The notes beneath the pieces were generated by a model. It made no database searches. It saw nothing but the letters and a program-made list of their open reading frames with translations, and was not told where the DNA came from. 6,262 nucleotides of DNA from assembly GCA_025453925.1 (NCBI GenBank), contig JALOPK010000198.1, positions 1 to 6,262 on the forward strand. Direction: 5' to 3'. Shown here piece by piece: positions 1 to 6,262 of the stretch. The translations under genes and the position numbers were made by a program. The stretch is from Candidatus Eiseniibacteriota bacterium (GTDB lineage Bacteria > JAFGKV01). Every line of letters starts with the position of its first letter. The stretch's first letter is position 1.

Positions 1-81
1 GAGAAGTACTCGGACAGCCGCTCCGTCTTCGCGCGATATCGCCCATCCAAGGGCGAGATCGCGCGGGAAGAGGCGATCTGA
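1..81 (+). CDS. C-terminal end of an unidentified protein (5' part outside window)
   Basis: An open frame enters from the left edge in frame 1 and stops at TGA (79-81), giving 26 residues that begin EKYSDSRSVF and end REEAI. About 22 of its 26 codons end in G or C, the codon bias expected of a real gene in this GC-rich genome. It ends 77 bp before the convergent purine operon ends, which is a sensible gene boundary. The tail is hydrophilic and charged, with no membrane segment. I do not recognise the family from so short a piece. Because it lies on the opposite strand it is not part of the purine operon. It could also be a chance open frame, since 26 codons is weak evidence. Confidence 0.5.
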   Translation, partial: EKYSDSRSVFARYRPSKGEIAREEAI

Positions 82-124
82 ACGGCAGTCATGGATGACG
101 GCCCGCGAGTGCGTTTTGTGGTTG

Positions 125-138
125 GGCGAATCTTCGCC
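125..138. terminator. Short hairpin in the convergent intergenic gap, possible terminator
   Basis: GGCGA (125-129) and TCGCC (134-138) form a perfect 5-bp inverted repeat around an ATCT loop, midway between the stop of the left-edge gene (81) and the stop of purCE (159). A hairpin here could end transcription from both sides. There is no T-run after it on either strand, and the stem is short, so it is at best a weak or factor-assisted terminator. Nothing else in 82-158 looks functional. Confidence 0.22.
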
Positions 139-158
139 AGCCCTCCCGGCGCGCGGGT

Positions 159-1553
159 TCACACGTCATGGGTGTCGCGGCGCGTCGCACGGTCTGCGGC
201 TCGAAGCTCTGACCGGGAGGCGTCGATCTCGGCAGCAAGTATTCTCTTGAGCCGTGGGAGGTTGAGGCTCCTGACGGCCGCCAGGGCCGCTGAGCGGGGG
301 TTCACCACCGTTGCCGCCGCCACTCCCGACGGCATCAGCAGTGAGGAGTTGATGTTGGCGAGGAAATCCGTCTGATCCTTGAACGGAGGACAGTTAATGA
401 CGGGGAGGGGCGTGTTGGCCGCCAGCGCGCCGCCGAGCCCGTTGGACATTCCCGCCACGGCGATGATGGCGCCCGGTTCGGCGGCATCGGAGTAGTCTCT
501 CAGGACCGTCGTCACATCCTCGGGGTTCTTGTGCGCCGAGACGACCCTGGTCTCGACGAACACCTCGTAGGGTTCCAGCGCGCTCACGATGCGCCCGCAA
601 TGATCGGCATCCTTCGGAGAGCCCATGATCACCGCAACGAAACCGTCGTGGATCAGCCCGTCTCGGGCCAGGTTGAGGCAGAGGCGCTGGGCGGGAGGAA
701 TCGAGGGCACGTCCAGCGTAGCGCCCGTGGTGACTTCGTAGATCGTCCGGTAGCGGCGACGGGCCTCGCTCACTACGTCGGCCGGCAGGGCCGAAGGCGT
801 CACCTCGGTCGCCCGCGTCTCCAGTAGGAATGCCCGGATGAACTCCTTGTCGAGACTCTCGGGCCGGGTCGAGTCTCGATCGTAGGAGTCGGCGCGCCAG
901 AAGCGTGACGAGTCTGGCGTGTGCAGCTCGTCGATGAGCATCAGCGTGCCGTCGCGAATGCCGAATTCGTACTTGGTATCAACCAGGAGAATCCCCTTTT
1001 CCGCCAGCGACGCGCGGCCGAACTCGAACAGCCGCCTGGCCGCATCGGTCATCTGTTCATAGATGGCGTCGGTGACCAGACCTGAGGCGACGATCTCGTA
1101 GGGCGTGATCTCGCGGTCGCTCTCCTCCTTGGTCGTCGGGGTGACGATCGGCTCGGGGAAGCGCCCATGACGCGACAGACCATCCGCCACCGTCACTCCT
1201 GAGAAGTTCCTCTTTCCCTGGGCGTACTGCCGCCACATGGAGCCGGTGAGGTAGCCTCTGACGATCATCTCGACGCGGATCGGGCTCACTTCCCGCACCA
1301 GCGACGCCTGTGGATCAACCACCCGGAGAAAGTGATTGGCCACGATATCCGTCGTGCGGGAGAACCAGAAGGCGGAGAGCCCGTTCAAGACGGCGCCCTT
1401 TTCGGGAATCGACGTGTCCAGCACGCGGTCGAAGGCCGAGACCCTGTCGGTGGTGATGATCAGGCGGGTGTCGCGGTCAACGCGAAAACTCTCCCTGACC
1501 TTACCGGAGTGGAGTCTGAGGAGCTGGGGAGTCCTGAAGTCGTCAAGCGTCAT
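159..1553 (-). CDS. purCE: Bifunctional SAICAR synthetase (PurC, Ade1 type) / class II AIR carboxylase (PurE) fusion
   Basis: A 464-residue fusion for two consecutive cytosolic steps: AIR to CAIR (PurE half), then CAIR plus aspartate and ATP to SAICAR (PurC half). The PurC half (about 8-280) resembles yeast Ade1: HSGKVRES (15-22, nucleotide loop), TTDRVSAFD (34-42), VRGYLTGSMW (98-107), VDTKYEFG (191-198) and DELHTPDSSRFW (208-219). A linker of about 25 residues leads to the PurE half (about 305-455): VAVIMGSPKDADHC (306-319), SAHKNPED (339-346), VAGMSNGLGGALAANTPLPVINCPP (366-390) and LMPSG (406-410). SAHK and AGxSNGLG, in place of the SAHR and AGGAAHLPGM of ordinary bacterial PurE, plus a charged C-terminal helix as in animal PAICS, mark class II, the form known to use CO2 directly without PurK. 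The frame runs through both domains without interruption. The ATG at 1553-1551 has a GAGG ribosome site and leaves the expected short leader before HSGKVRES. It is the last gene of the operon. Confidence 0.95.
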   Translation of the reverse strand: MTLDDFRTPQLLRLHSGKVRESFRVDRDTRLIITTDRVSAFDRVLDTSIPEKGAVLNGLSAFWFSRTTDIVANHFLRVVDPQASLVREVSPIRVEMIVRGYLTGSMWRQYAQGKRNFSGVTVADGLSRHGRFPEPIVTPTTKEESDREITPYEIVASGLVTDAIYEQMTDAARRLFEFGRASLAEKGILLVDTKYEFGIRDGTLMLIDELHTPDSSRFWRADSYDRDSTRPESLDKEFIRAFLLETRATEVTPSALPADVVSEARRRYRTIYEVTTGATLDVPSIPPAQRLCLNLARDGLIHDGFVAVIMGSPKDADHCGRIVSALEPYEVFVETRVVSAHKNPEDVTTVLRDYSDAAEPGAIIAVAGMSNGLGGALAANTPLPVINCPPFKDQTDFLANINSSLLMPSGVAAATVVNPRSAALAAVRSLNLPRLKRILAAEIDASRSELRAADRATRRDTHDV

Positions 1554-1559
1554 GGTTTG

Positions 1560-1563
1560 CCTC
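1560..1563 (-). promoter_or_regulatory. Ribosome binding site of purCE in the 54-bp purH-purCE gap
   Basis: On the minus strand GAGG lies six bases before the ATG at 1553-1551. The gap 1554-1607 is the only true spacer inside the operon. It shows no clear hairpin with a T-run and no convincing promoter, so purCE is probably read from the upstream transcript but starts translation independently, unlike purQ and purH, which overlap their upstream neighbours. Confidence 0.6.
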
Positions 1564-1607
1564 GCTGGTGTGCCGTTTCGCAGTGTCGTGGGTCTCCATG
1601 GCGGGGC

Positions 1608-3242
1608 TCAATGCCGGAAGTGGCGGATGCCTGAGAACACCATGGCAACGCCGTGATTGTCCGCGCGCTGAATCACTGCCGCATCGCGCATCGATCCACC
1701 CGGCTGCACCACCAGCCGGATCCCGGCCCGCGCGCATGCGTCGACGTTGTCCGGGAAGGGGAAGAAACCGTCGGACACCAGCACGGCGCATCCAAGCTGA
1801 TCGCGCACATAGTCAGCCTGCGCGACCGGATCCGGGCATTCCCGCGCCAGGTTCTCCCGGCACTTGCTCAGCGCCAGCTCGATGGAGCAGACGCGGTTGG
1901 GCTGACCGCAGCCCATCCCCATCAGCTGGCAGGCGCCCCCGGGGAGTCTGCGGGCCACGGCGATGCCGTTGGACGCGATCTGCCGGACCGCGACGAGCGC
2001 GAACTCGATGAGCGGCCGGTCAAGATCCCGCGAGACGCCCCCCACGGTCCTGAGTTCATTGCAGAGGGATCCATCGGCGTCCTGAACCAGCGCGGTGTGC
2101 ATGGCCAGGCGCATCTCTCGGGAGGCCGCCAGGTTCTCGGGCGGTGTGACCACCACCCGAAGGTTTGGATGAGACGTGAGATAGCCGAGAGCTTCATCGT
2201 CGAAGGCGGGGGCCGCAATCACCTCGAGGAACTTGCGCCTCGCCCTGTCAGGGGAGGTGAGCTCGAGGAACTCAACCGTCGGGCGGCTGACGGGCGTGTT
2301 GAATGCCACGACCGAGCCGAACGCGGAGACGGGGTCGCCTTCCCAGGCCAGTTCGAAGGCCTGTCGCTGGTCGCCGGCGGTGGCCATCCCGCAGGGGTTG
2401 GTGTGCTTCACGACGGACACGGCATGCGCCCCAAGATCACGCACCGCTTCCAGAGCGCGCTGCATGTCGACGAGATTGTTGAAGGATAGCTCCTTGCCGT
2501 GGAGCACCTGGCAGTCACAAAGGGCGTGCGAGGCACCTCGGACTCGGTACACCATTGCCCGCTGATGGGGGTTCTCTCCGTAGCGGGGCGCCCGGCCGCC
2601 CTCCAGGGCGAGCCGCATGGTCATTCGCCCGGCCAGTGAATCCAGTGCCGTCGTGATGTCGGACTCGTAGTCGGCGCTGAGAGCGAAGGCGGTGCGCATC
2701 AACGCAAGGCGGGTCTCCAGGGTCAGCGCGCCGTTCTGCCGTTGCAGCTCCTGAATGATGGCGGGGTAGTCCCGCGGGTCGCACACCACGGCAACGAAGC
2801 GCGCGTTCTTGGCGGCGGCTCTGACCATGGTAGGACCCCCAATGTCGATGTACTCGACCAGTCCATCGAGGTCCAGGCCCCTGGCGGCGGCAGAGCCGAA
2901 GGGGTAGAACGTGCAGACCACCATGTCGATGGGCTGGACTCCGAGGCGAGCGGCCTCCTCGGCATGACGCTCCCGGTGGAACAGCAGCGAAGAGGCGAGA
3001 CTGAAGGAGATGGTCTTCATCCGGCCGTCGAAGGCGGCCGGATTGCCCGTCACCGCCGAGACATCGGTGGTAGGTATGCCGGCCGCCGCCAGATAGTCCC
3101 GCGTTCCACCGCTGGAAATCAGCTCACATCCGAATGAAGCAAGGCAGCGGGCGAGGTCGTCGATTCCGGTCTTGTCATAGGTGCTCAGGAGTGCGCGGCG
3201 CACCGGGCGCGGTGGAACGTCAGGCAGAGGTGAGTCGTTCAT
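1608..3242 (-). CDS. purH: Bifunctional AICAR transformylase / IMP cyclohydrolase
   Basis: This 544-residue cytosolic enzyme carries out the last two steps to IMP: formylation of AICAR with 10-formyl-tetrahydrofolate, then ring closure. The N-terminal cyclohydrolase domain (about 14-200) shows ALLSTYDKTGI (17-27), SSGGT (43-47), GRMKT (73-77), FYPF (112-115), IDIGG (132-136) and AAAKN (142-146), keeping the Lys, Tyr, Asp and Lys of the known active site. The transformylase domain (about 205-544) shows RYGENPHQ (220-227), KELSFNNL (250-257), the catalytic VKHTNPCG (278-285), DPVSAFGS (303-310), SNG (424-426), FFPFPD (493-498), QPGGSMRD (513-520) and the terminal RHFRH. The canonical HPxVHxGIL after GRxKT is replaced by SFSLASSLLF (79-88), a divergent form. 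Length is close to the usual 510-590. The ATG overlaps the purQ stop as ATGA; GGAG at 3254-3257 is a somewhat distant ribosome site, so translational coupling to purQ is likely. A GTG at residue 14 is a less likely alternative start. Confidence 0.97.
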   Translation of the reverse strand: MNDSPLPDVPPRPVRRALLSTYDKTGIDDLARCLASFGCELISSGGTRDYLAAAGIPTTDVSAVTGNPAAFDGRMKTISFSLASSLLFHRERHAEEAARLGVQPIDMVVCTFYPFGSAAARGLDLDGLVEYIDIGGPTMVRAAAKNARFVAVVCDPRDYPAIIQELQRQNGALTLETRLALMRTAFALSADYESDITTALDSLAGRMTMRLALEGGRAPRYGENPHQRAMVYRVRGASHALCDCQVLHGKELSFNNLVDMQRALEAVRDLGAHAVSVVKHTNPCGMATAGDQRQAFELAWEGDPVSAFGSVVAFNTPVSRPTVEFLELTSPDRARRKFLEVIAAPAFDDEALGYLTSHPNLRVVVTPPENLAASREMRLAMHTALVQDADGSLCNELRTVGGVSRDLDRPLIEFALVAVRQIASNGIAVARRLPGGACQLMGMGCGQPNRVCSIELALSKCRENLARECPDPVAQADYVRDQLGCAVLVSDGFFPFPDNVDACARAGIRLVVQPGGSMRDAAVIQRADNHGVAMVFSGIRHFRH

Positions 3243-4048
3243 CGGTTCAGGTGCTCCACGATGTTGCGGAAGATCGCCAGGCCCGCTCCTTCGTCCGAGG
3301 ATGCCTCCGCGATCTTCCTGCCCCAGTCAGGATGATGGTAGATCGACACGTGGGCCTCCGGATGAGGCATCATGCCCAGGATCTGGCCGGTCACGTCGGT
3401 CAATCCTGCACACGCCAGCTCGGACCCGTTGGGGTTCAACGGATAGTCGTCGGTGGGCATGCCCGCCGCATCGCAGTATGAGAGGCAGTTGAGACCGTTC
3501 TCCAGAATGCTCCGCCTGATGCCCTCGTCGCGGATGATCAGCCGCCCCTCACCGTGCCGAACGGGAAGGTCGATGGCGCTGATTCCCCAGAGGAACGGTG
3601 TTCGCCACGGCACCGCGGCGGTGCAGCGACACCAGCGGTCTTCGAATCTTCCCGAGCGGTTGGCGGCCAGAGTGACCTCCTGCTCCATGCGTCCGCGGGT
3701 ATTGGGCAGAAGCCCCATCTTCACCAGGATCTGGAAGCCGTTGCAGATTCCGATGACGTGGTTCCCATCCGCCAGGAAGCGCTCCAGACGATCGCGGAAC
3801 AAGGTGCCAGACCGGGTTCGCCGGTGAAGGAGCTTGTTTGCCAGTGCTTTACCCGCGCCAAGATCATCGCCGAAGGAAAAACCCCCGGGAAAGGCCAGAA
3901 CGTTGAAGTCCACCAATGAGCATCGCTCGTCGAACAGGTCGTTCACGTGCACGATCTCCGAGTCGCCGCCGGCCAGGCGGAAGGCCGCGGCCGTCTCCTC
4001 CTCGCAGTTGATGCCGAGACCGGTGAGCACGAGCGCTCGCGCTCTCAC
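3239..4048 (-). CDS. purQ: FGAM synthase, glutamine amidotransferase subunit PurQ
   Basis: PurQ hydrolyses glutamine and passes ammonia to PurL for FGAR to FGAM. It is a single class I glutamine amidotransferase domain. Visible motifs are FPGGFSFGDDLGAGKALANK (53-72), the nucleophile elbow GICNGFQIL with Cys102 (100-108), PVRHGEG (162-168), YPLNPNGS (202-209) and GMMPHPE with catalytic His229 and Glu231 (225-231). At 269 residues it is longer than the Bacillus type (about 227); its HGEGR and terminal IFRN stretches resemble the amidotransferase domain of large one-chain FGAM synthases. I chose the GTG at 4048-4046: it leaves only six residues before the first beta strand (LVLTGLGIN), overlaps the purL stop as GTGA, and has GAGGTG four bases upstream. 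The frame stays open to an upstream ATG (4174), but that 42-residue addition lies inside purL and resembles no PurQ. The 4-bp overlap fits coupled synthesis of the two subunits. Confidence 0.95.
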   Translation of the reverse strand: MRARALVLTGLGINCEEETAAAFRLAGGDSEIVHVNDLFDERCSLVDFNVLAFPGGFSFGDDLGAGKALANKLLHRRTRSGTLFRDRLERFLADGNHVIGICNGFQILVKMGLLPNTRGRMEQEVTLAANRSGRFEDRWCRCTAAVPWRTPFLWGISAIDLPVRHGEGRLIIRDEGIRRSILENGLNCLSYCDAAGMPTDDYPLNPNGSELACAGLTDVTGQILGMMPHPEAHVSIYHHPDWGRKIAEASSDEGAGLAIFRNIVEHLNR

Positions 4049-6262
4049 AGCACACCTCGAAGTCCCATGCTCCAGCGGTCGGCAACGTCCGTGAGGCAGA
4101 GATCCACCAACGGCTCGATGCCCCAGAGAAGGACCAGCCTGTCGGATCCCGTGACTTCGCCAAGGAACATGCAATCGTCGCCCAGAAGCCTCTCGAAGGC
4201 CGCGCAGTCCCTGGGCGCCACCGATACCACAAACCGCGAATGTGACTCGGAGAACAGCGCTCCCTCGGGATCAAGGCCCGTGGTTTCGACATCGGCACGG
4301 ATCCCCAGTCCGCTGCCGATGGCCGCTTCGGCCAGGGCCACGGCAAGGCCGCCGTCGGAGATGTCGTGGCACGATGCCGGCAACCGCTTCCGGTGGGCAT
4401 CGCTCAATGCTCGGTAGATCCGGCTGGCGTCATCTCTCCGTACTCGGGGCACCGACGCGCCCACCTCGTCGAACAGCCGGAAGAACTCCGAGGCGCCCAG
4501 CTCGCGGTGGGTGCGCCCTACGAGGTAGATCCTGTCACCGGGCCTCTTGAATTCCGAGGTGGTGACGAGGCGAATATCCTCGATGCCGGAGACCATTGAG
4601 TAGAGCACCGTGGGCGGCACCGAGATCTTCACGCCGTCTCGGAGCAGATCGTTCTTCATGCTGTCCTTCCCCGAGGTCAGGGGAATGCCGAAGAACGTCG
4701 ACATGTCGTAGAGCGCCTCGCACATGCGCACCAGTTTTCCGAGCTTCACCTTGCCATCAGGATTGGTCACGGGATGGTACGCGGAGTCCGGTACGCAGAA
4801 GTTGTCGTTCACGGACCAGAAGGGCAGGCCGGTGTCCGGGTCAGGCAGCCGGCCGCCGACAGCGATGATGCCGCGCAGGGCCTCGTCGAACGCACCGGCG
4901 GACATCTGATACGGATCAATGTCGCCATAGCGGGGGAGAATGCCATTCGACACCGCGATCCCGGCATAGGAATCGAATCCCAGCCTCAGCACGGCGGCGT
5001 CCTGGGGGGCGCGGCCGGCAGGCCCCATCAGCGGCTTCACCACGGTCCGCGCTTTCACCTCATGGTCGTAACGCCGGATCACCTCTTCACGGGAGCAGAT
5101 GTTCAAGCTCCCCATCAACCGGAGAAGCGTTTCTCCGTAATCGCTGATCGGGGAGAGAATGGGGTCGCACCCCTGAGGCCGGCCCCATTCCGCCTCGAGA
5201 TGTTTGCGGGGGACTCCATCGTGGAGGAATCCAAGGTCCAGAAACGCCACCCGTTGGTCGGCAAAGCGCACGTCCAGCATGCCCGAGGCCCGGAAGACGC
5301 CGATGTCCGTTGCCTCGACCTCGAATCGAGCCGCGAGTTCGCGGAGAGGCTCCAGGTCCTCCGGCCGGACTACCAGCGTCATCCGCTCCTGCGACTCGGA
5401 GAGGAAGATCTCCCAGGGAGCGAGCCCGGGGTACTTCAGCGGCACGTTCTGGAGGTGCACCTCGGCCCCTCCACTGAGCCTGGCCAGTTCCCCCACCGAC
5501 GAGGAGAGCCCCCCCGCGCCGTTATCGGTCGAGCATCGCACCAGGCCTTCGACGCAGGCCCGTTCCAGGAAGTCCGCCAGGTTCTTCTGCGTGATGGGGC
5601 TTCCGATCTGAACGGCCGAGCGGGGTGAATGCTCGCCGATCTCCAGCGACGAGAACGTCGCGCCATGAATGCCGTCCCTGCCCACGCGCCCTCCGGCCAT
5701 GACGATCCGGTCACCGGGCTCGACGTGTTTCTCCCAGGAGGGTCTCCCGTTGTACTCCGCGGGCATCAGTGCGCCCGTGCCGCAGAACACCAGCGGTTTT
5801 CCCATGAAACGCGCGTCGAAGACGATGGCGCCGTTCACGGTGGGGATTCCCGACTTGTTGCCTCCGTCCTCTATGCCCTTCACCACGCCTGCCATGATCC
5901 GGCGGGGGTGGAGCTGTCCCGTGAGCAGCTTCCCTTGGTAGCCCGGGTCGCCGAAGCAGAGCACATCGGTATTGAACAGGCACCGTGCGCCGCCGACCCC
6001 TGTGCCCATCGGGTCGCGGTTGACGCCCACGATGCCGGTGAGCGCACCGCCATACGGATCCAACGCGGAAGGTGAGTTGTGCGTCTCAACCTTCCACACC
6101 AGCACGCGGTCGTCGTCAACCCGCACCGCCCCGGCGTTGTCGGAGAACACGCTCAGGAGCCATGACGCTCCCGTCCGGTCCAGTCTCTCCCTGACGACGT
6201 CCGTGGCGCCACGGATGAAGGTGGAGAAAAGCGAGTCCACCGTGCGCACTCCACCGTCGTCA
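4045..6262 (-). CDS. purL: FGAM synthase, synthetase subunit PurL (N-terminus outside window)
   Basis: PurL binds FGAR and ATP and makes FGAM with ammonia from PurQ. The last 738 residues are visible, and the frame is open to the right edge (DDGGVRTVDSLF...), so the GTG at 6249-6247 is internal and the true start lies outside. It has duplicated AIR-synthase-like halves. In visible numbering, the first half shows DNAGAV (41-46) and KVETHNSPSALDPYGGALTG (57-76), followed by GVNRDPMGTG and STDNGAGGLSSS. The second half shows FDSYAGIAVSNG, LTSGKDSMKND, CHDISDGGLAVALAEAA (about 631-647) and FSESHSRFVV (about 670-679). With 738 residues still lacking the N-terminal part, the protein is longer than Bacillus PurL (about 740 in full). 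SGKDSM is typical of the large one-chain enzyme, yet the chain ends (MGLRGVL) without an amidotransferase domain, which purQ supplies. The missing part may include a fused PurS domain, as in PurSL proteins of some deltaproteobacteria; this cannot be tested here. Confidence 0.95.
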   Translation of the reverse strand, partial: DDGGVRTVDSLFSTFIRGATDVVRERLDRTGASWLLSVFSDNAGAVRVDDDRVLVWKVETHNSPSALDPYGGALTGIVGVNRDPMGTGVGGARCLFNTDVLCFGDPGYQGKLLTGQLHPRRIMAGVVKGIEDGGNKSGIPTVNGAIVFDARFMGKPLVFCGTGALMPAEYNGRPSWEKHVEPGDRIVMAGGRVGRDGIHGATFSSLEIGEHSPRSAVQIGSPITQKNLADFLERACVEGLVRCSTDNGAGGLSSSVGELARLSGGAEVHLQNVPLKYPGLAPWEIFLSESQERMTLVVRPEDLEPLRELAARFEVEATDIGVFRASGMLDVRFADQRVAFLDLGFLHDGVPRKHLEAEWGRPQGCDPILSPISDYGETLLRLMGSLNICSREEVIRRYDHEVKARTVVKPLMGPAGRAPQDAAVLRLGFDSYAGIAVSNGILPRYGDIDPYQMSAGAFDEALRGIIAVGGRLPDPDTGLPFWSVNDNFCVPDSAYHPVTNPDGKVKLGKLVRMCEALYDMSTFFGIPLTSGKDSMKNDLLRDGVKISVPPTVLYSMVSGIEDIRLVTTSEFKRPGDRIYLVGRTHRELGASEFFRLFDEVGASVPRVRRDDASRIYRALSDAHRKRLPASCHDISDGGLAVALAEAAIGSGLGIRADVETTGLDPEGALFSESHSRFVVSVAPRDCAAFERLLGDDCMFLGEVTGSDRLVLLWGIEPLVDLCLTDVADRWSMGLRGVL
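4053..4058 (-). promoter_or_regulatory. Ribosome binding site fixing the GTG start of purQ
   Basis: On the minus strand GAGGTG, a good Shine-Dalgarno match, lies four bases before GTG (4048-4046), inside the last codons of purL. It supports the GTG as the real purQ start rather than the ATG about 126 bases further upstream. Confidence 0.6.

Follow-up and report, generated by a model that had tools for sequence, protein, structure and literature searches.

The purCE gene of Candidatus Eiseniibacteriota very probably encodes a bifunctional enzyme covering steps 6 and 7 of purine biosynthesis, PAICS-like in its work and fused separately, from neighbouring genes of an operon. A recent review describes bacteria with separate PurK, PurE and PurC and vertebrates with fused PAICS (PMC10912719). 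No description of a bacterial PurCE fusion was found in the open-licence literature, where absence is not proof of novelty, and purCE is a real, uncommon version of two well-understood enzymes rather than a novel kind of system.

Like PAICS (2h31, 6yb8, 4ja0), purCE is a single chain with PurC ahead of a class II PurE, carries the PurE active-site loop motifs and is predicted to need no PurK. However, it is a gene of a bacterial operon, its PurC is the long Ade1 form (around 280 residues plus a tail) instead of the short form, its linker differs, and so does the predicted orientation of its domains (around 21 Å over the whole chain). Judged by these comparisons, purCE appears to be functionally like PAICS and separate in origin at the PurC half.

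The fused frame and its operon

The window, that is, the whole stretch of 6,262 nucleotides that was analysed, contains a run of purine genes, all on the minus strand, in the order purL–purQ–purH–purCE–purB. The features are as follows.

1..92, minus strand: purB, first 30 codons (MTAVQIASSRAISPLDGRY...), cut by the contig end; matches the start of the purB that follows purCE in the congener G001
159..1553, minus strand: purCE, putative bifunctional SAICAR synthetase (long Ade1-type PurC)–AIR carboxylase (class II PurE), 464 aa; open reading frame with Pfam SAICAR_synt and AIRC, same fusion in G001, L037 and family f247, model pLDDT 94
162..641, minus strand: class II PurE (AIR carboxylase) domain, residues 305–464; PDB matches, class II clade 100/100, fold Z 22.3 to 3rg8
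642..719, minus strand: linker, residues 279–304; similar to the tail that ends stand-alone long-form PurC
720..1553, minus strand: PurC domain, residues 1–278; best PDB relatives by sequence yeast Ade1 and M. abscessus PurC, fold Z 33.8, rmsd 2.0
1608..3242, minus strand: purH, 544 aa, upstream neighbour of purCE; NCBIfam NF002049 480 bits, cut-off 402
3239..4048, minus strand: purQ, probable GTG start at 4048 inferred from sequence, 4-nt overlap with the purL stop; Pfam GATase_5
4045..6261, minus strand: purL, 5′ end lost at the contig end; TIGR01736 471 bits, under the cut-off of 526

The original prediction had placed an uninterrupted 464-residue frame at 159–1553, and these coordinates proved exact, with the gene on the minus strand. 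Read from 1553 to 159, a single frame runs from ATG to TGA with zero internal stops, while the plus-strand frame over the same interval is riddled with them. Pfam locates SAICAR_synt at residues 14–245 (E 3e-66) and AIRC at residues 306–433 (E 2e-33) of this same frame, confirming the predicted PAICS domain order, PurC and then PurE in one chain. The NCBIfam purC and purE models score purCE under both curated cut-offs. The motifs seen in the protein are TTDRVSAFD, VRGYLTGSMW, DELHTPDSSRFW, SAHK, AGMSNGLGG and INCPP.

In the window, purQ and purH overlap by 4 bases, and purL and purQ would also overlap by 4 bases if the GTG at 4048 is the start of purQ. The operon of G360, a genome of another phylum, reads purM–L–Q–H–CE–B–D–N–F and holds every other step to IMP; it also contains a glutamine amidotransferase with no assigned role (L151:12839-13540) and a frame of 120 aa (L151:9771-10133). 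PurL measures around 1000 aa in G001 and G360 (L117:9941-12994; L151:13763-16756; the window copy at 4045-6261 is cut), with an extra N-terminal region of around 240 aa that partially matches large FGAM synthase. Combined with a separate purQ gene, this PurL is intermediate between the small and the large forms.

The source genome (G000) consists of 502 contigs and is 82% complete, the window is one entire 6.3-kb contig, and adjacent unfused purC–purE genes are common elsewhere; all of this would favour an artefact of assembly or binning that joined two neighbouring genes. Such an artefact is nevertheless exceedingly improbable. The same fused frame is present in G001 (67% identity), in the KSB1 bin L037 (54% identity) and in ten genomes of family f247, among them G360, whose whole assembly is a single contig; given its presence in these independent assemblies, assembly did not make purCE. 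Furthermore, in a comparison with G001, third codon positions account for most of the substitutions in either domain (145 of 264 and 89 of 166), so that the bias extends to both sides of the join. The frame is thus genuinely fused, as had been predicted.

Across 386 surveyed genomes, with most families represented by one to three, a fusion was found outside the window's genus in two, G360 and G364. The phylum of G000 is represented by three genomes. Within family f247, which belongs to the phylum of G360 and not to that of the window, 11 of the 15 genomes match, ten with the full fusion and one partially; none of the 25 genomes from other families of that phylum matches at the strict threshold, with a query that would miss any fusion containing a short-form PurC. 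The purCE fusion is real, conserved and rare among bacteria. It is not private to the window's lineage, its clade being conserved in a family of another phylum.

In the sister genus, the contig of G002 ends in short repeats around 300 bases past purH (L162:10928-11240), and PurC and class II PurE were not found in the rest of this 98% complete genome. A loss of purCE in G002 is not claimed because of that contig end.

The stock of the two halves

Comparisons with the PDB place the PurC half with the long form. It scores 178 bits against yeast Ade1 and 156 against M. abscessus PurC, versus 26 against insect PAICS and 20 against human PAICS, whereas in the reverse check a short-form bacterial PurC scores 121 bits against human PAICS and 58 against yeast Ade1. 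The PurC tree, comprising 72 rows with PAICS PurC absent, splits the long and short forms on starred branches (99/95 and 100/97) and sets the window clade beside the yeast/mycobacterial group (88/85). Identity to yeast Ade1 (1a48) and M. abscessus PurC (3r9r) is 33–38%, with fold Z of 31–34 over residues 2–282. Unlike these stand-alone proteins, purCE has PurE after the C-terminal tail. The motifs GKVR, VDTKYEFG, DELHTPDSSR and DKxxxR are kept, their mapping to PAICS being by motif. On this sequence evidence the PurC half is assigned to the long Ade1/mycobacterial form and not to the short form of PAICS, in agreement with the original prediction.

Long-form PurC was also seen inside open frames of around 800–850 aa in L003, L133 (G053), L088 and L098. 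They could reflect further purC fusions, or else spurious long frames caused by GC-rich sequence.

The PurE half scores 103 bits against insect PAICS (4ja0), 84 against human PAICS (2h31), 75 against T. denticola PurE and at most 57 against class I enzymes. A 49-sequence tree separates class II, to which the window half, T. denticola PurE and PAICS all belong, from class I at 100/100. By fold, T. denticola PurE is the top match (Z 22.3) and class I reaches at most 20.2, a small gap. The half shares around 31–33% identity with the T. denticola enzyme (3rg8/3rgg), as well as its SAHK and AGxSN loops, but is fused to PurC where that enzyme stands alone. Tree, scores and loops together place it in the class II AIR carboxylase family, the class originally proposed.

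Eighteen residues have been listed for the AIR carboxylase site of human PAICS (PMC9376930). Mapped by the PDB-search alignment, 15 of these 18 are identical in the window PurE, among them the general base His303 (H341), Ser301 (S339) and Lys304 (K342), and the AGxSN loop is present as AGMSNGL. The three changes relative to human PAICS are T275P, S276K and R331M, the last two corresponding to Lys314 and Met369 of the window protein; positions S276 and R331 contact the AIR phosphate in the human enzyme (PMC9376930). Neither S276K nor R331M occurs in the f247 relatives compared, where the Arg is kept and the Ser usually so. The charged C-terminal helix that had been likened to that of PAICS is present, but it is not PAICS-specific, as unfused Chloroflexota class II PurE ends in a similar '..DDAELR..'.

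The identical domain order could be taken to mean that purCE is a true PAICS, with animal and bacterial fusions sharing a fused ancestor or having been exchanged between bacteria and eukaryotes. The PurE halves are compatible with this idea, since a single clade of the window sequences and PAICS has p 0.41 in the PurE tree. However, the contrasting bit scores of the PurC halves speak against it, as do the starred branches that divide long from short PurC (PAICS PurC lying outside that tree), and we consider common descent very unlikely. purCE has the domain order of PAICS and lacks its short-form PurC half. As the PurC halves are of different forms, the whole fusion would have arisen separately from PAICS. 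The predicted independence from PAICS thus stands for the fusion as a whole; the PurE half taken alone may share a source with that of PAICS. PurE grouping with class I, PurC grouping with PAICS and an assembly-made fusion, the outcomes named beforehand as counting against the prediction, were none of them found.

Predicted chemistry and domain arrangement

A profile search gave no PurK over the cut-off in G000, G001, G360, G364 and G213, nor in 14 further genomes with a fused or nearby class II purE, while PurK was found in 11 of 14 control genomes; the absence rests mainly on G001 (94% complete) and G360 (100%), G000 being only 82% complete. The sole other AIRC domain in G000 belongs to LarB, and the presence of a second PurE in this genome was rejected on that basis. 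The lack of a recognisable PurK in G000 and its relatives fits a direct, ATP-free carboxylation of AIR with CO2.

The incompleteness of G000, together with other ATP-grasp proteins that score weakly against PurK in related genomes, would leave room for a PurE half acting as an N5-CAIR mutase, with class I chemistry, fed by an unrecognised PurK. Against this stand the position of the half inside class II at 100/100 and the PurK searches of G000, G001 and G360, which render the mutase chemistry highly improbable. Under the favoured bifunctional enzyme, the class II PurE half would convert AIR and CO2 into CAIR with neither ATP nor PurK, as its class, active site and genomic context suggest, and the Ade1-type PurC half would then form SAICAR from CAIR, Asp and ATP, as expected from its family and motifs. 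The likely benefit of joining them is a fixed 1:1 supply of both activities and proximity for the labile CAIR.

As a separate observation, the stand-alone AIRC match of G095 (L154) is strong (191 bits), and its long-form purC has a linker-like tail; PurK over the cut-off was not found in this 92% complete genome.

The AlphaFold monomer model of purCE has a pLDDT of 94 and a pTM of 0.90. Its PurC half fits Ade1 at 2.0 Å over 274 residues (2cnq, Z 33.8) and its PurE half fits T. denticola PurE at 2.6 Å over 156 residues. While each domain alone matches its PDB relatives this closely, the whole monomer fits PAICS only at around 21 Å; in the model, the domains are therefore oriented differently from those of PAICS, and the monomer lends no support to an arrangement like that of PAICS.

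In general, PurE enzymes form octamers, in line with the title of record 3oow, which would favour an oligomeric assembly in which CAIR is channelled through a tunnel, as has been proposed for PAICS. Such channelling would be an addition to the bifunctional enzyme proposed here, not an alternative to it. However, yeast Ade1 is monomeric, unlike the dimeric PurC of PAICS, the linker is poorly conserved, and the modelled orientation of the domains differs. Although a tunnel linking both active sites has been proposed for octameric human PAICS (PMC9376930), its presence in purCE is doubtful. A broader scenario, in which a PAICS-like enzyme arose at least twice in bacteria from other PurC stock and passes CAIR by a non-PAICS route between differently oriented domains, is regarded as unlikely in its entirety.

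Origin and number of the fusions

The linker shows 31–38% identity; between congeners the value is 38%, in comparison with 66–69% in the domains. Its sequence ('..RLCLNLARDGLIHDG..') is similar to the C-terminal tail that long-form PurC has where it stands alone ('..RIIRNLRNYGMLKA' in G095). Adjoining but unfused purC and class II purE genes, in that order, occur in many Chloroflexota and in some bins labelled Acidimicrobiia and Deltaproteobacteria, their open frames being a few bases apart or overlapping; in G213, for example, the order is purQ–purC–purE–purB, with a 4-base overlap between the unfused purC and purE. Since such operon pairs are common and the linker is like a PurC tail, the fusion probably arose when two neighbours in an operon were joined. 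Unfused pairs and tails suggest that a purine operon carried a long-form purC beside a class II purE and that these two genes merged into a single frame, the ordinary PurC tail acting as the linker and little sequence needing to be added. The loss of a stop codon or a small deletion within the operon would be the simplest route.

Three same-frame pairs with the genes one stop apart (L038, L041 and L043) are not claimed as almost fused, because L041 and L043 have a purine-rich, ribosome-site-like stretch ahead of the ATG of purE and chance alone would put a third of such pairs in the same frame.

The fusions of the window, G001, L037 and G360 group together as a single clade in the PurC tree (99/99) and in the PurE tree (100/99), and the sequences of family f247 belong to this clade in both halves. 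A tree of the clade puts the window's genus and L037 on a long branch, either beside f247 or within it, and a transfer of the fusion between phyla is possible on this topology.

Other bacterial fusions, in L040/L042, L039 and L152 (G364), share the domain order, the single frame and the long-form PurC. L040 and L042, from Sericytochromatia-type bins, pair with each other; uniting them with the window clade gives an AU p of 0.16 for PurC, and in the PurE tree the pair joins the window clade weakly (78/74). In contrast, L039, from a Chloroflexota-like bin, sits among Chloroflexota-type sequences and appears to be a separate event. One origin for all bacterial fusions was rejected for L039 in both halves (AU p 0.004 for PurC and 0.0006 for PurE), and at least two bacterial PurC–PurE joinings are therefore indicated by the trees, besides the animal one.

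Unlike the window clade, L152 (L152:8541-9965, plus strand) has a very divergent PurE half (branch 5.65), with AGS for MGS, SAHRDP and TGLSNAKG. This half may represent a different type of PurE or a degenerate form, and its place in the tree is unsure. The sole other AIRC domain of G364 is carried by a frame of 278 aa, a length like that of LarB.

That bacteria have fused PurC with class II PurE more than once, from a PurC stock that is not that of animals, makes it possible to ask in a natural experiment whether the lability of CAIR favours joining these two steps. The bacterial purCE fusions can also serve as comparators for PAICS.
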